Program-made: the position numbers and the translations under genes | NCBI GenBank assembly: GCA_003222675.1 | Contig: QHWT01000059.1 | Coordinates: 51,212-115,211, forward strand | Length of the DNA: 64,000 nucleotides | Source: Acidobacteriota bacterium | GTDB lineage: Bacteria; Acidobacteriota; Vicinamibacteria; Vicinamibacterales; 2-12-FULL-66-21 | Direction of reading: 5' to 3' | Notes under the pieces: model-generated | Databases searched by the model: none | The model's input: the letters and a program-made list of their open reading frames with translations, nothing else | What the model was told of the DNA's origin: nothing | Part shown: piece by piece, positions 1 to 64,000 of the stretch | How positions within the stretch are numbered: the stretch's first letter is position 1 | How the letters are laid out: each line of letters starts with the position of its first letter

Positions 1-117
1 GAACCGTGAACCGTGAACCGTTGAACCGTGAACCGCTGAACCGTGAACCCATGAACCCGTGAACCCGTGAACCGTGAACCGTGAACCGTGAACCGTGAAC
101 CGTGAACCGTGAACCGT
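1..117. repeat. Tandem array with 7-bp unit GAACCGT
   Basis: About sixteen head-to-tail copies of GAACCGT, some stretched to 8 bp (GAACCCGT), run from the window edge to one base before the stop codon of the symporter gene. The array may continue outside the window. The same unit occurs at 1985-2093 and, inverted, at 19383-19510. There are no spacers, so it is not a CRISPR. Confidence 0.95.
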
Positions 118-1947
118 TTAGCGAGCCCGCGCCCTCTCCATCTCCTCCCCCGCGCCGACCCACAACCGGTTGACAATGCGGATGAGGACGGCGCCGCTGA
201 CGACGAAGATCGCCGTGAGCGCCAGAGCATAGCCCCATCGCCCATACAAATAGTTACCGACCGCAAACAGTGCCGACCAGATCGCCATGCACCCCGTGAC
301 CCAGCCGAGGAGCGCCATGGGAATGTTATCGCCCGCCGCGACCTCATCGACGACGATTCCCGCTTCCCGCCGGATTGCCGCCCATCCCGGTCCGAACGGC
401 CTCACTTTCCGGTAGAACTCCAGCAGCACCGCGTGATCCGTTTGTGGCGCGGCGTATGCCGTCACGATCCAGCACACCGTTGTCACGATGACGGTGGTGA
501 CGAGCGCGGCGTGCGTGCTGAAGGCCATCCCGCTCCGCGCCAGCATCAGCAGCACGAGCGACGTGAGGAACGAGCTGATCATCGCGACGATCTCGCACCA
601 CGCGTTCACGCGCCACCAGAACCAGCGCACGAGGTACAGCAGTCCGGTTCCAGCGCCGATCTGCAGGATGATGTCGAACGCGTTCTTCGCGGTATCGAGC
701 AGGTAGACGAGCCCCGACGAGCAGAAGAACAGGATGATCGTCGCCACACGCCCGGCGCGGACGTAGTGACGCTCGTCGGCATCCCTGCGAATGAATCGTC
801 GATAGAAATCGTGGACGAGATACGACGCGCCCCAATTGAGGTGCGTCAGGATCGTCGACGAGTTCGCCGCGATCAGTCCACCGACCATCAGGCCTATGAA
901 CCCGACGGGCAGGAACTTCAGCATCGCCGGGTACGCGATGTCGTGTCCGACCAATCGCGGATCGAGATTCGGGAACGCCTTCTGGATGTCGCCGAGTTGC
1001 GGATATACGAGAAGCGACGCGAGGGCGACGAGAATCCACGGCCACGGGCGGAGCACGTAGTGTGCGACGTTGAAGAACAGCACCGCGCCCAGCGCGTCGC
1101 GCTCCGATTTCGACGCAAGCATCCGCTGCGCCACGTAGCTTCCGCCGCCAGGCTCCGCGCCGGGATACCAGACCGCCCACCACTGCACCGCGATCGGCAT
1201 GATGAACACCGCGACGGCGACGTCCCAGTTGTTCGAGAAGTCCGGCAGGATGCTGAGATAATTCAATCCTCCGGGACCAGGTGTCGCCGACAGCTTCTCG
1301 ATGAGCGCGTGGAGGCCGCCGACCTGTGGCGCGGTGACGGCGAAGTAGGCCGCGGCCGTCACGGCCGTCATCTTGACGAAGAACTGGATCATGTCGATGA
1401 CGAGCACGCCCCAGAGTCCCGAGTGCGCCGCGAAGACCACGTTCAGCGCGCCAACCAGTGACAGCGTCTGCCATCGCTCCAGGCCGAACAGCACCGCGGC
1501 AATCTTGCACGCGGCAAGATTCACCGTCGCCATGATCATGCAGTTGAACAGCAGGCCGAGGTATATCGCGCGAAACCCGCGCACGGCCTTCGCCGGCGTG
1601 CCGGAGTACCGGATCTCGTAGAACTCGAGGTCTGTCATCACGCCGGAACGTCGCCAGAGCCGCGCGTAGAAGAAGACGGTCGACACGCCGGTCAGCACGA
1701 ACGCCCACCACACCCAATTCCCCGCGACGCCGTTCCGGCGGACGATGTCGGTGACGAGATTCGGCGTGTCGCTGCTGAACGTGGTGGCCACCATCGAGAG
1801 GCCGGCCAGCCACCACGGCACCGCGCGCCCCGAGACGAAAAACTCGGAGGTGTTCCGCCCGGCCCGCCGCCCCATGAACAACGCGGGCGCAAAGCAGATG
1901 ACGAGGATGACGGCGACAATGATCCAGTCGATGATTTGAAGATGCAT
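118..1947 (-). CDS. Sodium:solute symporter family transporter (SSS)
   Basis: A 609-residue polytopic membrane protein of the sodium:solute symporter superfamily, expected to import a sugar or organic acid with Na+. The N-terminus has a first membrane helix (about residues 8-25), then GRRAGRNTSEFFVSGR and the WWLAGLSMVATTFSSDTP stretch typical of SSS helix 2. Further hydrophobic helices continue to about residue 590. The length is normal to slightly long for the family. It lies downstream of a TIM-barrel isomerase-like gene on the same strand, separated by a heptad array, so the two may be co-transcribed and handle the same sugar. The substrate cannot be read from sequence. The stop codon abuts the array at 1-117. 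Confidence 0.9.
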   Translation of the reverse strand: MHLQIIDWIIVAVILVICFAPALFMGRRAGRNTSEFFVSGRAVPWWLAGLSMVATTFSSDTPNLVTDIVRRNGVAGNWVWWAFVLTGVSTVFFYARLWRRSGVMTDLEFYEIRYSGTPAKAVRGFRAIYLGLLFNCMIMATVNLAACKIAAVLFGLERWQTLSLVGALNVVFAAHSGLWGVLVIDMIQFFVKMTAVTAAAYFAVTAPQVGGLHALIEKLSATPGPGGLNYLSILPDFSNNWDVAVAVFIMPIAVQWWAVWYPGAEPGGGSYVAQRMLASKSERDALGAVLFFNVAHYVLRPWPWILVALASLLVYPQLGDIQKAFPNLDPRLVGHDIAYPAMLKFLPVGFIGLMVGGLIAANSSTILTHLNWGASYLVHDFYRRFIRRDADERHYVRAGRVATIILFFCSSGLVYLLDTAKNAFDIILQIGAGTGLLYLVRWFWWRVNAWCEIVAMISSFLTSLVLLMLARSGMAFSTHAALVTTVIVTTVCWIVTAYAAPQTDHAVLLEFYRKVRPFGPGWAAIRREAGIVVDEVAAGDNIPMALLGWVTGCMAIWSALFAVGNYLYGRWGYALALTAIFVVSGAVLIRIVNRLWVGAGEEMERARAR

Positions 1948-1984
1948 GAGTGTGATCGCCTGCTATCCGAGTCCGACCACTGTC

Positions 1985-2093
1985 AACCGTCAACCGCGAC
2001 CTGTGAACCCGTGAACCCGTGAACCCGTGAACCCGTGAACCGTGAACCGTGAACCGTGAACCGTGAACCGTGAACCGTGAACCGTGAACCCAT
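1985..2093. repeat. Tandem array of GTGAACC / GTGAACCC units
   Basis: Fills the intergenic space between the symporter and the TIM-barrel gene. The part near 2005-2040 uses 8-bp units (GTGAACCC) and the rest uses 7-bp units (GTGAACC). The array ends next to the stop codon of the TIM-barrel gene, as the first array does for the symporter gene. Confidence 0.95.
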
Positions 2094-2951
2094 TTAGACG
2101 TCGCAGAGCGCGATCGCCTTCTCGAGCTCCTTGATCGGATCATGGCCCTGGCTCGGAGAATACTCGTGCGACACGAATCCGGTGAACCCGAGGTCCGCGA
2201 TCGCCTGCATGACGAACCGGTAGTTCAGCTCCTGCGTCTCGTCGATCTCGTGACGGCCCGGGTTCCCACCCGTATGGAAGTGGCCGATCCACTGGAAATG
2301 ATCGCGGATGTTCCGGACGATGTCGCCGTCCATGATCTGGGCGTGATAAATGTCGTAAAGGATCTTCACGCGCGGCGAATTCACGCGCTTGATCACGTCG
2401 ACGCCCCACGCGATGTGATCGAACATATAGTCCTTGTGGTTCACCTTGCTGTTCAAGTACTCTATGCAGATCGTGATCTGCTTGTCTTCCGCGTGCGCCT
2501 TGATGGCGTCCAGAAATGCCACGCAGTTCTCGGCGCCTTCCGCGTCTGCCATGCCGTTGCGATTGCCGGAGAACGTGATGATGTTGGGCACGCCGTTCGC
2601 CGCGGCTTCATCGATCGCGGCATCGAGCAGCGTTCGCAGCTTCACGTGATTCTCCTTCCGGTTCAGGGCGTCCGCAATCGTGCCCCCCGGGCCCGGATAC
2701 ATCGACGGCACGAGGCCGTTCTTCTTCAGCGTCGGCCAGTCGGCCGGTCCAATCAAGTCGAAACCCTTGATCCCCAGCCGCGCTGCGTCGCGGCAGCTGT
2801 CTTCCAGCGTCGCGCCGCGCCCGAACACCCCGCGCGTCACCCCCTGCTTGATCCGCCCCTTGCGCGTGGGAGGGGCCGGAGGCTGTTGTCCGGATGTGCG
2901 GCTGACGATCAGCGGTGCGGTGACGGCCCCGAAAAACTCTCTTCGGCGCAT
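2094..2951 (-). CDS. Secreted xylose-isomerase-like TIM-barrel protein (hydroxypyruvate isomerase type)
   Basis: A 285-residue protein of the AP-endonuclease 2/xylose-isomerase-like TIM-barrel superfamily, closest in style to hydroxypyruvate isomerases. I chose the ATG at 2951 because AGGAGG sits a few bases upstream and the product then begins MRRREFFGAV, a Tat-like signal. The frame is open 19 codons further upstream without a good ribosome site. Barrel features include ITICIEYLNSK (metal-ligand Glu), VKILYDIYHAQ, IGHFHTGGNPGRHE and FVSHEYSP near the C-terminus. It probably isomerises or epimerises a small sugar or keto acid outside the cytoplasm, perhaps feeding the adjacent symporter. The exact reaction is unknown. 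Confidence 0.85.
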   Translation of the reverse strand: MRRREFFGAVTAPLIVSRTSGQQPPAPPTRKGRIKQGVTRGVFGRGATLEDSCRDAARLGIKGFDLIGPADWPTLKKNGLVPSMYPGPGGTIADALNRKENHVKLRTLLDAAIDEAAANGVPNIITFSGNRNGMADAEGAENCVAFLDAIKAHAEDKQITICIEYLNSKVNHKDYMFDHIAWGVDVIKRVNSPRVKILYDIYHAQIMDGDIVRNIRDHFQWIGHFHTGGNPGRHEIDETQELNYRFVMQAIADLGFTGFVSHEYSPSQGHDPIKELEKAIALCDV

Positions 2952-3120
2952 CTTCCCCTCCTGGCCAACTCGTGTCGCGCAGAAGGTTATCTCAAATCGG
3001 GAAATCACGAACCCGTGATCAGCAGATCAGATTTGTCACGTCGCGCGGCGCTGTTTGCGCGTCATCGCTCGGGCAATCCGGGAATCCTGCGGGCACACCG
3101 ATTGCGGAATCCCCTCGGCG

Positions 3121-4023
3121 ATGCGACGTGTAGCTATCACTGGAATCCTTCTGGCGTGTGGCTTGTTCGTGACCGCGACGTTTGCGGCCGCTCCCGCGCC
3201 GCCGTTGCCGAAGCCGCCCGCGCGGCCTTCCAGGCCAGTGCCCGCGCACCAGCCGACGTCGGTGCTCGACAAACACCTGCTGGTCACCTGGTATGGAAGC
3301 CCGTGGACCGGTCGAATGGGCGTCCTCGGACGTCTGCACGGGCGGGAACTCGCCGACGGCTTGAAGAAGCAGGCCGATGCCTACGCGAAGGTATCCAGCA
3401 AGCAGGTCCTCCCGGCGTACGAGCTGATCGCCACCGTCGCGCAGCCGCAGCCAGGACGTGACGGCCGGTATCGACGCCGCGAGAGCCGTGAGGTGATCGA
3501 TCGAATGCTGCGCGAGGCACGCGCCGCCGGCGTCAAGCTGATTCTCGACGTCCAGACCGGCCGGTCCACCGTGATGGACGAGATCCTCTACCTGCTGCCG
3601 TATCTCGAACAGCCCGACGTCTACCTCGCGCTGGATCCAGAGTTTTCCATGGGCGCCGACGGTGTGCCCGGCCGGCGCATCGGGACGATGCGCGCGAGCG
3701 AAGTGAACGATGCGATCGCTGTGCTGGAGTTCCTTGTCCTCAGCCGGCGGCTGCCGTCAAAAGTGCTGATCGTGCACCAGTTCACGACTGCCATGCTGCC
3801 CGACAAGGAGCAGATCCTCAGCAGCCCCCTTCTCGACGTCGTCCTCTCCGTAGACGGTTTCGGCGGACAGGCGTTGAAGCGCAGCACGTATCGGGCCTGC
3901 ATGCGCCAGGGCATGCTCCCGTTCAGCGGGTTCAAGCTGTTTTATCTGCAGGACACCAATCTGCTGGAACCCGCGCAGGTGCTCGCGCTGACGCCGTCGC
4001 CCGCCCTCGTCATTTATCAGTAG
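3121..4023 (+). CDS. Secreted protein of unknown function, barrel-like
   Basis: I do not recognise a characterised family. The frame is open from 3055, but the ATG at 3121 gives a clean signal peptide (MRRVAITGILLACGLFVTAT, cleavage after FAA) followed by a proline-rich linker, so I start there (300 residues). The mature part has alternating strand/helix blocks: HLLVTWYGSP, VKLILDVQTGR, VYLALDPEFSMG, KVLIVHQFT, VVLSVDGFGG and FKLFYLQDT. This pattern fits a TIM-barrel-like fold. The acidic residues in LDPEF and VDGFG would suit a hydrolase active site, but that is inference. It is monocistronic and followed directly by a hairpin. Confidence 0.75.
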   Translation: MRRVAITGILLACGLFVTATFAAAPAPPLPKPPARPSRPVPAHQPTSVLDKHLLVTWYGSPWTGRMGVLGRLHGRELADGLKKQADAYAKVSSKQVLPAYELIATVAQPQPGRDGRYRRRESREVIDRMLREARAAGVKLILDVQTGRSTVMDEILYLLPYLEQPDVYLALDPEFSMGADGVPGRRIGTMRASEVNDAIAVLEFLVLSRRLPSKVLIVHQFTTAMLPDKEQILSSPLLDVVLSVDGFGGQALKRSTYRACMRQGMLPFSGFKLFYLQDTNLLEPAQVLALTPSPALVIYQ

Positions 4024-4043
4024 TGAGGGGCTTCGCCCCTCAC
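4023..4043 (+). terminator. Hairpin after the secreted-protein gene
   Basis: A perfect 9-bp stem (GTGAGGGGC / GCCCCTCAC) with a TTC loop begins on the last base of the stop codon. No T-run follows, so as an intrinsic terminator it is only a candidate. It could serve both this gene and the convergent cyclophilin gene. Confidence 0.5.
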
Positions 4044-4122
4044 ACTCCCCTACACGCTCACCCGCCGGGTCCTCCGCCCGGCTCCGTTCGCGTGGCTCAC
4101 TCGCTGCGCTCGTTCGCTGAAT

Positions 4123-4860
4123 CTATTTAATGCCGCGGCCTGCGGGCGGCTTCTGGATGGCGGCCTTTTTCACGTAATCCAGTCGCGGAAACTGCTTCGT
4201 CAGGTACGCGTTCCCCTGGCGCTGAATCACGTCCTGATCCGGCTGCTCCTTGTACTCGGCGTTGATCTTGTCGACCGCCTCCATACCGGACACGACCTCC
4301 CCGAACGGCGCAAAGCCCTGCCTGTCGAGGCCCGCGTTGTCCTTGAAGTTGATGAACAGTTGCGTCGTCCGCGTGTTCGGTCCCGCGGTGGCGAATGTGA
4401 TCGTCCCACGCCTGTTGCTCTGCGTGACGGGATCATCCTGAAGGTTCGCATTCCTCCACGGCGCCTGGATTGTCGGGTCGCCGTTGATGCCGAACTGCAC
4501 CATGAAGTTGGGCAGGACGCGGAAAAAGCGGCAATTGTCGAAGAACCCGTACTTCACCAGGTTGTAGAACCGATCGGCCCCCTTCGGCGACCAGCTGCGA
4601 TGGACGAGGACGACGAACGGCCCGGCGCTCGTGTCGAACGCGGCACGGAATTCGGCCGGCGCCACGTCCTTGAGCGCAGTCGGGTTCTTCAGCTTTGCCT
4701 TCGCCGCGGGGCTCAGGGTTGCGGCAGGCGCTGTACCGCGTCCACGTCCGCTCGGAGCGGCTGGCCTGGCTGGCTTCTTCTGCTGCGCAGAGACGAGCGC
4801 CATCTGCGTCGCAAGCATGGCGGCTAGGGCAATCATCGTGATCGAACGCACCTGTGACAT
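4123..4860 (-). CDS. Periplasmic cyclophilin-type peptidyl-prolyl isomerase
   Basis: A 245-residue cyclophilin-type PPIase, which catalyses cis-trans isomerisation of X-Pro bonds. A signal peptide (MSQVRSITMIALAAMLATQ, Ala-rich) predicts export. A basic, Ala/Pro-rich linker leads to the domain at about residues 75-220. Visible landmarks are GADRFYNLVKYGFFDN, CRFFRVLPNFMVQFG (catalytic Arg and Phe), TFATAGPNTRTTQLFINF and FAPFGEVVSGMEAVD. The length and order are normal for bacterial periplasmic cyclophilins. It stands alone between a convergent gene and a palindromic repeat pair. Confidence 0.92.
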   Translation of the reverse strand: MSQVRSITMIALAAMLATQMALVSAQQKKPARPAAPSGRGRGTAPAATLSPAAKAKLKNPTALKDVAPAEFRAAFDTSAGPFVVLVHRSWSPKGADRFYNLVKYGFFDNCRFFRVLPNFMVQFGINGDPTIQAPWRNANLQDDPVTQSNRRGTITFATAGPNTRTTQLFINFKDNAGLDRQGFAPFGEVVSGMEAVDKINAEYKEQPDQDVIQRQGNAYLTKQFPRLDYVKKAAIQKPPAGRGIK

Positions 4861-4906
4861 ATGTGACCGACTCCTGTTCCCTGCTCTTGTGGCTTCCGCG
4901 TGAATT

Positions 4907-4969
4907 GTAGGCCGGGTCTTCAGACCCGGCGTGCAGCGCCCACCAGGCGGGTCTCAAGACCCGCCCTAC
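4907..4969. repeat. Pair of inverted REP-like palindromes
   Basis: Two 24-bp palindromic units (cores GGGTCTTCAGACCC and GGGTCTCAAGACCC), each flanked by GTAG or CTAC, lie in inverted orientation with 15 bp between them; about 21 of 24 positions pair. The arrangement resembles REP doublets. It sits between the PPIase and MFS genes. Confidence 0.85.
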
Positions 4970-4999
4970 AGACCTTGAGAATGCATGTTGCACTGCATT

Positions 5000-6289
5000 T
5001 TAGATCGGTGTTACCAGGCCACGCTTCGTGGCCTCGCTATTGCGCACGAGTACCAGCAGCGCCACCATAGCGGCCAGGGGCACCAGGCTGGCGCCGATTA
5101 GCAGCGGCTCGAATGAATAGTGGTCCGTCACATAGCCCGTCGTGTACGTCGCGATGATCGTCCCGATGCCGGCGCCCGTCCCCGACATCCCGCTGACGGA
5201 TGCCACGGATCGCGCGGGGTAGATATCGGCCGGCAGATTGAGGATCATCGTCGACAGCGCCGCGTACGAAAATGTCGCAGCGGCGAAGCACGCCGCCAGC
5301 GCGGCCAGCGACGACACGTAGATCGCGGGAATCAGGAACAGCATGCCCAGCGCACCCAGCACGATTACGAGCTTGCGCGCCGCTCCCACGTGCCAGCCGC
5401 GCGTGATCAGCAGGCTCGAAAGACCGCCGCCCGCGAAATTCCCGAGATCTGCCGCGACGAATGGAACCCAGAACGCGAGGAGGCTGTCCTCGAGCTTGAA
5501 CCCCCGGCTGACGATGAAAATGGCAAACCAGTCGGTGATGAAGAACCACACGGGATCCGTGAGCGCCTTTCCGATGATGATGCCCCACGTTTGCGGCAGC
5601 GACAGCAGCGTGCCGTAGCTGAGCGGACCGGGAGATGCTTCGCCGTCGGCCGCCGCGGCCGACGCCCGGTTGGCAAGGATGTCCGCGCGTTCGTCGGGTG
5701 AGAGTCGTGGATGATCTTCGGGCGAGCGATAGAGCGAGCGGAACAGCGGAATCCAGAGGAAACCGAGCAGTCCAGTCACGATGAATGCAGGACGCCAGCT
5801 GCCGACGAGCCGGTAGACCGACAGGACGATGAATGGCGCGAGGGCCGCGCCGATCGATGATCCGCTGTCGAACAGCGCGACCGCCCAGCCGCTCTCCCGC
5901 CTCGGAAACCATTCGGCCACCGCCTTCGTCGCACCGGGCCAGTTCGCTGACTCGCCCAGGCCGAGCAGGAAACGGAACATCGCGAAGCTGCGGAGTCCCG
6001 CCGCGAGCGACGACAACATCGCCGACACGGAATAGAACGCGACCGCAACGCTCAATCCCGTGCGCGTGCCGATGCGGTCGAGCCATCGCCCGCTGACCGT
6101 CTGCCCCACCGAATACGCCACGCGAAATGCGATCACGATCAGCGCGTAGTCGCTGTTCGTCCAGCGGAATTGATCCTTGAGGATGGGCGCGAGCACGCTG
6201 AGCGTCTGCCGGTCGATGTAGTTGATGACCGTGGACAGGAACAGCAGCGCCCCGATGTACCACCGCAGCCGGCGAATATGACCGTTCAT
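5000..6289 (-). CDS. MFS transporter, anion:cation symporter (hexuronate-type) family
   Basis: A 429-residue major facilitator transporter. The ATG at 6289 overlaps the nagB stop as ATGA, so translation is coupled; the open frame upstream of it is the shadow of nagB. The N-terminus shows helix 1 with [14 protein letters not shown], the signature of the ACS family (hexuronate, glucarate and sialic-acid-type carriers), then [10 protein letters not shown] between helices 2 and 3 and [21 protein letters not shown] in helix 4-5. Twelve membrane helices are expected. As the last gene of an oxidoreductase-nagB-MFS operon it probably imports an acidic or amino sugar. The substrate is inferred only. 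Confidence 0.9.
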
Positions 6290-7029
6290 TCGTCCGCGGA
6301 TTCGAGCAGCGATGCGGACTGTTCGTCGAGATAGATCGCGACGTCCGGATGCGTGCGGAGGATCGACGCGGGAGTCATGGGCCCGATCGCGCCTTCGAGG
6401 GTCGCACGCACCGCCTCCGCCTTGCGGGCGTCCGGGACGATGCAGACGATCGCGCGGGCGCGCAGGATCTGGCGCACGCTCATTGAAATGGCGGTCTCCG
6501 GCACGTCCGCCACGCTCGCAAACCAGCCCTCGCCCACTTGCTGCTGACGGCAACGCTCGTCGAGCCGGACGATGATGTACGGCGCGTCGGTTTCGAAGTC
6601 CGCGGGTGGATCGTTGAACGCCAGGTGGCCGTTTTCGCCAATGCCGACAAGTGCCACGTCGACGGGCGCCTTGGTCAGCATCGCGCCAACCTCACGGCAG
6701 ACGGCTTGCGGATCGCGTTCGCCGTCGAGGAAATGATAGTTCGTGATCCCCGCCGGACGAATCAGTCGCTCGAGGAGGTACTTTCGAAAGCTTGCCGGAT
6801 GATCCTTCGGGAGTCCGACGTACTCATCGAGGTGGAACATCTCCACCTTGCGCCAGTCGATGTCCGGCTCGAGGACGAGCCGGCCAAGAAACGCGATCTG
6901 CGACGCGCCGGTCGCCGCGATGATCCGCGCACCTCCGCGCGCACCGATTGCATCGCGGATCCGTTTGGCAGCGTCAGCCGCCGCGGCGGCCGCAAGAGCA
7001 CTGGAGTCTGGGAGGACCTTCACGATCAT
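6286..7029 (-). CDS. nagB: Glucosamine-6-phosphate deaminase
   Basis: A 247-residue NagB-family enzyme, which converts glucosamine 6-phosphate to fructose 6-phosphate and ammonia in the cytoplasm. It carries the FHLDEYVGL segment with the catalytic Asp and the [14 protein letters not shown] motif of the family. The length matches single-domain NagB proteins. It is the middle gene of a three-gene minus-strand operon: its start lies 14 nt after the FAD oxidoreductase stop and its stop overlaps the MFS start. The context points to amino-sugar catabolism. It could be a related sugar-phosphate isomerase/deaminase, but the motif match is strong. Confidence 0.93.
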
Positions 7030-7043
7030 GTCGTCACGCTCGA

Positions 7044-8702
7044 TTAAATGGCTTCGGGCTTCAGGCTTCGGGCTTCAGGCTTGAGGCTTCGGCCCCGGGC
7101 TTCCGGCTTCGGGCCGGGCCGATCGAAGATCGCGCGCTGCGCCCGCAGTCGCTCGCGCAGTGCGCTGACCTCGACATCCTGCACGGCCACACGGCCGGTC
7201 AGCGCCATTTTCGCCGCGACACCAGCGGCGTGCCCGATGATCATGTACTGCGGCTCCATACGAAGTGTCGAGTACGCGACGTGCGTTGCGGAGAAGCACA
7301 CGGGCACCAGAAGGTTCGTGGCCTGCGTGCGCTTCGGCAGCATCATGCGATACGGAATCTGGTATGGCGTGACGGGCACCTGCATGTCGCCTTCGTTTTC
7401 GACAGCGGTACCGTCGGGCGTCGGACGCCGCTGCACGTTGTGCGAATCACTGTTGTACGACCCCATGCCGATCGCGTCCGGCTTTGTGAGCTCCGCCTGG
7501 ATATCCTTCTGCGACATCACGTATTCGCCGATCATGCGCCGCGCCTCGCGCACGTACAACTGGTACGGCCAGTGATCGGTATCGGTAAACTCGTCACGGC
7601 ACAGACCCCAGGCCTTCATTTCGGCGGACAACGATGCGGGAACACGCGCGTCGGTCGCGAGAAAGTATAGAAAACCCTGGATGTATTCGACGTGCGCCTG
7701 CCCGATGCGCGCACGCGTCGCATAATCGCCGTCGGGATATTCGTAGCTGCCGCCGATGTAGTCCGTCGAGAAAGCGCCATTGTTGTTCGTATCAGTCTTG
7801 CCGTGCTGCAGGATATCCGCTTTCATCACGTCGTTGATCGTCAACGGCCGCTGGAGTGTAGCTTCGAGTGCCGGCAGATACCGCGCCAGCAGCTCGTAGC
7901 GTGACGGCTCGTATCTGGACGGCCGGGGCCATGCCGCGCGGTTCTCGGGCGTCCTCGTCATGCAGAGGCGGAAATTGTACGCCTGCACGCGCTTGTCGGC
8001 CGCGCCAACCTTGTCTGCCGACCGCGGCATGATCTCCGGCAGCAAGCGTCCGGCGGCGTCGAGTGGCGACACCGCCGCGCTGAACTGGTGATACGGCGTG
8101 TGGCCTCGGACACCCGCCAGCGACTCGCCGTATTCGGACGATCCTTCGCGTCCCCACGTGTACGACACGCCCGCCTGGGCCATGAGATCTCCCTCGTACG
8201 TCGCGTCGACAAACATCCGGCCCACGAAGGCATCGCCGTTCTCGACGACGATCTGTGTGAGAGCGCCGCCGGACTTGCGGACTCCGCTCTTCTCACGCAG
8301 CCGGAGCTTCGGGAAGAGCCGCACGCCCGATTCCTTCACCAGCTCGTTGAACACTTCTTCGGCTACGTGCGGCTCGAAGTGCCACTCAATCGGACGTCCG
8401 TACTTCTTGCCCACGCGCTCGAAGAACTCCAGCGAGTAGCCGCCGACGACCTCCTTCTTGCCGTAATCCGTCCAGCCAAGTCCGCCCGATACCATGCCGC
8501 CGAGATGTCGGTCGGGCGTGACGACAGCGACGCTCAACCCTTCCCGGGCAGCGGCCACAGCGGCGATTACACCGGCTGCCGTTCCGCCATACACGACCAC
8601 GTCGAACGCGTGCCTGGCTTCAGCGCCTGGGCGCGCACCTGACCATCCAACGGAAGCGACCGATAGCACGAATACAACGACGATGGATCTATGATTCAGC
8701 AT
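7044..8702 (-). CDS. Secreted FAD-dependent oxidoreductase
   Basis: A 552-residue flavoprotein of the FAD-dependent oxidoreductase family common in Acidobacteria and Planctomycetes. The ATG at 8702 gives a signal peptide ([20 protein letters not shown]), although the frame is open further upstream. A Rossmann dinucleotide motif follows ([22 protein letters not shown]), then [16 protein letters not shown] and [24 protein letters not shown]. Near the end, [14 protein letters not shown] contacts the flavin. Its substrate is unknown; linkage to nagB and a sugar carrier suggests a sugar derivative. The last about 20 residues are encoded by a heptad repeat (7051-7110) and read as a degenerate SLKPEAR repeat, so the natural C-terminus has been altered or extended by repeat DNA. 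Confidence 0.88.
7051..7110. repeat. Heptad array GCTTCRG inside the 3' end of a gene
   Basis: Six clear 7-bp units (GCTTCGG, GCTTCAG and variants) followed by degenerate copies. On the coding strand three units equal 21 bp, so they encode a seven-residue repeat (SLKPEAR) at the C-terminus of the FAD oxidoreductase. Confidence 0.9.
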
Positions 8703-8714
8703 GCGAGGTTCCCG

Positions 8715-9617
8715 ATGAGACGCGTGTACATCGCGCTGGCCGCCGCCGTCGCCTCCTTCTCCCTTCAGCCGATTGCCACGGGACAGTCGGCCGCGCAATC
8801 GCGGCCGCTGAGGATTATCGCTTTCGGCGCGCATCCTGACGACGCCGAATTGAAGGCGAGCGGCGTGGCGGCGATGTGGGCATCGCAGGGATACAAGGTC
8901 AAGTTCGTCGCGATGACCAATGGCGATATCGGCCACTTCGCCCAGGCCGGCGGTCCACTCGCGAAACGCCGCAAAGCGGAGGTCGCCGAGTGCGCGAAGA
9001 TTCTCGGCATCGAAAACGAAGTGCTCGACATCCATGACGGCGAATTGGTGCCCTCGCTCGAGAACCGCAAGAAGATGGCGCGGCTCATTCGCGAATGGCA
9101 AGCCGACGTTGTCCTTGGCCACCGTCCCTACGACTATCATCCAGATCACCGCTACACGGGCGTGCTGATGGACGATTCGGCGATCGTCGTGGTGGCGCCG
9201 TTCTTCGTCCCCGATACGCCGCCGACGGCGCGAAATCCCGTCTTCATGTATTACTCGGATGCATTCAAGCAGCCTTACCCGTTCGATCCGACGATCGTGG
9301 TGCCGATCGACGCCGGGGCGGATCAAAAATGGCGGTGCGTATCGGCGATGCCGTCGCAATTCGGCGACGAGGACTCGTGGCAGGGGCGGACGCAGCCGAA
9401 CGTGCCTCAGGGCGATCAGGAACGGAAGGCGTACCTGCTCGACGTGGTCAAGCGGCGCAGCGCCGCCGTGGCGGATCAATATCGCGAACGGCTGGTTGCC
9501 CTCTATGGCAAGGAGCGAGCGGACAGGGTGCATTACGCCGAAGCGTTTCAGCTGGGACAATACGGCCGGCAGGCGTCGGTTGACGAGTTGAAGCAGATGT
9601 TCCCCCGCATTCAGTAG
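8715..9617 (+). CDS. Secreted PIG-L family deacetylase
   Basis: A 300-residue PIG-L/LmbE-type zinc deacetylase, a family that removes acetyl groups from GlcNAc-like substrates. The ATG at 8715 yields a signal peptide (MRRVYIALAAAVASFSLQP); GAGG lies 7 nt upstream. Zinc-binding residues are visible in FGAHPDDAELKASG (the AHPDD motif, about residue 46) and in YDYHPDHRYTGVLM (HPDH). It is divergent from the FAD oxidoreductase with only 12 bp between the start codons, and two other secreted or sugar-related genes follow it. The role is inferred as processing of an extracellular acetylated amino sugar, which agrees with the neighbouring nagB. Confidence 0.88.
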   Translation: MRRVYIALAAAVASFSLQPIATGQSAAQSRPLRIIAFGAHPDDAELKASGVAAMWASQGYKVKFVAMTNGDIGHFAQAGGPLAKRRKAEVAECAKILGIENEVLDIHDGELVPSLENRKKMARLIREWQADVVLGHRPYDYHPDHRYTGVLMDDSAIVVVAPFFVPDTPPTARNPVFMYYSDAFKQPYPFDPTIVVPIDAGADQKWRCVSAMPSQFGDEDSWQGRTQPNVPQGDQERKAYLLDVVKRRSAAVADQYRERLVALYGKERADRVHYAEAFQLGQYGRQASVDELKQMFPRIQ

Positions 9618-9623
9618 GCCGCC

Positions 9624-10669
9624 ATGCGAAGAAGACTTCTCCGTCTCTGTGTTGCGTATGCCTTCATTGCCGCCGCGACCCTCGTCATATCGGCGCAACA
9701 GGACCAGGCCGTTACGAATGTGCTCCTCGTCACGATGGATGGAATGCGCTGGCAGGAAGTGTTCGGCGGCCTGCAGTCGGCGCTTCTGACCAAGGAAGAC
9801 GGCGGCATTGCGGAGGCCGGTATCGCGCCGTTGAAGGAACGGTTCGACGCATCAACGGCGGAACAGCGTCGTGAGAAGCTGATGCCGTTCCTGTGGGGGA
9901 CGATCGCACAGCAGGGGCAGATCTTCGGCGACGCGTCTCGCGGCAGCGTGGCGCGCCTCACGAACGGCCTGCGCTTCTCCTACCCCGGCTACAACGAGAT
10001 GCTGACGGGCTCTCCCGATCCGCGAGTCGACAGCAACGACAGGATCTGGAACCCGAACGTCACCGTGCTCGAGTGGCTGCAGACACGGCCCGGGTTCTCG
10101 GGGCGCGTCGCGGCGTTCGCGTCGTGGGAACTGCTGCCGTGGATCCTGAACGAGCCGCGGAGCGGAGTGCCGTCGAACGGCGGAGGCGGCCCTTTTGCGC
10201 AGCCGAAGACGGAGCGCGAGCGGCTGATCAACCAGTACTCCGCCGATCTGCCGCGGTATTGGAGCGAATCGCGCTTCGACGCGGCGACCGGCATGGGTGC
10301 TCTGGAGTATCTGCGCACGCGGCTTCCGCGCGTGCTGTACGTGATGCTCGGCGAAACCGACGAATGGGCGCATGACCGCCGCTACGATCTCTACCTTGAC
10401 GCAGCGCAGCGCAACGATCGGTTCATCCGCAACCTATGGGAGGCGGCGCAGGCGATACCGCAATACGCGAATCACACCGCGTTGCTGGTGACGACTGATC
10501 ACGGCCGCGGCGACACCGGGAAGGACTGGACCGATCACGGCCGCAAGGTGCCGGCCGCGGAACGGATCTGGATGGCCGCGATGGGGCCGCCGATTGCCGC
10601 GCTGGGACCACGAAGCACGCGCGCGCGCAGCCAAAGGCTGCGCCGCCACTGGATTTCCGGGGGAAATGA
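9624..10669 (+). pseudogene. AP-superfamily (alkaline phosphatase-like) protein, 3' part frameshifted
   Basis: The product starts with a signal peptide (MRRRLLRLCVAYAFIAAAT) and then LLVTMDGMRWQEVFGG, the metal/nucleophile region of alkaline-phosphatase-superfamily enzymes, with SYPGYNEMLTG, GETDEWAHDRRYDLY and LLVTTDHGRGD further on. Recognisable similarity ends near AAMGPPIAALGP (about 10610). In that frame the reading runs on into nonsense over the creatininase gene. In another frame the DNA reads ARAQPKAAPPLDFRGK and stops at 10667-10669, overlapping the creatininase start as ATGA. I infer an internal out-of-frame deletion near 10600-10620 that removed roughly the last 50 domain residues but kept the original tail and the coupled stop. 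Confidence 0.75.
10625..10643. repeat. Short perfect palindrome GCGCAGCC-AAA-GGCTGCGC
   Basis: An 8-bp perfect stem with an AAA loop lies within the disrupted 3' end of the AP-superfamily gene, close to the inferred deletion junction. It is similar in build (8-bp arms, 3-4 nt A/T loop) to the palindromes at 12315 and 18395. Confidence 0.7.
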
Positions 10670-11463
10670 TGAAGCGAGCGACGGTGTTCTTTGGCGAGAT
10701 GACGAACCCCGAAGTGGAGGCCTTTCTCAAGAAGCATCACACGATCATCGTTCCCACGGGCGCGACCGAGCAGCACGGCCCGCATGCGCCGCTGCTGACC
10801 GACGTGTTGATCCCGCAGGAGATCGCGCGGCGGGCGGCCCCGCGCGTCGGCGCGCTCGTCGCTCCGCCAATCAACTATGCGCTGTCGTACCCCCATGTGG
10901 GATTCACCGGGCTCGTGCATATCCGCATTCCCACCTTCATGGCGATGATCGAGGACCTGTGCGTCTCATTCGCCAATTCAGGCTTCAAGCGCATCATCTT
11001 TCTCAACGGGCACTACGACAACACGTATGCGATCGCGTATGCCTGCGCGAATGCCGCGGACAAGATCGCCAAGGACGTCAAGGCGTTCCCGATCAATTAC
11101 TGGGACGGGCTCACGCCGGACGAGGTTGCGGAGTTCTCTACGCTGAAAACCGGCCTGCACGCGAACGCGGCCGAAACCTCCGCGATTCTCGCGATCAATC
11201 CGGACCTCGTGGATATGGATCGCGCCAACGTGGAGTTCCCGCCGTTTCCGGACTTCACCGTCAGCAACACCGGCCCGGTGCACACGGCGTTTTTCTTCAC
11301 GGCGCCCGGCTCGGTGTATTGGGCGACGAAGTCGGGCACGTGGGGAGACGCGCGCAAGTCCACCCCTGAGCTTGGCGAACGCTACATCGAGGCGGGCGTG
11401 CGCTCGACGCTGCTGGTGCTCGATAACATCGAACGCACGTTCACCGCGATGCCGCCGCGATAA
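10666..11463 (+). CDS. Creatininase family protein
   Basis: A 265-residue member of the creatininase/amidohydrolase family (metal-dependent amide hydrolases such as creatininase and mycofactocin MftE). The start is ATGATG at 10666/10669 after a GGGGGA ribosome site. Landmarks are TIIVPTGATEQHGPHAPLLTD (metal-binding Glu and His), GFTGLVHIRIPTF, IIFLNGHYDN (GHxxN metal site) and LHANAAETSAIL (conserved Glu). The length is normal. It is coupled to the disrupted AP-superfamily gene and followed after 6 nt by the FAH-family gene. The substrate is unknown; the family includes lactam and guanidino-compound hydrolases. Confidence 0.9.
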   Translation: MMKRATVFFGEMTNPEVEAFLKKHHTIIVPTGATEQHGPHAPLLTDVLIPQEIARRAAPRVGALVAPPINYALSYPHVGFTGLVHIRIPTFMAMIEDLCVSFANSGFKRIIFLNGHYDNTYAIAYACANAADKIAKDVKAFPINYWDGLTPDEVAEFSTLKTGLHANAAETSAILAINPDLVDMDRANVEFPPFPDFTVSNTGPVHTAFFFTAPGSVYWATKSGTWGDARKSTPELGERYIEAGVRSTLLVLDNIERTFTAMPPR

Positions 11464-11469
11464 TCGAGC

Positions 11470-12306
11470 GTGCCGGCAGTGAAACTTTTCCGCACGGCCG
11501 GAGGCTGGCTCGTCGAGCGTGATGGCCGACGCTTCCACCTGCCGCCCGATTTGACGTCGGGTCTCACGACACGTGATGATCTGCCGTCGTTCCTCGCGAA
11601 GACGGCGAGCCGCCTTGTTGCCGCCAACGACGTCGCGCCCGAGCACCTGCTTCCACCCATCGAGCGCCAGGAAGTGTGGGCCGCCGGCGTCACCTACCTT
11701 CGCAGCCGTACCGCGCGTATGGAAGAAGCGAAAGTCGCGTCGGGCAGCCAGTTCTACGATCTCGTCTACCACGCGGACCGTCCAGAGTTGTTCTTCAAGG
11801 GGGCTGCGTGGCGTGTCGTCGCGCCGGGACATGCGGTTCGGATCCGGCGCGACGCAACGTGGAATGTTCCGGAGCCGGAGCTTGCGTTGTTGATATCGCC
11901 CGCGGGCCGGATCCTCGGATATACCGCAGGCAACGACATGAGCTCGCGCGACATCGAGGGAGAGAACCCGCTGTATCTGCCGCAGGCGAAAATCTACGAC
12001 GGGTCGTGCGCCCTCGGACCCGCCCTCGTGATCCGCACGGAGCCACCGGCTGCGACGACACGGATCGGCCTCGAGATCCGCCGTCGCTCACAACCGGTAT
12101 TCACCGGATCGACGACGCTCGCGCAGATGAAGCGCGATCTCGCAACCCTGGTCGAATATCTCTATCGCGAGACGTCGTTCCCCGACGGCTGCGTCCTGCT
12201 CACCGGCACCGGTATCGTCCCGCCTGATGATTTCACTCTTAAGAGTGGGGATGAGATCGCGATAACGATTGAGGGTGTCGGGACGCTTCAGAATGTGGTT
12301 GCGTAG
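11470..12306 (+). CDS. Fumarylacetoacetate hydrolase family protein, likely 2-keto-3-deoxy sugar acid dehydratase
   Basis: A 278-residue FAH-fold protein with a GTG start 6 nt after the creatininase stop. The C-terminal FAH domain (about residues 80-275) carries the metal-binding acidic triad in [10 protein letters not shown] (ExE) with a later acidic residue, plus [19 protein letters not shown] and [11 protein letters not shown]. This [14 protein letters not shown] form is what I associate with 2-dehydro-3-deoxy-D-arabinonate dehydratase of oxidative pentose degradation rather than with true fumarylacetoacetase. The DapA-family aldolase at 13369 and the aldehyde dehydrogenase at 44599 would fit such a route, but the three are not one operon. 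Confidence 0.85.
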
Positions 12307-12314
12307 GAGTCTTC

Positions 12315-12398
12315 CTTCCGCCTAAAGGCGGAAGCCACGAGAGCGTAGGGAAGCCGCTCGCCCTAGAAAATCATGTGGCCTCCGCCTTTAGGCGGAAG
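12315..12398. repeat. Two palindromes CTTCCGCC-N4-GGCGGAAG between convergent genes
   Basis: A perfect 20-bp palindrome at 12315-12334 and a second near-copy at about 12380-12398 lie in the gap between the convergent FAH-family and RluA genes. The same core recurs at 18395-18453 and as a half-site near 56423. They could act as bidirectional transcription barriers, but no T-run is present. Confidence 0.8.
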
Positions 12399-12404
12399 AA
12401 GACA

Positions 12405-13370
12405 TCACTCTCGGCGAAGACGCTTCAGCAGCGACATGAGATCCGGCGGCAGCGGCGCTTCGAATTCCAGGCGACGCCCATCATCCGGATGCTGAAATGC
12501 GAGCCGATACGCGTGCAGCGCCTGCCGCTCGAAGTTGATCGGGCGCAGCGTGCCTGGACTGAGCACGTAGCGTTGCTCGCCGACGAGCGTGTGCCCGCGG
12601 AGCCGTGCCTGGATTCGGATCTGATTGCGCCGGCCCGTGCGCAGCCGCACTTCAATCAGTGAGGCATCCCGGAATGCCTCGAGCGTCCGGTACTCGCTGA
12701 TCGCTTCGTTGGCCCGAGGATCCCGGGGATGCGTCTCCTTCTGAATGAGCGCCTTCTCGTCCCACACGAGATGATCGCGCCACGTGCCCTCGGGCGGGCT
12801 CGGCTGGCCGTAGACGACCGCCCAATACACGCGCTCGGGCTCGCGGCGCTTGAACTGCGCCTTGAGGCGTGATTGCGTCTGCGCGTCCTTCGCGAACACC
12901 ACGAGTCCTGACGTGTCCTGATCGATCCGATGCACCACGAGCGGGCGCCGCTTGCCGCGCGATCGAAAGTGATCCTCGATCTGATCGGAGACGGACGGCA
13001 GGTCGCTCCTGCGCTCGAGGGGCACCGACAGCAGACCGGCCGGCTTGTTGACGACGAGCAGCGCCTCGTCCTCGTAGACGACCTGCAGGTCGCCGATCTG
13101 TGATGACACGCGGCGCGGCTTCGCGCTGCCCGGACGATCCATCCACACGCGGACGATGTCTCCTCCCGCGAGGCGCGTCGAGGCCTGGAACAGCCCGGCC
13201 TGTTGTCCGTTGACAAAAACCTTGCCGCGATCGAGCGCCGCGACCGCGCGTGCGCGCGAACCCACACGTGCCGGCGCCGCAAGAAACTTGTCGAGCCTGA
13301 CGCCCGCATCTTCCGGCGACACGATGAACTCTGAGTCGCTCACAGGATCTAACCCATAATACGTGCTCAT
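12405..13370 (-). CDS. RluA-family pseudouridine synthase
   Basis: A 321-residue RNA pseudouridine synthase that isomerises uridine in rRNA or tRNA. An N-terminal S4-type RNA-binding segment (VRLDKFLA...RGKVFVNGQQAG, about residues 20-75) precedes the catalytic domain. HRIDQDTSGLVVFAK contains the catalytic Asp of the HRxDxxTSG motif. DLQVVYEDEALLVVNKPAG and RTGRRNQIRIQ are also typical. The ATG at 13370 overlaps the divergent aldolase start; an in-frame GTG at 13343 is an alternative and would move this start clear of the neighbour. The frame is open upstream without homology. Which uridine it modifies cannot be told. Confidence 0.9.
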   Translation of the reverse strand: MSTYYGLDPVSDSEFIVSPEDAGVRLDKFLAAPARVGSRARAVAALDRGKVFVNGQQAGLFQASTRLAGGDIVRVWMDRPGSAKPRRVSSQIGDLQVVYEDEALLVVNKPAGLLSVPLERRSDLPSVSDQIEDHFRSRGKRRPLVVHRIDQDTSGLVVFAKDAQTQSRLKAQFKRREPERVYWAVVYGQPSPPEGTWRDHLVWDEKALIQKETHPRDPRANEAISEYRTLEAFRDASLIEVRLRTGRRNQIRIQARLRGHTLVGEQRYVLSPGTLRPINFERQALHAYRLAFQHPDDGRRLEFEAPLPPDLMSLLKRLRRE

Positions 13371-14280
13371 GACCGCGCCTGCCGCGAGCGTGTTGAATGG
13401 GTTATTCGCCGCGATTCCTACGCCTGTTCGCGATGACGGGCGTCTCGATCTTTCGACACTCGAGCGCCTGGTCGCGTTCGTGATCGATGCGGGCGCGCAT
13501 GGTGTCTGCGTCGGCGGCGCGACCGGCGAGTACCCGCACTTCGAGATCGCCGAGCGCAAGGCGATCATTCGACACGTTGCCGGCCTTCTTACGAGCGACC
13601 GCGCGCTGCTCGTCGGCATCGGCGGTCCGTCACTACGCCACGTCGTCGATGTCGGTCAGGCAGCCATGGAGGCGGGCTGCCGCGCGTTGCTGCTGCCGAT
13701 GCCGATGTTCTTTCGTTACGAACAGGACGATCTCAGAGCGTATTGCGCCGGCGTCAGCCGCACGCTGGCAGCGCCGTGCCTGCTCTACGATCTGCCGGAT
13801 TTCACCAACGGCCTCTCTGCCGATACCGTGGTCGCGCTTCTCAACGGTGAAGAGTTCATCGTGGGCATCAAAGACAGCAGCGGCCGCGACGAACGGCTGG
13901 CGACACTTGTCGCTCCGCCGCGCCGGGGTGAATGGACGCTTCTCGTCGGCGACGATCGCCTGCTCCACAGGGGATTGCTCGCCGGTTGGAATGGCGGCGT
14001 CTCGGGCATCGCGGCGTTGTGTCCTGAGTTGTCGTTGAGGCTGTGGTGCGCCTTCGAACAGGGTCGAGCTGACGAGAGTGCCAGGCTGCAGGGATTGGTC
14101 GACGAGTTGATCGCGCACGTCGCCGTGTTCCCGGCGCCGTGGGGCGTTCGCATCGGCCTGGCCGCGCGCGGAATCGACACGGGCCCACTGCCGCTCCCCG
14201 TCGCCCCGGAACGGCGGCGGCAGATTCGCGAGTTCCAGGAGTGGCTGACGGCGTGGCTGCCGAGGGTGATGCCATCGTAG
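13369..14280 (+). CDS. Dihydrodipicolinate synthase/N-acetylneuraminate lyase family protein
   Basis: A 303-residue class I aldolase of the DapA/NanA family. The ATG at 13369 is preferred over the in-frame GTG at 13363. Family features are GLFAAIPTPVRDDG at the N-terminus, GVCVGGATGEYPH (the GTTGE-type site), the Schiff-base region FIVGIKDSSG with the active-site Lys, and LLYDLPDFTNG with the catalytic Tyr. GGVSGIAALCPEL closes the barrel. The true substrate may be a 2-keto-3-deoxy sugar acid, given the nearby FAH-family dehydratase; a lysine-biosynthesis role is less likely. The candidate -10 hexamer CATAAT at 13355-13360 would place transcription start almost at the ATG. Confidence 0.88.
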   Translation: MTAPAASVLNGLFAAIPTPVRDDGRLDLSTLERLVAFVIDAGAHGVCVGGATGEYPHFEIAERKAIIRHVAGLLTSDRALLVGIGGPSLRHVVDVGQAAMEAGCRALLLPMPMFFRYEQDDLRAYCAGVSRTLAAPCLLYDLPDFTNGLSADTVVALLNGEEFIVGIKDSSGRDERLATLVAPPRRGEWTLLVGDDRLLHRGLLAGWNGGVSGIAALCPELSLRLWCAFEQGRADESARLQGLVDELIAHVAVFPAPWGVRIGLAARGIDTGPLPLPVAPERRRQIREFQEWLTAWLPRVMPS

Positions 14281-14299
14281 AGGCCACCGAGAGTTCATA

Positions 14300-14373
14300 A
14301 CTCAGAGGCCACAGAGGACACGGAGTAATTCTCTTTAAGGAGATGTTCTCCGTGAGCTCCGTGCCCTCTGAGT
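14300..14373. repeat. 26-bp imperfect inverted repeat between convergent genes
   Basis: Arms at 14300-14325 and 14348-14373 pair at 22 of 26 positions, with a 22-nt loop. Each arm is built of GAGG/CACGGAG-type blocks. It lies between the convergent aldolase and oxidoreductase genes and could terminate both. Confidence 0.85.
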
Positions 14374-14391
14374 AAAGAATCTCGTGCCTTC

Positions 14392-15816
14392 TTACTTCGG
14401 CGCAAGGCGCGGGGCGGGACGCGGCGGGATCTCGCGACTGAGCTCCGTCCCTTTCGTGGTCACGTAGTACTTCGCGAGCATGTTCGCGCGCTCCCACGCC
14501 GGCAGCGTGCTGCGGTTGCGCAAGTATTGAAGGAACCTGGTCGTGACCTGCGCGAAATGCGCCTCGTGTCCGACGCGGAACACATCCGGAATCAGGACGT
14601 GAAGCTCGCGGCCTCGCTGCTCGACAGCGACACCGGGATATTCCGACTGCAGGGATCGCAGCTTCGCCTGCACGGCGGCGAGCACCTGCGGCGCGCTCGC
14701 CGCATTCGCCGGAATGACGTAGAGCTCGGGCCGATAGCGATCTGCCTCGGTTTGTCGCGCTTCGACACGCGCGCGCGAGCCGCGATAGAACGCAAAGTGA
14801 GTGTCCCCCGATCCCGGCGGCGCTTCCCAGTCCCACATGACGCTCAACTTCGTGTGGATGCCGCGCAGCTCATACGACACGAGCGTGTTGCAGTAGTACT
14901 CCAGCTTGCCGTCGCTGATCGATGACGCGAGCGCCTTGGGAAATCGCGGCTCGTTGGTGACGCGGCGGAAATCGGCTTCCAGAATCCGTGTCGGCCACCG
15001 CTGCGCGGACCGCACGCGAACGTCCGCGCGATAGTCGATCGCCTGGTCCGGAACGAGCGTCCACTGCACGAGATCGACCAGGTGCGTGCCGATGTCGTTG
15101 AAACCTTCTCCCTGCTCGGCGGTGTCGAAGAACCATGGCGGGCGGATGTTCGGGGCACCCGCCACGACCTTCATCAGGTTGTGCACGCTTTCCATATAGA
15201 CCGCCGGCTCGCCTTCGGTGCCCTTGACGATCTCGCCGAACGTCGCCGCATCGTTGACCAGGGCGCGCTGCAGTACGCTCGTAATCTCGAAGCGCTCCGT
15301 CATAATGTCGTAGGCCACGACGGCCCGCTTGTCTGCTTCCGCGAGCGCCTCCTCGATCATGGGCAGGCCGCCGGACCGCAGAATCCACGGTTTATCCGCA
15401 AGCACGTGAAGACCGGCCTTGACGGATGCCAGGACGCGATCGATCTTTCCGCGGTTCCGGCCGGAGAGCACAACCACGTTGCCTGGACGTTCGCGGAGCA
15501 TCCGCTCGAAGCAGTCGGGGCTCGCGTGCAGCTCCGTGTCCCAGGTCGTCGGTCGCTCCGCACGCCGATTGAACCCATCGATCCGCTTCAAATGCTCGTA
15601 CAGGTCGTTGCCGAGCGGCGCAAACACGTCGACCCGCGGCAGAACGCCTGGATACATCTCTTTCTGCACGAGCGCGGCGTGAAAGTGCCCCGGATCGAGC
15701 GTCATCAGATGAACGTCAGGCATCGCGCGTGTGTGCTCCTGCCGCGCCTCGAGTGCGATCGCGAGCACGGCCACGGCCACGGCCACGATATTGAACAACA
15801 CCAACCTGAATCTCAT
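14392..15816 (-). CDS. Gfo/Idh/MocA-family oxidoreductase with C-terminal extension
   Basis: A 474-residue secreted or anchored protein. An N-terminal hydrophobic segment (FRLVLFNIVAVAVAVLAIA) is followed by an altered Rossmann region (HLMTLDPGHFHAALVQ), then NVVVLSGRN, AGLHVLADKPWIL (the conserved dinucleotide-fold loop with Lys) and GFNDIGTHLVDLVQW (His/Asp of the catalytic region). It matches the putative-oxidoreductase subfamily with a long C-terminal domain rather than classical 330-residue members. The substrate is probably a sugar or inositol derivative; I cannot say which. It stands alone, with palindromic DNA on its 3' side and the APC permease upstream. Confidence 0.85.
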   Translation of the reverse strand: MRFRLVLFNIVAVAVAVLAIALEARQEHTRAMPDVHLMTLDPGHFHAALVQKEMYPGVLPRVDVFAPLGNDLYEHLKRIDGFNRRAERPTTWDTELHASPDCFERMLRERPGNVVVLSGRNRGKIDRVLASVKAGLHVLADKPWILRSGGLPMIEEALAEADKRAVVAYDIMTERFEITSVLQRALVNDAATFGEIVKGTEGEPAVYMESVHNLMKVVAGAPNIRPPWFFDTAEQGEGFNDIGTHLVDLVQWTLVPDQAIDYRADVRVRSAQRWPTRILEADFRRVTNEPRFPKALASSISDGKLEYYCNTLVSYELRGIHTKLSVMWDWEAPPGSGDTHFAFYRGSRARVEARQTEADRYRPELYVIPANAASAPQVLAAVQAKLRSLQSEYPGVAVEQRGRELHVLIPDVFRVGHEAHFAQVTTRFLQYLRNRSTLPAWERANMLAKYYVTTKGTELSREIPPRPAPRLAPK

Positions 15817-15861
15817 ATCGCCGAATGTCCCGTGATCGACGGGCAGCTCTGAAGGGGTGCG

Positions 15862-17298
15862 CTAGGATGCCTCCACGTCCTTGCGTGCCGTGCGCGACCA
15901 GTACCAGTAGAACGGCAGACCGAGCGCCATGAGTCCCACGCCCGCCAGCGCACGTCCGGGGGTCGTCATCAGCGTGTTGATCAGAATCCACGCGGAGACG
16001 AGCAGGAACAAAACAGGGACGACCGGATATCCCCAGGTGCGATAGCGCCGCTCGGCGTTCGGGTTGCGGCGGCGGAACACGAACACTGACGCGGTCGCGA
16101 GCGCGACGAAGATCAGGACGGCGAAGATGGCGTAGTCCGTCAACACGTCGTACGAGCCGGAGAGAACGAGCACGACGGACCAGACGGACTGCGCCACGAT
16201 CGCGCGGGCCGGCACGTGTGTGCGCGAGCTGAGTTGCGCGAGGCCCTTGAAGAATAATCCGTCGCGAGCCATCGCGTACGGAACGCGCGCGCAGACCAGA
16301 CATGTCACATGGAGCGAACCGAAGATGGACATGGCAAGCGCGCCGGCCATGACCACTGCCGCGCCGGGACCAAGGAAACGCGCGATGACCTCTGTGGCAA
16401 CCGACGAGGACGCGGGCACGCTTGCGACCTCCGTCGGCGTCAGGACGAAGAAGTACGCGACGTTCGCCAGGATGTAGAGCGCCGCGATGATGCCGATCCC
16501 GCCAATGATCGCGAGCGGAAGATTCCGCTTCGGATCCTTGACCTCTTCGGCGACGTACGTCACCTCGTTCCAGCCGTTATAGGCCCACAGCGCACCGAGC
16601 ATCGCTGCGCCAAAGCCGGCAAATCCTCCGCGTGCCGCTGCCGTCACACCCTCGCAGGCGCCACCTGTGTCGGTCAGCGCGAAGTGCGCCCACGTGCCTC
16701 GCGCGAGCAGCATCGCGCCGACGCCAACGCCAACGACCAGCGCGCTCTTGAGCGCGGCGAGCACGGAGGCGATGCGACCGCCGACGGTAATGGCCGCGCA
16801 ATTGATTGCCGTGACCACCGCTATCGAGGCGATCGCCATCACCTGCAGACCGCTGACATCCAGGTGATACCCAAGGACCGCGAGCGTCGTCACGCGGGTG
16901 CCGAACACGCCGCCGGCGATCACGTTCAGGAAGATCGCAAAACCCGCCGCGAGTCCGGCCAGGCCGCCGGCACTGGCGACGAAGAACCGCGTCCAGCCGT
17001 AGAGAAATCCCCAGACGCGGCCGTAGGCGTCGCGGATGAACACGTACTCCCCGCCCGCGCTCGGCATCATCGCGGCGAGTTCCGCGTACACCAGCGCGCC
17101 CGCAAGGCTCAGCAACCCGGCGACGACCCAGACGGCGATCACCATGCGGGCCGTGCCGACGTTGCACGTCATTACGCGCGCCTTCAGGAAGACGCCCGTG
17201 CCAATGACGTCGCCGACGACGACAGCGACGGCGGCAAAAAGACCGAGCCCGCGAACGAGGCTGGCGCGGGAGACGGTGACCGACGCGGCCGTCGTCAC
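15862..17298 (-). CDS. APC-family amino acid permease
   Basis: A 478-residue amino acid/polyamine/organocation transporter with about twelve membrane helices. Helix 1 has the unwound motif VGDVIGTGVFLKARVM. Later landmarks are ALVYAELAAMMPSAGGEYVFIRDAYG (helix 2-3), YNGWNEVTYVAEEVKDPKRNLPLAI (the E-E-KxPxRxxP loop of APC carriers) and YALxxY-like helices to the end. The GTG start at 17298 overlaps the P1 peptidase stop as GTGA, so the peptidase and permease are translationally coupled. This suggests peptide or amino-acid-amide hydrolysis followed by uptake of the product. Confidence 0.9.
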   Translation of the reverse strand: MTTAASVTVSRASLVRGLGLFAAVAVVVGDVIGTGVFLKARVMTCNVGTARMVIAVWVVAGLLSLAGALVYAELAAMMPSAGGEYVFIRDAYGRVWGFLYGWTRFFVASAGGLAGLAAGFAIFLNVIAGGVFGTRVTTLAVLGYHLDVSGLQVMAIASIAVVTAINCAAITVGGRIASVLAALKSALVVGVGVGAMLLARGTWAHFALTDTGGACEGVTAAARGGFAGFGAAMLGALWAYNGWNEVTYVAEEVKDPKRNLPLAIIGGIGIIAALYILANVAYFFVLTPTEVASVPASSSVATEVIARFLGPGAAVVMAGALAMSIFGSLHVTCLVCARVPYAMARDGLFFKGLAQLSSRTHVPARAIVAQSVWSVVLVLSGSYDVLTDYAIFAVLIFVALATASVFVFRRRNPNAERRYRTWGYPVVPVLFLLVSAWILINTLMTTPGRALAGVGLMALGLPFYWYWSRTARKDVEAS

Positions 17299-18374
17299 AG
17301 ATCGCGCACGGCAGGCCAGTCCGTGACTCCGGTCGCGGCGCGCACGCCGCGGACGATCGCGTCGGCGATGAGATCCGCGGCCAACGATCCGATCAGGGTC
17401 AACGGAAGGTCCGGGCGTTGCAGTTTGGCGGTCGATACCGCGAACAACTGATCGCCGTCTCCGGTCGTGTGATACGGACGGATCGCACGTGCCGCGCCGC
17501 AGTTCGCCATCATCGCCACTTTCGTGAGCGCGGTCTTGTTCAGATCGACGTTCGTCGCGACGACCGCGAGCGTCGTGCTGCGGAGCGCCGCATCATCGAG
17601 GCCGCCGCCGCGGCTGACAATCCCGCGCATCACGTCGACGCTGTCCGCGAAGCTGCCGTCCGGCCGCCGCGCACCTGCGACGATCCGTCCCGTGCGCCAG
17701 TCGATGATGTCGCCGGCGGCGTTGACGACGGCGAGCGCGCCGATGACGACATCGCCGAGCGTGAGGCTTGCGGTGCCAAGGCCTCCCTTCATGCCACCGA
17801 GTCCGCGGCCGCGATGCATCTTTCCTACCGTGGCCCCCGCCCCGACGCCCACGTTCCCTTCAGCCGACGCGCCGGTCGATGCCGCGGCGCACGCCTTGTA
17901 TGCGGCCTCCGGATCCGGCCTGATGTGCGGGTCGCCGACAGCGAGATCGTCGATGACGGCAGAGACGACGAGCGGGATGCGCAGATCGGGGGTGCCCCAG
18001 TCGAAACCGATCTTGCGTTCCTCGCAGAAGCGAATCACGCCGGCAGCTGCCGGCAACGCGAGCACGCCGCCGCCCGTGAGGAAGAGCGCATGAATGCGGT
18101 CCACCGGACTCGCGGGTTGCAGCATCACTGCCATCGATTCCCCCGGAGCCGAGCCATCGAAATCGATGCCGGCAGCGGCCGCGGAACTGAACAGGATTGC
18201 GGTACAACCGGTGGGCCGGCGCGTGTCGGTGAAATGGCCGACGCTGATGCCGGGGACGTCAGTGAGCGAACCGCCTTGCGGAGCGGCGGGCTGCATACGT
18301 GCAGGACGCGACACGGCAAACATGCTGACGCCTGCCAATGAGTGGCCGAACTGGCGTCTCGTGTAGTCAGTCAT
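17295..18374 (-). CDS. P1 family peptidase (DmpA/BapA type, S58)
   Basis: A 359-residue N-terminal-nucleophile aminopeptidase of the DmpA/BapA family, which self-cleaves into two chains and hydrolyses D- or beta-aminoacyl peptides. The signal peptide looks Tat-like (DYTRRQFGHSLAGVSMFA). Landmarks are LTDVPGISVGHFTD near the start, GTPDLRIPLVVSAVI, EGNVGVGAGATVGKM and GLGGMKGGLGTAS. The likely autocleavage/nucleophile region is DDAALRSTTLAVVATNVDLNK, with the Ser/Thr pair before LAVVATN. It is first in a two-gene operon with the APC permease. Confidence 0.9.
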   Translation of the reverse strand: MTDYTRRQFGHSLAGVSMFAVSRPARMQPAAPQGGSLTDVPGISVGHFTDTRRPTGCTAILFSSAAAAGIDFDGSAPGESMAVMLQPASPVDRIHALFLTGGGVLALPAAAGVIRFCEERKIGFDWGTPDLRIPLVVSAVIDDLAVGDPHIRPDPEAAYKACAAASTGASAEGNVGVGAGATVGKMHRGRGLGGMKGGLGTASLTLGDVVIGALAVVNAAGDIIDWRTGRIVAGARRPDGSFADSVDVMRGIVSRGGGLDDAALRSTTLAVVATNVDLNKTALTKVAMMANCGAARAIRPYHTTGDGDQLFAVSTAKLQRPDLPLTLIGSLAADLIADAIVRGVRAATGVTDWPAVRDL

Positions 18375-18394
18375 TTAATAAATTCTTCTCATGG

Positions 18395-18453
18395 CTTCCG
18401 GCTTTAGCCGGAAGATCGTCTCGCCTGAAGAGACTTCCACCTGAAGGCGGAAG
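18395..18453. repeat. Palindromic repeat pair, CTTCCGGCTTTAGCCGGAAG type
   Basis: A perfect 20-bp palindrome (8-bp arms, TTTA centre) at 18395-18414 and a second, less perfect one at 18434-18453 lie between two minus-strand genes. The family is the same as at 12315-12398. Confidence 0.8.
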
Positions 18454-18474
18454 CCACCAGAGTACAGAGAAGGC

Positions 18475-19338
18475 TTAGAGATTCTGGTACGCGCGGAACA
18501 TGCCGCGGAAGTACTTCAGCACACGAACGGGATCCGCGGACTCCGGGATCTCGGCGAAACAATAGCCCTGAAAGTTCATCGCCGAGAGCGCCGTCACCAG
18601 CGCGCGCCACGGGTACTCTTCGAGAAACAGATCGCGCATGTGGACCTGGCCGATCTGATCGCGAAGGAGCTTGAAGTTGGCATCGAACCCCCCGTCGAGG
18701 AGATCCGTCTGGTTCGAGTTCCAGCACGCGCGCACGGCCGGATGATTCCCGCCGTAATCGAAGATCTTCCGGATGCGCGGCACGCGCTGCGTCTCGGTGC
18801 CGTGCACCTCGAGCTGAATCTTGACGCCGTGATCGCCCGCGAACGCCCCGCACTCGGCGAGCGATTTGCCGATCTGTTCGAGCGTCTTCTCCTCGGGAAC
18901 GTCCTTCGGCAGACCATTCGGCCGTACTTTCACGCTCGGCGACCCGAGGTCCTGCGCCAGCTTCACCCACTCTTTCGTTTCATCGATGTTCTTTCGCACG
19001 ACCGCGGGATCGGGCGAATGGAACTCGCACGTGGTGCCGAGGCCGCCAATCTTCACCGCCGATCCCTCGAACTGCTTGCGCACCTCGGCGCGCGCTGCGG
19101 GCGACAACGAAGTCTCGACCCCATGCTTGTGCGTCGTCCGCAATTCCACCGCGTCGAACTCGGCCTCGGTGAGATTCTTGATGATGGTGGGAACGTCCCA
19201 GTCTTTCGCGATGTTATAGGTCACCGTGCCAAGCTTCAGCGGCGCGCGGCCGGCCGTCGCGCGAGGGCTCTGCGGCACCTCGACGGCCGCGAGCGCCGGC
19301 AGCACAGCCAGGCTGGAGAGAAAATCTCGTCGTTCCAT
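18475..19338 (-). CDS. Secreted sugar phosphate isomerase/epimerase-like TIM-barrel protein
   Basis: A 287-residue xylose-isomerase-like TIM-barrel protein with a signal peptide (MERRDFLSSLAVLPALAAV). Barrel segments are LGTVTYNIAKDWDV, FDAVELRTTHKHG (Glu ligand), IQLEVHGTETQ (Glu/His), ACWNSNQTDLLDGG and IGQVHMRDLF (His). The acidic and His residues fall at the usual metal-ligand places on strands 4, 6, 7 and 8. The function is probably sugar isomerisation or epimerisation, with unknown substrate. It is a distinct paralogue of the gene at 2094-2951. An inverted GAACCGT-type heptad array lies just upstream of its start. Confidence 0.85.
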   Translation of the reverse strand: MERRDFLSSLAVLPALAAVEVPQSPRATAGRAPLKLGTVTYNIAKDWDVPTIIKNLTEAEFDAVELRTTHKHGVETSLSPAARAEVRKQFEGSAVKIGGLGTTCEFHSPDPAVVRKNIDETKEWVKLAQDLGSPSVKVRPNGLPKDVPEEKTLEQIGKSLAECGAFAGDHGVKIQLEVHGTETQRVPRIRKIFDYGGNHPAVRACWNSNQTDLLDGGFDANFKLLRDQIGQVHMRDLFLEEYPWRALVTALSAMNFQGYCFAEIPESADPVRVLKYFRGMFRAYQNL

Positions 19339-19382
19339 GCCGGAGAGCTTATCCCAAGCGCAGACCGTATCGCTCGACTACG

Positions 19383-19510
19383 GTCGGTTCACGGTTCACG
19401 GTTCACGGTTCACGGTTCACGGTTCACGGTTCACGGTTCATGGTTCATGGTTCATGGTTCACGGTTCACGGTTCATGGTTCACGGTTCACGGTTCACGGT
19501 TCACGGTTCC
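19383..19510. repeat. Tandem array GGTTCAC, inverted relative to 1-117
   Basis: About eighteen units of GGTTCAC with a few GGTTCAT variants. This is the reverse complement of the GTGAACC units at the left end of the window. It occupies most of the gap upstream of the TIM-barrel gene and downstream of the PqaA-type gene. Confidence 0.95.
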
Positions 19511-19558
19511 GGGCAGCATCAGATTTCGGCGCCAGCGCGATGGGAATGGCCGAACCTT

Positions 19559-21043
19559 TCACACACCGCCGCGCGTGGCGGCCGCATGGGTCAACGTCGG
19601 CGCAGCATACGGCAAGATATCGGGAAGCACACGCACGGCCGTCGTCTCCTTGAACGCGTACCTGCCTCCGCTCGCGAACGTCAGCTCGATGAAGAACGCC
19701 GTCCAGCCCGTCGGCGGCCGCTGCACGCGCGCGATCCAGGTGTGCGGACCCGAGGGGCTCAACGTGGTGCTCTGATAAGCCGGACCGATCACATCGAGCC
19801 GGAAATTACGCGCTCTCGGATTCGTTGCCCGCCACAGCTTCACTTCCGCCGGGCGCTGCTTCGCGATGACCTTGATCGATCCGTCGCGTTCGAACGTCCA
19901 TTTGATCTCCGGGCGTGGCGTGCCTTTGACCACGGAGGCATAGAACGCCTGCACGTTTTCGAGCGCATCGCTCTTGTCGAGCGAATGGTTCGTGTTCGGC
20001 ACATACCGCAGATGCTTCTCACCGGGCAAATCATCGAAATAAAACTGCGAGGAGTCCGGAAGGAAGAATTGATCGCCCGAGGCATTGACGATGTATTTGG
20101 GCATTGTCAGGCGGTCGCGATACCAATACGGCTCCTCGATCTTCATGAGCGCGCGGAACTCGGGAGTGCCGATGCGATCCATGAGGCCCTGATCGACGTA
20201 GTCCTGCACCGCGTCTGACCACGCGCCGTATGCACGCCAATGGTGAATAAACGACGGTTCCACGTTCAGCAGGTCGATTACCGCAGGCGCAATCGCGATG
20301 ACGCGCTTATCCACCGCAGCCGTCGCCCACGTCGTCCATCCCCGCTTGGAGGCGCCACAGACGACGAAGCGTCGCACGGGATAACTGCCGCCTTCGGGCG
20401 ACATGGTGAACGCCGTCACCGTATCCATCCCCCGCACAGCGCTCTTCGTCATCGGCAGCCGCGCGGGCCAGCGATCGTCACCGGTCCGGATGAAGTGATC
20501 CCACGTGTATGCGATGAAGTCGTCTTCCACGCGCGCTCTGCGCGACGGATCGTCCTTGAAGACGATCGGTTGATTCGGCACGAGGCGGAGCTCCGCCGTA
20601 ACCGTGCCGGTACCGCGCGCCGCATCAACGAGCCATGCAGGAGGACGTGACGGCGGATCGCGGTCGAGCCGTCCTCCGGTAATGAACAGCAAACCGATAT
20701 CGCTCGTGACCTTTTCAGGGCGCACGATGGTGATCCAGTGCGTCCACAGGGGCCGTTCCACTTCGCGCTCGCTGAGCCAGCGCTGAGACGTCATGTCGAT
20801 CAGCGTCGCTGTGACGCCCTGTCGTGTTCGGCTCGAGCCGGACTCCGCATCGACGGGAAGATCGCGGACAACCTTCCAGGTGAATGCAGCGTCCGGCGCG
20901 GCAACATATCGATCGAGCGCTGTCTCGGTTGCGCGCGCGGTCTGCTCCGCGCGAACCTGGCCGCGAACAGCATGTGACGGTGTGGACAGCGTAAGCGCGA
21001 GGGCGACGAGCAGTGCACTCGTCCAGCGTGGCGTCGGCATCAC
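19559..21043 (-). CDS. PhoPQ-activated pathogenicity-related (PqaA-type) protein
   Basis: A 494-residue exported alpha/beta-hydrolase-like protein of the PhoPQ-activated PqaA family. It has a signal peptide (SALLVALALTLSTPSHA), then TALDRYVAAPDAAFTW, HWITIVRPEKV and GLLFITGG. The nucleophile-elbow analogue is VVCGASKRGWTTWATAAVD (family form G-x-S-K-R-G-W). VNASGDQFFLPDSSQFYFDDLPGEKHLRYVPNTNH supplies the acid and His. Known family members are of poorly defined hydrolase function. It is followed on the transcript side by no close gene and preceded by the HlyD-like adaptor with an 8-nt gap, so the two form an operon. Confidence 0.9.
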   Translation of the reverse strand: MMPTPRWTSALLVALALTLSTPSHAVRGQVRAEQTARATETALDRYVAAPDAAFTWKVVRDLPVDAESGSSRTRQGVTATLIDMTSQRWLSEREVERPLWTHWITIVRPEKVTSDIGLLFITGGRLDRDPPSRPPAWLVDAARGTGTVTAELRLVPNQPIVFKDDPSRRARVEDDFIAYTWDHFIRTGDDRWPARLPMTKSAVRGMDTVTAFTMSPEGGSYPVRRFVVCGASKRGWTTWATAAVDKRVIAIAPAVIDLLNVEPSFIHHWRAYGAWSDAVQDYVDQGLMDRIGTPEFRALMKIEEPYWYRDRLTMPKYIVNASGDQFFLPDSSQFYFDDLPGEKHLRYVPNTNHSLDKSDALENVQAFYASVVKGTPRPEIKWTFERDGSIKVIAKQRPAEVKLWRATNPRARNFRLDVIGPAYQSTTLSPSGPHTWIARVQRPPTGWTAFFIELTFASGGRYAFKETTAVRVLPDILPYAAPTLTHAAATRGGV

Positions 21044-21051
21044 GGCCGAGA

Positions 21052-22020
21052 TTATAGCGTGTGATCATCGAGCGAAATGGTGGCCGTCATCCCGGGCCGG
21101 AGCTCATTGCCCGGATTCCGCACGTCGATGATCGCGTCGTACGCGACGACGGTGCCGGGCTGTGTCTGTACCTGCGCCGCGGGAGCGCCATTCGGCCCGG
21201 TTGTCGATCCCGCCGGCGCTTCGTCGAGAGGCTGAAGGCGAACCTGTCTGACCACGCCGTGAAAGATCGTGTTCGGATACGCATCGACGCTGAAGGTGGC
21301 CTTGTCGCCGGCATGCACCTCGCCGACGTCCGTCTCGTCGATCGTCGCGTGCAACTGCATATGCATCAGATCGCCCGCGAGCATGAACAGAACGGGTGTC
21401 TGCACCGATGCCGCAACGGTCTCTCCGACATCGACCTCGCGCGAGACGACGATCCCGTCGATCGGCGATCGGATGATCGCGTGCTCGAGATTCACCTGCG
21501 CCTGCTTGACGGCCGCCGTAGACTGCGCGATCTCGGCCTCGGCATTCTTCACGCCCGCCGCCGCGTTTTTCCAGGTCACCGATGCAGCGTCGAAGTCAGA
21601 CTGTGGGATCAATTGCTTCGCGACGAGCTCGGTCGCGCGCGTCAGTTTCGTCTGGGCGTCCGCCTCCGTCGCCTGTGCAAGGTCGCGATCCGCTTCCGCC
21701 TGCGCGAGCGTCGCCCGAGCGCTGCGCAGGTCAGCCTCAAAAGTCGTCCGATCGAGTTCGGCCAGCACCTGCCCTTTGCGGACGATTGAATTGAAATCGA
21801 CCGGCAGGGATTCGATGGTGCCCGAGACCACGGTGCCGACCTCGACGGTCGTCTCCGCCTCCAGCGTGCCCGTCGTGAGGACGCCGCGCTGCTGGGAGGT
21901 CGCCACCGCCAGAACGGTCCTGGCTTGGGCGGTGGGTTTAGCGTTCGCCGCGTGTTCGATGACGAGGCCTGAAGCGATCCTGACGAGAATGGTTCCCACA
22001 ACCACCAGCCGGCGCATCAT
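21052..22020 (-). CDS. Efflux RND periplasmic adaptor (HlyD/MacA family), short form
   Basis: A 322-residue membrane-fusion-type protein. After an N-terminal hydrophobic anchor come the beta-barrel/lipoyl half (GTVVSGTIESLPVDFNSIVRKGQVLAELD), an alpha-hairpin rich in Ala, Glu and Gln (about residues 95-175), and the second lipoyl half (IIRSPIDGIVVSREVDVGETV). A barrel domain follows, ending at LRPGMTATISLDD. It stops there, about 60-80 residues short of typical MacA-like adaptors, so the membrane-proximal domain is absent or very small. No permease or ATPase gene is adjacent; its partner is elsewhere or it has a different role. Confidence 0.88.
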   Translation of the reverse strand: MMRRLVVVGTILVRIASGLVIEHAANAKPTAQARTVLAVATSQQRGVLTTGTLEAETTVEVGTVVSGTIESLPVDFNSIVRKGQVLAELDRTTFEADLRSARATLAQAEADRDLAQATEADAQTKLTRATELVAKQLIPQSDFDAASVTWKNAAAGVKNAEAEIAQSTAAVKQAQVNLEHAIIRSPIDGIVVSREVDVGETVAASVQTPVLFMLAGDLMHMQLHATIDETDVGEVHAGDKATFSVDAYPNTIFHGVVRQVRLQPLDEAPAGSTTGPNGAPAAQVQTQPGTVVAYDAIIDVRNPGNELRPGMTATISLDDHTL

Positions 22021-22101
22021 TCACCTCCGACGTGCGGAAGCGCTGTAGGGGCCTATTAGAGGTTACGCCTGGTGTGACGCAGATGTTTATAATCAGGCGC
22101 C

Positions 22102-23217
22102 ATGGACACTGACGTCAGACGCCGCGCGTTTTTAAAGGCGTCGCTCGCGTCCGCGGCTGCATTCGCGTGGCGACCCGCGAGCCTGCGCGCGCTGGACGCA
22201 CCTCAGCCGCCGCAAGCAACGCGGATCCGTTTCGCCGCCATCGGCCTCAATCACAGTCACCTCAACGGCCAGATCGCCGCCGTCACGCGCGGCGGGGGCG
22301 AACTGGTCTCATTTTTCGGAAAGGAAGCGGATCTCGCCGCGGCTTTTGCCAAACGGTATCCGTCAGCGAAGCTCGCGCGAAGCGAACGCGAGATCCTCGA
22401 AGACCCTTCGATCCAACTCGTGGTCAGCGCGGCAATCCCGAACGAGCGCGCGCCGCTCGGCATCGAGGTCATGCGCCATGGCAAGGACTTCATGGTCGAC
22501 AAGCCCGGCACGACGACGCTCGAGCAGCTGACCGAGGTACGGAGAGTGCAGGCGGAGACAAAGCGGATTTACTCGGTGCTGATCGAGCGGCACGAGCACA
22601 AGGGGACGACCAAAGCGGTGGAGCTCGTGAAGGCAGGTGCGATCGGCAAGGTGATTCAGACCGTGTCGCTCGGTCCGCACCGGATGAACCCGGAAAGCCG
22701 TCCGCCCTGGTTCTTCAAGCGCGCTCAGTACGGCGGAATCCTGTGCGACCTCGCCTCGCATCACGTCGATCAGTTTGTATTCTTCACCGGATCGACGGAG
22801 GTGGATATCGTCGCGTCGCAGGTTGGCAACGTGCACCATCCGCAGTACGCGGAGCTCGAGGACTTCGGCGACGTGATGCTGCGCGGAAACGGCGGCCTGG
22901 GATACGTCCGCGTCGACTGGTTCACACCGGGCGGACTTGGCGTGTTCGGCGATGGGCGGCTCACCATTCTCGGCACCGACGGATACATTGAAATCCGGAA
23001 GAGCATCGACATCGCAGGGCGTCCAGGCGACAGCCACCTGTTTCTGGTCGACGACAAGAGCCCGCGTTACATTGACTGCCGCGATGTTGCGCTGCCATAT
23101 GGCGAGCGGCTGGTGGACGACGTGCTGAACCGGACGGAGACGGCAAACGCGCAGCAGCAAACGTTCCTCGCCATGGATGTCGCGCTCAGAGCTGAAAAAG
23201 ACGCGCGTCGGGTGTAG
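22102..23217 (+). CDS. Secreted Gfo/Idh/MocA-family oxidoreductase
   Basis: A 371-residue NAD(P)-dependent oxidoreductase family member with a Tat signal (VRRRAFLKASLASAAAFAW). The Rossmann motif is altered to FAAIGLNHSHLNGQI. The conserved loop KDFMVDKPGTTTLEQL carries the family's Lys-Pro pair. GGILCDLASHHVDQFVFFTG supplies the catalytic His/Asp region. The length is normal for glucose-fructose-oxidoreductase-like proteins acting in the periplasm. It is divergent from the HlyD-like gene. The substrate is unknown, presumably a sugar. Confidence 0.88.
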   Translation: MDTDVRRRAFLKASLASAAAFAWRPASLRALDAPQPPQATRIRFAAIGLNHSHLNGQIAAVTRGGGELVSFFGKEADLAAAFAKRYPSAKLARSEREILEDPSIQLVVSAAIPNERAPLGIEVMRHGKDFMVDKPGTTTLEQLTEVRRVQAETKRIYSVLIERHEHKGTTKAVELVKAGAIGKVIQTVSLGPHRMNPESRPPWFFKRAQYGGILCDLASHHVDQFVFFTGSTEVDIVASQVGNVHHPQYAELEDFGDVMLRGNGGLGYVRVDWFTPGGLGVFGDGRLTILGTDGYIEIRKSIDIAGRPGDSHLFLVDDKSPRYIDCRDVALPYGERLVDDVLNRTETANAQQQTFLAMDVALRAEKDARRV

Positions 23218-23286
23218 GAGACCACGGATGAACACGCAAAAACACCGAACGTTTCGAGATATGCGGCGGCTTTAGAAAGGGCCGCG

Positions 23287-24582
23287 ATGGACATCGCTGA
23301 CATGGATCCCATCGAACGACTCGCGGCAGCCGTGCACGCGAACGATCCGTCACAGGTGCAGCAGGTCCTCGAGCGTCACCCGGAACTGACGTCGCGGTTG
23401 AATGAACCGCTGCCGGGTGGCGCGTTCGGCGCGACGGCGGTGCTCGCGGCCGTGCACCGGCGCAACCGCGACATGATCGATGTCCTGTTGCGCGCCGGCG
23501 CCGATATCAACGCGCGAAGCCGCTGGTGGGCCGGCAGCTTCGGCGTGCTGGACGCCGAAACGGAGCTGACGCCGTTTCTGATCGATCGTGGCGCGACCGT
23601 CGACATCCACGCAGCCGCTCGCCTCGGGATGCTCGCGAGAGTCGAGGAGCTGGTCTCGGCCAACGCTGCGCTCGTCCACGCGCGCGGCGGCGACGGCCAG
23701 ACGCCGCTCCACTTCGCGTGTTCGATCGAGATCGCGCGATATCTCCTGGATCACGGCGCCGACATCGACGCGCGCGACGTCGATCATGAATCGACGCCCG
23801 CGCAGTACATGGTGCGAGATCGACAGGAGGTCGCGCGCTATCTCGTCGAACGCGACGCGCGCACCGACATCCTGATGGCAGCCGCCCTCGGCGACCTCAC
23901 GCGTGTTCGGGACTATCTCGCGGCCGACCCCGAATCGGTCCGGACGAACGTGTCAGAAGTGTACTTTCCGAAGCAGGACCCGCGCAGCGGCGGAACCATC
24001 TACCTCTGGACGCTCGGCGCGCACAAGATGGCGCACCACGTTGCCCGGGAATTCGGGCACGAAGACGTTTTCCGGCTGCTGATGGATCGCACGCCTGACG
24101 GCTTGAAGCTGGCGATCGCGTGCGAGCTGGACGACGACACGACCATCCGCGCGCTGCTCGCCGGACAGGAAGACCTCGCGCGCACGCTCGACGACGACCA
24201 GCGTCGCCGGCTCGCGGTTGCTGCGCAGAACAACGACCGAGGCGCGGTCGCCCGGATGCTCGACGCGGGGTGGCCGCCAGATGTGCGCGGCCAGCACGGC
24301 GCGACGCCGCTGCACTGGGCCGCCTGGCACGGCAACGTTGAGATGACGGAGGAGCTGCTGCAGCGGCAGGCACCTCTCGACGTGATGGATGATGACTATG
24401 GCGGAACGCCGACGGGCTGGGCCGTCTATGCTTCGGTGCGCGGATGGCACCCGCGGACCGGCGATTACGCTGCCGTCCTCGACTCGCTGCTGGCGGCAGG
24501 CGCGAAGCCGCCGAGAATCACGAGCGACAGCGAGATGAGCGATGAGGTGCGTGAGGTGCTGCGGCGACGCGGCGTGATTTAG
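23287..24582 (+). CDS. Ankyrin-repeat protein
   Basis: A 431-residue cytoplasmic protein made almost wholly of ankyrin repeats. Repeat consensus blocks are visible as NRDMIDVLLRAGADINARS (about residues 60-78), GQTPLHFACSIEIARYLLDHG (about 138-158), DIDARDVDHESTPAQYMV and, near the C-terminus, HGATPLHWAAWHGNVEMTEELL (about 335-356). Ankyrin domains bind other proteins; no catalytic domain is visible. It has no signal peptide. Its stop overlaps the end of the decayed PepSY gene on the other strand by 4 bp. Confidence 0.88.
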   Translation: MDIADMDPIERLAAAVHANDPSQVQQVLERHPELTSRLNEPLPGGAFGATAVLAAVHRRNRDMIDVLLRAGADINARSRWWAGSFGVLDAETELTPFLIDRGATVDIHAAARLGMLARVEELVSANAALVHARGGDGQTPLHFACSIEIARYLLDHGADIDARDVDHESTPAQYMVRDRQEVARYLVERDARTDILMAAALGDLTRVRDYLAADPESVRTNVSEVYFPKQDPRSGGTIYLWTLGAHKMAHHVAREFGHEDVFRLLMDRTPDGLKLAIACELDDDTTIRALLAGQEDLARTLDDDQRRRLAVAAQNNDRGAVARMLDAGWPPDVRGQHGATPLHWAAWHGNVEMTEELLQRQAPLDVMDDDYGGTPTGWAVYASVRGWHPRTGDYAAVLDSLLAAGAKPPRITSDSEMSDEVREVLRRRGVI

Positions 24583-25443
24583 GGACCCGGGCGGCGAATC
24601 GCGATAAGGAGGCCAGTTACCACAATCAGATTCGCGCCGAGCAGCAGCGCGCCCGCGACGCGCTCCTGGCGGCGCGTGAACCACATGTAAAGACCCGTCG
24701 CGCCGAGCAGCAGGAGCGCTGACGAGACAACTGCGACCGCCGCGCCGACACGTTCATCGATCGATAGTCGTGCGAGAGCCCGGCCGCATGATGAAGGCGA
24801 TTCAGCATTCCCATCAAACCTGCGATGCTCGTCTTCACGCGCGTCGCGCCGGACGCGCGATCGTACCGAATCTCGTGGACGGTGCCGGGCAGCACGACCC
24901 GGAGGCTGATCGCGTCAGCCGTCATCTGGATGTCGGTGAGCTCGCCACGAATGGCGGGGGCGCGTTCGAACACGTCGCGGGCGACCTCGCGCGCGTCGGA
25001 CCCCGCTCGGAGCGACAGCTGTTGCTCGTGCACCGTCGGCTTCATCGTGAACCACGCGTTGTGCGACATCTGCACGGCGCCGACCGCGTACATCAGCAGG
25101 AACGGCAGGCCGAAGGATGCCAGCAGCAGGTGCACGCTGCGAATGGTCTTATGTTGTAGAAATCGAGGAGCAGATCGTCGTCAATCGTCCGTTTGATCGC
25201 CTACACGTCCATCGGCCGAGTGAGTGGAAGGGCGAGCGCACGATACACCTCGTCGGCGACCTGCTTGTCGGTTGTCGATGGTGACGGCGTGAACGGGACG
25301 TAGCGCGCAGAGGAGACAAGCTTCGGTCGCGGTCCGCCCTGGACGGTCGCAACGAGTCCCGCAGCGCCGTAGATCATCAACTGCGCGAACGTCGGAAGCC
25401 CTGCGTAGATGTGGAGCTTGATGACGATGCCGCGCACAGACAT
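24579..25443 (-). pseudogene. Decayed PepSY-associated membrane protein gene(s)
   Basis: Three collinear pieces in different frames make up a PepSY/PepSY-TM type membrane protein. Piece 1 (25443 to about 25160) reads MSVRGIVIKLHIYAGLP with a membrane helix and continues through an in-frame TAG at 25201-25203 into AIKRTIDDDLLLDFYN; homologues would have Trp at the stop. Piece 2 (about 25180 to 24765) reads QHKTIRSVHLLLASFGLPF through RLHHAAGLSHD. Piece 3 ends ATGLYMWFTRRQERVAGALL and IAIRRPGP at 24579. The piece 2/3 shift lies in CGATCGATAG; one more ATCG would restore the frame. It may be a fusion remnant of two neighbouring PepSY genes. Confidence 0.75.
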
Positions 25444-25486
25444 CCGGAGGCTATTCTAACGACCCGGAGTGGACGAACCCGGCGCC

Positions 25487-26095
25487 TCAGAACGGGCAGG
25501 TCGTCGGCTGGCCGTTCAGCCTCTCGCTGTCGCGGCGAAACGACGCGGTAACCGTGCTTCCGGCATAGGTCACGCGGACGACGTACAGACTGTCGTAGTC
25601 GCCCAAGATCCACGCGGGCACGACCGCGCCGCCGCCATAGCTGTTCATGATGTTCTGAACGACTTTCTGAAGATGGGCATGTTCCCAGGCGACGAAGATC
25701 GTCAGATCGTCCCGCGTCGGCGCGATCAGCGCGGCTTGCAGCGACGCGATGTCGCTGTAGCCATACTTCGTCCGCACATCCATCCCGAGTCGGACTGCCA
25801 GGGGTTCGAGTGTCGCGAGCGGGCGAATGTAATAGAAGCTCCCGGCCGGATCGGGGATTTTCACCGCGGGATTGGGCGCATAGAGAATGTTCGGCCTGCC
25901 GTATTTCGCAAGCAGCACGGCCGGCAGCGCGAGCGAACGGTTGAACCCCTGGCACGTCAACTGTCCGTAGCCGCCGGACGGTTTTTCACCGTGGCGCAGG
26001 AACACAATCGTTTCTTCCGCGCGCCCTTCCCCCGCGGCACCGATGAAGAGAATGGCGAACAGCAACAGGACGGCAGGTACCCGAGGGTAACGCAT
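25487..26095 (-). CDS. Secreted histidine phosphatase family protein
   Basis: A 202-residue histidine-phosphatase-superfamily protein. The ATG at 26095 gives a signal peptide (MRYPRVPAVLLLFAILFIGA). The mature N-terminus carries the RHG motif (TIVFLRHGEKPSGG) with the phosphorylated His. A second conserved region, TIFVAWEHAHLQKVVQNIM, supplies the distal His and acidic residue. It is shorter than acid phosphatases of this superfamily and close to small exported members of unknown substrate. The frame is open for another 120 codons upstream, but that part has no protein-like features. Confidence 0.82.
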   Translation of the reverse strand: MRYPRVPAVLLLFAILFIGAAGEGRAEETIVFLRHGEKPSGGYGQLTCQGFNRSLALPAVLLAKYGRPNILYAPNPAVKIPDPAGSFYYIRPLATLEPLAVRLGMDVRTKYGYSDIASLQAALIAPTRDDLTIFVAWEHAHLQKVVQNIMNSYGGGAVVPAWILGDYDSLYVVRVTYAGSTVTASFRRDSERLNGQPTTCPF

Positions 26096-26282
26096 GAGAG
26101 TTGATATCCCTGTGAAGTGCAACGGCCTGAGCTCGGCGGCCGCTGCTCGGTTAGTTGGCCTGCCGATCCACAGTACGTGCTCGGACCTGACGGCTTCAAG
26201 CAGGACTGTATCGCCACGGCGGTCGAATCGCTGGTCTTGACATGGCGGTCGAGACATCTCTTGACGCGACGTCGTCAGTGTA

Positions 26283-26319
26283 GATAACCTAGGCATCAGT
26301 TGTCGATAACTTAGGTATC
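26283..26319 (+). promoter_or_regulatory. Predicted PadR operator: two direct repeats 22 bp apart
   Basis: GATAACCTAGGCATC (26283-26297) and GATAACTTAGGTATC (26305-26319) match at 13 of 15 positions, start 22 bp apart (two helical turns) and end 5 bp before the PadR start codon. Each copy is also a partial palindrome. The position and form suggest autorepression by the PadR protein. Confidence 0.65.
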
Positions 26320-26324
26320 GCACC

Positions 26325-26657
26325 ATGAGCAGGCCGTCCGATTTGATCCAGGGGACGCTCGATCTCCTCATCCTCAAAACCGTGGCCCTCGAACCCAAAC
26401 ACGGGTGGGCCATCGCGAAGCGGATCCAGCAGGTCAGCAAGGACGCGCTGCAGATCACCCAGGGGTCGCTCTATCCCGCGCTTCATCGGCTCGAGCAGCA
26501 GGGATGGCTGAGGGCGCAGCCCGGCGTCACGCAGACCGGCCGCGAAGCGAAGTTCTACGCGCTTACCGCTGCCGGCCGCAAGCAGCTCGCGCGCGAGCTC
26601 GAAAGCTGGGAGCGTCTGTCGAACGCGATCGGTCTCGTGGTCCGCGAAGTCGACTAA
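26325..26657 (+). CDS. PadR family transcriptional regulator
   Basis: A 110-residue winged-helix regulator. It begins with LIQGTLDLLILKTVALEPKHGWAI, the PadR signature, followed by recognition-helix material ITQGSLYPALHRLEQQGWLRA and the wing REAKFYALTAAGRKQLARE. The C-terminal dimerisation helix is short, as in class 2 PadR proteins. It lies about 220 bp upstream of a large ADOP-type permease gene. PadR-permease pairs of this kind are typical of Acidobacteria, so it probably controls the permease and itself through the repeats just upstream. Confidence 0.92.
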   Translation: MSRPSDLIQGTLDLLILKTVALEPKHGWAIAKRIQQVSKDALQITQGSLYPALHRLEQQGWLRAQPGVTQTGREAKFYALTAAGRKQLARELESWERLSNAIGLVVREVD

Positions 26658-26880
26658 AGCGCCTGCGGCCAGCGCGAGGCGATGTCCGCCTTCGCGCATT
26701 CGCGCTTCGGCGGGACAGCCTTCGTCTGGAGGTGACAGGCGCAGCAGCGCTGAGCGCGAGCGCGTGAGAGCCGTCAGCCGCCGCGGCGCCCGAATGGGCG
26801 CAGCGGCAAGCGTCGGGGGTGGGGCCCGACGCAATTGAAAAATGTGGGGCCCACGCGCAATTGATGAAGGAGAGACCACA
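26658..26880. other. PadR-permease spacer containing a structured repeat element
   Basis: A GC-rich spacer without a gene. At 26685-26740 it contains a copy of the element also found at 58809-58868, with arms TCCGCCTTCGCGC and GCGCTTCGGCGG. Near 26830-26870 the motif CGCAATTGA occurs twice around a GTGGGGCCCAC palindrome. The ribosome site AAGGAGA at about 26866 serves the permease. Confidence 0.6.
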
Positions 26881-29529
26881 ATGCCTCGCTGGATCGATCG
26901 CGCCCGAATGCGTTTGCGATCGGTGTTCCGCGGTGTCGACGCAGACGCCGAGCTGCGCGCCGAGATTCGTCTCCATCTGGAGGAACAGGTTGACGAGTAC
27001 ACCGCCGCCGGCATGAAGCCGGCAGACGCGCGCGCTGCCGCCATGCGCGCGTTCGGTCCGGTGTCGCTCGTGGAAGAACAGTGCCGCGACACGCGCCGGG
27101 TCGCCGTCGTGCAAAATCTCGCGCAGGACCTTCGGTACACGCTCCGGTCCCTCCGGCAGCAGCCGCTGCTGGTGCTCGCCGCCACGCTGTCGATCGCCAT
27201 GGCGACGGGCGCCAACACCGTCATCTTCAGCCTTGCGAGTCAGATCGCGCTCACCGTGCCGAGCGTGTCGCGGCCGGACCGCGTCGTGAATATCCGCCTG
27301 AACAACGGCAGCCACGTGTCGTATCGCCAGTGGCAGGCGCTCGAGCAGAGCGGCGCACTCGGCGGCATCACCGGATATCAGTTCGAACGCGAGGTCAACT
27401 GGCGCGGGCCCGAGCAGTCGATCAGCCTGATGCCGCTCATCGTCAGCGCGAACTTCTTCGACCTGCTCGGCCTGCCGATTGCCATGGGACGGGGGTTCAC
27501 CGCTGCCGAGGCCGATGCCGAACGTCACCCCACGGTCGCAGTCATCAGTCACGGATTCTGGCAGCGGCGGCTGGGCGGAGATCCCGCAGTGCTGGGGCGC
27601 ACGCTCGTGCTCAATGGCGAGCCATACACGATCCTCGGCGTACTGCCCGATGGACTGCAGTCGTTTCCAGGCTTTGGTATCGCGCCCGAGGTGTACCTGC
27701 CCGTGAGCCCGGCGCTCCTGCCGACGCTTCACGAGCGCCTTGACGCGACCGTGCAACTCGTCGGCCGATTGCGCGACGGCCAGAGCGTCGCCGAAGGACG
27801 CGCGGCGCTGTCGACGGCAGCCGCGCGGCTGGCGCCGGACTACGGCAAGGAATTCGGTGAAGTGGACCGGTTCTCCCCGGTGGGCGGCGTGTCGCAGATC
27901 AAGGATCTGAAGGAGATCGGCGCGTTCTTCGCCGTCCTCCTTGTTGGCGTCGGCCTCGTACTGGCCGTCGCCTGCGCCAACGTCGCGGGGCTGCTCCTCG
28001 CGCGCGGCACGGTTCGACGCCGTGAAATCGCGATACGCGTGGCGCTCGGGGCGGGTCGCGCGCGACTCGTTCAGCAACTGCTGACGGAAGGCTTGTGGCT
28101 CGCGCTCTTCGGTACGGCCTTTGGCCTGCTGCTGATGCGGATGCTGATGGGCCTGCTGACGCGCGTGTCGCTGCCGCTGCCGCTCCCCTTCGAACTGCAC
28201 GCCTCGTTCGACGCGCGCCTGCTGCTGTACTCGCTCGCGTTGCTGGCCGTCACCACTACGTGCTGCGCGCTCGTGCCCGCGCTCCAGGCCACGCGGCCGT
28301 CGCTCGTGCCGGCGCTCAAGCAGGAGTCACGCTACGCGCATCGCCGGTGGACGCTCAGGAGCGTGCTGGTCATCGGACAGATAGCGGTCGCGTTGGTACT
28401 GCTGCTGACGGCGACGCTGTTCGTGCGCAACCTCGCGCTTGCGCGCAGTGCCGATCCAGGGTTCGACGCGGGTCATTCGATCGTCGCGCAGGTGAGCTTC
28501 GTCGAAGGACGCTACACACGGGAAAGCCGCGCGGCGTTCCTGGAATCTGCCGTCGGTAGATTGCAGAGCATTCCAGGGATCGAGCAGGCGGCCTATACCG
28601 CCGACGTGCCGTTGACGATCCGAAGCGGGTCAACGACCGGCGCCGATTTGCGGATCGCCGAAAGCGGTGGTCCGTTTCGCGCGCGCTATGAAGGCAATCG
28701 CGTCGGACCTGGCTATTTCGCTGCGATGGGCATCCGGCTGCAGCGCGGACGCGAATTCCGGACGACCGATGCGCCGGGCGCGCCGGTCGTCGCGATCATC
28801 AACGAGGAGTTCGCACGGCGCCACTTCGGCGGGAGCGATCCAATCGGCCAGCACCTCCTGTTGCCTGGACCAACACCAGCGGGCTACCCGGCCGAGATCG
28901 TCGGCATCGTCGCCAACAGCAAACACCGGACGATCGGCGAAACGCAGCGGGCGGCGGTCTACGAATCGTTCCTGCAGCGCGGGAACAGGGACCGGCTGGT
29001 GTTCCTCCTCGTTCGGACAGCGGGCGATCCATCGACATCCATCCGTGCGGTCTCGCAGATCCTCACGGACCTGGATTCCACCGCCGCGATCGATGTGCAG
29101 CCGATGCGCGCTGCCCTTGCGTTTGCGTTCATGCCAAGCCAGCTTGGCGCGGCGCTGCTCGCGGCGCTGGGCTCGCTGGGGCTCGTGCTTGCGATGGTTG
29201 GACTGTACGCGGTGATGGCCTACTCGGTAAGCCGGCGAACCGCGGAGATTGGCATCCGCATGGCGCTTGGCGCGTCACATCACGCGGTCCTGCGACTCGT
29301 GCTCGGCGACGCCGCGATCCTCGCTGGCAGCGGCATCTTTCTCGGTCTTGCGATCGCCGCGTGGCTGACGAGGCCCCTCGCGATGTTCCTCGTTGCGGGT
29401 CTCAGCGCCAGCGATCCTCTGAGCTTCGCGTTGACGTCGATCCTGCTCGGGCTCGTGAGCATTGCTGCCGCGTGGACACCCGCGCGGCGGGCGCTCAGAA
29501 TCGATCCCGCACTGGCGTTGAGAGAATAG
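26881..29529 (+). CDS. ADOP-family ABC transporter permease (MacB/FtsX type)
   Basis: An 882-residue membrane protein of the Acidobacterial duplicated orphan permease family. The ATG at 26881 follows AAGGAGA. The N-terminus is the cytoplasmic prefix (ELRAEIRLHLEEQVDEYTAAGM), then QDLRYTLRSLRQQPLLVLAATLSIA opens the first MacB core/FtsX unit. VACANVAGLLLARGTVRRREIAIRVALGAGR is the first FtsX helix pair. The second half repeats the plan, with YSVSRRTAEIGIRMALGASHHAVLRLVL near the C-terminus and a final helix before WTPARRALRIDPALALRE. No ATPase or adaptor gene is adjacent, as is usual for orphan permeases. The substrate is unknown. Confidence 0.93.
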   Translation: MPRWIDRARMRLRSVFRGVDADAELRAEIRLHLEEQVDEYTAAGMKPADARAAAMRAFGPVSLVEEQCRDTRRVAVVQNLAQDLRYTLRSLRQQPLLVLAATLSIAMATGANTVIFSLASQIALTVPSVSRPDRVVNIRLNNGSHVSYRQWQALEQSGALGGITGYQFEREVNWRGPEQSISLMPLIVSANFFDLLGLPIAMGRGFTAAEADAERHPTVAVISHGFWQRRLGGDPAVLGRTLVLNGEPYTILGVLPDGLQSFPGFGIAPEVYLPVSPALLPTLHERLDATVQLVGRLRDGQSVAEGRAALSTAAARLAPDYGKEFGEVDRFSPVGGVSQIKDLKEIGAFFAVLLVGVGLVLAVACANVAGLLLARGTVRRREIAIRVALGAGRARLVQQLLTEGLWLALFGTAFGLLLMRMLMGLLTRVSLPLPLPFELHASFDARLLLYSLALLAVTTTCCALVPALQATRPSLVPALKQESRYAHRRWTLRSVLVIGQIAVALVLLLTATLFVRNLALARSADPGFDAGHSIVAQVSFVEGRYTRESRAAFLESAVGRLQSIPGIEQAAYTADVPLTIRSGSTTGADLRIAESGGPFRARYEGNRVGPGYFAAMGIRLQRGREFRTTDAPGAPVVAIINEEFARRHFGGSDPIGQHLLLPGPTPAGYPAEIVGIVANSKHRTIGETQRAAVYESFLQRGNRDRLVFLLVRTAGDPSTSIRAVSQILTDLDSTAAIDVQPMRAALAFAFMPSQLGAALLAALGSLGLVLAMVGLYAVMAYSVSRRTAEIGIRMALGASHHAVLRLVLGDAAILAGSGIFLGLAIAAWLTRPLAMFLVAGLSASDPLSFALTSILLGLVSIAAAWTPARRALRIDPALALRE

Positions 29530-29849
29530 GCGATGCGCCAACCGGAAGTGAGCACGGCACGTCTGCCGGGGGCTGACCCCGGTTTGACCCTTGTCTGATC
29601 CCGATCTGGCAACTTCACGGGCTCCGGACAAAAGAGAATCGTCGGATCGCTGCCACTCGGGCCCGGAGACGCGTGATTGCGCCGCGCCAGCACCATCACA
29701 GCCCCAAGCACCACACCACCAGCGACCGCCATCACAACCAGCCACCAGGCTTCAGGTAAGACGACCGTCATCAACACGGCGACGGCGACAGTCCGAGGCC
29801 GCCGATGCCGTTCACCGGGATGCCGCTCATGTTGATCTCTACCGGTCGC
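29530..29849. other. Intergenic region with GGGGCTGACCCC hairpin and a membrane-helix-like open frame
   Basis: No convincing gene. Near 29568-29607 there are repeats of the GGGGTCAGACCCC kind around a short hairpin. On the minus strand from about 29771 a frame encodes a hydrophobic helix (WWLVVMAVAGGVVLGAVMVL) followed by basic residues, which could be a small membrane protein. Its frame has no stop before it enters the antisense of the permease gene, so I do not call it. Confidence 0.4.
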
Positions 29850-30248
29850 TTATTTGGTGTCATTGTCGCTCCGACAAACCTGCGGGGCGATGCGTTTGAT
29901 CTTCGCATCGACGGCTTGATCATTGTGCGGCACGATGATGCGCGGATCGATCCGCTCGTCGACGTGCCGGATCGTCAGGCCGCAGATGACTTCTATGTCT
30001 GACCGATCGGCACGAAGGAGTTCCTCGGCCAGTTTTGCACGCAGCCTTTGCTGCTCCGCGATGTCCGGCGCGGGAAACACGCGGGCGAATGACTTCCTGG
30101 GAGATCGTGGAATGGTTGACTGGTTCGGTGCTGGGGCGGGGAGCTGCGTGTCTTGTGGGTCAGCTGGACGCACCTGGTCGGTCGCACCGAACGCAAGCGT
30201 GGCGGTGGTCAGCAGGCCAATGACGCCGAGGGACAGCTTCCGGTTCAT
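29850..30248 (-). CDS. Exported hypothetical protein
   Basis: A 132-residue protein I cannot assign. The start is well supported by GGAGGATCC directly before the ATG. A signal peptide (MNRKLSLGVIGLLTTATLAFG) is followed by a Pro/Gln-rich linker, an amphipathic helix (DIAEQQRLRAKLAEELLRAD) and a short C-terminal part with two Cys (CGLTI and PQVCRS) and alternating Ile/Val residues (ICGLTIRHVDERIDPRIIVP). The two Cys could form a disulfide. It is the second gene on the minus strand after the metallophosphoesterase, with a 175-bp gap. Confidence 0.65.
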   Translation of the reverse strand: MNRKLSLGVIGLLTTATLAFGATDQVRPADPQDTQLPAPAPNQSTIPRSPRKSFARVFPAPDIAEQQRLRAKLAEELLRADRSDIEVICGLTIRHVDERIDPRIIVPHNDQAVDAKIKRIAPQVCRSDNDTK

Positions 30249-30423
30249 GGATCCTCCAGCAACCTTCGGCCTGCCTCGCCGAAGCCCCGCGCACGCTCGC
30301 GCGCGGCGAAGGCGGGTCGTCCATGAAACCAGTCAAACACAAGCATATAACCGATCGCGGGACGGCCGGCGGCACCAGCCATAGGACGATCGTCTCGTCG
30401 ATCTCGTTGATCACGCCGGCCGA

Positions 30424-31263
30424 TCACGCCGGAACAAGGTCGAAGACCGTGACTTCAGGACGCACGTTGAATCGCACGTGCAGAAGATGTCCGACGCCAC
30501 GGCTGATGTACAAACGGCGGTTGCTTGTCAGCTCGAATTCACCCGCGGTGTAGCGTCCATTGCGGACGGGCAGGAGCGGCGGAGGAAGGAACGGCGGCTT
30601 GCATTGTCCGCCGTGCGTATGCCCTGAAAGAATCCAGCCCTCATAATGCTCCCAGCCGGTCAGGTCCACTGTGTCGGGATTGTGGCTCAACGCGATTGCC
30701 GCGCGCTGCGGGTCAAGCTGGGCGAACGCCGGCTCGGGCTTGAATCGATCCGCCCAGAGATCGTCGAGCCCGACGATCTGCAGTCCGCCGAGCTCGCACA
30801 CCTGGTTGCGAAGCACGTTGATGCCGAAGGGCTGCACGATGTCGACGAGCCGCGCAGCGAGTTCCGAATGTCGCCATCCGGGTCCATAGTCGTGGTTTCC
30901 AAGGATCGCGACGGTGCCGATCCGTCCCGTCGGAAACTGTCGATAGACGGTCGCCAGATGATCCAGAACATCGGCGTGGTAGCTGACGAAGTCGCCGGTC
31001 AGCACGACGATGTCGGGTCGGAGATCCGCGATCCGGCGGAAAGTCGCCAGGACGTACTCGTCATCGACGCGAGGGCCCACGTGAATGTCGCTCACATGCA
31101 CGAGCGTGCGACCGGCCAGTGCGGGCGGCAATCGGAGAATCGGGAGCGGCCGGCGAACGATCTCCAGCCAGTGCGGCTCGACCCGCCAGGCGTAGAGGCC
31201 CACAGCGGCGGCGGCTCCAAACGATGTTCCTATGGATTGAAGGAACCGGCGGCGACTCAGCAT
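30424..31263 (-). CDS. Tat-exported metallophosphoesterase
   Basis: A 279-residue calcineurin-type phosphoesterase. The ATG at 31263, with GAGGG upstream, yields a Tat-like signal (MLSRRRFLQSIGTSFGAAAA) with a membrane helix. The metal motifs are in order: LVHVSDIHVGP (DxH), IVVLTGDFVSY (GD), VAILGNHDYG (GNHD), and WILSGHTHGGQ (GHxH). This matches the YaeI/UDP-2,3-diacylglucosamine-pyrophosphatase-like group of membrane phosphoesterases. A substrate such as a lipid-linked phosphate is possible but unproven. It is divergent from the second PadR gene and shares an 80-bp promoter region with it. Confidence 0.92.
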   Translation of the reverse strand: MLSRRRFLQSIGTSFGAAAAVGLYAWRVEPHWLEIVRRPLPILRLPPALAGRTLVHVSDIHVGPRVDDEYVLATFRRIADLRPDIVVLTGDFVSYHADVLDHLATVYRQFPTGRIGTVAILGNHDYGPGWRHSELAARLVDIVQPFGINVLRNQVCELGGLQIVGLDDLWADRFKPEPAFAQLDPQRAAIALSHNPDTVDLTGWEHYEGWILSGHTHGGQCKPPFLPPPLLPVRNGRYTAGEFELTSNRRLYISRGVGHLLHVRFNVRPEVTVFDLVPA

Positions 31264-31343
31264 CTGCGCCCTCAAGGTTACCAGACGCGGGGGAAGTCGC
31301 CTCCTTGCGCCGGCCATCGAATTTCATCATAATGTGCGAATAA

Positions 31344-31676
31344 ATGGACCGCCGGTTTCTCACGGATTTCGAACTCATGATCATGCTCGCGCTTCTCCGC
31401 GTGCGCGAGCGCGCCTACGGTGTGCCGATCGCCCGGGAAATCGAAGAGACCGCCGGACGCCCGGTGACCCTCGCCGCGGTCTATCTCGCGCTCGACCGTC
31501 TCCAGGAGAACAGGCTGGTCAGCTCCGAGCTCGGAGATCCGACGCCGGAACGCGGAGGGCGGGCCAAGAAGTTCTTCCGCGCGACACCCGCGGGTCTGCG
31601 CGCCGTCCGGAATACACAACGCGCGTTCGTCGCCCTCTGGCAAGGCATCCCCGAGTTGAGGGCGGGAGTTGTATGA
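31344..31676 (+). CDS. PadR family transcriptional regulator
   Basis: A 110-residue PadR-type winged helix with FLTDFELMIMLALLRVRERAYGVPIAREIEE (hydrophobic helix then PadR helix 2), VTLAAVYLALDRLQENRLV (recognition helix) and KKFFRATPAGLRAV (wing). The candidate -10 hexamer CATAAT at 31328-31333 lies 10 bp before the ATG, implying a very short leader. It overlaps the next gene by ATGA, so the regulator and the membrane protein are made together. Unlike the first PadR module, no ADOP permease follows. Confidence 0.9.
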   Translation: MDRRFLTDFELMIMLALLRVRERAYGVPIAREIEETAGRPVTLAAVYLALDRLQENRLVSSELGDPTPERGGRAKKFFRATPAGLRAVRNTQRAFVALWQGIPELRAGVV

Positions 31677-32311
31677 AGAAGCCACCCACCGTCGCGACGA
31701 CCATTCTGATGCGGCTCGGTCCTGAAGACGAGTGCATCATTGGCGACCTGCTGGAGGAGTACGAAGCGGGCCGGTCCCGATGGTGGTTCTGGCACCAGGC
31801 CCTGTCTGCCATCGTCAGCGGTGCCATTCTGCAGACCCGCGCACGGCCGGCGCGCGTGCTTGTAGCCGTCGCGATCGGGTGGACCTCGTTACTACTCGCC
31901 TTCGCCCTTCTTGGCGATCGAGTGGCGGACGGACTGGCGGGGCTGCTGTGGAATTGGGACAGGCAGGCCGCGTACGTCTCCGATGTGTGGTGGCCGTTTG
32001 CGATTTGCGCGGCGATGGTGTCCTACACGGGTTTCGCGTTGTCGGCCTGGCTCGTCTCGCGCTTCACGCGACCGGCCGAGGGGCCGATGCTTCTAGCGTA
32101 CACCGCGTCAGTTGTTGTCGTCTTGGCAGGCTCCGCGGTAATGATCGAAATTCTGACTTGGCTCAACGGTCGTGTGCCCGTGCCGCATCCGCTCTTCTAC
32201 ATCGTCTCGGTGACGCTCCCCTATCAATGGCGCTCGGGACTCGTGCTCGTGCCGCTCGTCATCATCTTGTGCGGCATGGCGGGTCACCGCCGGCGACGGC
32301 TTTCGAGCTAG
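31673..32311 (+). CDS. Stand-alone permease-prefix-domain membrane protein
   Basis: A 212-residue protein coupled by ATGA overlap to the PadR regulator. Its N-terminus (LGPEDECIIGDLLEEYEAGRSRWWFWHQAL) matches the prefix domain that usually precedes the first transmembrane helix of ADOP permeases. Instead of a permease it carries about four membrane helices (about residues 55-75, 95-125, 140-165 and 180-200). It may modulate an ADOP permease encoded elsewhere, or act as a membrane sensor for its PadR partner. Both ideas are inference. Confidence 0.82.
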   Translation: MKKPPTVATTILMRLGPEDECIIGDLLEEYEAGRSRWWFWHQALSAIVSGAILQTRARPARVLVAVAIGWTSLLLAFALLGDRVADGLAGLLWNWDRQAAYVSDVWWPFAICAAMVSYTGFALSAWLVSRFTRPAEGPMLLAYTASVVVVLAGSAVMIEILTWLNGRVPVPHPLFYIVSVTLPYQWRSGLVLVPLVIILCGMAGHRRRRLSS

Positions 32312-32317
32312 CCCGCT

Positions 32318-33397
32318 TTACGCAACCTTTCTGAGCTTCGTGACGCGTCCGACTTCGACCCACTCCACGACGAAGATATTCCCGTCGCGGTCGAAGCACG
32401 CGCCGTGCGGGCAGATGAATTGCCCCGGAATGAACTGATCGCGCGGCTTCGTGCGCAGCGGGTTGTTCCAGGTCGGCGCGTTCGAATCTCCCAGGTGCGC
32501 GACGATCGCGTTGTTCCGATCGAGCAGCGTCACGCGGCCGTGCAGGTCCGGCACGACGACCATCCCCTGACGCTCATCAAAGTGACACGGCAGGCGGAAG
32601 CCTGCTACGAAATCGACGTGACGGCCGTCCAGCGTGAAGCGCTGCAGGCGGTTGTTCCGACGATCGGCGACGACGAGGACCGGATCGGGACGTCGAGTAT
32701 CCATCCAGATCCCGTGCGGCTCGTTCAGTTGACCGGGGTCGCTGCCCTTCCCGCCGAACGTCCGGATGTACTCGGCGTTCCTGTTGTACTGATTGATGTA
32801 GTACGAGCCGTACCCGTCGCCGACGTAGATGTCCCCGTTGGGCGCGATGGCAAGGTTGGTCGGATTGTAGCGCGGCGGTGCCCCGTCGGCGGAAGCCTTG
32901 TATTGAGCGATGTCGGGCGGCCCCTGAATCTTCCAGACGACTTCTCCCTTCAATGTCGTCTTGACGACAACGGCCTGCATCTCGGGCTGCGGCGTGAGCC
33001 GCGGGTTCGCCGCGTTCACCGTCAGGTAAAGAAACTCGTCGCGTCCTTCCTTGCGGATGTGCAGGCCGTGCGCGACGCCGTGAAACTCCTTTCCCCACGA
33101 CCGCACGAAGCGTCCCTTGTTGTCGAATACCACCATTGAATCGGCGCGTTCACTGTCGGCGAACACCGTGTGGTGAACGTAGATGAATCCCTGCGAGTCG
33201 TGCACGACGCCATGCGTGTTGCCGTACTTGATGGACGCCGGCAGCGTGCCCCAGTCGTGAATGGCTTCGTACCTGTGCGCGCCCTCGCCCATGACGGGCG
33301 CCTTCGTTCCCGCCTTGTTGGCGACGCCAAGCAGAATCGGGGAGACGAGCGGCGCCGCCGCGGCGCTCGCAAGAAATTCGCGTCGTGTGGTTTTCAT
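32318..33397 (-). CDS. Secreted NHL-repeat beta-propeller protein
   Basis: A 359-residue protein with a Tat signal (MKTTRREFLASAAAAPLVS). The body contains NHL-type blades: VFDNKGRFVRSWG, LAIAPNGDIYVGDGYGS, INQYNRNAEYIRTFGGKGSD, GQLNEPHGIWMD and FICPHGACFDRDGNIFVVEW. Such propellers bind ligands or act as lyases resembling peptidylglycine amidating lyase. It is the last gene of an operon with the DUF1549/1553 cytochrome and DUF1501 proteins (gap 13 nt), and those partners are usually linked to polysaccharide breakdown in Planctomycetes and Acidobacteria. Confidence 0.88.
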   Translation of the reverse strand: MKTTRREFLASAAAAPLVSPILLGVANKAGTKAPVMGEGAHRYEAIHDWGTLPASIKYGNTHGVVHDSQGFIYVHHTVFADSERADSMVVFDNKGRFVRSWGKEFHGVAHGLHIRKEGRDEFLYLTVNAANPRLTPQPEMQAVVVKTTLKGEVVWKIQGPPDIAQYKASADGAPPRYNPTNLAIAPNGDIYVGDGYGSYYINQYNRNAEYIRTFGGKGSDPGQLNEPHGIWMDTRRPDPVLVVADRRNNRLQRFTLDGRHVDFVAGFRLPCHFDERQGMVVVPDLHGRVTLLDRNNAIVAHLGDSNAPTWNNPLRTKPRDQFIPGQFICPHGACFDRDGNIFVVEWVEVGRVTKLRKVA

Positions 33398-33410
33398 GCC
33401 GCTCCGCCGT

Positions 33411-34847
33411 TCATCCGAAGAGTTCCGTGATGGGCACGCCTTTGCCGTCCCGCGTCACGTACACGGGACGCTTCTCGACGACGTACGCGGTGTCGGGCGC
33501 AATGCCCAGCGCGTGGTACATCGTCGCGTGCAGATGCTCTGTCAGCACGGGATTCTCGATGGTGGTGCACGGACGTTCGTCCGCGGTCTTGCCGTAGAGG
33601 GTGCCACGCTTGATGCCCCCACCGAACATCAGCACGCACCCCGCAGCGGTGAAATGCCGGTGCATGCCGTAGTGCCGCGGCTCGGACATCACGTCCGGCA
33701 TGTTGATCGCCTGGTCCTTCACTTCCTTGCCGACTTTGCCTTCCGTGATCGCGTCGCGACCGAACTCGCTCGCGAGCACGATCAGCGTTCGATCGAGCAG
33801 GCCGCGCTCCTCGAGATCCAGGATCAGTTGCGCGATCGGCGCGTCGATCTGCTGCTTCATGGTCGCGGCGCGCTCGTGGCCGTTCTCGTGCGTATCCCAG
33901 AACAGGAACGGAATGTACTCGGTCGTCACCTCGACGTAGCGCGCGCCGGCTTCGATCAGCCGCCGCGCGAGCAGACAGCCCTGGCCGAAGCGCCCGGTGT
34001 TGTAGACGTCGAATTTCTCCTTCGGTTCGAGCGAGAGATCGAATGCCTTCGCCGACGGCGATCGCAGGAGCCGGTCCGCTGAATCGAGCGAGCGCACGAG
34101 CGATTCGCGCTGGAAGTCGGCGCCATATCGATAGACCGGCTCCTGCGCCAGCAGCTTTTCGAACAACTGCCGCCGGCTCTGGAACCGCGCGTCGCCGAGC
34201 TCCTTCACAGGCCTCACGCTCGACGCCGCATCGAGCGGGTTGGTAATCAGAAACGGACCGTGCTCGGCGCCGAGGAACCCCGCCGTGTGGAACGCTTTTA
34301 CCGCCAAAATATCGCCGCAGATCACAAGGTTCAAAACGATCGAGATGAACGCAAGAACCGTGGGGTTCTTCGGCCCGAGCGTCTTCGAGACGACAGCGCC
34401 AAGATGCGGCATCGCCATCGGCTGCGGCGGAATGTAGCCGGTGTGCCAGTGGTACTGATGCCGGGAGTGCAGGATGAAGCCGAGGTCGGCGGCGTTGAAC
34501 GTGCGGATCACCGTGCCCCGATCGATCACGCGCGCGATGCGCTCCAGCCCCTGCGTGAACTTGATGTGGTCAACGGCGGTATCGATCGTCGGAAACGTGC
34601 TGAGCACGCGGTCGACCTTCACACCAGATTCGAAGGGCGTGTACTTCTTGGGATCGAACGTCTCGGTCTGCGCCATGCCGCCGGCCATCCAGAGGACGAT
34701 CACGGCATCCGCCGTCGCGGCCTGCTCCGCCGCGCGAACGATCTCCGGCTCGCGGCCAACGAGCGCGCCGAGTGTCGCGGCGGCCGTCGCGCCCATGAAT
34801 CCACGCCGGCTTATTTGCGTGCTGACGAAACGTTCTTCGAGAGTCAT
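33411..34847 (-). CDS. DUF1501 domain-containing protein (sulfatase-like fold)
   Basis: A 478-residue DUF1501 protein with a Tat signal (ISRRGFMGATAAATLGALV). Landmarks are AVIVLWMAGGMAQTETFDPK near the N-terminus, GLERIARVIDRGTVIRTFNA, SRHQYHWHTGYIPP, RYVEVTTEYIPFLFWDTHENG, RTLIVLASEFGRD and RHYGMHRHFTAAGCVLMFGGG. The DUF1501 family shares the alkaline-phosphatase/sulfatase fold. It is nearly always encoded next to a DUF1549/1553 cytochrome, as here with a 7-nt gap. The precise reaction is unknown. Confidence 0.92.
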   Translation of the reverse strand: MTLEERFVSTQISRRGFMGATAAATLGALVGREPEIVRAAEQAATADAVIVLWMAGGMAQTETFDPKKYTPFESGVKVDRVLSTFPTIDTAVDHIKFTQGLERIARVIDRGTVIRTFNAADLGFILHSRHQYHWHTGYIPPQPMAMPHLGAVVSKTLGPKNPTVLAFISIVLNLVICGDILAVKAFHTAGFLGAEHGPFLITNPLDAASSVRPVKELGDARFQSRRQLFEKLLAQEPVYRYGADFQRESLVRSLDSADRLLRSPSAKAFDLSLEPKEKFDVYNTGRFGQGCLLARRLIEAGARYVEVTTEYIPFLFWDTHENGHERAATMKQQIDAPIAQLILDLEERGLLDRTLIVLASEFGRDAITEGKVGKEVKDQAINMPDVMSEPRHYGMHRHFTAAGCVLMFGGGIKRGTLYGKTADERPCTTIENPVLTEHLHATMYHALGIAPDTAYVVEKRPVYVTRDGKGVPITELFG

Positions 34848-34854
34848 CTGTGCC

Positions 34855-37272
34855 TCAGTAGATCAATTGGAACTCGGGCTTCATCAGGACGGCCCATAAC
34901 AGGTCCGCGACGCCGGCAGCTGCGAGTCGGCCGTTATGAGCCGAATGCTGCACTGCCTCCTCGGCAATCGCACGCTCTTCGAGCGACGGGGCGCGCGAAA
35001 GCGCATACCAGAAGATGCGATCGACGACCGCGGACGCGGTGGTCAACGGCGCCGGAACGGGAAGCGGCGTGCCGGGGGCGGGAGGCACGAGACGGTCCAT
35101 GTCCGGTTCCGAGTTGAAGATGTAGAACCGGATCTGCGGCTGGAGGGTCGCGCCGACATCCGTATTCTCCAGCCCCACCGTGCCGTGCAGTCGCGTATAG
35201 CCTTTGCCGGCGATGCTGTAAACGAGACGCGATGGCGTCTGCACGCGGATCCCGCCACCGGCTGACGGTTCCTTCGCGCCGGCGAGCACGATGGGACCGG
35301 TGCCGGCGCGCAGCCCCGACGACTCGATCGGCTCAATCGACGACAGCGATGTCGATCCACCGGGCCCGATCAGCTCAGCGTCCGCCCACGCCGCCCGGTT
35401 ACGCTCCGGCGCCGACGAACCATTGTCTTCAACGATCAACCAGAGCTTCGATGCCTTCGACACATCGATATCGAAGCCCGCCGTTGACGCCGAACGGCCG
35501 GCCACAATCTTACTGAATGCACTGGCGGGACCGGGGACGAGCTCGCCGAGCAGCCGCCGGGCGCCGCGCGACACCGCCGTCGTCAAGGTCGCGCCATTCA
35601 CCAGCTCCAGTTCCTGGAGCGTCGTCGAGCTGCTGACGCGAATCGACGTCACCTGGTCGCGGATCGGGCGTCCGAGCGCGCGCGTCAGGTTCGTGGCGCC
35701 GACGCGCCATTCGCGGGCGTAAGTCCCGCCGTCGGCCTGCTGCGTCACGCTCCATTCACCCGTAATCGCTCCGATCGCATCGGCGAATTGCTCCGCCGTC
35801 AGGCGGCGCACTTCCGGACCGGCGAACACGTAGCCGCGCGCCGGCGGCTCGCCGCGTCGCGTGACCGCGGGCAATTGGTAGGCGCGCGACGTCATGATCG
35901 TCAGGATCAGATGCTTGATGTCGTACCCGTGATCGACGAAGTCCGCGGCGATCCAATCGAGCAACGCGGGGTCCCAGGGCTTCCCGTCCATTTCGTCGGG
36001 GTTCGCAACGATGCCGTAGCCGAAGAGACGCTGCCAGACGCGATTGACGAGCGTCCGGGCGAGGCGCCCGTTGCGCGCGTCGGTGAAGATTGCCGCGACC
36101 GTGGCGCGGCGCGCATCGAGCGAAGCCGACGAGGGCGTGCGGCTCAACTCAGGATAAAGAAAACGGGGGTTCGCATATTGATCCAGCGCGCGATCGCACC
36201 GGAACAACTGCAGCTTGGCCTCGGGCGAGAAGTAACTGGCCAGCGCGTACGCGTCCTTCAACTTCCAATGGCTGACGAAACTGTCGTGGCACGCGTTGCA
36301 CTTCAAATTGACGCCGAGGAAAATCTGCGCCGAGTTCTGCGATGCCTGCATCCACGGCATCACGGCAGCGCTCGTCTCGCCCCGCCAGTTCACACCGACC
36401 AGGAACCCGTCGGGATCGCCAGGCGTCTCGGGGTTGAGCAGCTTCGCGACGAACCGGTCGTACGGAAGGTTCGATTCGAGCGCCGCGCGCAGCCAGGTCG
36501 TGATGCTCTTTCGACTCGCCGTCTCCGAGTAGTACGTGACGCCGTCTTCATTGCGCAGCAGATCATTCCAGAACGAGATCCAGTGCTCCGCGTAGCGCTG
36601 ATTGTCAGCGAGGAGCGTCCGCACGAGGCGCTCGCGCTTCTCTGGACTGCCGTCCTCGAGAAATGCCTGCAGCGCATCCGGCGGCGGCAGCAGGCCCCAC
36701 AGATCGAGATACGCGCGCCGCGCAAACAGCCCATCGGCTATGAGCTCTGGTTCCGTGGACACGCGCTTCGATAGATTCGAGGCGACGTATCGATCGATTG
36801 GCGACGACCACGCCGTCCAGGTGACGGCGGGCACGGCCGGCCGCGTCAGTCCGAGCGGCGCTTCCCACGGCGGAGGCGCCGGAGGCGACATGGGCGTCTG
36901 GCGCGCCCCTTCATCGATCCACCTTCGGATCAGCGCGATCTCCGAGGAGGTCAGCGGGTCTTCATCCTTCGGCATCTGCGGCTCGATCCTGCCGAGGACG
37001 CGTTGCACGAGGCGGCTACGCGCGCTCTCGCCCGGCCTGATTGCCGGACCGTTCCGTCCGCCATCGAGCGCATCGCCATACGTCGCCAGCGACAGGCCCC
37101 CCTTGCGTTTTTCGGTGCTGTGACACTCGAGGCAACGCTGCTCGATGAGGGGTTGGATCTGCCGATCGAAATCGACGCGCGGTGATGTGCGGCGCGGCGG
37201 CTGCGGGCCGGCTAAAGCCGGAAGCCACGGGATCAGGGAAAACACGCCGATGAGCAATACTCGACGATACAT
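34855..37272 (-). CDS. DUF1549/DUF1553 planctomycete-type cytochrome c protein
   Basis: An 805-residue exported protein. The ATG at 37272 gives a signal peptide (MYRRVLLIGVFSLIPWLPAL). The N-terminal cytochrome-like domain has a heme motif CLECH (RCLECHSTEKRKGGLSL). DUF1549 follows (about residues 170-380) and contains a second CxxCH, CNACH. DUF1553 (about 400-520) shows ARTLVNRVWQRLFGYGIV and PALLDWIAADFVDHGYDIKH. A C-terminal beta-rich domain (about 550-770) resembles a carbohydrate-binding lectin-like module. It is the first gene of a three-gene operon and its DUF1501 partner follows directly. Confidence 0.92.
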   Translation of the reverse strand: MYRRVLLIGVFSLIPWLPALAGPQPPRRTSPRVDFDRQIQPLIEQRCLECHSTEKRKGGLSLATYGDALDGGRNGPAIRPGESARSRLVQRVLGRIEPQMPKDEDPLTSSEIALIRRWIDEGARQTPMSPPAPPPWEAPLGLTRPAVPAVTWTAWSSPIDRYVASNLSKRVSTEPELIADGLFARRAYLDLWGLLPPPDALQAFLEDGSPEKRERLVRTLLADNQRYAEHWISFWNDLLRNEDGVTYYSETASRKSITTWLRAALESNLPYDRFVAKLLNPETPGDPDGFLVGVNWRGETSAAVMPWMQASQNSAQIFLGVNLKCNACHDSFVSHWKLKDAYALASYFSPEAKLQLFRCDRALDQYANPRFLYPELSRTPSSASLDARRATVAAIFTDARNGRLARTLVNRVWQRLFGYGIVANPDEMDGKPWDPALLDWIAADFVDHGYDIKHLILTIMTSRAYQLPAVTRRGEPPARGYVFAGPEVRRLTAEQFADAIGAITGEWSVTQQADGGTYAREWRVGATNLTRALGRPIRDQVTSIRVSSSTTLQELELVNGATLTTAVSRGARRLLGELVPGPASAFSKIVAGRSASTAGFDIDVSKASKLWLIVEDNGSSAPERNRAAWADAELIGPGGSTSLSSIEPIESSGLRAGTGPIVLAGAKEPSAGGGIRVQTPSRLVYSIAGKGYTRLHGTVGLENTDVGATLQPQIRFYIFNSEPDMDRLVPPAPGTPLPVPAPLTTASAVVDRIFWYALSRAPSLEERAIAEEAVQHSAHNGRLAAAGVADLLWAVLMKPEFQLIY

Positions 37273-37300
37273 TGGGGGTCTACTGAAACTATAGCACCCG

Positions 37301-38083
37301 TCAGGTGCCTGGGAGCTGGTCCGCACCTCGCGCCGAGGGGAGGAGCACGAACGCTTCGGCGGCGGCCACGCGGGCCTCGCGCCCGCGCCAGTTCTCCATC
37401 ACCTCATGATGCTCGCTGTAGATCCGTTCGCCATTCTGGCTCTTGTGCGCGAACAGCGCCGACTTCTTCTTCTCGCGCAATCTCGTGATGTCGACGTAAT
37501 GCGCCGGCGCAAACCCCAGCGTCTGCGCGCCCGCATCAACCTCGAAGAAGTAAATCGGAAAGCGACGATTCGTCGCGACGTACGCGCGGAACGTCAGCAG
37601 GCTCGCGACCTCATGATCCATGTGCGTATCGATCGGCCAGTGCGTGAACACCACGTCGGGCGCTTCGGTGTTGAGGATCGTGGCCACCTGGTTCACACGT
37701 TCGCGCGTCACCTCCGTCGATCCGTCGATCTGGCCCGCGAACACGGGCTTGGCGCCAATAATCCCGCACGCGGTTTCCGCCTCCGCTGTGCGAATCGCCG
37801 CGGCGTCCGCGTCGGACTTGCCCGGGATGCCGCGCTCACCACGCGTGAGGTACACGATCGTGACGCGATGCCCCAGCGCCGCGTAGGTTGCCAGCGTCCC
37901 GCCGCAGCCCGACTCGGGATCATCGGGATGTGCGCCGACGCAGACCACCTTGAGCGAACCCGGCTTGATCTGCGCGGCCACGATCTCGGGCGCGCCGACG
38001 GCACCCGTCGCAAGCAGTCCCGGGATGCCAAGCGCGTGGCGAAGAAATGTCCGGCGCTCGGAGGCGACGCCCGTGCTCCTCAT
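37301..38083 (-). CDS. Secreted PIG-L family deacetylase
   Basis: A 260-residue PIG-L/LmbE-type zinc deacetylase, start ATG at 38083, with a Tat-like signal (SERRTFLRHALGIPGLLATG). The zinc site is VCVGAHPDDPESGCGG (AHPDD), and THWPIDTHMDHEVA supplies the third ligand (HMDH). The next gene upstream on the strand, a broken GH2 glycosidase, ends one base before this start, so they form one operon. A role in trimming acetylated glycans released by that glycosidase is plausible. It is a paralogue of the gene at 8715-9617. Confidence 0.9.
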   Translation of the reverse strand: MRSTGVASERRTFLRHALGIPGLLATGAVGAPEIVAAQIKPGSLKVVCVGAHPDDPESGCGGTLATYAALGHRVTIVYLTRGERGIPGKSDADAAAIRTAEAETACGIIGAKPVFAGQIDGSTEVTRERVNQVATILNTEAPDVVFTHWPIDTHMDHEVASLLTFRAYVATNRRFPIYFFEVDAGAQTLGFAPAHYVDITRLREKKKSALFAHKSQNGERIYSEHHEVMENWRGREARVAAAEAFVLLPSARGADQLPGT

Positions 38084-38084
38084 A

Positions 38085-40273
38085 TCAAGGCTTCGGCTCG
38101 ATGACGTCGGCAATGCCGACGTCGATGAACTGGCCGCCACGATTCTGGTGCGTATGAACGGCCAGCGTGTTCTTCCCGCTTCGCAGCGCCGCACGTGCTG
38201 CGCCGCTCAAGGGCACGTACGCGAATCCCGAGTTCGCGCCCGGGAGCTCCGCGGCAAGCGTACCGTTCACGTAAACCTGGGCATCGTCGTCATGGAAGAT
38301 GCGCAGATGCGGCTCGGTGAGCGTCGCCGAGGGAATCTCGATCGTGCGTCGCAGCCAGATATCGGGTGTCTTCCACTCGGTGCCGACTCGCGCGAAGAAC
38401 GTAGTCGGCGCGCCGAATCCGCTCGTCCCGGTCGTCCAGCTCGAATCATCGAACTCCGGTCCGAACCAAGTCTCGGCCGGTGCGGTCGTCGTGTATCGCC
38501 AGGTCTGCGGCGTCCGGTCGGACGCCGCGACGACGTGCCGAATTGATGGGGACGGTTCATACATGCGCCGAATCGCCGCGACGGTCTCCGGAGCAATCTT
38601 CGTGATGGCGCGGTCGTACGTCATCACACCGTTGACCTCGACCTCGACGTCGGTCGTCTGGGTGTAAATCGCCGACGCGAGTCCATCGCCAATCTGCAGT
38701 CGGAGCTGCGACAGCAAATCACGAAAAGCCGCGTTCAGATCGTCGAGGCTCGTGTAGCTGCGATAGCCCCAGTTGCCGCGCTCGAGCCAGGTATGCGATT
38801 CGATCGGCAGGCCGAGGCCGCCGAACTCGCCGAGCATCGCCGCGCGAGACGGCTCGACGGGCGGCATGGCCGGCCCCGGATACGCGTGGAGATCTGCGAC
38901 ATGTTGTTCACGAGACGCGTGGGATCGTACGATTTCAGCCACGAGACGTACTGCTCCGTCGCGTGCTGTCCCCAGCCTTCATTGAACGGCACCCACATCA
39001 CGATTGACGGATGGCTGCGGAGCGTGTCGATAACGCCCTGCAGCTCGCGCTTGAAGTTCGCTTCCCCCTCCGCACCTTTATTATTGCCGCTCGGCATGTC
39101 CTGCCACACCAGCATGCCGAGACGATCCGCATGGTAATACCAGCGCGCGGGCTCGACTTTCACGTGCTTCCGGATCACGTTGAAGCCGAGTTCCTTCGTC
39201 TTCTGGATATCGGATGCCAGCGCTTCGTCCGTGGGCGCCGTATACAGGCCGTCAGGCCACCAGCCCTGATCGAGGAGGCCGAACTGGAACAGCGGCTCGC
39301 CATTCAGGAACAACCTGTTGACGCCCGCGGCATCCTTTCGCACAGCGATGCTGCGCATGCCGAAGTAGCTCTCGACCTCGTCGCCTGAGGCGAGGCTCAC
39401 TTGCACCGTGTACAGGAAGGGATCCGCCGGCGACCACTTGTGAGGGTTTGGAATTGGAAGCGGCCCAAGTGCAGGCGCTCCAACGACTGTTGCGACCTCA
39501 CGCCCGCCCTCTCGCACGACGAGTTTCATATCGTTCGATACTCCGCGCCCGCCCTCAACGGACACGTGGATGCGCACCTGACTGCGATCGAGATCAGGGT
39601 CGATCTGGATCGCACTGACATATCGCTCCGGAACGGTCTCGAGCCACACCGTCTGCCAAATTCCCGTGACTTCGGTGTAGTAGATGCCATGCGGCCGCCG
39701 CACCTGCTTTCCTCTCGGCTGCTCTCCATCGTCGGTTGGATCGCGCACGGCGACAACCAGTTCCTGCTCGGCCGCGTCAGGCTTCACGCGATCGGTGATG
39801 TCGAACGTAAACGGCTCGTATCCGCCGCGATGCTCGCCGACGTGCTGTCCATTGACGTAGACCACAGCTTCCCAGTCGACGGCACCGAAGTTGAGAAGCA
39901 GCCGGCCGGTTCCAACCTGCGGCGTCTTGAACGTCCGGCGATACCAGAGGCGCTGCTGCGGCGACACCCACACGCCAGCGCCACTCAATTGAGATTCGAT
40001 CGGGAACGGCACGAGGATCTTGCCTTCGAATGACTGAGGACGATCCGCCGCTCGCTCAGTGATTGCGTAGTTCCACGTCCCGTTCAGATTGGTCCAGTTC
40101 TTCCGCGTCAACTGCGGCCGCGGATACTCCGGCAGCACCCGGTCTGGTGTGACGTGCGCGGCCCACCGGGTCTGAAGGTGCGTCGCCGGAATCGGCGATG
40201 GGGGTTGCGGCGGTGGTGCTTGCTGCGGAATCCACAGCAGCAAGCTCACGACAATCAACGCGACTCGGCTCAT
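38085..40273 (-). pseudogene. GH2 family glycoside hydrolase, frameshifted by an internal deletion
   Basis: The 5' part (40273 to about 38905) has a signal peptide, the sugar-binding domain (NWTNLNGTWNYAI, WYRRTFKTP, VYVNGQHVGEHRGGYEPF), the Ig-like domain and the barrel with the acid/base Glu in MWVPFNEGWGQHATEQYVSW. The 3' part, in another frame from about 38905 to 38085, resumes at VADLHAYPGPAMPPVEP and carries the nucleophile Glu in LGEFGGLGLP, then a C-terminal galactose-binding-like domain. Homologues have about ten extra residues (GWTD region) between LVNN and VADLHAYPGP. The gene thus lacks that loop and is out of frame, with the catalytic pair split between the two frames. Confidence 0.8.
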
Positions 40274-40296
40274 GTTCGTCCAGCCTCGCGTGACGT

Positions 40297-40346
40297 CAGC
40301 CCTAAAGGGCTGCGCTACGGGGCGTAGCGCAGGGCTTTAGCCCTGC
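40297..40346. repeat. 50-bp palindromic repeat doublet
   Basis: Two 23-bp units, each with an internal palindrome (CAGCCCTAAAGGGCTG and CAGGGCTTTAGCCCTG) and the shared tail TGCGCTACG, face each other around GGG-like central bases. The whole element can fold as a long hairpin or as two small ones. It lies between the GH2 start and the PQQ gene end. It has the build of REP/BIME-type elements. Confidence 0.85.
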
Positions 40347-40354
40347 AGCACAGC

Positions 40355-41996
40355 TCAATACAGCGTGAACGCGTAAAGCGTGTCGCCGACAGCGGCGATT
40401 AAATATTGATGTCCGTCCAACAAGTACGTCTGCGGCGGATTCGTCACCTCGCCGATCCGCGAGTGCCACAGCGGCGTGCCCCTGGCGGCGTCGTAGGCAA
40501 CGAGATTCCCGCCGCCGTCGCCGGTGAACACGAGACCGCCCGCGGTAGTCAGCATGCCACCGCCGCCGCCGCCGCCGAACACGCTCGGAAACTCGCGACG
40601 CCACGCGATCTTGCCCGTCTTCGGCTCGATCGCCGTCAGGAAGCTGCCGCCATTCCCGACGCGCACTTCCTCCTTGCCGCCGAGGCCCATCGAGCCTCGA
40701 GGATCGATATCCGTGAGATAGAAGATCGAATACGCGTTGTGCTCCGCGACGTAGAACAACCCGGTGTCCGGGTTATAGGCGGGCGGCTGCCAGTTGATCG
40801 TGCCACCGGCAGGCGGCGAAACAATCGATCCGCCAATGGACGGATCCTTTTCAGGATCGCGAACGGGCTGCCCTTTCTTGTCCTCGCCCTTGACCCAGTT
40901 CGTGAACTTCCCGTACTGCTCCGTCGCGACCGGCTCGCCGGTGACGCGGTCGAGCGTGAAGAAATATCCGTTGCGCGCGGCGGTCGAGACGAGCTTGCGC
41001 AGGCGTCCATCGATCCGCGCGTCGAAGAGCACCGGCGTCTGTGCGGAATCCCAGTCGTGCATGTCGTGCGGTGACGTCTGGTAGTACCACGCCATCTTGC
41101 CCGTCTCGACGTTCACCGCGACGAGCGAACATGTAAAGAGGTTGTCCCCCTCGCCGCGTCCCACGGTATAGGCCGGTGTGGGATTGCCTGTGCCGAAAAT
41201 GTAAAGCTTCGTCTCCGGATCGTAGGCGCCCGGCATCCAGGGCTGCGCGCCGCCATGACGCGCCGCATCGAGGCTCGGCCAGGTATCGAGGCCGGGGTCC
41301 CCGGCGTTCATCGGCACGGTGTACGTCGATGTCGTTTCCGGTGCCGGCAATCACATGATTGCCGATCACCACCGGGGCGACCGTCGAGAAGTACTGCAGG
41401 CTGAAGTCGGCGATCACCTTGTGCCACCGCTCCTTGCCCGTTTTCGCCTCGAGCGACACGAGATAGTTGTCCGGCGTCTCCATGTACACATAGTTGTTCC
41501 ACATGCCGAGCCCGCGGTTGGCGATGTGCGTGCCGCCCCGTGTCTTCCAGAAGTAGTGCCAGAGCTCGCGGCCGTCGCGCGCGTCGAGCGCCCACGCGTT
41601 GTCGGGCGTCGAGATGTATATCGTTCCATCGACCATCAGCGCGGACGCTTTCACCGTGGCATTTCCGAATGACGGGAACTCGCCGGTTCCCTCGCCGCCG
41701 ATGATGACGGGCGCGCCACCACCACCGCCGCGGCTGCCGCGGCCGCCGAAGCCGAACGCGCTGCCCGCTCCTTCGTTGAGCTGCGCAACCCAGGCGAGCG
41801 TCAGGTTCTTGACCGTCGTCTGATCGATTTGCTTCAGCGCGCTGTAGCGCTTGCCCGAGTAGTCACCGTTGTGCGTCGGCCACTGGTCCGCCAGCGGTTT
41901 GAGCAGCTGCGCGGGATCGATCCCCTGCCCCTGGCCGGCCAGCGCGATCGGTATCGCGACGAACGAGGCGGTGATGAGACGTGTCCTGATTGTCAT
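40355..41996 (-). pseudogene. PQQ-dependent dehydrogenase-like beta-propeller protein, frameshifted
   Basis: The 5' part (41996 to about 41325) has a signal peptide (MTIRTRLITASFVAIPIALA) and PQQ-type blades: WPTHNGDYSGKRYSALKQID, NLTLAWVAQL, GTIYISTPDNAWALDARDG and VIGNHVIAGTGND. The 3' part, in another frame to 40355, resumes at YTVPMNAGDPGLDTWPS and continues with WMPGAYDPETKLYIFGTGNP, HDMHDWDSAQTPVLF and GGNLVAYDAARGTPLWH. Between GTGND and YTVPMN, homologues carry about 15-20 residues (a blade end and turn), so an out-of-frame deletion near 41323-41327 is inferred. The start overlaps the cytochrome stop as ATGA. Confidence 0.8.
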
Positions 41997-42967
41997 TTCA
42001 ATGTGACCAGATAAGCGGTGACGTTGCGCATGTCCTTGTCGGTGAGCGCCGAGAGCAGCGCCTGATGCGCGTCGAGTGGGTTCTGGATCTCGAGCTTCGT
42101 CCGATCGCCGTCGCGTCGGATCGAGCGCAGCGATCCATCCTCCATCAGCAGCGTAACGACAAAGTCGTCGTAGCGCAGTAAACGTCCTTGCACCTTCTCG
42201 CCTGACGGCTGCGTAACGGTCGCGGCGATCACCGGTCCCGCCGGTGCGCCTGCCGCCAGGCCGCCCGACACCCACGCGTTCTGCAGCATCTTTGGATCAG
42301 CGATCTTGGTGGCGATCCCCTGCAGGTCGCCGGTGACGGAGTGACACGTGCTGCACTTCGCGGCGAAGTACGCCTGCCCCGCCGTCGCATCGCCTACGAC
42401 GATGTTCGGTGGCGGCGCACCGCTCTCCGGAGGCGCGCCTTGCCCGCGACTTGCGCCCGTCAGGCTGTGAATGAATTCCGCGATCGCCTTGATGTCCTCC
42501 GCGGGCAGCGGAAACGGCGGCATGCCGCGCTCGGGCCGGCCGCTCTGAATGACGGGCCCGATCAACTCGCCGTCGTTGTCCGCGAGTACGAGTTGCGATC
42601 GCAGCAGGTTCGGTCCGTTCAGCTGGCCGCCTCGCGCGTCCGCTCCATGGCAGGGGGTGCAGTTGACGCTGTACATGGATTTTCCGCGCTCGAGCACCGC
42701 TGGATCCGCCAGCGGCCGCTGCATGGCTGGAAACACGCCCGGTAGCTGACCGCGTCCTCGCCCGCCTCTGCCTGGTCCCTGCGTGCCTCCCGGCTGCGGT
42801 TGCGGTGATTCAGGCGGCGGCGTCTGGCCCGGCGGCGCCGCCGGGGGCGCCTGCGTTGGAGGCGTTTGCGCCGGCGGCGCTGGCCGCGGCTGCTGGACGG
42901 CGCCGTTCGCGACCGCAATCGTCAGTCCCGCGAAGGTCGCGGCGAGCAGCCCGTGTCTGATGTGCAT
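41993..42967 (-). CDS. Diheme c-type cytochrome
   Basis: A 324-residue exported cytochrome. The ATG at 42967 starts a signal peptide (MHIRHGLLAATFAGLTIAVA), then a Pro/Gln/Gly-rich linker of about 60 residues. Two cytochrome c domains carry CTPCH (NCTPCHGADARGG) and CSTCH (KCSTCHSVTGDL), with RGMPPFPLP as a probable axial Met region. It is translationally coupled to the downstream PQQ-type dehydrogenase and is likely its electron acceptor. The C-terminal tail (GRLLRYDDFVVTLLMEDGSLRSI) is the small beta domain seen in such fusion partners. Confidence 0.92.
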   Translation of the reverse strand: MHIRHGLLAATFAGLTIAVANGAVQQPRPAPPAQTPPTQAPPAAPPGQTPPPESPQPQPGGTQGPGRGGRGRGQLPGVFPAMQRPLADPAVLERGKSMYSVNCTPCHGADARGGQLNGPNLLRSQLVLADNDGELIGPVIQSGRPERGMPPFPLPAEDIKAIAEFIHSLTGASRGQGAPPESGAPPPNIVVGDATAGQAYFAAKCSTCHSVTGDLQGIATKIADPKMLQNAWVSGGLAAGAPAGPVIAATVTQPSGEKVQGRLLRYDDFVVTLLMEDGSLRSIRRDGDRTKLEIQNPLDAHQALLSALTDKDMRNVTAYLVTLK

Positions 42968-42975
42968 CCCTGGTG

Positions 42976-43587
42976 TCACTTGATCTCGCGAATGTAAAGA
43001 TCTTTGAATCGCATCTTTCCCTCGCCACCGGCGTGAAGCTGCAGCGCGATGATGCCGTCCGAGAATTTCGGCGACGGGTCCGTATAGTCGAGCGTCTTCA
43101 CGTCGTTCACCCACGTCACGATGTGGTTGCCGTTGACCGAGAACTGCACGTCGTTCCAGTCGCCCACCTTCATGGCCTTCTCCCCTTCCGGATTCGGCCA
43201 GACGATCCACTGTCTTCCGCCGGTCTCATACAAGCCTCCCGTGTGCATGTTCGGATGGGGATCGACCTCCACCTGGACACCCTGTATGGACGTGCCGTTG
43301 ATCGTCGCGTGATAGAAAATGCCGCTGTTGCCGGTGCCTTCCGCCTTGAACTTCCCTTTCATCTCGAAGTTCTTGTATGTCTTCTCCGTACCGAGGTATC
43401 CATATTCTTTCGTGACGGCTTCGCCGTGGATCTCGCCGTTCTCGACGGTCCACTTCTCGACGCCGTAATTCTTCCAGCCGTTGAGATCTTTTCCGTTGAA
43501 CATAGACACCCAGTCGCCGTCCCTCTGCGCCAGAGCAGTGGACGCCGCGGCGAGCAGGCACAGAACCAGGCAGCGCGCTAATCTCAT
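42976..43587 (-). CDS. DUF1080 (3-keto-disaccharide hydrolase) family secreted protein
   Basis: A 203-residue lectin-like protein of the DUF1080 family, some of whose members cleave 3-keto-glycosides. GGAGG precedes the ATG at 43587. A signal peptide (MRLARCLVLCLLAAASTALA) is followed by WVSMFNGKDLNGWKNYG, WTVENGEIHGEA, FEMKGKFKAEGTGNSGIFYH and VGDWNDVQFSVNGNHIVTWVN. The length is normal for a single-domain member. It heads the operon with the diheme cytochrome and PQQ-type dehydrogenase; a dehydrogenase making a 3-keto sugar and a hydrolase cleaving it would fit together. Confidence 0.92.
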   Translation of the reverse strand: MRLARCLVLCLLAAASTALAQRDGDWVSMFNGKDLNGWKNYGVEKWTVENGEIHGEAVTKEYGYLGTEKTYKNFEMKGKFKAEGTGNSGIFYHATINGTSIQGVQVEVDPHPNMHTGGLYETGGRQWIVWPNPEGEKAMKVGDWNDVQFSVNGNHIVTWVNDVKTLDYTDPSPKFSDGIIALQLHAGGEGKMRFKDLYIREIK

Positions 43588-43607
43588 ACTCGACCTCCGG
43601 ATCGGAT

Positions 43608-43712
43608 CCACGGATCACACGGAAGCCACGGATCACACGGAAGCCACGGATCACACGGATCTGATCCGTGATCCTTGAGATCTGAGCCGTGTAATCCGTG
43701 AGATCCGTGGTT
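43608..43712. repeat. 9-bp periodic repeat (CACGGATCA / CACGGAAGC) with inverted half
   Basis: Alternating 9-bp units CACGGATCA and CACGGAAGC run rightward to about 43660. The array then continues with inverted units (GATCCGTG, AATCCGTG, GATCCGTGG), so the region can fold as a long hairpin. It lies in the divergent gap between the DUF1080 and SGNH genes. Confidence 0.85.
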
Positions 43713-43771
43713 CATGATGTCAGAATGTGCAGCGTACACCGAATGGCTGTGTATACGCGAAAGGAACGCTG

Positions 43772-44599
43772 ATGCGCATTGCAGCCGCTCTCCTCCTCTT
43801 TCTCATCCTCGCGACGGCGACCGCGACAACTGCGCGACAGCAGACCGCAACGCCGCAGACCGTGCCCGCGGCTGCTCCGGCCGTCACGGCTCCAACGCCG
43901 GCCGTCCCGTCCTGTCCCGACATGGCCACTGCCCTGACGGCGTTGATGCGGAACGATGCCCGCCTGCGCGACTGGGCAGAACTGGCGCGGTATCGCGATG
44001 CGAACCGAACCGTGGCTGCGCGCGCCGCGGCCGCGGCGCGCGTCGTCTTCATGGGCGATTCGATCACGGAAGCCTGGCCGCAGCCGCGCTTTGGCGAGTT
44101 CTTTCCCGGCAAGCCCTACGTCGGTCGTGGCATCAGCGGGCAGACGACCCCGCAGATGCTCATTCGCTTCCGCCCCGACGTGGTCGATCTTCATCCCAAG
44201 GCGGTGGTGATTCTCGCGGGCACTAATGATATCGCTGCCAACACTGGGCCGATGACCGACGAGGAGATCGAAGGCAATCTCGCGTCCATGGCGGAGCTCG
44301 GCAAGGCGCACGACATCAAGGTCGTGCTCTCGAGCATCCTGCCGGTGAGCGAGTATCACATCAACGGCGTACCGCAGACGACGCGGCGTCCGATGGCGCG
44401 TATTCGCGCCATCAACGACTGGATGAAGAAGTACGCAGCCGCCGAAGGTCACGTGTATCTCGACTACTTCCCGGCCACGATCGACGAGAAGGGGATGCTG
44501 AAAGAAGAGTTCAGCGCGGACGATTTGCATCCGAATGCGGCAGGGTACGCGGCCATGGCGCCGCTCGCCGAGGCGGCCATCCAGAAAGCACTGAAATAA
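43772..44599 (+). CDS. Secreted SGNH/GDSL hydrolase
   Basis: A 275-residue SGNH-family esterase. AAGGA lies upstream of the ATG at 43772. A signal peptide (MRIAAALLLFLILATATATT) and an Ala/Pro/Thr linker precede the domain. The blocks are VVFMGDSITEAWPQPRFGEFF (GDS, nucleophile Ser), GRGISGQTTPQML (block II Gly), VVILAGTNDIAAN (block III Asn) and DDLHPNAAGYAAMAP (block V Asp/His). It resembles sugar-ester or lysophospholipase-like SGNH enzymes of polysaccharide degraders. Its stop overlaps the next start (TAATG). Confidence 0.93.
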   Translation: MRIAAALLLFLILATATATTARQQTATPQTVPAAAPAVTAPTPAVPSCPDMATALTALMRNDARLRDWAELARYRDANRTVAARAAAAARVVFMGDSITEAWPQPRFGEFFPGKPYVGRGISGQTTPQMLIRFRPDVVDLHPKAVVILAGTNDIAANTGPMTDEEIEGNLASMAELGKAHDIKVVLSSILPVSEYHINGVPQTTRRPMARIRAINDWMKKYAAAEGHVYLDYFPATIDEKGMLKEEFSADDLHPNAAGYAAMAPLAEAAIQKALK

Positions 44600-46038
44600 T
44601 GGCAACAACATATCCAAACCTCATCGACGGACGCCCGATCGAGTCAGCCGAGCGCGCGCCCGACATCAATCCTTCGAACCTTCACGACGTCGTCGGCGAG
44701 TTCGCGCGCGGATCGTCCAAGGATGCCGAGCTCGCCATTGCGGCGGCGAAGCAGGCGTTTCCAAAGTGGTCGCGCGCGACGTCGCAGGAGCGGTTCGACA
44801 TCCTCGACCGCGCGGGGACGGAGATCCTCGCGCGCAAAGAGGAGCTCGGCCGGCTGCTCGCGCGCGAGCAGGGGAAGCCCCTCGCCGACGCGATCGGCGA
44901 GGCCGGACGCGCCGGCGCCATCTTCAAATTCTTCGCGGGAGAAGCCGTGCGCCTCGGCGGCGAAAAAATCGACTCGGTGCGGCCGGGCGTCGAGGTTGAA
45001 ATCACGCGCGAGCCGGTCGGCATCGTCGTCGCGATCACGCCGTGGAATTTTCCGCTCGCGATTCCTGCATGGAAGATTGCCCCCGCGCTGGCGTTTGGCA
45101 ACTGTGTGATCGTCAAGCCGGCGGAGCTCGCACCCGCATCGCCGTGGGCGCTCGTGGATATCGTGCAGCGCGCCGGCCTGCCCGCGGGAGTGCTGAACCT
45201 TGTGATGGGATCGGGCGCGCGGATTGGCGCATTGCTGACGGGATCGCCAGATGTCGATGCGATCAGCTTCACGGGTTCACAGGAGGTGGGATCCTCGGTC
45301 GCGGCGGCTGCCCTGCGGAACGGCGCGAGGCTGCAGCTGGAGATGGGCGGCAAGAATCCCCTCGTCGTACTCGACGACGCAGAGATCGCGACGGCCGTCT
45401 CGGTAGCGGTAAACGGCGCGTACTTCCAGGCAGGGCAACGGTGCACCGCGTCGAGCCGCATCATCGTCACCGAAGGTATTCACGATCGGTTCGTGGACGG
45501 AATGGTCGAGCGGATGAAGCGGCTCGTGGTGGACGATGCGCTCAAGCCCGGAACCGAGATAGGACCCGTCGTCGATCAACGTCAGCTCGACAAGAATTTC
45601 GAGTACATCGAGATCGGCAGACGCGAAGGCGGCCGCCTCGTGCACGGCGGGGAGCGGCTGAAGCGCGAGACGGACGGCTACTACATGGCGCCCGCGATAT
45701 TTACGGATACGTCTTCCGAAATGCGTATCAACCGCGAGGAGATCTTCGGCCCTGTCGCATCCGTGATCCGGGTGAAGAATTACGACGAGGCGCTCGCGGT
45801 CGCGAACGATACACCGTTCGGCTTATCGAGCGGGATCGTGACGACTTCGCTCCGGCACGCCAGCCACTTCAAACGACACGCCCAGAGCGGCCTCGTCATG
45901 GTGAACCTGCCGACGGCCGGCCTCGACTACCACGTGCCGTTCGGCGGCCGGAAGAAGTCCAGCTACGGTCCGCGCGAGCAGGGCGCGTACGCGAGGGAGT
46001 TCTACACGATCGTGAAAACCGCGTACATCGCGCCTTGA
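44599..46038 (+). CDS. NAD(P)-dependent aldehyde dehydrogenase, likely alpha-ketoglutarate/succinate semialdehyde type
   Basis: A 479-residue aldehyde dehydrogenase. Landmarks are VVAITPWNFPLAIPAWKIAPALAF (cofactor loop), ISFTGSQEVGSSVA, LQLEMGGKNPLVVLDDA (general-base Glu), YFQAGQRCTASSRI (catalytic Cys) and REEIFGPVASVIRV. FGGRKKSSYGPREQGAYAREFYT at the C-terminus is the form I know from 2,5-dioxovalerate (alpha-ketoglutarate semialdehyde) dehydrogenases of oxidative pentose and uronate pathways. It is translationally coupled to the SGNH hydrolase. The pathway assignment is inference. Confidence 0.9.
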   Translation: MATTYPNLIDGRPIESAERAPDINPSNLHDVVGEFARGSSKDAELAIAAAKQAFPKWSRATSQERFDILDRAGTEILARKEELGRLLAREQGKPLADAIGEAGRAGAIFKFFAGEAVRLGGEKIDSVRPGVEVEITREPVGIVVAITPWNFPLAIPAWKIAPALAFGNCVIVKPAELAPASPWALVDIVQRAGLPAGVLNLVMGSGARIGALLTGSPDVDAISFTGSQEVGSSVAAAALRNGARLQLEMGGKNPLVVLDDAEIATAVSVAVNGAYFQAGQRCTASSRIIVTEGIHDRFVDGMVERMKRLVVDDALKPGTEIGPVVDQRQLDKNFEYIEIGRREGGRLVHGGERLKRETDGYYMAPAIFTDTSSEMRINREEIFGPVASVIRVKNYDEALAVANDTPFGLSSGIVTTSLRHASHFKRHAQSGLVMVNLPTAGLDYHVPFGGRKKSSYGPREQGAYAREFYTIVKTAYIAP

Positions 46039-46149
46039 CCCTTCTGCATTGAATGCGCAGTACGTAAGGGAGCGGCCGGCGGGATTCCGATTGACAGCCT
46101 GTGTCGTGAGTGGGATTCTGGCCTCATATAGGCCTAATCAGCCTGATCT

Positions 46150-46163
46150 ACTGACCGGTCAGT
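46150..46163. promoter_or_regulatory. Perfect 14-bp palindrome upstream of the TonB receptor gene
   Basis: ACTGACCGGTCAGT lies 30 bp before the start of the receptor gene. A perfect palindrome of this length suits a dimeric regulator (TetR-like size). Its core TGACCGGTCA recurs at 55681-55690. The receptor's ribosome site GGAGGAACGGAG follows. Confidence 0.6.
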
Positions 46164-46192
46164 TCGGCTCGTCTCTAAGGGGAGGAACGGAG

Positions 46193-49100
46193 ATGCTCGA
46201 CCTGTTCAGGCCTGCGCGCGGAGTACGTTCCGCGCTCGTGGCCGCGTGTACGTTGTTGCTGCTGTCGGGCGCCTGGTCGACCGCAAGCGCGCAGGCGGTC
46301 AAGGGAGCGCTGCTCGGAAATATCACGGACGACGGGGGCCTCGCGCTGCCCGGCGTGACCGTGACCATCACGGAACAAAACACGAACATCACGTACTCGA
46401 CCATCGCCAACGAGTCGGGGTACTACATTTTCTCGAACCTGAAAGACGGCACCTACAAGGTCGAGTCCGAGCTCTCGGGATTCAAGAAGACCGTCCGCGA
46501 GAACGTCCGCGTCGACGTCAATCAGACGGTCCGCGTCGACCTGAAGATGGAGGTCGGCGCTCTACAGGAGACGATTACCGTCGTCGGCGAGAGCCCCGCG
46601 CTTCAGACCGATCGCGCGGATACCGGGCGCATCATTCCGAGCGTGCACCTTCAGGAGGTGCCCCTCGGCTTCAACCGTAACTTCCAGGGCATGCTGCTGA
46701 CGGTGCCGGGTGCCACGCGTCCCTTCCGGCCGCACTCCGAGTTCTTCAACGCGCAGGACAGCCTCTCGACAAACGTCAACGGGCAGTCGCGTCTTGCGAA
46801 CAACGTGCAGATCGAAGGCGTCGACGACAACCACCGCACGGGACTCCTGACGACGCTGATTCCGTCGGCGGAAGCGATCGAGACCGTCAACATCAGCACG
46901 AGCAACTACGACGCGGAGTTCGGACGCGCGGGCGGCGCGATCACGAACGTCACGCTGCGTTCGGGCACCAACGATCTCAAGGGCAGCGTCTTCGCCTTTG
47001 GCAACAACGAGAAGACGAGCTCTCCCGGATACTTCTCGCACAGCAATCCGCCGACCAAGTACCTGCAGAGCGGCTTCACGCTCGGCGGGCCGATCCGCCG
47101 CAACAAGCTGTTCTACTTCGGCGACTACCAGCACACGCTGGACAATGCCGGCCGCACGCAGCGCGCGACCATTCCGAACGCGGACTTCCGCAACGGCAAC
47201 TTCAGCGCCGCGCCGACGACGATCTACAACCCGTTCACCGGCAACGCGGACGGCACCGGCCGGCAGCCGTTCCCAGGCAACGTCATCCCGCAAGAGCTGA
47301 TCAGCCCGATTGCGAAGGCCATCCTCGCCAATCTGCCTGCACCGAACATCGCCGGTGGGTTGGGCCAGACGAACTATCAGCAGGACTACGTCCGTCACAA
47401 GGTCACCGATTCGTTCGACGCAAAGGTGAACTATCAACTGTCGTCGAAAGATCAGTTGTCGGGCCGCCTCAGCTTCATGCGCCCGGAGATCACCGACCCG
47501 CCCATCTTCGGGATCGATGGAGGCGGCGGGAAAGACTTCTCGGGGACCGGCATCGACAACACGTGGAGCACCGGCCTGAACTACACGCGGACATGGAGCA
47601 GCACGCTCGTCATGGAAGCGCGCGGCGGCATGAATTACTACCACAACGAGGCGCTGTCAGCCGGAAACGGTCTTACCACGTCGACGGAGCTCGGCATCCG
47701 CGGTGCAAACATTGACGAGTGGACGAGCGGCATCACGTCGATGGACATCGGCGGCTTCAGCAGTCCGCTCGTAGGGTTTGCGAATAGCCTGCCTTGGGAC
47801 CGCTCGGAGCGCACGGTGCAGTTTGCGACTGTGTTCACGAAGCTCGCCGGCAACCACACGATCAAGTTCGGCGAGGACATGCGGCACAACCGCGACTTCC
47901 TGCTGCAGACGCAGGACAACGGCGGACCGCGCGGCCAATTTGTGTTCCGTGGAACACAGACCTCCATCCCGGGCGACACCGCTGGCAACGCAGGGTTCGC
48001 AAATTCCTTCGCCTCCTACCTCCTCGACTGGCCGTCGCGCGTGCAACGCGATCTAAAGGTCGTCGATCCAGGCGTTCGTCAGAACGCGTTCTTCACGTTC
48101 ATCCAGGACAAGTGGGCCGTGTCGAAGATGCTGACGATCGACCTCGGCCTGCGGCACGAGTACTACACGCCGTTCATCGGACTCGTCGATCAGGGCGGCT
48201 TGTCGAATTACGATTCGGCGACGAACACGCTGCAGGTCGCGGGTTACACCAACGTGTCGAAGAGCGTCGGGGTGAAGAGCTACTGGAAGAACTTCGCACC
48301 GCGCGCGGGCATGTCGCTGCGCCTCGACGACAAGACGGTCGTCCGCGCCGGCTACGGCGTCAGCACGATCCCGTTTCCCGACAACAGCTACGCGTACAAC
48401 TTCCCGGTGAAGCAAAACAATCAGTTCAACGCGCCGAACAGCTTCGCGCGGGCGGGCTCGATGGCGACGGGCTTCCCCGATCCGATCGTCGCGGAGATTC
48501 CCGCCAGCGGGATCATCGACGCCGGCACACCGGCGCTGAGGAACCAGGGTTACTTCAACGTGCCGTCGGATCTGCACGAAGGCTCGCTGCACTCCTGGAA
48601 CGTCGCGTATCAACGGCAGCTGCCCGGCAACTGGACGGCGGAAGCGGCGTACGTCGGCAATCGCGGCCACGACATCGCCACTGCCTACCCTGCGAACGCG
48701 GGCCTGGTCCTCGGCGCCGACAACGCGGGGCGTCCGCTCAACGTGCTGTTCGGCAAGACCGCCGACGTGACGACCTGGAAGCCGCTGAAGACGGAATATC
48801 ACTCGCTGCAGGTGAAGGTGGATCGCCGGTTCTCGAACGGCGTCCTGTTCACGAACTCGTACACGCTCGGCCGCGGCAGGAGCTACAACACGGGTGACAG
48901 CAACGGCGGCATTCCGACGCCGGCGGACCTGCAACGGAGCTGGGCGCGCACGGATCAGGATCGCCTACACGCCTTCGTCAGCAGCTTCCTGTATCAGCTG
49001 CCGTTCGGCCCCGACCGACACTGGGTCAAGACCGGTGCGCTCTCGCAGATCCTTGGCGGGTGGCAGGTGAGCGGCTTCTTCACCGCGATGTCGGGGCTGC

Positions 49101-49504
49101 CCATCAACTTCACGATGAACAACTCCGCAGGATTAAGGGCACCGGGCAACACGCAGCGGCCGAACGTCACCGGTGTGCCGGCGGTGCTCGGAGGAATTGG
49201 GCCGGGTAACCCGTGGTTCGATCAGTCCGTATTCTCGGCGCCCGCGGCAAACGACTGGGGCAACGTGCGGCGGAACGCGCTGCTCGACGGCCCGTCACTC
49301 GTCAACCTCGATGCGACTATCGCGAAGCTGTTCGGCCTGCCGCATGGCGCACGCGGCGAGTTCCGCGTGGACATCTTCAACGCGACGAATACGCCGCATT
49401 TCAGCCGTCCAAACGGTGCGTTCGGCAACGCGAACTTTGGATTCGTAACCGGCACGGAGACGGACATGCGGTCGATGCGGTTCGGGTTGAAGGTCACGTT
49501 CTGA
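46193..49504 (+). CDS. TonB-dependent receptor with N-terminal carboxypeptidase-regulatory-like domain
   Basis: A 1103-residue outer-membrane protein. The ATG at 46193 follows GGGGAGGAACGGAG and yields a signal peptide (VRSALVAACTLLLLSGAW). The N-terminal Ig-like domain (ALLGNITDDGGLALPGVTVTITEQN ... YYIFSNLKDGTYKV, about residues 30-115) is followed by the plug (VQIEGVDDNHRTGLLTTLIPS, TSNYDAEFGRAGGAITNVTLRSGTN) and a large beta-barrel that ends in an aromatic residue (MRFGLKVTF). Such receptors bind large substrates, often oligosaccharides or peptides, and are abundant in Acidobacteria. It probably imports products made by the neighbouring secreted enzymes. Confidence 0.95.
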   Translation: MLDLFRPARGVRSALVAACTLLLLSGAWSTASAQAVKGALLGNITDDGGLALPGVTVTITEQNTNITYSTIANESGYYIFSNLKDGTYKVESELSGFKKTVRENVRVDVNQTVRVDLKMEVGALQETITVVGESPALQTDRADTGRIIPSVHLQEVPLGFNRNFQGMLLTVPGATRPFRPHSEFFNAQDSLSTNVNGQSRLANNVQIEGVDDNHRTGLLTTLIPSAEAIETVNISTSNYDAEFGRAGGAITNVTLRSGTNDLKGSVFAFGNNEKTSSPGYFSHSNPPTKYLQSGFTLGGPIRRNKLFYFGDYQHTLDNAGRTQRATIPNADFRNGNFSAAPTTIYNPFTGNADGTGRQPFPGNVIPQELISPIAKAILANLPAPNIAGGLGQTNYQQDYVRHKVTDSFDAKVNYQLSSKDQLSGRLSFMRPEITDPPIFGIDGGGGKDFSGTGIDNTWSTGLNYTRTWSSTLVMEARGGMNYYHNEALSAGNGLTTSTELGIRGANIDEWTSGITSMDIGGFSSPLVGFANSLPWDRSERTVQFATVFTKLAGNHTIKFGEDMRHNRDFLLQTQDNGGPRGQFVFRGTQTSIPGDTAGNAGFANSFASYLLDWPSRVQRDLKVVDPGVRQNAFFTFIQDKWAVSKMLTIDLGLRHEYYTPFIGLVDQGGLSNYDSATNTLQVAGYTNVSKSVGVKSYWKNFAPRAGMSLRLDDKTVVRAGYGVSTIPFPDNSYAYNFPVKQNNQFNAPNSFARAGSMATGFPDPIVAEIPASGIIDAGTPALRNQGYFNVPSDLHEGSLHSWNVAYQRQLPGNWTAEAAYVGNRGHDIATAYPANAGLVLGADNAGRPLNVLFGKTADVTTWKPLKTEYHSLQVKVDRRFSNGVLFTNSYTLGRGRSYNTGDSNGGIPTPADLQRSWARTDQDRLHAFVSSFLYQLPFGPDRHWVKTGALSQILGGWQVSGFFTAMSGLPINFTMNNSAGLRAPGNTQRPNVTGVPAVLGGIGPGNPWFDQSVFSAPAANDWGNVRRNALLDGPSLVNLDATIAKLFGLPHGARGEFRVDIFNATNTPHFSRPNGAFGNANFGFVTGTETDMRSMRFGLKVTF

Positions 49505-49525
49505 CACGCTGCCGAACAACGGCCT

Positions 49526-49560
49526 GAATGCCAGATGTCAATGTCGAATGCCGGATTTCA
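49526..49560. repeat. Short degenerate heptad array, GAATGCC type
   Basis: Five degenerate 7-bp units (GAATGCC, AGATGTC, AATGTCG, AATGCCG, GATTTCA) follow the receptor gene. An inverted counterpart lies at 50385-50425, so the two flank the zinc-ribbon receiver gene. Confidence 0.6.
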
Positions 49561-49617
49561 ACGGACTTTGGCACGTGACCCGTTCTGCATTGCCCATTGA
49601 CGCAGGCTTTTAGGATT

Positions 49618-49682
49618 CCCGGGCCGCTGACATATTCGTCGGTGGCCCGGGCATTGCCTCTCTCGGGAAGTACCCCAGTACT
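49618..49682. other. Hairpin and AGTACCCCAGTACT palindrome upstream of a receiver gene
   Basis: CCCGGGCC (49618-49625) pairs with GGCCCGGG (49644-49651), and AGTACCCCAGTACT at 49669-49682 is a second palindrome, 55 bp before the start of the zinc-ribbon receiver gene. The hairpin may terminate the receptor transcript, and the palindrome may be an operator. I could not match the region to a known riboswitch. Confidence 0.5.
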
Positions 49683-49736
49683 CATGGCCCCTGCCGTCCA
49701 CAGGCTATACAGGACGCCTCGGGGGCCGTCTGTTTT

Positions 49737-50324
49737 ATGAACATCTGCTGTCCGCGATGCGGCACTCCGGCCGAGGCGGCCGGGCACGAGGACGGGCGTG
49801 CGTACTTCGCCTGTCCGCAATGCCAGCGGGTCTTCTCCGCGGAGCTCGCCTCCTTCGTCCCGCATGCGGGTCGGACGCCCGGCACGCTCACGACCCGTGT
49901 CATGGTCGTGGACGACTCCGAAGGGATGGTCGGGCTGCTGCGAATGTGGCTCGAAGACGAAGGATGCGAAGTGTTCACGGCGCTGTCGGGACGCGATGCG
50001 CTCGATCTCGCCGCAACGTACTATCCGGATGTGGTCTTTCTCGATCTGATCATGCCGCACCCTGACGGCTTTCACGTCTGCCGGGCGTTGAGGCAGCGGC
50101 TTGCGCCGGAAGTGATTCTGATGACCGGCGTCTCGAATCCAGAGGCGCGTCAACGTGGGTCGGAGCTGGGAGTGGTGGCGCTGCTGGAGAAGCCGTTCAC
50201 ACGCGATGCCGCCATCGCAGCGTTCAACACCGCCGTTGAGCGCTGCCGCCGCGATCCGCTGTCGCGCCTGCGCGCGCATTTCGGCGGGGTGCCGCGGCTG
50301 CCGGGCGACCTGCCGCTCAAGTGA
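49737..50324 (+). CDS. Zinc-ribbon plus response-regulator receiver protein
   Basis: A 195-residue protein with an N-terminal zinc ribbon (CCPRCGTPAE ... YFACPQCQRVF; Cys pairs near residues 5-8 and 26-29) fused to a CheY-like receiver (about residues 52-175). The receiver has VMVVDDSEGM (acidic pocket), VVFLDLIMPHPDG (phosphoacceptor Asp), VILMTGVSN (Thr switch) and LLEKPFTRD (Lys). There is no DNA-binding or enzymatic output domain; the zinc ribbon may bind nucleic acid or protein. No histidine kinase gene is near. The arrangement is unusual, because the metal-binding part precedes the receiver. Confidence 0.85.
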   Translation: MNICCPRCGTPAEAAGHEDGRAYFACPQCQRVFSAELASFVPHAGRTPGTLTTRVMVVDDSEGMVGLLRMWLEDEGCEVFTALSGRDALDLAATYYPDVVFLDLIMPHPDGFHVCRALRQRLAPEVILMTGVSNPEARQRGSELGVVALLEKPFTRDAAIAAFNTAVERCRRDPLSRLRAHFGGVPRLPGDLPLK

Positions 50325-50384
50325 TCCCTACGAGGTTGTCGAAAAAGCCGAGGTCAATGGCACTACTGAATGTCGAGATTGAAA

Positions 50385-50425
50385 TCTCGGCGTTCGGCAT
50401 CCGACACTAGGCATTCAGGCTGACG
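50385..50425. repeat. Short degenerate heptad array, GGCATTC type (inverse of 49526)
   Basis: Units GGCGTTC, GGCATCC, GACACTA, GGCATTC and AGGCTGA follow the receiver gene with 7-bp spacing. Just before them, CGAGATTGAAATCTCG forms a small hairpin. Confidence 0.55.
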
Positions 50426-50439
50426 TGTTCAGCAGTCTG

Positions 50440-50625
50440 CTACGCACGTGGCCCGCGCGGTGGGCCGCGCCGCCGCATCCGTTTCGCGGGGGCCCTCGCG
50501 GCCGGCGTCCCCCTGTCGAGATCGTCGATCAGCCGCTGGCTTTCCTCGATCACCCGCGCGGTGGTACGGTGAAGGTGTTTCAGCTCGCGCTGCAGCCGTT
50601 GCAGCTTCTGAAGAGCGTCGCGCAT
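50440..50625 (-). CDS. Small coiled-coil protein, hypothetical
   Basis: A possible 61-residue protein starting MRDALQKLQRLQRELKHLHR and continuing TTARVIEESQRLIDDLD. The first 35 residues show a heptad pattern of Leu/Val expected of a coiled coil. The rest is a basic Arg/Pro/Gly tail. The frame is open a further 29 codons upstream to 50712, but that part is not protein-like. No strong ribosome site is seen. It lies between two receiver genes, in the opposite direction, and could be a partner of either. Confidence 0.45.
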   Translation of the reverse strand: MRDALQKLQRLQRELKHLHRTTARVIEESQRLIDDLDRGTPAARAPAKRMRRRGPPRGPRA

Positions 50626-50710
50626 CGAGAGGCTCCGGCCGTGGCACTGTAACAATGCGTAGATCTGGATGCAAACTCGGCCGTCGCGGCCTTCTCTTTC
50701 CTCGCACTGC

Positions 50711-51103
50711 ATGACCGTTCAGAACGTACAGAGCTCACGGCCCGCTCCGTGTGTGCTCATCGTCGAAGATGACACCGACGTCCGCGAGATGATGGATCTG
50801 CTGCTGACGTCGATCGGCTATCGAACAGTCACCGCACCCAACGGTGCGATCGCGCTCGAGCGCCTTCGCGAAGACCGGCCGTGCATGGTGCTGCTCGACC
50901 TCATGATGCCGGTGATGACGGGATGGGAATTCCGCAAGCGCCAGCTCGCGGACCCGCAATTGGCGTCGATCCCGGTGCTGTGCATGTCCGCCGTCTACCA
51001 GCCGGAGGAGGTGAAGACCGAGCTGCAGGTGAACTGCCTCGCCAAACCGCTCGACTTCGGCCGGCTGATCGACGAGATCGCCACGGCATGCGGCCGCCCC
51101 TGA
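50711..51103 (+). CDS. Stand-alone response regulator receiver
   Basis: A 130-residue CheY-like single-domain receiver. It has VLIVEDDTDVREMMDLLL (acidic pocket), MVLLDLMMPVMTGWEF (phosphoacceptor Asp), VLCMSAVYQ (switch Ser) and NCLAKPLDFGRLID (conserved Lys-Pro). There is no output domain. The gene overlaps the next one, a metallo-beta-lactamase-fold protein, by 16 bp, so the two may be co-translated; a functional link is not evident. Confidence 0.88.
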   Translation: MTVQNVQSSRPAPCVLIVEDDTDVREMMDLLLTSIGYRTVTAPNGAIALERLREDRPCMVLLDLMMPVMTGWEFRKRQLADPQLASIPVLCMSAVYQPEEVKTELQVNCLAKPLDFGRLIDEIATACGRP

Positions 51104-52005
51104 CGCGGCGCACGTTTATCGCACAGGCGGTCGCCGCGGCGGCGGCACTTCCGCTTGTCCAGCGCCCCGGCGTCACGAGAACCCGCCTGATCCTCCTCGG
51201 CACGGCCGGCGGCCCGACGCCGAAGAAAACGCGCGCGGCCCCATCCCAGGTGATCGTGGCCGGCGATCGGGCCTATGTCGTGGACTGCGGCAATGGCGTG
51301 GCGCGGCAACTCGTGCTCGCCGGAATCCCGCTCGTCTCAATTCGTCACGTCTTCATCACGCATCACCATTCGGATCATTCCGCGGATTACGGCACGCTGC
51401 TGCTGCTCGCATGGGGAGACGCGCTGAAGACGCGTGTCGACACCTGGGGTCCGCCGCCGCTCGCGCGGATTACATCGCTGTTCTTCGAGATGAGCCGCCC
51501 GGATCTTGCCATCCGCGAAAGGGATGAGGGACGGCCGCCGCTCGAGCCGCTCGTCCATCCCCACGAGGTCAGGCGCGGCGGACGGCTCCTGCACGACGAC
51601 CACATCACCGTGCAGTGCTGCCTGGTCGATCATCCGCCACTGCCGATCGCGCTCGCGTATCGCTTCGACGCGCCGGATCGATCGATCGTCATCTCGGGCG
51701 ACACGCGACGATCCGCAAATCTGATCGCGCTCGCGAAGAATGCGGACGTGCTGGTACACGAGGCGCTCTACGTTGCGCGCGCGCCGGGCACGGAGGGCTC
51801 GGCCTTGCGCCGTCACGTGCTCGCGAGCCACACGCCGGTCGAGGACGTCGGCCGGATCGCAACGGAGGCCGGCGTGAAGATGCTGGTGCTCTCGCACTTC
51901 GTGCCAGGCGAGACCCCTTTGGTCACTGACGATGAATGGCTCGCTGGTGCAAGAGAACATTACGCGGGACCGATCGTCGTCGGGCGCGATCTGCTGGAGA
52001 TCTGA
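51088..52005 (+). CDS. Exported metallo-beta-lactamase-fold hydrolase
   Basis: A 305-residue MBL-fold protein with a Tat-like signal (MRPPLTRRTFIAQAVAAAAA). The metal motif is VFITHHHSDHSADYG (HxHxDH). Further ligands lie in IVISGDTRRSANLI (Asp), DVLVHEALYV and LVLSHFVPGE (His). RLILLGTAGGPTPKKTRAAPS at the start of the domain is typical of the RNase Z-like/arylsulfatase-like MBL group, here with an export signal and so probably not a tRNA processing enzyme. It overlaps the receiver gene upstream. Confidence 0.88.
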   Translation: MRPPLTRRTFIAQAVAAAAALPLVQRPGVTRTRLILLGTAGGPTPKKTRAAPSQVIVAGDRAYVVDCGNGVARQLVLAGIPLVSIRHVFITHHHSDHSADYGTLLLLAWGDALKTRVDTWGPPPLARITSLFFEMSRPDLAIRERDEGRPPLEPLVHPHEVRRGGRLLHDDHITVQCCLVDHPPLPIALAYRFDAPDRSIVISGDTRRSANLIALAKNADVLVHEALYVARAPGTEGSALRRHVLASHTPVEDVGRIATEAGVKMLVLSHFVPGETPLVTDDEWLAGAREHYAGPIVVGRDLLEI

Positions 52006-52010
52006 ATGGC

Positions 52011-52049
52011 CGCGGATGCACGCGGATGCACGCGGATGCACGCGGATGG
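52011..52049. repeat. 10-bp tandem repeat CGCGGATGCA
   Basis: Three to four copies of CGCGGATGCA follow the MBL-fold gene directly. The 10-bp period differs from the 7-bp arrays elsewhere in the window. Confidence 0.85.
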
Positions 52050-52057
52050 TGTCACGA

Positions 52058-52341
52058 GTCTCACGCGTAGGCGCAAGAGGCGCAGAGCGCAGCGGCTGAA
52101 CGTCCGCCGTGGCCGGCCTGAGGTTCCATTGCGGCCGGCCACAAGCGGGTCACGCGAGATCCGGATACGAGCAATTGATGATATGGGTGTTGCTCGTATC
52201 CGGCGTCTCGCGTGACCTGCTGCCGCGCGAAGCGCGGCACGGCGGACGTTGCAGACTCACCGAAATAATCCGCCGTACATCCGCGCAGTCTGCGGCGCGT
52301 TTTCGGTGTTTTCTCCGCGCCTTTGCCCCTCTGCGTGAGCC
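52058..52341. other. Large nested inverted-repeat (cloverleaf-like) intergenic element
   Basis: Outer arms near 52059-52086 and 52313-52341 are about 85 percent inverted copies built of CGCAGAGG-type blocks. Inside, 52099-52111 pairs perfectly with 52238-52250 (13 bp). Between these lie three more stems: GTGGCCGGCC (52109-52118) with 52133-52142; a long stem of 26 pairs, 52148-52174 with 52190-52217, loop 15 nt; and TGCCGCGC (52221-52228) with 52232-52239, loop GAA. A smaller stem CACCGAAA/TTTTCGGTG spans 52259-52308. It fills the gap before the dioxygenase gene, with no open frame of interest. Confidence 0.85.
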
Positions 52342-52437
52342 GTACGTGGACAAGTGAAGAACGTTGCAATTTGGGTCACAGCCGGGATCCGACGTCACGT
52401 CGGTTGCATCTAAACTGCAGCATGCAAGGAGCACACG

Positions 52438-53397
52438 ATGCAAGGCGTTAACGGATTGCACCACATCACGGCCATCGCCGGCCCGGCGCAGGAGAATCTC
52501 GACTTTTACGCCGGCATCCTCGGCATGCGGCTCGTCAAGCGCAGCATCAATCAGGACGATCCCGGCACATACCATCTCTTCTATGCGGACGCGGAAGGGC
52601 ATCCCGGAACCGATCTCACGTTTTTCCCGTGGGCGCACATGGCGCCGCCGCGGATGGGGCATGGGCTCGCGGTGGAGGTCAGTCTCGAAGTGCCCGCCGG
52701 AAGCCTGGCGTGGTGGGGCGCGCGCCTGGAGAAGTACGGCGCGAAGATCGACGAGGTCACCTCACGATTCGGCGACACGGTGCTGCCGCTCGTCGATCCG
52801 CACGGGATGCGATTGGCACTGGTCGAAAGCGGTGCGTCGGCTCCGCGCGTGTTCGCGCCATGGGATGGGAGCCCGATTCCGGTCGAACGACAGGTGCGCG
52901 GACTCTACGGCGCGCAGATCTGGGAGCGCGAAGCGGCGCCGACGAAGGAGTTCCTCACCTCCGCGCTCGGATTTCAGCGGATCGGCGCCGAGAATGGCTG
53001 GACGCGTTATGGATTCCACGGGGCGCCCGGCATCGTGGACATACGCGAGACGCCCGATGTGAGACGCGGCGCGTGGGGCGTCGGCAGCGTCCATCATCTC
53101 GCGTGGATCGTCACCGACGAGCAGCATCAGCTCGTCGTGCGCGCGCAGGTCGAAGCGTCGGGCGGCCGCGCGACGCCGGTGATCGATCGCTTCTGGTTCA
53201 AGTCGGTGTACTTCAAGGAGCCCGGCGGCGTTCTCTTCGAGATCGCGACCGAGGGGCCCGGGTTCGCCGTCGATGAAGATCCCGCGCACCTCGGCGACAC
53301 GCTGGTCCTTCCTCCATGGTACGAAGCCGCGCGCGCGGAGATCGAACGCGTGCTCCCGCCGTTGAAGATGCCCGTCGCTGCGCACGAAACGCGGTGA
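52438..53397 (+). CDS. Ring-cleaving dioxygenase, VOC (glyoxalase-like) superfamily
   Basis: A 319-residue extradiol-type dioxygenase of the MhqO/LinE-like group, which cleave hydroquinone-type rings. AAGGAG precedes the ATG. Two VOC modules are visible: VNGLHHITAIAGPAQENLDFYAGILGMRLVKRS with its metal His (HH), and GVGSVHHLAWIVTDEQHQ with the second His. The metal-ligand Glu lies in PGGVLFEIATEGPGFAVDED. Length and order match the family. It is followed closely by pckG with a 14-nt gap. The physiological ring substrate is unknown. Confidence 0.9.
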   Translation: MQGVNGLHHITAIAGPAQENLDFYAGILGMRLVKRSINQDDPGTYHLFYADAEGHPGTDLTFFPWAHMAPPRMGHGLAVEVSLEVPAGSLAWWGARLEKYGAKIDEVTSRFGDTVLPLVDPHGMRLALVESGASAPRVFAPWDGSPIPVERQVRGLYGAQIWEREAAPTKEFLTSALGFQRIGAENGWTRYGFHGAPGIVDIRETPDVRRGAWGVGSVHHLAWIVTDEQHQLVVRAQVEASGGRATPVIDRFWFKSVYFKEPGGVLFEIATEGPGFAVDEDPAHLGDTLVLPPWYEAARAEIERVLPPLKMPVAAHETR

Positions 53398-53411
53398 GAC
53401 ATAATGAAGGG

Positions 53412-55220
53412 ATGAGCGCACAGGCCGGTATCGCGCATACAGGCATTCGTCGGTGGGTCGACGAGGTCGCCAGGATGACCATCCCCGATCGCATCGTTTA
53501 CTGCGAGGGTTCCGAAGCCGAAAAGCACACGATCATCAAGGAATGCCTCGTCACGGGTGAGTTGATCGAGCTCAATCAGAAAGCGCTTCCGGGCTGCTAC
53601 ATGCATCGCAGCGCGCCGCACGACGTCGCGCGTACCGAACATCTCACCTTCGTGTGCACGGCGCGCAAGGACGACGCGGGTCCCAACAACAACTGGCAGG
53701 CGCCGGACGCCGCGAAAGCGAGGCTGACGCCGCTCTTCGGCGGATCGATGCAGGGGCGCACGATGTATGTCGTCCCCTTTCTCATGGGGCCCGCCGGCTC
53801 GCGGTTCTCGAAAGTCGGCGTCGAAATCACCGACAGCAGGTATGTCGTTCTCAGCATGCGCATCATGACGCGCGTCGGCCAGGCCGCGCTCGACCATCTC
53901 GGCACCAGCGACGCCTTCACGCGCTGCCTTCACTCGCTCGGCGACCTCAGCCCGGCGCGTCGCTTCATCATGCACTTCCCGGAAGAGAACGCCGTCTGGT
54001 CGATCGGATCGGGATACGGCGGCAACGCGCTCCTCGGCAAGAAATGCATGGCGCTGCGTCTGGCGAGCTGGCTCGCGAAGAAGGAAGGCTGGCTCGCCGA
54101 GCACATGCTGATCCTGGGCCTGCAGGATCCCCAGGGCAAGCAGCATTACGTGGCCGGCGCGTTTCCGTCGGCGTGCGGCAAGACGAACCTTGCGATGCTG
54201 ATGCCGCCCGCGTCGATGCCTGGCTGGACGGCCACGACGGTCGGCGACGACATCGCGTGGCTGCGTCCCGGCAACGACGGACGATTGTGGGCCCTCAATC
54301 CGGAGGCCGGCTTTTTCGGCGTGGTGCCCGGCACCAGCCAGAGGACGAATGCCACCGCGTTCAACATGATCCAGCGCAACACGATCTACACGAACGTCGC
54401 GCTGCGGCCGGACGGAACGCCGTGGTGGGAAGGACACGACGACCCGGCGCCGGCCCACGCGCTCGACTGGCAGGGGCGGCCATGGAACCCCTCGTCGCCG
54501 AACAAAGCGGCGCATCCGAACAGCCGCTTCACCACGCCGGCCACGCAGTGCGCGACGCTCTCTCCCGAATTCGACAATCCCGAAGGCGTGCCGATCGACG
54601 CGATCCTGTTCGGCGCGCGCCGACAGCGTCGCGTGCCGCTCGTCTACGAGGCGGGCAGCTGGGCGCACGGAACGTTCCTCGGCGCCACGCTCTCATCGGA
54701 AACGACCGCCGCCGCCACGGGCAAGGTCGGCGTGCTGCGCCGCGATCCCATGGCCATGCTTCCCTTCTGCGGCTACAACATGGGGGACTACTTCGCGCAC
54801 TGGCTCGAAATGGGCGCCAGCGTCGCGAAGCCGCCGCAGATCTTCCGTGTCAACTGGTTCCGGACGACCGACGATGGAAAGTTCCTGTGGCCGGGTTTTG
54901 GCGACAACCTTCGCGTGCTGAAGTGGATCCTCGAGCGCTGCGAAGGACACGGCAAGGCGGTGCCGTCGGCGATTGGCGCCGTCCCGACGCTCGATGCGAT
55001 CGATCGCAAGGGTCTCGAGATCTCCGACGACGATCTCTCGGCGCTGCTGAAGGTGGATCCTGCCGAATGGGTCGAAGCGCTGGCGGGACAGGAGGACTTC
55101 TTCCGCACGTTCGGCGAGCACTTGCCGCCGGCGATGTGGGACGAGCAGAAGCACCTCGCTCACCGGATCGAGGATGCGATCACCCCGCACGATCTGCAGG
55201 GGCGCGACTTGGGTACCTGA
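53412..55220 (+). CDS. pckG: Phosphoenolpyruvate carboxykinase (GTP)
   Basis: A 602-residue GTP-dependent PEP carboxykinase, which converts oxaloacetate and GTP to phosphoenolpyruvate, CO2 and GDP in gluconeogenesis. The ATG at 53412 follows GAAGGG. Signatures are YVVPFLMGPAGSRFSKVGVEI, GSGYGGNALLGKKCMALRLAS, AGAFPSACGKTNLAMLMPP (P-loop with the reactive Cys), VGDDIAWLRPGNDGRLWALNPEAGFFGV (metal Asp) and MLPFCGYNMGDYFAHWLEMG. Full family length. It is transcribed after the dioxygenase; aromatic breakdown feeding gluconeogenesis would be consistent. Confidence 0.97.
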   Translation: MSAQAGIAHTGIRRWVDEVARMTIPDRIVYCEGSEAEKHTIIKECLVTGELIELNQKALPGCYMHRSAPHDVARTEHLTFVCTARKDDAGPNNNWQAPDAAKARLTPLFGGSMQGRTMYVVPFLMGPAGSRFSKVGVEITDSRYVVLSMRIMTRVGQAALDHLGTSDAFTRCLHSLGDLSPARRFIMHFPEENAVWSIGSGYGGNALLGKKCMALRLASWLAKKEGWLAEHMLILGLQDPQGKQHYVAGAFPSACGKTNLAMLMPPASMPGWTATTVGDDIAWLRPGNDGRLWALNPEAGFFGVVPGTSQRTNATAFNMIQRNTIYTNVALRPDGTPWWEGHDDPAPAHALDWQGRPWNPSSPNKAAHPNSRFTTPATQCATLSPEFDNPEGVPIDAILFGARRQRRVPLVYEAGSWAHGTFLGATLSSETTAAATGKVGVLRRDPMAMLPFCGYNMGDYFAHWLEMGASVAKPPQIFRVNWFRTTDDGKFLWPGFGDNLRVLKWILERCEGHGKAVPSAIGAVPTLDAIDRKGLEISDDDLSALLKVDPAEWVEALAGQEDFFRTFGEHLPPAMWDEQKHLAHRIEDAITPHDLQGRDLGT

Positions 55221-55292
55221 CGAACTGGCCTCGGTGCCTCAACGGTGGGAAGACGTTGGCTTCATCATTGGGACCCGTGGACGGCTCGACCC

Positions 55293-55634
55293 TCACCGTC
55301 TGGACATGGTGCCGCCCCACACCTGCTCGCGCAGCGCGCGTGGCGCGACGCCGAACGCGTGCCGGAAATCGTCGTCGAACCGTGTCCCGTCGTTGAGCCC
55401 GACGAGCGCCATGACCTGATGGACGGAGAGGAACGTGCGCTCGAGCAGCACCTTCGCGCGCGCCAGCCGCAGGCGGTGCAGGTACTCAGCGGCCGCGACC
55501 CCCTCGGTCTCGGCAAACTGTCGGGTGAAGCGGGCAAGCGGCAGGTTCATGGCCGCCGCGAGATGCTCGAGGATGCATGGCTCGTGAAGCCGCCGCTCCA
55601 TTTCCTCCCGTGCCCAGAGGATCCAGGGGTCCAT
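55293..55634 (-). CDS. Minimal AraC-type helix-turn-helix protein
   Basis: A 113-residue protein that consists only of the AraC/XylS DNA-binding domain. The two HTH motifs are LEHLAAAMNLPLARFTRQFAE and LSVHQVMALVGLNDGTRFDDDFRHAFGVAPRALRE, with YLHRLRLARAKVLLE between them. No ligand-binding domain is present. AGGAGA lies before the ATG. A 21-bp direct repeat lies 41-82 bp upstream, between this gene and the divergent zinc-ribbon gene, and is its likely binding site. Confidence 0.88.
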   Translation of the reverse strand: MDPWILWAREEMERRLHEPCILEHLAAAMNLPLARFTRQFAETEGVAAAEYLHRLRLARAKVLLERTFLSVHQVMALVGLNDGTRFDDDFRHAFGVAPRALREQVWGGTMSRR

Positions 55635-55674
55635 GATTGGTCTCCTGCCTCGAGCATTTCAAGATCCCTGCCGG

Positions 55675-55716
55675 AATACGTGACCGGTCAAGCATAATAC
55701 GTGAGCGGTCAAGCAT
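55675..55716. promoter_or_regulatory. Tandem 21-bp operator between divergent genes
   Basis: Two abutting 21-bp copies (55675-55695 and 55696-55716) differ at one base. The first holds the perfect palindrome TGACCGGTCA and the second TGAGCGGTCA. Units repeat on exactly two helical turns, as expected for AraC-type binding. It lies 20 bp before the zinc-ribbon gene and 41 bp before the AraC-type gene. Confidence 0.7.
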
Positions 55717-55736
55717 TCAGCGTGGTATGATGCAGT

Positions 55737-56051
55737 ATGTCCCCGCGGCGTCGCACTCCCACCCTGGTCCTGCACGTCAAACGGCGTTGCCTCGTGTGTG
55801 ATGCGGAAACCGACGTCACCGAGCCGAGCGAGACGGACCAGATCGGTCCGCTCTGCGAGCAGTGTCATGCGCCCACCGAGCGCGTCGCCGTCCTCTCGCG
55901 GCGCGTCGTGTCCGAGCCCCTGAATCCCCATGCCGCTGCGCTCGGTCGCCTCGGTGGACTAAAAGGGGGGCCGGCCCGGGCCGCTGCTCTCACGGCGCGG
56001 CGCCGCCGCGAAATCGCCCAGGCCGCCGCGCGCGCACGGTGGAAAAAATGA
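55737..56051 (+). CDS. Small zinc-ribbon protein with basic tail, coupled to lasso-B2-like gene
   Basis: A 104-residue protein of no known function. The N-terminal half has two CxxC pairs (RRCLVCDAE and LCEQCHAP), a zinc ribbon. The C-terminal third is GRLGGLKGGPARAAALTARR followed by an Arg/Ala helix (REIAQAAARARW), a motif I have seen in conserved hypothetical proteins with DNA-binding-like tails. Its stop overlaps the ATG of the next gene (ATGA). It is not a PqqD-like lasso B1 protein and does not look like a precursor peptide. Confidence 0.75.
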   Translation: MSPRRRTPTLVLHVKRRCLVCDAETDVTEPSETDQIGPLCEQCHAPTERVAVLSRRVVSEPLNPHAAALGRLGGLKGGPARAAALTARRRREIAQAAARARWKK

Positions 56052-56413
56052 ACCTGCCGCTGCTGCTCGAAGCCTGGGTCACCCTGCTGGTCATGCGCAT
56101 TGGGCTCTGGTTTTTGCCTTGGAGAATCGTGTCTCGCGCACCCATGTTGGTTGCTCGCCGCGCCGGCGTGCCCGTGGAACGGTCGAGCGCGGCGATCCGT
56201 ATGGCCTCGCGCTACGTACCGTACGCCACCTGCCTGACGCAGGCCCTCGCGCTCAGGTGGCTCCTCGCACGCCACGGCCGAGTTGCCATTTTGAACTTAG
56301 GTGTCAGAAATCCTCCAGGCGGCAGACTTCAGGCGCACGCGTGGCTCGAGGCCGGCGGCCGAGTGATCCTCGGCGATCCGGGATCGGTCGAATACGAGCG
56401 GCTGCATCCCTAG
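56048..56413 (+). CDS. Lasso-peptide B2-like (transglutaminase-type) protein
   Basis: A 121-residue protein of the lasso-peptide-biosynthesis B2/transglutaminase-core family, whose members act as cysteine proteases on leader peptides. The predicted catalytic Cys is in YVPYATCLTQALALRWLL (Cys62) and the His in RLQAHAWLEAGG (His97), with an Asp in ILGDPGSVEYERL. An N-terminal hydrophobic helix (MNLPLLLEAWVTLLVMRIGL) is typical. It is full length. No asparagine-synthetase-like cyclase, PqqD-like B1 or obvious precursor gene is nearby, so it need not make a lasso peptide. Start and stop overlap show coupling to the zinc-ribbon protein. Confidence 0.82.
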   Translation: MNLPLLLEAWVTLLVMRIGLWFLPWRIVSRAPMLVARRAGVPVERSSAAIRMASRYVPYATCLTQALALRWLLARHGRVAILNLGVRNPPGGRLQAHAWLEAGGRVILGDPGSVEYERLHP

Positions 56414-56468
56414 TGGCCCCCTGAAGGCGGAAGCCATGAGAGTTGACAGGGGTCGCACCTCGCACATC

Positions 56469-56553
56469 GGACCTCCGACCCCCGGCGTCGGACCTCCGAC
56501 CTCCGATCTCTGACCGTCCGACGACCTCCGACCTCCGACCTCCAGCCTTGCCG
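56469..56553. repeat. Heptad array GACCTCC
   Basis: About ten units of GACCTCC and variants (GACCCCC, GATCTCT) fill most of the gap between the B2-like gene and the GCS2 ligase gene. They are followed by TATGAT at 56582-56587, a candidate -10 box 10 bp before the ligase start. Confidence 0.9.
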
Positions 56554-56596
56554 TTGCGCGGTTTCGGCGAGGCGGGCGGATTATGATGTCCCTTCC

Positions 56597-57703
56597 ATGG
56601 TGGACGCCTTCACGCTCGGGGTCGAAGAAGAGTTCCAGATCGTGGACCCTGAGACGTGGGAGCTGCGATCGCACGTCTCGGAGCTCCTCGCGTCAGGCGC
56701 GCCGGCGCTGGGCGATCAGATCAAGCGCGAGCTCCACCAGTCGATCGTCGAAGTGGGCACGAAAATTTGTGCCGACGTGCACGAACTCGAGCACGAGGTC
56801 TGCCGCATCCGCCGCGATCTCGCGGACAGCGCCGAGCGCGTTGGCCTGCGCATTGCCGCCGCGGGCACGCACCCGTTCTCCCGGTGGATCGACCAGGTGC
56901 TCTCCCCCGGCGAGCGGTATGAGAACATCGTCGAAGAAATGCAGCAACTGGCGCGCTCGCTGCTGATCTTCGGTCTCCACATTCACGTCGCCGTCCCCGA
57001 TCGCACGACCACGATCGACCTGCTGAACGAAGCCCGCTACTTCCTGCCGCACCTGCTCGCGTTGTCGACAAGCTCGCCGTTCTGGCAGGGGCGTGACACG
57101 GGATTGAAGTCCTACCGGACGACGGTGTTCCGGCGGTTTCCGCGAAGCGGTATTCCGGAACATTTCAATTCCTGGAACGAGTACGAGGAATATCTGCAGC
57201 TGCTCGTCGATCTGCGTTGCATCGACAACGGGAAGAAGCTGTGGTGGGACCTGCGGCCGCACCCGACGTTCGGCACGCTCGAATTCCGCGTCTGCGACGT
57301 GCCGACGTCGCCGCGCGTGACGGTCGCGCTCGCCGCGCTCGCCCAGGCCATCGTGGTGAAGCTGTATCGCCTGCGCAAGAATAACCTGGGGTTCCGGATT
57401 TATGCCCGCGCGCTCGTCGAGGAGAACAAGTGGCGGGCGGCGCGCTGGGGGATCAACGGTCAATTGATTGATTTCGGCCGCCGCCAAGAGGTGCCAATGC
57501 GCGATCTCGCGATCGAGCTGCTCGACTTCCTCGAGGATGTGCTCGACGAGTTGGGAAGCCGCCAGGCGGCGGAGTACGTGCGCACAATTCTGGCTGAGGG
57601 GACGAGCGCCGATCGCCAGCTGCAGGTGTATCGCGACACCGGCGACCTGCGCGCGGTCGTGCGCTGGCTCGTCGACGAGACCCGCGCGTGGGAGCGCCAC
57701 TGA
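56597..57703 (+). CDS. GCS2-type carboxylate-amine ligase (YbdK family)
   Basis: A 368-residue ATP-dependent carboxylate-amine ligase of the glutamate-cysteine ligase type 2 family, which forms amide bonds between a carboxylate (often Glu) and an amine. Signatures are TLGVEEEFQIVDPETWEL (nucleotide and metal Glu residues), VEVGTKICADVHELEHEV, GTHPFSRW, IFGLHIHVAVPD and FGTLEFRVCDVP. The length is normal. Its partners are two ATP-grasp genes and an aminopeptidase downstream, so it is more likely a biosynthetic amidoligase than a glutathione enzyme. The real substrates are unknown. Confidence 0.93.
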   Translation: MVDAFTLGVEEEFQIVDPETWELRSHVSELLASGAPALGDQIKRELHQSIVEVGTKICADVHELEHEVCRIRRDLADSAERVGLRIAAAGTHPFSRWIDQVLSPGERYENIVEEMQQLARSLLIFGLHIHVAVPDRTTTIDLLNEARYFLPHLLALSTSSPFWQGRDTGLKSYRTTVFRRFPRSGIPEHFNSWNEYEEYLQLLVDLRCIDNGKKLWWDLRPHPTFGTLEFRVCDVPTSPRVTVALAALAQAIVVKLYRLRKNNLGFRIYARALVEENKWRAARWGINGQLIDFGRRQEVPMRDLAIELLDFLEDVLDELGSRQAAEYVRTILAEGTSADRQLQVYRDTGDLRAVVRWLVDETRAWERH

Positions 57704-57752
57704 AATCGGCTTACGCCTCATGACTCCCTGATTCCTTAAGCCGTCTCGCCGC

Positions 57753-57810
57753 GAGCCGCCCTGAGCCTTGAGCCCTGAGCGGTAAGCCGGTATGAGTCCT
57801 GAGCCGCGAG
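57753..57810. repeat. Heptad array GAGCCYT
   Basis: Units GAGCCGC, TGAGCCT and TGAGCCC with 7-bp spacing lie between the GCS2 and ATP-grasp genes. They extend into the first codons of the longest ATP-grasp open frame, which is one reason to start that gene at the downstream GTG. Confidence 0.8.
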
Positions 57811-57827
57811 AAAGCGGAGGAGGCAGC

Positions 57828-58781
57828 GTGAAAGTTGGACTGCTCTGCGGACGTGAGTACTCGTTTCCGCCGGCGTTCATCGAGCGCGTGAACGAGCGCG
57901 GACGCGAACACGGCGTCTCGGCGGAGTTGGTGAAGCTGACCGGCACGAAGATGGGCGAGCCGTCCGGCTATCGCGTGATTGTCGACCGCATCTCCCACGA
58001 AGTGGAGTACTACCGCGCGTTTCTGAAGCACGCGGTCCTCGAAGGCGCCTACGTCATCAACAACCCGTTCTGGTGGACCGCGGACGACAAATTCTTCAAC
58101 TACGCTGTCGCCGCGCGAATCGGCGTCGCCGTCCCGAAGACGGTCGTGCTGCCGCAGAAATCGTATCCAGCCGACATCGACCTGACGGCTGAATCGCTGC
58201 ACAATCTCGGTTATCCGATCGACTGGGACGGGCTGCTCGACTACGTCGGCCGCCCGGCGATTCTGAAGCCGTATTCCGGCGGCGGGTGGAAGCACGTCTA
58301 CAAGGTCCACAACCGCGAGGAGCTGCTGGCCGCGTACGACATCACCGGACCGTATTGCATGACGCTGCAGCAGTTCATCGACTTCAACCAATACGTGCGC
58401 TGCTTCACGTTCGGAAAGACCGACATCACGCCGGTCGCGTACGACCCGCGCGAACGGCGGTATCTCGTCGAGCACGCGTATCTCTCGTCGGAGCTCGGCG
58501 CGCGGATCGTCCGCGATGCGCAGACGCTCAACACCGCGCTCGGCTACGAGATGAATACGATCGAGTTCGCGGTTCAGGACGGAGTGCCGTATGCCATCGA
58601 TTTCCTCAATCCTGCGCCCGATTTCGAGCGCGACCGCATCACCCCCCATTACTTCGAGCTCGTCATCGATCGCATGGCCAGTCTCGTGATCGACCGCGCG
58701 CTGCACGGGCAGCCGCAGCAGACGTGGCCGCGATGGCCCGAGATGGTCGGCTTCGCCGCGGCGGTCACGGGGCCGGTGTGA
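57828..58781 (+). CDS. ATP-grasp domain-containing ligase
   Basis: A 317-residue ATP-grasp protein, i.e. an enzyme that activates a carboxylate as acyl phosphate and couples it to an amine. I use the GTG at 57828 because GGAGGAGG sits just upstream, while the ATG at 57792 lies in a heptad array. The N-terminal part (VGLLCGREYSFPPAFIERVN) is the pre-ATP-grasp fold. AILKPYSGGGWKHVYKV (phosphate-binding Lys and Gly-rich loop), CMTLQQFIDFNQYVRCFTFG and YAIDFLNPAPDFERDRI (metal-binding Asp/Asn) follow. It resembles glutathione-synthetase/RimK-like members. The substrates are unknown. Confidence 0.9.
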   Translation: MKVGLLCGREYSFPPAFIERVNERGREHGVSAELVKLTGTKMGEPSGYRVIVDRISHEVEYYRAFLKHAVLEGAYVINNPFWWTADDKFFNYAVAARIGVAVPKTVVLPQKSYPADIDLTAESLHNLGYPIDWDGLLDYVGRPAILKPYSGGGWKHVYKVHNREELLAAYDITGPYCMTLQQFIDFNQYVRCFTFGKTDITPVAYDPRERRYLVEHAYLSSELGARIVRDAQTLNTALGYEMNTIEFAVQDGVPYAIDFLNPAPDFERDRITPHYFELVIDRMASLVIDRALHGQPQQTWPRWPEMVGFAAAVTGPV

Positions 58782-58808
58782 TTCTGCTAGAAATTCCTGT
58801 GGCCGCCT

Positions 58809-58868
58809 TCCGCCTTCGCGCAAAGCGCTTCGGCGGACTCGCCGTAGCCTTGGCGGAGGCGGTCAGGC
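58809..58868. repeat. Structured repeat element, second copy of the one at 26685
   Basis: Arms TCCGCCTTCGCGC and GCGCTTCGGCGGA pair except for an internal TTC/TTC mismatch, with an AAA loop. After the stem come AGCCTTGG, GGAGG and CAGGC blocks that recur in the same order at 26685-26740. Confidence 0.8.
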
Positions 58869-58889
58869 GGACGTGTCGGCACTGAGCGA

Positions 58890-60227
58890 ATGGACGCCAT
58901 TCAACACTGGAGCGCGCTCGTCCGCGGCTCGGCCGACCGAACGCTCTGCGCGTCGCTGGCGGAGCGCATGCGCAGCGCACGGCTGACATTCGGGGGGCGG
59001 CTGCTCTGCCCTTTTCTTCGGCCGTTTTTCCTGACGCTCGCCGAGGAGGCACGCATCGCGCACGCCGCCGAAACCTTGTGGCGCCTCGGCGAGCGCGTGG
59101 CGCGCGTGGCCCTGGAGCGGCCTGAGTTGCTCGACGACCTCGGGTTGAGCGACGCGGAACGGCGCCTCGCCTCCATCGACCCCGGTTACGCGACGGCGAG
59201 CACCGCGGCGCGCGCCGACTCATTCATCCTGCCTGCCTCGCTGCAGTTCGCGGAGTACAACGCTGAGTCCCCCGCGGGCCCCGGCTACGCGCAGCGGCTC
59301 TCCGAGCTCTTCGATCGCGAGCCGTTGATGCAGGCATTCCGCAACGCCTTCGACGTGCGCTACTACACGCCGATCCCGCTCCTGCTCGACGCGCTCCTCG
59401 AAAGCTACCGTGAATGGGGCGGCACCGCGAACCCGCCACGCATCGCCATCGTCGACTGGAAGGACGTGCCGACGTGGAGCGAGTTCGAACTGCTCCGCGA
59501 CGGGTTCGTCTCGCTGGGCATCCCCACGGTGATTTCCGATCCGCGCGACCTGTCGTTCGATGGCGGCCGCCTGATCGCGGATGGCGCGCCGGTGGATCTC
59601 GTCTACCGCCGCGTGCTGATCAACGACATCGTCGCGCGCCCCGACGAGTGCCGCGCGCTCGTGGAGGCCTACACGCGGCGCGGCGTGGCCGTCGCGAACA
59701 CGCTGCGCTGCAAGATCCCGCACAAGAAGGCGTTCTTCGCCGTGCTCACCGACGAGCGCTACCTCGAGCTGTTCAACGACGAGGAGCACGCCATCATTCG
59801 CGCGCACGTGCCGTGGACGCGCGTGGTTCGCCACGGCTTTGCGATGCGCAACGGCGAGCGCGTCGATCTCGTTCCGTACCTGCGCGAGCACCGCGATCGC
59901 TTCGTGCTGAAACCGAACGACGAATACGGCGGCACCGGCGTCACGCTCGGATGGGAAACTGACCCGGCCGCCTGGGATACCACGCTCGCGCGCGCGGTCG
60001 CGGACGGAAGCTGGGTCGCGCAGGAACGGATCGCCATCCGGCGCGAGCGGTTCCCTGTCTGCGACGCGGATGCAATCGACGACCGCGACATGCTCGTCGA
60101 TCTCGCGCCCTACCTCTTTCGCGGGCGGCTCTCCGGCTTCCTCACGCGCCTCAGCGCGACCGGACTCGCCAACGTCACTTCGGGCGGCGGCCAGGTGCCC
60201 GCGTTCGTCGCGTCGCCACGTCTCTGA
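58890..60227 (+). CDS. Circularly permuted ATP-grasp ligase
   Basis: A 445-residue member of the circularly permuted ATP-grasp / glutathionylspermidine-synthase-like group. Its permuted order shows the nucleotide-binding part at the end: LQFAEYNAESPAGPGYAQRLSELF (about residue 118), RIAIVDWKDVPTWSEFELL, DRFVLKPNDEYGGTGVTLGWE (Lys and Gly-rich loop) and GGGQVPAF at the end. These proteins ligate a carboxylate to an amine, as in peptide-polyamine conjugates. It follows the ATP-grasp gene after the structured repeat element. Together with GCS2 and ATP-grasp it gives three separate amide-bond-forming enzymes in a row. Confidence 0.88.
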   Translation: MDAIQHWSALVRGSADRTLCASLAERMRSARLTFGGRLLCPFLRPFFLTLAEEARIAHAAETLWRLGERVARVALERPELLDDLGLSDAERRLASIDPGYATASTAARADSFILPASLQFAEYNAESPAGPGYAQRLSELFDREPLMQAFRNAFDVRYYTPIPLLLDALLESYREWGGTANPPRIAIVDWKDVPTWSEFELLRDGFVSLGIPTVISDPRDLSFDGGRLIADGAPVDLVYRRVLINDIVARPDECRALVEAYTRRGVAVANTLRCKIPHKKAFFAVLTDERYLELFNDEEHAIIRAHVPWTRVVRHGFAMRNGERVDLVPYLREHRDRFVLKPNDEYGGTGVTLGWETDPAAWDTTLARAVADGSWVAQERIAIRRERFPVCDADAIDDRDMLVDLAPYLFRGRLSGFLTRLSATGLANVTSGGGQVPAFVASPRL

Positions 60228-60319
60228 GACTGGATGCACGCGACCGCATTTTCGAGAACCAGCGATGATCACAGTGAATGTTCCGTGTGATCAGTGTGTT
60301 CCATGGCTACAATAGATTG

Positions 60320-61351
60320 ATGCCCCCATCCTGTTTCGGATCGTTCAAAGAGGAGCTCGCGGCCGGCGCGGCCAACGCGGTGGACGTGTGCCTGGCGATC
60401 GAGCGCGGCGAACGCGTCGCGCTGGTCGCCGACGAACCGAGCAGGGAAGTGGCGGCGAGCCTCGAGCGCGCGCTTGAAGACGCGGGAGCGGTGAAGGATT
60501 GCGTGCTGATCGAGAACGTCGCAGCGCGGCCGCTGACCAAGGCGCCGCGCGAGGTCCTCGACGCCCTCGAGCGCGCCGACGCCGGCATCCTCTGCGTGCA
60601 GCCGCAGCAGGGTGAGCTCGGAGCCCGCATGGCCATCGTCGCGACGGCGGAACGCCGCGGGATCCGCTACGCGCACATGGTCGGCGTCACGCCTCACATC
60701 ATGATGCAGGGCATGCGCGCCGACTACCGCCTCGTCGACCGGCTGAGCACGCGTCTCTGCGAACGGATGCGCGACGCCGAGACGCTGCGCGTCGAGACCG
60801 CGGCAGGAACCTCCCTCATGGCGTCGTTCGACTCGTCGCTCTCGTGGATCAAGACGAGCGGGCTGATCAGCACGCGCTACTGGTCGAACCTGCCGGCGGG
60901 CGAGGTCTTCACGACGCCGGCGCGCGTGGACGGCATGTTCGTCTGCAATGGAACCGCCGGCGATTACTTCGGGCAGAAGTACGGCGACCTCGCGTCCACG
61001 CCGCTGACATTGGAGATCGCCGAGGGCCGCCTCGTTGCTGCGCATTGCGCGCGCACCGACCTCGAGCAGGAGTTCTGGCAATACTGCCACACCGACGAAA
61101 ACAGCGACCGCGTCGGCGAGCTCGCCTTCGGCACCAACATCGCGCTGCACGAGATGATCGGGATCCTGCTGCAGGACGAAAAGCTGCCGGGCGTCCATCT
61201 CGCCTTCGGCGATCCGTATGGAAGGCAGACGGGCGCCGACTGGAAATCACGCACGCACGTCGACGTTCTCACGCGCGACTGCGACGTCTGGATCGACGAT
61301 GACCAGGTGATCCGGCGCGGAGAGTATCTGCTCGATCGTCTGGGACTGTGA
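60320..61351 (+). CDS. M29-like aminopeptidase
   Basis: A 343-residue protein of the thermophilic metalloaminopeptidase (M29-like) family. Possible metal ligands lie in LPAGEVFTTPARVDG (Glu), ELAFGTNIALHEMIG (Glu), PGVHLAFGDPYG (His) and SRTHVDVLTRDCDVWI (His, Asp). The frame is open 14 codons upstream, but the ATG at 60320 starts a normal-looking N-terminus. It is the last plus-strand gene of the amidoligase run and would release or trim aminoacyl groups from the product. No leader sequence is seen, so it is cytoplasmic. Confidence 0.85.
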   Translation: MPPSCFGSFKEELAAGAANAVDVCLAIERGERVALVADEPSREVAASLERALEDAGAVKDCVLIENVAARPLTKAPREVLDALERADAGILCVQPQQGELGARMAIVATAERRGIRYAHMVGVTPHIMMQGMRADYRLVDRLSTRLCERMRDAETLRVETAAGTSLMASFDSSLSWIKTSGLISTRYWSNLPAGEVFTTPARVDGMFVCNGTAGDYFGQKYGDLASTPLTLEIAEGRLVAAHCARTDLEQEFWQYCHTDENSDRVGELAFGTNIALHEMIGILLQDEKLPGVHLAFGDPYGRQTGADWKSRTHVDVLTRDCDVWIDDDQVIRRGEYLLDRLGL

Positions 61352-61420
61352 GCGGCTCAAGGCTCAGGACTCATGGTGGCTCACGCTGCCGGCCAGCATG
61401 AGCCATGAGTCATACGCCAC
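61352..61420. repeat. Degenerate heptad array GGCTCAN
   Basis: Units GGCTCAA, GGCTCAG, GACTCAT and GGCTCAC followed by inverted GAGCCAT and GAGTCAT lie between the convergent aminopeptidase and esterase genes. This is the inverse sequence family of 57753-57810. Confidence 0.7.
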
Positions 61421-61429
61421 GAGCTTATT

Positions 61430-62158
61430 TCACACCCGCCACATGTACTCCCGCATCTGATGTTGCCAGTACGGCCAGTCGTGGCCGCCCATCGGTCCCC
61501 AGTCGTCCAGGTAATGACGGATGCCGCGGCTCCACAGGATGCTGGAGAGCCGATAGGACTCGTCGCTCTTCTCCCACGGGCCCGAGCCCGTCGCGATATG
61601 GATCTCGCAACTCGCGAGATGTCCGAGGGCCCACGAATCGGACAGATTGGCGAGATAGTCGACGGGGTTGTTGAAATAGAAGTTGTCGTCGTAATCGCCG
61701 TTCATGAAGCGCTTCATGTCGTACACGCCCGACAGCGCGTAGCAGCGTTTCACGATGTCCGGGTGCTTGAACAGCGTGTTTGCGGCATGATACGCGCCAA
61801 GCGACGCGCCCATGGTCCACACGCCGGTGCCGCTGTCGCGGCAGTTGTACCGCACGAACGGGACGATCTCCTGCGTGATGTACTCGTCGTACTGCCGCTG
61901 CATCCAGCTGCGATGCCGGGGGTGCGCGCCGCCGTTGCCGAGCGCGTCTCGATGGTTCGTGTTGACGCAGAACACCTTGACGCGTCCTCCCTCGATCGCA
62001 TCGCCGATGCTGGCGATGAGCCCTTGCCGCTCGTACTCCCATTCATCGCCGCCGCTCGTGGGGAACGCGATCATGGGAGGCCCCCAGTGGCCGTAGATCA
62101 CGACGCCCATGTCGCGGCCGAGCCGCGATGAATACCAATACTGATGCGCTCGACGCAT
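61430..62158 (-). CDS. Esterase-like alpha/beta-hydrolase
   Basis: A 242-residue alpha/beta-hydrolase with no signal peptide. The nucleophile elbow is VWTMGASLGAYHAANTLF (GASLG), an early strand is MGVVIYGHWGPPMIAFPTSGGDE, and the catalytic His is in HYLDDWGPMGGHDWPYWQHQM (GGHDW). It resembles esterase-D/antigen-85-like proteins. It is convergent to the aminopeptidase and divergent from the next esterase. A role in the amidoligase pathway is inferred from position only. Confidence 0.88.
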   Translation of the reverse strand: MRRAHQYWYSSRLGRDMGVVIYGHWGPPMIAFPTSGGDEWEYERQGLIASIGDAIEGGRVKVFCVNTNHRDALGNGGAHPRHRSWMQRQYDEYITQEIVPFVRYNCRDSGTGVWTMGASLGAYHAANTLFKHPDIVKRCYALSGVYDMKRFMNGDYDDNFYFNNPVDYLANLSDSWALGHLASCEIHIATGSGPWEKSDESYRLSSILWSRGIRHYLDDWGPMGGHDWPYWQHQMREYMWRV

Positions 62159-62196
62159 CGTGACATTGTAGTGTTCCTCCGGAGGCGGAAAGAGGG

Positions 62197-62345
62197 TTCC
62201 TCAGGTTCTAGTCGTTGCCGCATTCCCGGGTTCTGGTTCTCACGTTTCCGGTTCCGCGCACACACCGTGAACGCGAGAACCGAGAACCGAGAACCGAGAA
62301 CCGAGAACCAGAACTCAGGAACCTTGGAACACCGGAACTACTGGA
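62197..62345. repeat. Heptad array GAACCGA with inverted GGTTCC units
   Basis: The left half contains GGTTCT and GGTTCC units and the right half a clean GAACCGA array (62276-62309) followed by degenerate GGAACC units, so the two halves can pair. It occupies the divergent promoter region of the two esterase genes. Confidence 0.9.
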
Positions 62346-62362
62346 ACCCTCTTGTTATCAGC

Positions 62363-63112
62363 ATGAGTAAGCACGCGCTCGACGTCTGGTCCCCGCAACT
62401 GCGCAACCGCCGGCAGATTGACGTGTACCTGCCGCCGTCGTACGAGAGCGAACCGCGCCGGCGCTACCCGGTCGTCTACATGCACGACGGGCAGAACCTC
62501 TCGGATCCGTTCACCGCGTTTGGCGGCACGACGTGGCGGCTCGAAGCCGCGCTCGAACGGCTGGCATCGCGCGGTCTCGAGACGATCGTCGTCGGCATCC
62601 ACAACATGGGCGAACAGCGGATCGCCGAATACACACCGTTTCGGGATGCCCGGCACGGCGGCGGGCGCGGAGATCGCTACGTACGCTTTCTTGCGGACGT
62701 CGTGAAGCCGAAGATCGATTCGCGCTACCGCACGCGCACCGACCGCGACAACACGTCGATTCTGGGGTCGTCGCTCGGCGGATTGATCAGCCTGTATGCG
62801 TTTTTTCTGCGGCCCTCGCCGTTCGGCCGCGCCGCGGTGATGAGTCCCTCCATCTGGTTTGGCGGGCGCCGCATTCTGGACTTCGTGGAACAGGCGCGGC
62901 ACGTACGCGGCCGCCTGTACCTGGATGCGGGCACTGACGAGGGAGCAGCCACACTACGTGACGCGCGCGCGCTCGCGCGTGTCCTGCGGCAGAATGGCTA
63001 TCGATCCAAAGAGGCGTTTCGCTACGTTGAGGCGAGCCGGCACCGTCATCAGGAACACGATTGGGCGCAGCGGCTGCCCGGCGCGCTGGAGTTCCTGCTC
63101 CGCACCGACTGA
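62363..63112 (+). CDS. Alpha/beta-hydrolase, enterochelin-esterase-like
   Basis: A 249-residue alpha/beta-hydrolase. It begins SKHALDVWSPQLRNRRQIDVYLPPSYES, then YPVVYMHDGQNLSDPFTAFGG, typical of the Fes/esterase-D group. The nucleophile elbow is TSILGSSLGGLISLYAFF (GSSLGG), DAGTDEGAAT supplies the acid, and RHRHQEHDWAQRLPGALEFL the His. The ATG at 62363 follows a heptad array; the frame is open upstream through the array. It may hydrolyse an ester or thioester intermediate of the cluster. No signal peptide. Confidence 0.88.
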   Translation: MSKHALDVWSPQLRNRRQIDVYLPPSYESEPRRRYPVVYMHDGQNLSDPFTAFGGTTWRLEAALERLASRGLETIVVGIHNMGEQRIAEYTPFRDARHGGGRGDRYVRFLADVVKPKIDSRYRTRTDRDNTSILGSSLGGLISLYAFFLRPSPFGRAAVMSPSIWFGGRRILDFVEQARHVRGRLYLDAGTDEGAATLRDARALARVLRQNGYRSKEAFRYVEASRHRHQEHDWAQRLPGALEFLLRTD

Positions 63113-63136
63113 TGCCGAGTATGGTCGAGGTACTCG

Positions 63137-63322
63137 TCAGGTTTTGATGTCCGCCCCTCGATCATCGCGCTTGGAATCCCGAGGTTCCGTCTCCAGGAGC
63201 GTCCACATCCCGACGCGCCAGAGTCGCTCGCAGTCCGGGCACCACGTCAGGTACCACGCGTCCATCATGCCCCGCAGCTCGGTGCTCGCCTGACACTTCG
63301 GACAAATCAAAGTCACAGCCAT
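63137..63322 (-). CDS. Small zinc-ribbon protein
   Basis: A 61-residue protein starting MAVTLICPKCQASTELRG with a second pair in TWCPDCERLWRV; the CPxCx pattern defines a zinc ribbon. The C-terminal tail is charged. The start is chosen where the ribbon begins. It resembles the N-terminal ribbon of the receiver protein at 49737-50324 and, like that module, sits next to a receiver gene, here the divergent one at 63478. Confidence 0.6.
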   Translation of the reverse strand: MAVTLICPKCQASTELRGMMDAWYLTWCPDCERLWRVGMWTLLETEPRDSKRDDRGADIKT

Positions 63323-63477
63323 GATGATTTTGTAGGGAAACCCGACGCGGTTCCGGTCCGCAGACGGCATCCGCAGCCCTGCCCGCATGGTGCGTGCCGT
63401 CAAAGCCTCATCCATGGTACGGTCCTCGCAAGAGGACCCGTCGCACACGTTCGTCTGGGCATTCGAATGGAACATTG

Positions 63478-63885
63478 ATGACACGTTTGCGCCCTCTCGT
63501 CCTGATCGCGGAAGATTTCGAAGACGCCCGCGAGCTGTACCGCGACTACCTCGAGTTCTCCGGATTTACTGTGGAGGCGGCAGCCAACGGCCGCGAAGCC
63601 ATCGAAATGGCATCGAGGCTCCAACCCGACATCATCCTGATGGACGCGAGCATGCCCGTGCTCGACGGGTGGCAGGCGACACGCGAGCTCAAGTCCAGCC
63701 CGCAAACGCAGCACATCCCCGTGATCGCCCTCACCGCGCACGCGTTCGACGATGCCCGGCAGCAGGCGAAGGTGGCGGGCTGCGACGGATTCATCACCAA
63801 GCCGTGCCTGCCCGACGATCTGGTCGAAAAAGTCCGCGAGACGCTGGACGGCGCCGGCAAGCGGAAACCTCGCGGCCGTCTTTAG
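63478..63885 (+). CDS. Stand-alone response regulator receiver
   Basis: A 135-residue CheY-like receiver with LVLIAEDFEDARELYRDYL (acidic pocket), IILMDASMPVLDGWQATREL (phosphoacceptor Asp), VIALTAHAFDDARQQ (switch Thr) and FITKPCLPDDL (conserved Lys-Pro). A short basic tail follows. There is no output domain and no kinase nearby. It is divergent from the small zinc-ribbon gene. Confidence 0.9.
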   Translation: MTRLRPLVLIAEDFEDARELYRDYLEFSGFTVEAAANGREAIEMASRLQPDIILMDASMPVLDGWQATRELKSSPQTQHIPVIALTAHAFDDARQQAKVAGCDGFITKPCLPDDLVEKVRETLDGAGKRKPRGRL

Positions 63886-63928
63886 TGGCTCGCTCGCAAA
63901 ATAGCTCGCCATTCGGCCGCCGCTGGAT

Positions 63929-63998
63929 CCCGCGCTGCGGCGTTGCTCCTTCCTCAAATACTCCCGGTATTCTCGGTCGTCGCGCCTTGCAGCGCGGG
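63929..63998. repeat. Palindromic repeat element at the window end
   Basis: CCCGCGCTGC (63929-63938) pairs perfectly with GCAGCGCGGG (63989-63998); inside is AATACTCCCGGTATT, another palindrome. The layout suggests a dispersed palindromic element or terminator after the receiver gene. It may continue past the window. Confidence 0.75.
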
Positions 63999-64000
63999 CG

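Follow-up and report, generated by a model that had tools for sequence, protein, structure and literature searches.

A dispersed, gene-less, and probably MITE-like element with a cloverleaf core in an Acidobacteriota genome

Most bacterial repeat families are recognized by a conserved sequence. The described systems closest to the element reported here are the prokaryotic MITEs, which have been reviewed (PMC10969869), and the many-copy extragenic palindromes of the REP, BIME, and RAYT/TIRYT systems. REPs measure 20 to 40 bp and carry an unpaired GTAG or CGTC tag (PMC3733652, PMC2817692). Y1/RAYT/TIRYT transposases, including the TIR-flanked tyrosine transposases (TIRYTs), are known from Acidobacteria (PMC3733652). 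Like prokaryotic MITEs, our element is short, gene-less, intergenic, and multi-copy, has terminal inverted repeats, folds strongly, and is matched by empty sites in relatives (PMC10969869). It differs from MITEs in that neither a parent transposon or transposase with the same ends nor a target duplication was seen, in that it is GC-rich, and in that a cloverleaf with three arms and a constant geometry forms its core, in place of a simple hairpin or of an IS remnant left by deletion. With REPs, BIMEs, and the RAYT/TIRYT systems it shares its nature as an extragenic palindrome present in many copies. Unlike REPs and BIMEs, however, it has a core of about 150 bp within 310 to 440 bp and lacks a constant tag; where CGTC is present, in some copies, it is paired within the closing stem. 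We found no such cloverleaf repeat described in the open-access literature, and the large, shape-conserved core sets the element apart from the prokaryotic repeats that we found described.

The focal copy lies in the window, the whole 64,000-nucleotide stretch of DNA that was analyzed, between an ORF for an MBL-fold hydrolase that ends at 52005 and a glyoxalase-like ORF that starts at 52438. It is intergenic and contains no gene. A first-pass annotation, made from the letters of the window, had described in 284 bp a set of nested stems with a perfect 13-bp closing stem, a three-armed cloverleaf, and an outer imperfect pair, and we recovered each of these in its place. The closing stem joins 52099-52111 to 52238-52250, and the outer pair (52060-52076 with 52323-52339, 82%) encloses the cloverleaf. 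The long stem of 26 pairs that had been placed at 52148-52217 is present and proved slightly longer, with about 31 pairs over 52144-52221 (16 nt pairing at 94% and 14 nt at 100%). The element is nearly the same as the 284-bp span, and its terminal repeats extend leftward to about 52050 and rightward to about 52360 (Table 1). Immediately to the left, the 10-mer ACGCGGATGC occurs in 3.5 tandem copies at 52012-52049. Its complement, CGTACATCCGCG, sits within the element at 52274-52285, so that pairings between the two interleave with the shell pairing.

Table 1. Parts of the focal element, in window coordinates
Feature	Position	Strand	Basis or remark
Degenerate left terminal inverted repeat of the type A shell (tgtcacgagtctcacgcgtaggcgcaagaggcgcagagcg)	52050..52089	+	Pairing with the right end; motif used to infer the left limit
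Cloverleaf core, four-way junction	52099..52250	+	Folding; covariance model R2
Closing stem, 5' side (AACGTCCGCC)	52099..52108	+	Perfect complement on to 52111
Arm 1, GGCCGGCC hairpin	52109..52142	+	Also in other oriented copies
Long central hairpin of 78 nt and about 31 bp, CGAGC/GCTCG near the loop	52144..52221	+	Fold; cross-copy length
Arm 3, GCCGCGCGAAGCGCGGC hairpin	52222..52238	+	Fold; highest sequence conservation of all parts
Closing stem, 3' side (GGCGGACGTT)	52241..52250	+	Perfect complement from 52238
Additional stem-loop between the core and the right-hand terminus (CACCGAAA...TTTTCGGTG)	52258..52310	+	Fold; so far noted in the focal copy alone
Right terminal inverted repeat of the type A shell (reverse complement = CACTTGTCCACGTACGGCTCACGCAGAGG)	52310..52360	+	Right limit inferred from other copies

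Secondary-structure prediction gave a four-way junction, formed by the closing stem of 10 to 13 bp and three hairpins, as the minimum-energy fold of 52099-52250 on either strand. Two of the hairpins are short GC hairpins, and the central one has about 31 bp. Compared with 200 dinucleotide-preserving shuffles, the fold had z-scores of -10.3 (RNA, + strand), -12.5 (RNA, - strand), and -9.6 (DNA parameters), and none of the 200 shuffles was as stable as the 284-bp element. The folding is therefore genuine and far above chance, as had been claimed for the density of the stems. Covariance model R2 scored the focal core, which is among the copies from which the model was built, at 107 bits (52103-52246, E 3.5e-20).

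The genome that carries the window comprises 7.16 Mb in 152 contigs and, like all genomes compared, is a draft assembly; copy counts were obtained from searches. The 284 bp, used as the query, returned 68 matching pieces. A search with a covariance model built from an alignment of 15 full cores resolved about 23 distinct full-length copies, besides partial and decayed ones, so the element is not unique. Because of its nearly palindromic sequence, the model hit many copies twice, once per strand. Full copies have one order of parts in common: closing stem, GGCCGGCC hairpin, long central hairpin, CGCGCGAAGCGCG hairpin, and closing stem. Over 56 copies from several genomes, the central arm measured 77.0 +/- 2.4 nt (range, 74 to 85), and toward its loop every one of the 56 carried one of six related pentamers, CAAGC, CAAAC, CGAGC, CGAAC, TGAGT, or CAACC. 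Several copies lack the central arm alone. The full copies in this genome are nearly all intergenic, and copies lie between convergent genes in 15 cases versus 8 for divergent genes.

The core is enclosed by imperfect terminal inverted repeats of about 25 to 45 bp, which form shells of at least two kinds. In type A, CTTGTCACGTACGAnnTCACGC precedes degenerate GAGGNCGCNGAG units; type B consists of AACGAAGCAACGAAGG. Allowing up to 3 mismatches, the type A motif CTTGTCACGTACGAnnTCACGC was found at 32 places in the genome and type B at 45, versus 0 for the reversed control. Since one core type is found in either shell, the element is modular. Shells of types A and B also recur in this genome as short inverted pairs without a core. 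Their terminal repeats are those of the composite elements, but the bare shells are shorter and lack the cloverleaf; they are either ancestors that received a core or relics that remained after its loss. At one place (G000:C38, about 128700-129910; L063 / L066), a complete cloverleaf element in a type B shell is locally tandem-duplicated, the copies lying about 474 bp apart. At another (L002, about 1060-1125), the left shell region holds six tandem copies of the 10-mer GGCTGACGAA, with none on the other side of the element.

Related pairs of copies were 87 to 98% alike over 240 to 385 bp, after which the similarity stopped abruptly and the flanks were unrelated. The matched stretches take up all or most of the copies and measure 361 to 376 bp for L061/L062, 368 to 383 bp for L134/L136, and about 311 bp for L088/L097. 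Two copies on different contigs are 96 to 98% identical, with the core missing from one of them. At four gene junctions, for which the gene names were read from conserved flanks and not from annotation, relatives lack some 320 to 445 bp that are present here. The ruvB/ruvA junction spans 393 bp in this genome versus 7 bp in relative G010, and the mutT-like/ygfZ-like junction spans 463 bp versus 76 bp in the same relative. The corresponding lengths are 466 bp versus 22 bp in G004 for rdgB/rph, and 371 bp versus 51 bp in G003 for the thiG-like gene and the gene next to it. Because the element is absent in several genera, insertion in the lineage of this genome is the simpler reading. The abrupt ends of the copy pairs and the empty sites in relatives thus indicate dispersal like that of a mobile element. 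Other copies were used because the same-genus genome G001 lacks the neighboring MBL gene and the element together, leaving no clean junction at the focal copy. No target-site duplication was evident by eye at ends whose exact positions are uncertain and whose flanks have diverged in the relatives.

In G001, the ruvB/ruvA junction (L290, about 1240-1417) holds unrelated degenerate tandem repeats, GGGGCGATGGGCG and CCGTGTGCGTCCGTGTG, where this genome has a cloverleaf. The copy on contig C128 has a near-identical sister on C117, and its left end carries about 35 bp that are located some 85 bp rightward of that sister (L008, about 1345-1385; L113, about 1697-1730). This stretch is a captured donor flank attached at the opposite end.

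The suggestion of the first-pass annotation that the locus could be a MITE-like mobile element is well supported by these data: many gene-less copies are dispersed through the genome, they have defined ends, and relatives hold empty sites at the four junctions. The element behaves like a MITE, but its membership in this group is incomplete because a parent transposon was not found and no target duplication was evident. In this genome, no source or mobilizing transposon with the same ends was identifiable among type A end pairs or Y1_Tnp loci, and no type A end pair stood at an IS-like distance.

We compared the pairing of the stems among copies. In the 15-copy alignment, 97% of the cells were paired, versus 85% when the 3' letters were shuffled and 30 to 44% when the partners were slid, and 21 of the 41 pairs showed double changes. 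The copies are paralogues and hence non-independent, so the effect size weighs more than the shuffle count. A one-off palindrome, which had been envisaged for a single copy without compensating changes, does not fit an element with this many doubly changed pairs and many copies.

Selection on a transcribed RNA should leave many more G.U pairs than A.C mismatches on the strand that functions. To count mismatches, we oriented the copies by the order of their arms and, under symmetric scoring, aligned every arm with the reverse complement of itself. Over about 56 copies, the stems contained 61 G.T and 63 A.C mismatches beside about 2,885 Watson-Crick pairs, whereas a control of 18 tRNAs from the fetched DNA gave 22 G.T and 0 A.C. 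The helices of the element thus do not tolerate G.U far above A.C, as those of a functional RNA would. Relative to co-directional neighbor genes, 10 copies had the same orientation and 22 the opposite one (a hand count based on a simple gene caller). A tally against the replication strand gave 20 same and 20 opposite, with a GC skew too weak for strand assignment. Rfam returned no match in the window at the gathering score, and a permissive search yielded only sub-threshold miRNA-type hairpins. The equality of G.T and A.C and the mixed orientation argue for a DNA-level feature or for purely mutational upkeep.

A structured RNA had also been proposed for the locus. A non-coding RNA, or an mRNA-borne element such as a terminator or stabilizer, that became multi-copy would account for the very stable fold on either strand, the compensatory changes, and the intergenic placement with convergent gene pairs somewhat above divergent ones. 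This reading is disfavored because A.C is as common as G.T on the arm-order strand, unlike in the tRNA control, because copies lie in both orientations to tandem genes, and because no Rfam family reached threshold; moreover, the element is missing from many genomes of the same order. We consider it very unlikely. The equal G.T and A.C counts speak for a DNA-level structure.

The main rival to the mobile-element reading is template switching at replication, by which palindromes would be grown and homogenized arm to arm, with compensation arising without function or enzyme and spread occurring by occasional ectopic switching. One study reports that template switching creates and maintains hairpins with apparent compensatory changes (PMC8794818). 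The equal numbers of G.T and A.C fit this process, and the nested layers, the one-sided tandem repeats of the outer arms, and the C128 copy, with a piece of the right flank of its sister at its left end, resemble replication errors. Template switching alone, however, leaves unexplained a central arm of 77 +/- 2.4 nt and a three-arm order kept across four families, the CAAGC-type motif near the loop in these otherwise sequence-different families, and clean insertions with defined ends. As the explanation of the element, we regard it as rather unlikely.

A search of other Acidobacteriota, which the first-pass annotation had put forward, detected related copies in 14 of 149 genomes sampled across the order, belonging to families f1, f2, f6, and f11; the f6 case (L466) is supported by folding. 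The architecture is common to the four families despite their differing sequence. In a draw of 396 genomes from the phylum, matches came from same-order genomes only. Among the matches listed in a pattern scan of public genomes, those confirmed by the model were Acidobacteria MAGs and one doubtful Acidimicrobiia contig. In the latter (L161, VFYY01000083), the fold is real, but the neighboring ORFs look acidobacterial by eye, so the contig is probably misbinned. No copy was found in same-genus genome G001, which is 88% complete. A DNA site maintained by the host, for example one putatively bound by a protein of the nucleoid or of recombination with a preference for four-way junctions, would suit the shape of the junction and its intergenic placement. 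Such a site is hard to reconcile with a sporadic occurrence between related genera, absence from G001 as assembled, and non-syntenic positions, and we hold it to be the least probable reading of all. Binding by a DNA-structure-specific protein would in itself be compatible with the data.

Transposases of the Y1/RAYT/TIRYT class are present in many of the genomes compared, and we rejected them as the partner because neither their loci nor their distribution fit. The two Y1/REP-type transposase genes of this genome carry unrelated short palindromes of the GTGACAGTCACAGTT and GGGGTCAGACCCC types (L031, about 1080-2130; L032, about 1270-1990). No Y1 locus examined was flanked by the element. Thirty such loci contained no convincing cloverleaf, the one match (in L393; 22.9 bits, E 0.009) being too weak. 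Over ten genomes, the presence of Y1_Tnp did not track that of the cloverleaf: G003 has cloverleafs and gave no Y1_Tnp hit, and cloverleaf-free genomes with Y1_Tnp exist.

The element is thus probably a non-autonomous, gene-less, dispersed MITE-like fold-back element of about 310 to 440 bp, composed of an imperfect shell of terminal inverted repeats and a cloverleaf core. The cloverleaf DNA is best read as a structure that a mobilizing enzyme recognizes or tolerates. Transposition would be catalyzed in trans by such an enzyme, with the structure acting as DNA, either as a cruciform or as single-stranded hairpins during replication. Efficient copying may be limited to copies with an intact cloverleaf, which would keep the pairing, and copies without the central arm or the whole core would be decayed relics. 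More tentatively, the order may possess an undescribed DNA-mobilization system whose enzyme reads a folded shape, namely, three arms of fixed size and a CAAGC-type tip motif, and not a sequence, with the element swapping its outer shells; we see this as a possibility, and not a likely one. If it is true, a shape-reading enzyme would allow nearly all stem letters to change while the element is still copied.

Covariation by itself is no proof of RNA structure, and a count of G.T versus A.C cheaply separates the readings. While the sequence of this element drifts, its three-armed DNA shape holds a constant size across genera and families. The element therefore lends itself to testing shape-directed DNA mobility against the upkeep of palindromes by template switching.
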